From the NCBI GenBank assembly GCA_016209155.1, contig JACQWU010000324.1, positions 1-9,875 of the forward strand: a stretch of 9,875 nucleotides of DNA. Reading direction: 5' to 3'. Positions within the stretch are counted from its first letter, which is position 1. Every line of letters starts with the position of its first letter. The notes under the pieces are model-generated. The model did no database searches. It had not been told where the DNA came from and saw only the letters and a program-made list of their open reading frames with translations. Origin of the DNA: Candidatus Desantisiibacteriota bacterium (GTDB lineage Bacteria; JACRDZ01). The translations under genes and the position numbers were made by a program. Of the stretch, positions 1 to 9,875 are shown in pieces.

Positions 1-1029
1 GGGTTGCTTTGGGAAGATAGGCCTACTGTTATTGATGAAGCCCAGCGGTGTTCCGAGCTTTTGGTCACGGTTAAATATCTTGTTGATAAATCCAACCGCC
101 GCAGGAAGTTTATCCTTTCAGGTTCCGGGAATATATCACTACGGAAGGCGCCAAGGGAGACCTTGGCAGGTCGGGCAAAATATTTGCATTTGACAGGATT
201 TGGTTTTAGAGAAATGAGCGGATTGCCTGTCCATGGAATCTTTGATGAAATATGGTCAGGACGGGAGATTGGAGACTCAACTATAAAATTGACAGCGGAT
301 ATTTCTCAATCCGTATGGCGGGGATGCCTCCCGGGTGTCGCACTTGCGGCAAATGAAAAAATAGCATTGGAACGGCTTAGTAGTTATATCGATACTTATA
401 TTCAGCGGGATATGCATGATTTAGTTAAAATAAGGTATCCTCAGCATTTTCGCAGATTGATGCAAGCGCTGGCGCAAGCGACAGGCTGGGAATCCGTGCA
501 GGAGGAACTTTCAAAAGCATGCGGTGAGACCAGGACAAATGTAAGCAGATATATGAGTTTATTAGAAGATACCAATCTTTTGTATAATATAAAAGGTTAT
601 GCTGCCGGAGGTGAGAGAGCGTATAAACAATCAAAATATTTTTGGTTTGATTCAGGAACAGCGTGTTTTCTTGCCGGTATTTATCAAGCTGCAAATCTTT
701 CGGAATCCCGGGTCAAAGGACGTTATCTGGAGAATTTTATCTTACAACAGATTTTATCCTGGATTTCCCTGCAAGTGACTGCTCCCGAGATATTTTACTG
801 GAAGCCAAAGGCACATGATGTAGAGGTTGATTTTGTCGTTTGTTTAGCCAACAATATTTTAGGTATAGAAGTAAAATCCTCCAGAGAAATTACTTTTAGC
901 GATACCAAACAGATGCGGGAATTTATTAAATCTCATCCGCAGGTTTCGAAAGGTATTATTGTTTATACGGGGAATAAAATATATCCAGTTGCATCAAATA
1001 TTTATGCTGTTCCATGGACCGCGATTTAA
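1..1029 (+). CDS. AAA-type ATPase with DUF4143 domain, 5' part missing
   Basis: The reading frame is open from the left edge, so the start and the Walker A loop lie outside the window. What remains (about 342 residues) begins at the Walker B strand, PTVIDEAQR, followed by a sensor-like FILSGSGN and LAGRAKYLHLTGFGFREM, the AAA_14 pattern in which the arginine of LAGR follows the serine-rich strand. The middle (about residues 125-230) is the winged-helix part of DUF4143 (for example TRTNVSRYMSLLEDTNLLY). The C-terminal part carries EVDFVV and ILGIEVKSS, an E/D-x-EVK layout like the PD-(D/E)XK nuclease fold found at the end of this family. Family members are usually near 400 residues, so perhaps 50-70 are missing. 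The biological role of this family is poorly defined; many copies per genome are common in anaerobes. The TTG at position 4 is an internal codon, not a start. Family assignment is firm, function is not. Confidence 0.9.
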   Translation, partial: GLLWEDRPTVIDEAQRCSELLVTVKYLVDKSNRRRKFILSGSGNISLRKAPRETLAGRAKYLHLTGFGFREMSGLPVHGIFDEIWSGREIGDSTIKLTADISQSVWRGCLPGVALAANEKIALERLSSYIDTYIQRDMHDLVKIRYPQHFRRLMQALAQATGWESVQEELSKACGETRTNVSRYMSLLEDTNLLYNIKGYAAGGERAYKQSKYFWFDSGTACFLAGIYQAANLSESRVKGRYLENFILQQILSWISLQVTAPEIFYWKPKAHDVEVDFVVCLANNILGIEVKSSREITFSDTKQMREFIKSHPQVSKGIIVYTGNKIYPVASNIYAVPWTAI

Positions 1030-1113
1030 TGTTACAGTAGAATATTATTTTGGAGGTGCTGTAAAGAGAATATACTGCAAGGGTACATAATGTAGAGGTT
1101 CTGAAGGTAAAAC

Positions 1114-1536
1114 ATGATAAAATTAATAGCTATTGTTCAATGTCATATTGTCCACGAGCGATGTCCGGGATATTTCTGTGATAGGGCGTTTGTGAAAAGA
1201 ACCTGGGGGTTTGAAGGATTGGATTTAGATAATGCTGTAAGGAAATTGTCTTTCACCTGCGGCGGCTGCTGCGGCAGGGCTTTACACCGGAAACTTATTT
1301 TATTGAAAAAGAAAGCAAAACAACATGACAGCATTGAAGATGGAGAAATACTGGTCAAGTTAGGAAGCTGTATAAGTAAAAATAATTATCATGGTCCAGT
1401 ATGTCCTCACCTTAACTATATCAAAGAATTGATTCAAAAAACAGGTCTTGCCTTTTCCTGTGATACGCATATATCTAAAAAAGCGGAAGCAGGGAGAACC
1501 GCGGGTATTTATAAAAATGGAAATTGCGAAGAATAA
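1114..1536 (+). CDS. CGGC domain protein (predicted metal-binding)
   Basis: A 140-residue protein with the cysteine pattern of the CGGC family: CPGYFC at residues 17-22, TCGGCCGR at 48-55, a cysteine in LGSCISK (86), HGPVCPH near 93-99, and a late C-D-T-H (116-119). The family usually has CPG, a central CGGC, and a C-terminal CPH/TH, and is thought to bind a metal or a metal cluster; no reaction is established. The start ATG follows an AAGGT-like site 5-10 bases upstream. It lies 84 bases after the ATPase gene on the same strand and could share its transcript; a TATACT box at 1071-1076 could also serve as a -10 site but has only a weak -35 partner. No membrane segment or signal peptide is seen. 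Confidence 0.85.
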   Translation: MIKLIAIVQCHIVHERCPGYFCDRAFVKRTWGFEGLDLDNAVRKLSFTCGGCCGRALHRKLILLKKKAKQHDSIEDGEILVKLGSCISKNNYHGPVCPHLNYIKELIQKTGLAFSCDTHISKKAEAGRTAGIYKNGNCEE

Positions 1537-1730
1537 TATGGAATTACAGCCATGCCTTATTAAAAAGTTCAATGATATCCTGAAAAAAGAAACTAATAAC
1601 GGCGTTAAAAATGTATATTTAAAAGCATTAAAAGAAATTGAAAAAGGCCGGACTTGAGCTTGGAACGCATGATGAAGTATATCAAATTCTCTATTGGGAT
1701 TCGAATTCTGTTTTAGGTATCCCAGATTGA
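1517..1730 (+). pseudogene. Short reading frame, possibly frameshifted remnant
   Basis: An ATG at 1517 (or 1538, just after the CGGC stop) opens a small lysine-rich frame that ends at TGA 1655-1657 (46 or 39 residues, ending ALKEIEKGRT). A one-base change of frame near 1646 would join it to a protein-like stretch AGLELGTHDEVYQILYWD that runs to TGA 1728-1730. The joined product would be about 70 residues. I do not recognise a family. The last 40 bases overlap the 3' end of hicA on the other strand, and part of the second frame may simply be the antisense of hicA. It is either a broken small gene or chance coding. Confidence is low. Confidence 0.25.
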
Positions 1731-1915
1731 CGGATGATGGATTGAAGAGTCCCGATGCGAATTTCTTTGTGATCCGGCACAGGAACTGTAATTGTACTTT
1801 GAAGTAGCTTTTTCTGCATTACGATATGACTGCCTCGCGTGCGTTCTTTTTGAAAACCATGCTGTGCCAAAATAGAGCAAACTTCCCTACCTGAAAGGAT
1901 GCGTAATTTAGACAA
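1691..1915 (-). CDS. hicA: HicA-family toxin (mRNA interferase)
   Basis: HicA toxins are small dsRBD-fold ribonucleases that cleave mRNA and are held inactive by HicB. The protein has the family pattern: SKLRILSGREVCSILAQHGF at the N-terminus, then GSHIVM with the catalytic histidine, then TVPVPDHKEIRIGTLQSIIRQ. I choose TTG at 1915 as the start (74 residues) because GAGGTGG sits upstream at ideal spacing and the resulting protein begins in the way the family usually does; a TTG at 1927 is in frame but falls inside that ribosome site. The start overlaps the hicB stop by 8 bases (TTGTCTAA), so translation is probably coupled. It is the second gene of the pair. The histidine is present and the length is complete, so the toxin looks intact. 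Confidence 0.9.
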   Translation of the reverse strand: MSKLRILSGREVCSILAQHGFQKERTRGSHIVMQKKLLQSTITVPVPDHKEIRIGTLQSIIRQSGIPKTEFESQ

Positions 1916-2129
1916 CTGCCACCTCAACTTGCGTTATATAAACTTCTTCATGAAAGCGTTCTTTTATCTCTTCCGGTGACGCGGTTTCAAAAAATAATTC
2001 TATAGCCTCTTTAAGATTGTTACGTGCTGATTCGATGTTTTCACCTTGACTTGCAATATCAAGTTCCGGGCATAACGCTACATACATATTATCTTCACGT
2101 TCAATAATTGCAGTTAGTTTTTGTTTCAT
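1908..2129 (-). CDS. hicB: HicB-family antitoxin
   Basis: A 73-residue HicB-like protein. It shows the partial RNase H-like HicB core: LTAIIEREDNMYVALCPELD, then IASQGENIESARNNLKEAIELF, the usual strand-strand-helix pattern of these antitoxins. It ends with a short acidic tail and has no clear helix-turn-helix or ribbon-helix-helix DNA-binding domain, as in the short HicB forms. I prefer ATG 2129 because AAGGAA (2136-2141 on this strand) lies 7 bases upstream; an in-frame ATG at 2147 would place that site inside the gene. The antitoxin comes first in the operon, with hicA overlapping its end. The pair lies directly upstream of, and divergent from, the RAMP operon. Confidence 0.88.
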   Translation of the reverse strand: MKQKLTAIIEREDNMYVALCPELDIASQGENIESARNNLKEAIELFFETASPEEIKERFHEEVYITQVEVAVV

Positions 2130-2177
2130 ATCGGGTTCCTTTTTCATATATAGAAAAATTAAAAATCGGATGATTTA

Positions 2178-2206
2178 ATTTAACCACATAAAAATAAAGC
2201 TGTCAA
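2178..2206 (-). promoter_or_regulatory. Promoter of hicB-hicA
   Basis: On the minus strand a perfect TTGACA (-35, 2201-2206) is followed after 17 bases by TTAAAT (-10, 2178-2183), with TG one base before the -10 box (extended -10). Transcription would start near 2171, giving a leader of about 40 bases before hicB. The match is sigma-70-like and well placed; no clear operator repeat was seen around it. Confidence 0.7.
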
Positions 2207-2407
2207 GAAATTTATCTATTTTTTGAAATGGGGAAATATCAGGGATAATAATCAGGACAAATTTATTGGAATTTTTTGATAGGACACAGATTTGCGCAGA
2301 TAAAAGAAGAACCCTGCGGCAGAGATCTCAGAGTATTTTTTATAATTGTTTGTCTATGAATATATTATCAATAGAAAAATTTTTGTAGATTTTCTTGGAA
2401 AAAATAG
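2207..2407. other. AT-rich non-coding spacer with a degraded repeat-like patch
   Basis: No gene is supported here. Between about 2281 and 2333 the sequence has a higher GC content and reads like the GACACAGATTTGCGCAGAT-type repeats that are scattered in many bacterial genomes, often beside GxxExxY genes; here it is followed by a CTGCGGCAG inverted repeat (2314-2322) and a GAGATCTC palindrome. It is probably a remnant that marks the junction between the hicAB side and the RAMP operon. The recognition is from memory of such repeats, so it is tentative. Confidence 0.35.
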
Positions 2408-2436
2408 TTGACAACACATTGTTGTAATGGTAAAAT
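2408..2436 (+). promoter_or_regulatory. Promoter of the RAMP operon with overlapping inverted repeat
   Basis: TTGACA (2408-2413), a 17-base spacer, and TAAAAT (2431-2436, five of six to consensus), with TG one base before the -10 (extended -10). Start of transcription would be near 2443. ACAACA (2411-2416) and TGTTGT (2420-2425) form a perfect 6-base inverted repeat with a 3-base centre CAT, covering the end of the -35 box and the spacer, which is a typical place for a repressor to bind. The regulator is not in the window. Confidence 0.75.
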
Positions 2437-2442
2437 TCTAAA

Positions 2443-2562
2443 AATATTAATTTGTCTTACCGTTGTGCACTATCACTACCACCGTTGTTTAATACCACTC
2501 ATTATTTGTTTTGGATTTTAGTTTTGTAATTATATAATGATTACCAACTTTTGAGGTGGAAT
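2443..2562 (+). promoter_or_regulatory. 5' leader of the RAMP operon
   Basis: About 120 bases between the predicted start of transcription and the first gene. It contains the direct repeat ACCGTTGT at 2459-2466 and 2481-2488 and, further down, a perfect TATAAT at 2533-2538 with only a weak TTGGAT 16 bases upstream, which could be a second, weaker promoter. GTAAT (2526-2530) and ATTAC (2540-2544) flank this box as an inverted repeat. The leader ends in the strong ribosome site GAGGTGG at 2553-2559. No known riboswitch fold was recognised. Confidence 0.4.
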
Positions 2563-3624
2563 ATGAGTGACAATAGCAATCTAAAACAACATATATCCCT
2601 TTTTATTTATCCATTTCATTTTACTATTCCAGATAAACATGTTATCGAAAAACTCATGTTATCAGATTCTCTGTGGAAACAATTAGAAGTAGATCAAAAT
2701 ACAAGTGAATATCTTTATTTTGTTCCATCAGCGAAAGATTTATTATTTAAAAATAGATTTGAGTTAAAAAATCCCAGTGAGTTTAAAATAAAATATAAAA
2801 CTTGTTTATATCAAATTAATTCAATCTATTTAAATTTAATGCCAAATAATATTGCTATGTTATCTTTTGATATAAAAAATATTGCAGAAAAAGATGAATA
2901 TAATTTAAATAGTTTATTAGATTTTAACGAATCTTTTAGATATGTTTCTGATATTTATAAAGATCATTCTGCCTCAAGAAATGGACTTACCATAGAATCT
3001 TCTTTTTTTAATCTTCAAAATGGTTTGACTGAAAATTTAATTGATTTTTTGTTTAAACCAATATTTTCTAATGAAAAAGATGAAAAACAATATAAACGAT
3101 TATTTGATGAAAGAATGATTTCATTGAGTATGGCTTCTTTAGATGAAAAATTGTCGGATGAGCTAAGTTATAAATTTTTCAATGTAGATTCAAGTAATAT
3201 GCAATTACCGGATGATGAATATATTAAAAAATATTTAGAAGAGAATACATACAAGAGATGGAGAGATAAAGGTGTGTTTTATGGTTTTACACATTATGGT
3301 TTTGGATGTATTTCTTTTGGTGATAATAAATGGTTATTAGAAGTTTTTAGAAGACAGTATTCAGATTTGGCGATTATTATTTGTTTTCAATATGGTGTTC
3401 TAAAATTAATTAACGAACAGCTATTATTAACAAATACAAGAAATACAAATAAAATTGATGAGCTAAATGAATTATTTAAAGACTTTATAAAAGATTATTG
3501 GTTTGATCTCATCACAAATCAAGATCAAGGCAGGGAAATATTTCTGTTATGGAAATCTATTTTTGAAAAAGAATATCATCTTTGGGAAATTATTAATGGA
3601 AAATTTGAGATATTATATAAATAA
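2563..3624 (+). CDS. Operon gene 1: soluble paralogue of the CorA-like membrane protein
   Basis: A 353-residue protein without a family name that I can give with certainty. It is a clear paralogue of the next gene: SLFIYPFHF (12-20) against TIFIYPFYY, SEYLYFVPSAKDLLF (48-62) against AEYVYFHPYIRDILF, INSIYLNL against IDSIHLSV, FDERMISLS (181-189) against LDDRMIVYS, YKRWRDKGVFYGFTHYGF (230-247) against YDRWLDYGTLYGFSRF, and DYWFDLITNQDQGREIF (311-327) against KYWFIEITGQEQGIDI. It stops just where the paralogue enters its coiled coil and two membrane helices, so it should be cytosolic. The ATG is chosen because GAGGTGG lies 3 bases upstream of the AT-AT-G context (GAGG to ATG 6 bases); a TTG at 2551 would overlap that site. 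First gene of the operon, 12 bases before gene 2. It may form mixed oligomers with gene 2 or regulate it; this is inference. Confidence 0.75.
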   Translation: MSDNSNLKQHISLFIYPFHFTIPDKHVIEKLMLSDSLWKQLEVDQNTSEYLYFVPSAKDLLFKNRFELKNPSEFKIKYKTCLYQINSIYLNLMPNNIAMLSFDIKNIAEKDEYNLNSLLDFNESFRYVSDIYKDHSASRNGLTIESSFFNLQNGLTENLIDFLFKPIFSNEKDEKQYKRLFDERMISLSMASLDEKLSDELSYKFFNVDSSNMQLPDDEYIKKYLEENTYKRWRDKGVFYGFTHYGFGCISFGDNKWLLEVFRRQYSDLAIIICFQYGVLKLINEQLLLTNTRNTNKIDELNELFKDFIKDYWFDLITNQDQGREIFLLWKSIFEKEYHLWEIINGKFEILYK

Positions 3625-3636
3625 GCGAGGTTAAAT

Positions 3637-5196
3637 ATGAGAATTGAACTATCTGATAAAAATGTAATCAAATATTCAACTATCTTTATTTATCCTTTTT
3701 ATTATAGTTCAAATAAAAAAGAGATAGTTACCATACTCGAAAATTCCCAAAAATGGAAAACAGAAAAATTTAACATCAAAGAAGAAAATAAACGTGCTGA
3801 ATATGTTTATTTCCATCCTTATATTAGAGACATACTTTTTTCTCAAAAAGAAAAGGAAGCCGAATTATATAAATCACCTGTTACCTATTTAGGTTATTCT
3901 AAAGAAAAAAAATTATTGCTAAAGGTTAAGTATCCGGAAAAAAATAAAGATAATAATTGGGATTGGGAGGAATACGTCTCTAATCAAGAAAGATATTACC
4001 CTATTGATTCTATACATTTAAGTGTTTTTGAGTTTGGTATTGGAATCCTTTCAATTCAAATCTCTGAATGTATTGAAGTTAATAATTTTATCGGTAAAAA
4101 ATTCAAAGAAATTTTAGTTTTCAATGAATTAGCAAGAAAAATATCAGCATCTATTAAACCTTCTGAACAAAAAAAGCAAGGACGTCTTTTAGATTCAATT
4201 AATATTGAAGGTATTTCAAATAGTAAAGAAGAATTTAAAGATGAATCTTTTTTATCAATAGAAAATGGGTCAATAGATGTTTCTAATGTTATAAAAAGTT
4301 TACTTACACCAATTCCCAGTTTTCAAAGTGTATTAGATGATAGGATGATTGTATATTCATATGTATGTTTTGATGAAAAAGAAGTTGATGCTAATGATAT
4401 TATATCTGCTCATGAAGATTTTTTAACATTTACATTTGTAGATAAACAATGGAAAGGTTCGTTTGCCAACAGAGCATTGATAAATGAATATTTAAAATTG
4501 CATCTTTATGATAGATGGTTAGATTATGGTACTTTATATGGATTTTCACGCTTTAGTAGTACTTGTTTAGTTAATGGGTCTAAAGGATCACTTACTTTTA
4601 GTACTATTTATGATCATTTTGAGACCATATATTACGAAATTGCATTGCTTACGTATTTTCAAAGAGCAGCACTTTTAAGCTTTTCTAGAAAAGCAGCAGA
4701 ATGTGCAGAGAAACTAAAACAATCAGAGAAAAATGCTTATGAAAATATAAAAAAATTAAAAAAAGATTTTTTGTTATTTACTAATAAATATTGGTTTATC
4801 GAAATAACTGGGCAAGAACAGGGAATAGATATTCATAATAAATGGAGCGATGTTATAAAAAATAATCAATTATTTGAAGAAGTAAGACAGGAATTAGCTG
4901 AACTGGATGAATTCGTTGAAATTATACAAGCAAATAGTTTGAATTTATTTATGGAAATTTTAACGATTATAGCAACAATAGGTTTAATTTTAAGTTTATG
5001 GATTGGATTTTTTTCAATTAGTATACCAGATAAAATATTCTGTTTTACAAACCTTGGATCTATTTCCTACATGATTTCATTTTTAATTTGCATGGTTTCT
5101 ACAATTTATATTATAAAATTTTTCTCAGAGGATAACATACAAAAAAAGTTAGTTGAAAAAACAAAATTTTTTTTAAAGGATTCAAATAATGAGTGA
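3637..5196 (+). CDS. Operon gene 2: CorA-like two-helix membrane protein, candidate effector
   Basis: A 519-residue protein. The N-terminal 350 residues are soluble and match gene 1 in order along their length; residues 291-306 (YDRWLDYGTLYGFSRF) and 385-400 (YWFIEITGQEQGIDIH) are the best conserved parts. A charged helical segment (about 350-430) leads into two hydrophobic helices, about 438-460 and 474-495, followed by a short lysine-rich tail. This order, large cytosolic domain, long helix, two C-terminal membrane helices, is that of CorA magnesium channels, and NLFMEILTIIATIGL resembles the start of their first helix. The GMN signature after helix one is absent (GFFSISIPD instead), so ordinary magnesium transport is doubtful. 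CorA-like proteins are known companions of type III CRISPR systems, in one case responding to SAM-AMP. GAGGTT precedes the ATG; the stop overlaps gene 3 by 8 bases. A membrane effector role is inference; an unrelated two-helix family is possible. Confidence 0.65.
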   Translation: MRIELSDKNVIKYSTIFIYPFYYSSNKKEIVTILENSQKWKTEKFNIKEENKRAEYVYFHPYIRDILFSQKEKEAELYKSPVTYLGYSKEKKLLLKVKYPEKNKDNNWDWEEYVSNQERYYPIDSIHLSVFEFGIGILSIQISECIEVNNFIGKKFKEILVFNELARKISASIKPSEQKKQGRLLDSINIEGISNSKEEFKDESFLSIENGSIDVSNVIKSLLTPIPSFQSVLDDRMIVYSYVCFDEKEVDANDIISAHEDFLTFTFVDKQWKGSFANRALINEYLKLHLYDRWLDYGTLYGFSRFSSTCLVNGSKGSLTFSTIYDHFETIYYEIALLTYFQRAALLSFSRKAAECAEKLKQSEKNAYENIKKLKKDFLLFTNKYWFIEITGQEQGIDIHNKWSDVIKNNQLFEEVRQELAELDEFVEIIQANSLNLFMEILTIIATIGLILSLWIGFFSISIPDKIFCFTNLGSISYMISFLICMVSTIYIIKFFSEDNIQKKLVEKTKFFLKDSNNE

Positions 5197-6784
5197 TAAT
5201 TTAAATAATAATTTTACCTGGGATTTTGATTCTAATGATATTCCTCCTTATGATCTTTGGCTTTTTAAATGGGAAGCCACTAATATTTATGATTATATAT
5301 TTGAAACGGATGATTTAAATCTTATACGTGGCGCAAGTCAATTACTAAAAAATTTTAAAGATGATATAAAAAAAATAGTAAATGGAAGTACTTATAAAAT
5401 TCAGACTGTGTATAATGCTGCAAGTCAATTTCTTGCTATAGTAAATGGCAATGAAGCTGATGTTAAAGAATTTGGAGGAAATATAATTGATAAATTTAGC
5501 GGTGATGAATATTTTGGAACCAGTGCTTATGGAATTGTAAATTTAAAACAATTATATTTCACTGGGAATATAAAATTATTATATGCTATTCAACAATGTG
5601 AAGAACAAATTTTGAGAAAACGACTTAGATCTTTAGATGTTTATCCGGGTGCAAATAATTCATTGCTTGGACTGGATGAAGTAGATAAGCTTCGATTAGC
5701 AGATAAAAAAAGTCCTAAAGTTTATAGAGATGGAATGGATAATAAAGAATTAAATATGTCTTCCGGGACATATGTTAAATTTAATAATGGAAAAGATGAG
5801 CGCTGGGGACTTATTGAAGATATTTACAAATTAAAATATGTTCATTTAATTAACAAAAAAATTTTTTTTCAGGATATTTCTTCACTTTCAAAAATAGGCG
5901 TAAAAGAGAATAACGGTTATATATCTTTTATTACTGTTGATGGGAATGGATTTACAAAAGAAAGAGAAAATATAAAAACACTTTCAGGACTTTGTGAATT
6001 CAGTGTGTTTATTGAAAATATTCAAAAAAAATGTATTTTAAATGCTATAGAAAAAGAATTAAATGAAATTAATGTAAACATAAAAAGTACACAAAAAACT
6101 GCACAACCTGTTCAACTTTTATATATGGCAGGAGATGAATTTGATCTTATTGTAAGAGGGAATAGAGGGATTGATGTGGTAAATAGCCTAATATTTAACT
6201 TTCCTGAAATTTGTAAAAGTGAATTAAAAAATTATGGGAAAATAAAAAGTATAACAGAACTTGAGAAATTATCAATTTCTGTTGGACTTGTATTTGCTCA
6301 TGCTAATACTCCTATTAAATTAATTAGAGAAGCAGCACATGAACTTAGAAAAAATTCAAAAAATAAAAGCAGAGAAGATTCAATTATTGATTTTATGGTA
6401 TTTGAATCACATCCGACAACAAGTGATGGAATTAATGAATATCGTAAAAAAAATTTAGAAAATGGTACTAAAAAATTTTATAGTAGACCATACATAAAAG
6501 ATGATTTTGTAAAGTTGATGGAAATTATTATAAAGTGCAAACAGAATAAACTTCCAAAAACACAATTGTATAAATTAGTTTCAGAGTATAATGAATTTAT
6601 TAAACATGTTAAACAAAAATCATCTAAAGAACAATTATTGCAAAAATTTAGTAAAATTAAAGAAACAATCGTGAATATTCAGTTTAATAATATGAATAAT
6701 GAAGTGAAAAGCATAAAAGTATTTTTACTAAATAATTCTAAAAGCATTATAGATTTTTATGAACTATATGATTATGTTCATTAA
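5189..6784 (+). CDS. Operon gene 3: compact Cas10/Cmr2-like palm protein with AGDEF motif
   Basis: A 531-residue protein with the layout of the Cas10/Cmr2 palm region. Residues 23-54 (FKWEATNIYDYIFETDDLNL, then IRGASQLL) match the first palm start; 247-255 (FITVDGNGF) corresponds to the strand with a metal-binding Asp (D251); 311-318 (LYMAGDEF) takes the place of LYxGGDDx; 363-372 (ISVGLVFAHA) followed by TPIKLIREAAHELRKNSK matches the SxGxxxAHxxxP helix region; RPYIKDDFVKLMEII (433-447) resembles the RPYTxxEL segment of such proteins; a helical C-terminal domain follows (about 440-531). There is no HD nuclease domain at the N-terminus and no clear zinc finger. Cas10 enzymes are usually 700-1000 residues. 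AGDEF is a known working variant in GGDEF cyclases, and D251, D316 and E317 are kept, so a nucleotide-polymerising activity is possible. The ATG follows AAGGA and overlaps gene 2 by 8 bases. Confidence 0.75.
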   Translation: MSDNLNNNFTWDFDSNDIPPYDLWLFKWEATNIYDYIFETDDLNLIRGASQLLKNFKDDIKKIVNGSTYKIQTVYNAASQFLAIVNGNEADVKEFGGNIIDKFSGDEYFGTSAYGIVNLKQLYFTGNIKLLYAIQQCEEQILRKRLRSLDVYPGANNSLLGLDEVDKLRLADKKSPKVYRDGMDNKELNMSSGTYVKFNNGKDERWGLIEDIYKLKYVHLINKKIFFQDISSLSKIGVKENNGYISFITVDGNGFTKERENIKTLSGLCEFSVFIENIQKKCILNAIEKELNEINVNIKSTQKTAQPVQLLYMAGDEFDLIVRGNRGIDVVNSLIFNFPEICKSELKNYGKIKSITELEKLSISVGLVFAHANTPIKLIREAAHELRKNSKNKSREDSIIDFMVFESHPTTSDGINEYRKKNLENGTKKFYSRPYIKDDFVKLMEIIIKCKQNKLPKTQLYKLVSEYNEFIKHVKQKSSKEQLLQKFSKIKETIVNIQFNNMNNEVKSIKVFLLNNSKSIIDFYELYDYVH

Positions 6785-6799
6785 AAAGGAATAATAGTA

Positions 6800-8704
6800 A
6801 TGGAACAACTTAAAATAAATATAAAAATTAGATGTCCAATTCTTACAGCAGGAGTTGGAGTAAGTCAAATTGGTATTGATATTAATCAGTTGAAAAATAG
6901 TGCAGGAAATCCAATCATTTCAGGTACTCATATAAAGGGTCGTCTTAAATTCGCTATTCTTCAAATATTACTGGCGTATGATGATGATATTTATACTATT
7001 CCATCGATAAATATAGAAGAAAAAGGTAAGAGAATTGATTTTTGGATTTCTCGTCTTGAAATTATTTTTGGCTCACCAGATAAGTTACCATCATCAATTA
7101 TAATAGATGATTTTGCTCTTCAAACTGGAATACCATTTTCAATTAATCATAGAATTGCGATTTCAAGGGATACCGGAACAGCAAAAGAAGGCGCACTTGT
7201 ATTTATGGAAGGGGCAAAATTTGGACAGGAATGTGACTGGATTGGAACAATTCAACTGCCACAAAATGGTATTTGTGAATTATCATTTGAAGAACTAAAG
7301 AGTTTGATTATATATGGATTTTTATGGTTTGATAGTATTGGTACTCAAAATAATATAGGGTGGGGTAAAATAATAGGAAAAAAAATTGAAAAACCTGCAT
7401 TTAATTTAGATGTTATTGTTGGTAAAATTAAAACAATTAATCCTACTATAAATAAAGTTGAACCTGAATACAAAGTAAATATTAGCAGTGAATGGGATTC
7501 ATTTGGGATAAAAATAGAATTAAGAAGTCCTTTATTAATAGCAGAACATTCAACAAAGAATAATTTTTTTGAAGGAAGAGATGATATCCCTGGAAGTGTA
7601 ATAAAAAGAGCTATTGCAGATTATCTATTATTAGAATTAGGAAAGCAACCTGGAGATTGGATAAACGAAAAATTGGTTAATGCTCCAAAAGGGGAAGAAT
7701 ATTCTGAAATTATTAAAGAATTTTCATCAGTTTTAATTCGTTTTGCTTTTCCAATAAACCCTGATATAGAAAAAATTGAGCGCCCATTTCCATTACCTAT
7801 TACTAGTTTTGCTTATAAAGGATGGCAATACAGTGAAAATGATGTACCAAGGGATATTTTAATTAATGATTTATTGGATAATATATATTTAACACATATA
7901 AAAGGGAATCGGATTGAATTTAAATGTGATAATAATTCATTAAATGGCTGGAGAACAATGGATGATGAATCTATTTTTATACCGCAACATTTTATCCATA
8001 CAAGGACTGCTATAAATAATTTTACTCTTGCTTCTGAAGACGCGAAACTTTTTAGTTATAAAGCTATTAGTAATATGAATAATAACAAGCAACAAATTTA
8101 TATTGGTGAAGTTATTTTCCCTAAATCAGAACCGCTTAAAAATCAAATAAAAAATATTTTGTCCAAAGTAAACACTATAGGTAAAGCATCAAGACACGGA
8201 CTAGGGAAGATTGAGATAAAAGAAATTTCTTTTGAAAAAGATAATTGGGAAGTAAGATTAAGTGAGTTTAATAAAATAATTAAAAATGACAAATTTTTAG
8301 TCCCAATTATGTTAGTTACGGAGGCAATTCTCCTTGAACCTTTTAATGTTCAGCTTAATAGTGATCTTAAACAAATGTATGAAATTACATGGAAAAAAAT
8401 TTTTGGGGAAAATATTGTACTTAAAACATTTTATGTAAATCATAAATTAAGGGGGATACGAAAATCAAGATATGGGGTACCTCCTGTTATTCTTACTAAT
8501 GCTGGAAGCGTGTTTTTACTAGAAATAGATAAAAAAGAACAAAATAAAATAAAAGAGATTTTTTTATCCGGGATTGAGGTTAGTGCCTATTTAGATAGTA
8601 TTGATAAAAAATGGAATTCATTCTGCCCTTATAGAAGGACAAATGGTTATGGTGAAGTAATTATCTGTCATCCAATCCATTTAAAAGGAGTCTCTAATGG
8701 ATAG
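6800..8704 (+). CDS. Operon gene 4: Csm3-like RAMP fused to a Csx10-like RAMP
   Basis: A 634-residue fusion. Residues 1-210 are a Cas7/Csm3-type RAMP: IGID (24-27, with D27 where Csm3 has its RNA-cleaving Asp), ISGTHIKGRLK (40-50), IIDDFAL (101-107), HRIAISRDTGTAKEGALVF (117-135) and the glycine loop NNIGWGKI (184-191). Residues about 230-634 resemble Csx10 of subtype III-D: IPGSVIKRAIAD (263-274), ERPFPLPITSFAYKGW (327-342), HTRTAINNFTLASEDAKLFS (400-419), GKASRHGLGKIEI (461-473), and a last part with NAGSVFLLEI and YRRTNGYGEVII. In type III complexes Cas7 subunits form the backbone on crRNA and Csx10 is taken as the Cas5-like cap; fusion would fix them side by side. AAGGA precedes the ATG, 15 bases after gene 3; the stop overlaps gene 5 by 8 bases. 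The RAMP assignment is firm, the Csx10 match is from motif memory. Confidence 0.82.
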   Translation: MEQLKINIKIRCPILTAGVGVSQIGIDINQLKNSAGNPIISGTHIKGRLKFAILQILLAYDDDIYTIPSINIEEKGKRIDFWISRLEIIFGSPDKLPSSIIIDDFALQTGIPFSINHRIAISRDTGTAKEGALVFMEGAKFGQECDWIGTIQLPQNGICELSFEELKSLIIYGFLWFDSIGTQNNIGWGKIIGKKIEKPAFNLDVIVGKIKTINPTINKVEPEYKVNISSEWDSFGIKIELRSPLLIAEHSTKNNFFEGRDDIPGSVIKRAIADYLLLELGKQPGDWINEKLVNAPKGEEYSEIIKEFSSVLIRFAFPINPDIEKIERPFPLPITSFAYKGWQYSENDVPRDILINDLLDNIYLTHIKGNRIEFKCDNNSLNGWRTMDDESIFIPQHFIHTRTAINNFTLASEDAKLFSYKAISNMNNNKQQIYIGEVIFPKSEPLKNQIKNILSKVNTIGKASRHGLGKIEIKEISFEKDNWEVRLSEFNKIIKNDKFLVPIMLVTEAILLEPFNVQLNSDLKQMYEITWKKIFGENIVLKTFYVNHKLRGIRKSRYGVPPVILTNAGSVFLLEIDKKEQNKIKEIFLSGIEVSAYLDSIDKKWNSFCPYRRTNGYGEVIICHPIHLKGVSNG

Positions 8705-9707
8705 AAATGAATATTTGAAAAAAATAAAGAGGGATAGATATTTCCCTGGACCTGAAATTATTAATATTTATAAAATTATTGGAAAACTGAAGACAGCTAC
8801 CCCTTTACATATAGGAAGTGGAGACTCTGGTAAAAAAGGTATTTCCGATGAAGAAGAGAATAATTGTGCTTTAATTGAAAGGGACAATAAAAAAATGCCT
8901 TATATCCCTGGTTCATCACTTAGAGGGACTCTGAGAAATTATCTTGAAACTAATTTAACACCATTTAATTCAATTGATGAATACGATGTTTCAAGTCTTG
9001 TAGTGACGAGTCTGCCTGATGCTGAATTTGAAAAACATAAAGGGATTACTGATGATGATATTGAAAATAAGAAAAATGAAATAAATCGTAATTTATTTAA
9101 CAATTTATTATCTGGTAATGAATCTGAGAAATATCTTTCAAATGAAATGGCAAAATTTTATATAGAAAATCTTGACCTTATAGCAGGATTATTTGGATCT
9201 GGACGATATAAAGGGAAAATAGAAATAGATTCAGGTATTATTCTAGATCCTTCTGATTGGTCAGATAAAAAGATATTTATTATGCCTGGTGTTGCAATTG
9301 ATCAGGAAACAGGAACAGCAAAAGATAAAAGTCTTTTTACTTATGAATTAATTACACAGGATGTGGAATTTAAGATTGAATTTACTTTAAGAAATGTGAA
9401 GTATTGGGAATTAGGTATGATATTTGAAGCAATGAATGCTTTTAATCATAAACATTTTCCACTTAGACTAGGTGGTTTAACAAATAATGGTTATGGAAAG
9501 ATGTCATGTCAAATAGAAAAGGTATATCAAATTGGAGATGATGATAGAAAAGAAGCAGGTAAAAAAGTTAAAAATGATATAAAAATATTTAATGAAAATG
9601 GTAATTGGGAAAGTTTTTTTATTGAAAAAAGAGGATTTAGTGATATTAATTCATTTGAAGAAAAATGTTTAAACAAATTTAATGAAGATATATTGTGTAA
9701 ATTATAA
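8697..9707 (+). CDS. Operon gene 5: Csm3-like (Cas7) RAMP protein
   Basis: A 336-residue RAMP. It shows the Cas7/Csm3 series: LKTATPLHIGSGDSG (31-45), GISD with D51 in the position of the Csm3 catalytic Asp, YIPGSSLRGTLRN (69-81), LFGSGRYKGKIEID (165-178), GVAIDQETGTAKDKSLFTYE (198-217) and the glycine loop RLGGLTNNGYGKM (257-269). About 80 residues between the first and second blocks (82-163) are charged and helical and look like the insertion found in some Cas7 proteins. The C-terminal 60 residues are lysine- and acid-rich and may pack against a neighbour. AAGGAG stands 6 bases before the ATG, which lies inside the end of gene 4, so the two are translationally coupled and probably made in fixed ratio. 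It likely forms the RNA-binding backbone together with genes 4 and 6. Confidence 0.88.
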   Translation: MDRNEYLKKIKRDRYFPGPEIINIYKIIGKLKTATPLHIGSGDSGKKGISDEEENNCALIERDNKKMPYIPGSSLRGTLRNYLETNLTPFNSIDEYDVSSLVVTSLPDAEFEKHKGITDDDIENKKNEINRNLFNNLLSGNESEKYLSNEMAKFYIENLDLIAGLFGSGRYKGKIEIDSGIILDPSDWSDKKIFIMPGVAIDQETGTAKDKSLFTYELITQDVEFKIEFTLRNVKYWELGMIFEAMNAFNHKHFPLRLGGLTNNGYGKMSCQIEKVYQIGDDDRKEAGKKVKNDIKIFNENGNWESFFIEKRGFSDINSFEEKCLNKFNEDILCKL

Positions 9708-9731
9708 GTTAAGTTTTTGAGGCATGATAAA

Positions 9732-9776
9732 ATGTTAATAGAATTAAATCGTATTTTATTATTAGGAGAATATTAA
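9732..9776 (+). CDS. Possible 14-residue upstream reading frame
   Basis: The only gap above 20 bases in the operon (9708-9775) holds an ATG at 9732 with GAGG nine bases upstream (9719-9722). It encodes MLIELNRILLLGEY and ends at TAA 9774-9776, whose last A is the first base of the next gene's ATG (TAATG). It may couple or throttle translation of the next gene, or may be chance in AT-rich DNA. The ribosome site of the next gene, AGGAGA, lies inside this frame. Confidence 0.3.
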   Translation: MLIELNRILLLGEY

Positions 9777-9875
9777 TGTTTTCATATAGTTTATTACGCT
9801 GTTTAATTGATTATGATATTATTGTTGATTCTCCAGTATATATAGGTGGAACATTAGAAAAAAAACTTTTCAAAA
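9776..9875 (+). CDS. Operon gene 6: RAMP protein, 5' part only
   Basis: The first 33 residues of a gene that runs off the right edge. YDIIVDSPVYIGGTLEK (13-29) is the usual first strand and turn of RAMP proteins (hydrophobic strand, then SPVxIGG). AGGAG is placed seven bases before the ATG. With only this much, the subgroup (Cas5/Csm4-like, Csm5-like or another Cas7) cannot be decided. Its place after two Csm3-like genes suggests a further subunit of the same complex. Confidence 0.65.
   Translation, partial: MFSYSLLRCLIDYDIIVDSPVYIGGTLEKKLFK

Follow-up and report, generated by a model that had tools for sequence, protein, structure and literature searches.

The window analyzed here, the 9,875 nucleotides that make up the whole of contig C291, carries a run of RAMP genes preceded by two CorA-like genes, and no CRISPR array, cas1, cas2 or cas6. 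The locus raises the question of whether this is a RAMP system that works without an array or a piece of a type III CRISPR operon, and of what a pair of CorA-like proteins would do in either. The right end of the contig falls inside the sixth gene, so the missing array and the missing cas1, cas2 and cas6 are uninformative. As set out below, the six genes are probably the left-hand portion of a CRISPR operon of type III-D, with its right end cut by the assembly. The source genome (3.08 Mb in 352 contigs, 79% complete) forms, with three others, a phylum-level group of four genomes. The features of the window are:

2408-2436, plus strand: promoter-like site TTGACA-17-TAAAAT with extended TG, a consensus match only (11/12)
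2411-2425: inverted repeat ACAACA-3-TGTTGT (6-3-6), within the promoter-like site
2563-3624, plus strand: gene 1, 353 aa, CorA-like sensor domain with no membrane helices
3637-5196, plus strand: gene 2, full-length CorA-like membrane effector, 519 aa
5189-6784, plus strand: gene 3, Cas10 without an HD domain
6800-8704, plus strand: gene 4, Csm3 (Cas7)-Csx10 (Cas5) fusion
8697-9707, plus strand: gene 5, Cas7/Csm3-like RAMP, 336 aa
9776-9875, plus strand: gene 6, first 33 codons, then the contig end

Operon layout and effector genes

The six genes all lie on the plus strand with intergenic gaps of -8 to +68 bases, and the GC content of the operon is 0.26 vs. 0.38 in the left flank. This agrees with the sequence-only reading of six tightly packed, low-GC genes behind one promoter. 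Since the 65 promoter-like sites of the region together show no excess over shuffles, the support for the site at 2408-2436 consists of its rank, the best of the 65, and its place. The inverted repeat inside it is a possible operator. The open reading frame list began gene 1 at a TTG (2551), which is less likely to be the start than the ATG at 2563, which is preceded by a GAGGTGG ribosome-binding site.

Gene 3 matches the PADLOC Cas10 model (E 4e-36) and, above the cut-off, the Pfam palm2 domain (E 3e-8). Its palm acids are found in the motifs DGNGF (D251) and AGDE (D316, E317), and a profile search returned no HD domain match. In gene 4, the N-terminal third is Csm3 and the remainder is Csx10, as judged by the PADLOC models Csm3 and Cas5_IIId. 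The latter is the best model for the Csx10 part, and the best NCBIfam match to that part is TIGR02674 (Csx10; E 8e-17), whose score of 62 bits is below its cut-off of 177. The N-terminal Cas7 of this fusion has D27 aligned at the active-site column, where most relatives also have D. Pfam RAMPs is above the cut-off in both genes 4 and 5 (E 7e-25 in gene 5), and gene 5 also matches TIGR02581 (E 2e-23) and is Csm3/Csx7-like in PADLOC. A Cas10 palm domain and Cas7 and Cas5 RAMP subunits, by which we tested for a type III effector, are thus all in place, and the PADLOC and Pfam matches bear out the III-D-like RAMP operon, the Cas10-like palm and the Csm3-Csx10 fusion described earlier. Gene 6, at 33 residues, is too short for profile identification and is probably another Cas7. 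No gene for a Cas11/Csx19 small subunit was found up to position 9875, where the contig cuts the operon.

The best PDB sequence match for genes 3, 4 and 5 is the same complex, 9wxh (chain B, E 6e-11; chain C, E 5e-15; and chain D, E 2e-15, respectively). It is composed of a Cas10, a Csm3-Csx10-like chain of 635 aa and a TIGR03986-type chain of 1235 aa. The Cas7 modules of 9wxh are joined in that one giant chain, whereas in the window they are encoded by separate genes, and no CorA chain was found in 9wxh by sequence, unlike the window with its CorA pair. In a tree that takes its reference Cas10s from III-B and ordinary III-D systems, the gene 3 Cas10 groups as the sister of the Cas10s of CorA-associated III-D loci and not with those of ordinary III-D (SH-aLRT 99), a placement that is uncertain because the branch is long and the identity is ≤24%. 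Gene 3 shares the DGN and GDE motifs with the CorA-III-D Cas10s. A viral origin was considered and rejected: neither the Cas10 nor the gene 2 CorA had relatives in viral contigs, and there was no phage match.

The closest described systems are the CorA-associated III-D loci (PMC12669027; CorA clusters in PMC10600005 and PMC11229360). These likewise have corA directly upstream of an HD-less cas10, together with Csm3, Csx10 and Cas7-like RAMP genes, and the relatives carry RT-cas1, cas2 and an array. The window differs in its divergent Cas10 and in the addition of a CorA paralog without transmembrane (TM) segments. The gene combination had not been recognized as a described subtype. Because corA next to cas10 in III-D has already been described (PMC12669027, PMC11229360), only the TM-less paralog is new within the gene set.

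The two CorA-like proteins

Gene 2 has the make-up expected of a CRISPR-associated CorA effector. It matches the PADLOC CorA-like model (E 3e-76), and its sensor domain is followed by a stalk helix (residues 409-460) that runs into TM1 and by TM2 (472-497), which are the two hydrophobic C-terminal helices of such effectors. The AF2 model has a pLDDT of 77. The top VIA-align row for this model is Escherichia coli CorA (Z 8.2, with an rmsd of 3.1 over 97 residues); helical chains of no relation reach an equal score, and many CorA chains follow. The membrane output that had been suggested as possible for this operon is thus likely.

Gene 1 is a paralog of gene 2 (28% identity) and likewise has a PADLOC CorA-like match (E 2e-38). 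This confirms the paralogous front pair, one member with membrane helices, noted previously; both members are CorA-like and the helices are in gene 2 only. No TM segment was found in gene 1. The protein ends in the stalk helix, and thus lacks the C-terminal membrane helices of CRISPR-associated CorA effectors. Its AF2 model (pLDDT 87, pTM 0.89) has the sensor as in gene 2. A Foldseek comparison of this model to solved structures gave no significant match, and the top VIA-align row, again E. coli CorA, had a Z of 5.6, within noise. When 20 CorA-like proteins are aligned, gene 1 holds 7/7 invariant sensor columns, R126, D182 and R184 among them, and Y52, F308, Q320 and Q322 are kept as well. R126 and D182 align with the residue pairs R152-R153 and D219-D220 of Bacteroides fragilis CorA, pairs whose alanine substitution abolished immunity in that system (PMC10600005). 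The second CorA position, which reads RR in B. fragilis, is RY or RK in genes 1 and 2. In a tree of CRISPR CorA proteins, both genes branch deeply. Gene 1 encodes the sensor part of a CorA in soluble form, without the channel.

A search with the CorA alignment among ~790 sampled genomes found at least one further III-D operon with paired CorA genes (genome G442, locus L175). One of its CorA proteins (585 aa, with TM segments) is encoded upstream of cas10, and the other (397 aa, without TM) by the last gene of the operon, just past which lies a 14-repeat array. The L175 Cas10 has the motif GGDD. In the sensor columns, R, D-D-R and Q-Q are found in the TM-less copy, and E-P-N and E-Q in the copy with TM segments. 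Judged by these residues, the split is what a division of labor would predict. A tree uniting the TM-less CorAs of the window and L175 was rejected (p-AU 0.015), and a tree uniting genes 1 and 2 of the window was not (p 0.14). A single TM-less lineage is thus disfavored, with the long branches as a caveat, and the trees tentatively point to two independent origins. Two examples of a TM-less CorA paired with a full-length one are known (the window and L175), in distantly related hosts. Because a distant bacterium repeats the pairing, gene 1 probably has a job of its own, most likely in tuning the response.

NrN in related loci and the nature of the signal

In other systems, the Cas10 of a III-B complex makes SAM-AMP, which is bound by CorA and is removed by NrN or by a lyase (PMC10600005, PMC12255297). 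The B. fragilis III-B system (Cmr, CorA and NrN; PMC10600005) resembles the window in its CorA sensor residues and Cas10 palm output, and also in its NrN partner, which in our case is found in the relatives of the operon. It has Cmr-type subunits and one CorA, in contrast to the III-D-type Csm3, Csx10 and Cas7 and the two CorA proteins of the window, where the signal can only be inferred. The 2025 classification describes III-D loci as lacking SAM-AMP-cleaving enzymes and treats the III-D CorA ligand as an open matter (PMC12669027), in part because such enzymes were thought to be absent from III-D.

We looked for relatives of the operon by its Cas10. Scanning genome contigs with a single Cas10 sequence gave no matches. 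An alignment that included the L037 Cas10 and the 9wxh chain recovered 65 loci, with one genome per species, and L037 itself brings the set to 66. A CorA homolog is present in 43/66 of these Cas10 loci. The interpretation of the front pair had been staked on a recurring link of genes 1 and 2 to RAMP genes, and for the CorA family this link holds. The same profiles applied to ordinary III-D loci, collected with the standard Cas10 model, found CorA in 0/20 and NrN in 0/20. The usual order in the relatives is cas6, corA, cas10, csm3/csx10 fusion, cas7, TIGR03986-type cas7, in some cases nrn, RT-cas1, cas2 and array. The csm3/csx10 fusion of L065 matches a III-D-labeled PADLOC model (E 1e-74), and it is a question of classification whether the related loci are called III-D or a variant of their own. 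No CorA relatives of the window kind were found in the three other genomes of the same phylum.

Twenty-five CorA-positive loci extend for 7 kb or more on the downstream side of cas10 and could be evaluated for their remaining genes. They include an array in 13/25, cas1 in 14/25 and an NrN-type DHH phosphodiesterase in 12/25, the last a significant difference from the 0/20 of ordinary III-D (Fisher p 3e-4). The identity of NrN was confirmed by the PADLOC models C3a116 (16/16) and DHH_CorA (13/16 tested), and the DHH motif is intact. NrN is a gene of its own at the operon end in, e.g., L037, L051, L065, L070 and L087, and is fused to the CorA N terminus in L054, L055, L064, L077, L082 and L093. 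In L061, which has no NrN, a gene for a DEDD exonuclease of the Rv2179c-like type (Pfam E 2e-11) precedes corA by ~0.5 kb. Many of the CorA-III-D relatives thus carry NrN, in contrast to the absence stated for III-D in PMC12669027. Most CorA proteins have been reported to be associated with degrading enzymes (PMC11229360), and given that report this part may be known to specialists. The presence of NrN in CorA-III-D loci and the pairing with a soluble CorA paralog both go beyond the published reports that we found. In the window itself, which ends inside gene 6, there is no gene for NrN, a DEDD exonuclease or a lyase. NrN was also not found in the 79%-complete source genome, by a search that had no positive control.

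Together, we consider it probable that this is a CorA-associated III-D operon in which an RNA-activated Cas10 makes a SAM-AMP-like signal that opens the membrane CorA, with gene 1 tuning the response. The crRNA-guided complex of Cas10, Cas7 and Cas5 would bind phage or plasmid RNA and so activate the Cas10 palm domains. These would then produce a small nucleotide as the signal, and SAM-AMP or a close conjugate is its most likely identity. Binding of the signal to the cytoplasmic sensor of the gene 2 CorA would open or disrupt the membrane and stop the infected cell. Gene 1 may act as a channel-less sensing subunit inside the CorA oligomer, or it may bind and buffer the signal.

The same operon could instead use a cyclic oligoadenylate or another nucleotide, with its CorA on a branch of the family that has a different ligand and gene 1 adjusting that pathway. 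We think this unlikely. A different signal has a possible precedent in the Csm6-2-linked CorA of the Actinomyces clade, which was proposed to be activated by cA6 (PMC11229360), and the open ligand of III-D CorA (PMC12669027) leaves room for one. D70 and E151 of the B. fragilis Cas10, acceptor-site acids that favor SAM, could not be confirmed in gene 3 as their alignment to the III-D clade is unreliable. The RY or RK in place of RR in genes 1 and 2 could also reflect another ligand, but RY occurs at the same position in the NrN-bearing L037, L065, L051 and L070. The frequency of NrN in CorA-III-D loci argues against a signal other than SAM-AMP, as does the specificity of the B. fragilis NrN, for which SAM-AMP was the sole compound cleaved among those tested (PMC10600005).

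Equally doubtful is that gene 1 is an off-switch that takes the place of NrN, i.e., a soluble CorA sensor that sequesters SAM-AMP or breaks it down. The TM-less copy of L175 is the last gene of its operon, the place of NrN in L037, L051, L065, L070 and L087, and the 16 kb contig piece that holds L175 yielded no NrN. Against this reading, gene 1 stands first in the window operon, not last, and the CorA sensor fold has no known catalytic motif. The absence of NrN is also unproven for both loci because their contigs are too short, that of the window ending before the NrN place and that of L175 just upstream of corA. A broader idea, which we put forward tentatively, is that CorA immunity of the III-D type can work with a CorA in two parts, a soluble sensor paralog that binds the ligand and a membrane CorA. 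This pairing would have evolved at least twice and would act either as a channel of mixed subunits or as an inbuilt buffer of the signal that replaces NrN.

It is improbable that gene 1 is a decaying CorA duplicate with no function of its own. Its branch is long, and in the Cas10 survey none of the 43 relatives with a CorA has a second one. However, gene 1 is an intact frame of 353 codons at ~24% GC with its own ribosome-binding site, the fold is predicted with confidence, all of the invariant sensor residues are kept, and the TM-less pairing occurs again in L175 with a single origin disfavored.

Possible source of the array and significance

Other contigs of the source genome contain CRISPR parts. 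C224 has an RT fragment, an RT-type cas1, two cas2 genes and at least five repeats that run up to the contig edge. Its Cas1 is, among the three Cas1 proteins of the genome, the closest to the Cas1 of 27/29 loci, mostly CorA-III-D relatives. Because the C224 Cas1 is the best fit to the Cas1 of the loci compared, the C224 array could supply crRNAs to the operon, in cis or in trans. Further CRISPR loci of the genome are on C132, where a type I-C-like system comes with an array, on C29, with a set of type I-D-like cas genes, and on C203, which holds cas6 and Cas10 in a second operon of III-D type.

The array-less reading, a HRAMP/ARAMP-type RAMP system that needs neither adaptation genes nor a CRISPR array (PMC12669027), fits the 9.9 kb of RAMP operon in view but is very improbable, as the contig is cut inside gene 6, the relatives carry cas6, RT-cas1, cas2 and arrays, C224 in the same genome holds such parts, and the operon has a CorA effector and, in the genes seen, none of the HNH or PD-(D/E)xK nucleases typical of HRAMP/ARAMP. 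The kinship to array-less HRAMP-type systems that had been proposed is thus not upheld.

For the CorA-associated III-D family, NrN and the one DEDD gene beside CorA suggest that the signal is SAM-AMP or a molecule close to it, and the operons that bear them are named loci for a SAM-AMP assay. The soluble CorA paralog is a natural membrane-free sensor for binding and structural work. It also suggests a layer of control in SAM-AMP immunity, for which we found no description in the literature.

Left flank and promoter of the operon

Upstream of the CorA-like gene pair that leads the RAMP operon, the window holds the following features:

1-1029, + strand: AAA_14/DUF4143 protein, 5'-truncated (PADLOC match PDC-S01, E 4e-70)
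1691-2147, - strand: a pair of small ORFs (78 aa and 79 aa)
2411-2425: inverted repeat ACAACA-CAT-TGTTGT, which overlaps the promoter of the operon at its -35/spacer

PDC-S01 is a PADLOC phage-defence candidate. The two small ORFs are placed between a CGGC-domain gene and the operon and, by eye, look like a putative HicA/HicB toxin-antitoxin pair. The inverted repeat is a candidate repressor site.

Other CRISPR loci of the same genome

A second type III-D-like operon (L019) is located on another contig of the genome:

C203, 5400-16400, - strand: second type III-D-like operon

It encodes a Cas10 with GGDD, csm3 and csx10 as separate genes, and an HD-CE-domain protein, and a cas6 is found near it. 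A further contig (C224) carries an RT fragment in a different frame ahead of cas1, two cas2 genes, and an array (repeat GTTTCAGTTGCCTATTATCTTACCGGCTCTAATAC) that extends to the contig edge.

Operon ends of related loci

Among the related loci, a WDGH-domain-like protein of ~100 aa is repeatedly found at the operon end (L068, L071, L072, L076, and L091), the label being the best Pfam match, below the cut-off. NrN, the DHH phosphodiesterase that removes SAM-AMP, was not found in these five loci.

The CorA-like sensor domain

In the gene 1 model, the CorA sensor's N-terminal half (residues 10-174) matches START/Bet v 1-like ligand-binding folds; these matches are many and recurring, yet at Z 3-4 they lie under the noise level. 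The same sensor domain is also present in CorA-like homologues at four other loci (L036, L038, L039, and L040) and on plasmids of Azospirillum and Vitreoscilla, and no cas genes were recognised beside them in the stretches read. These homologues may sense similar nucleotides outside CRISPR.
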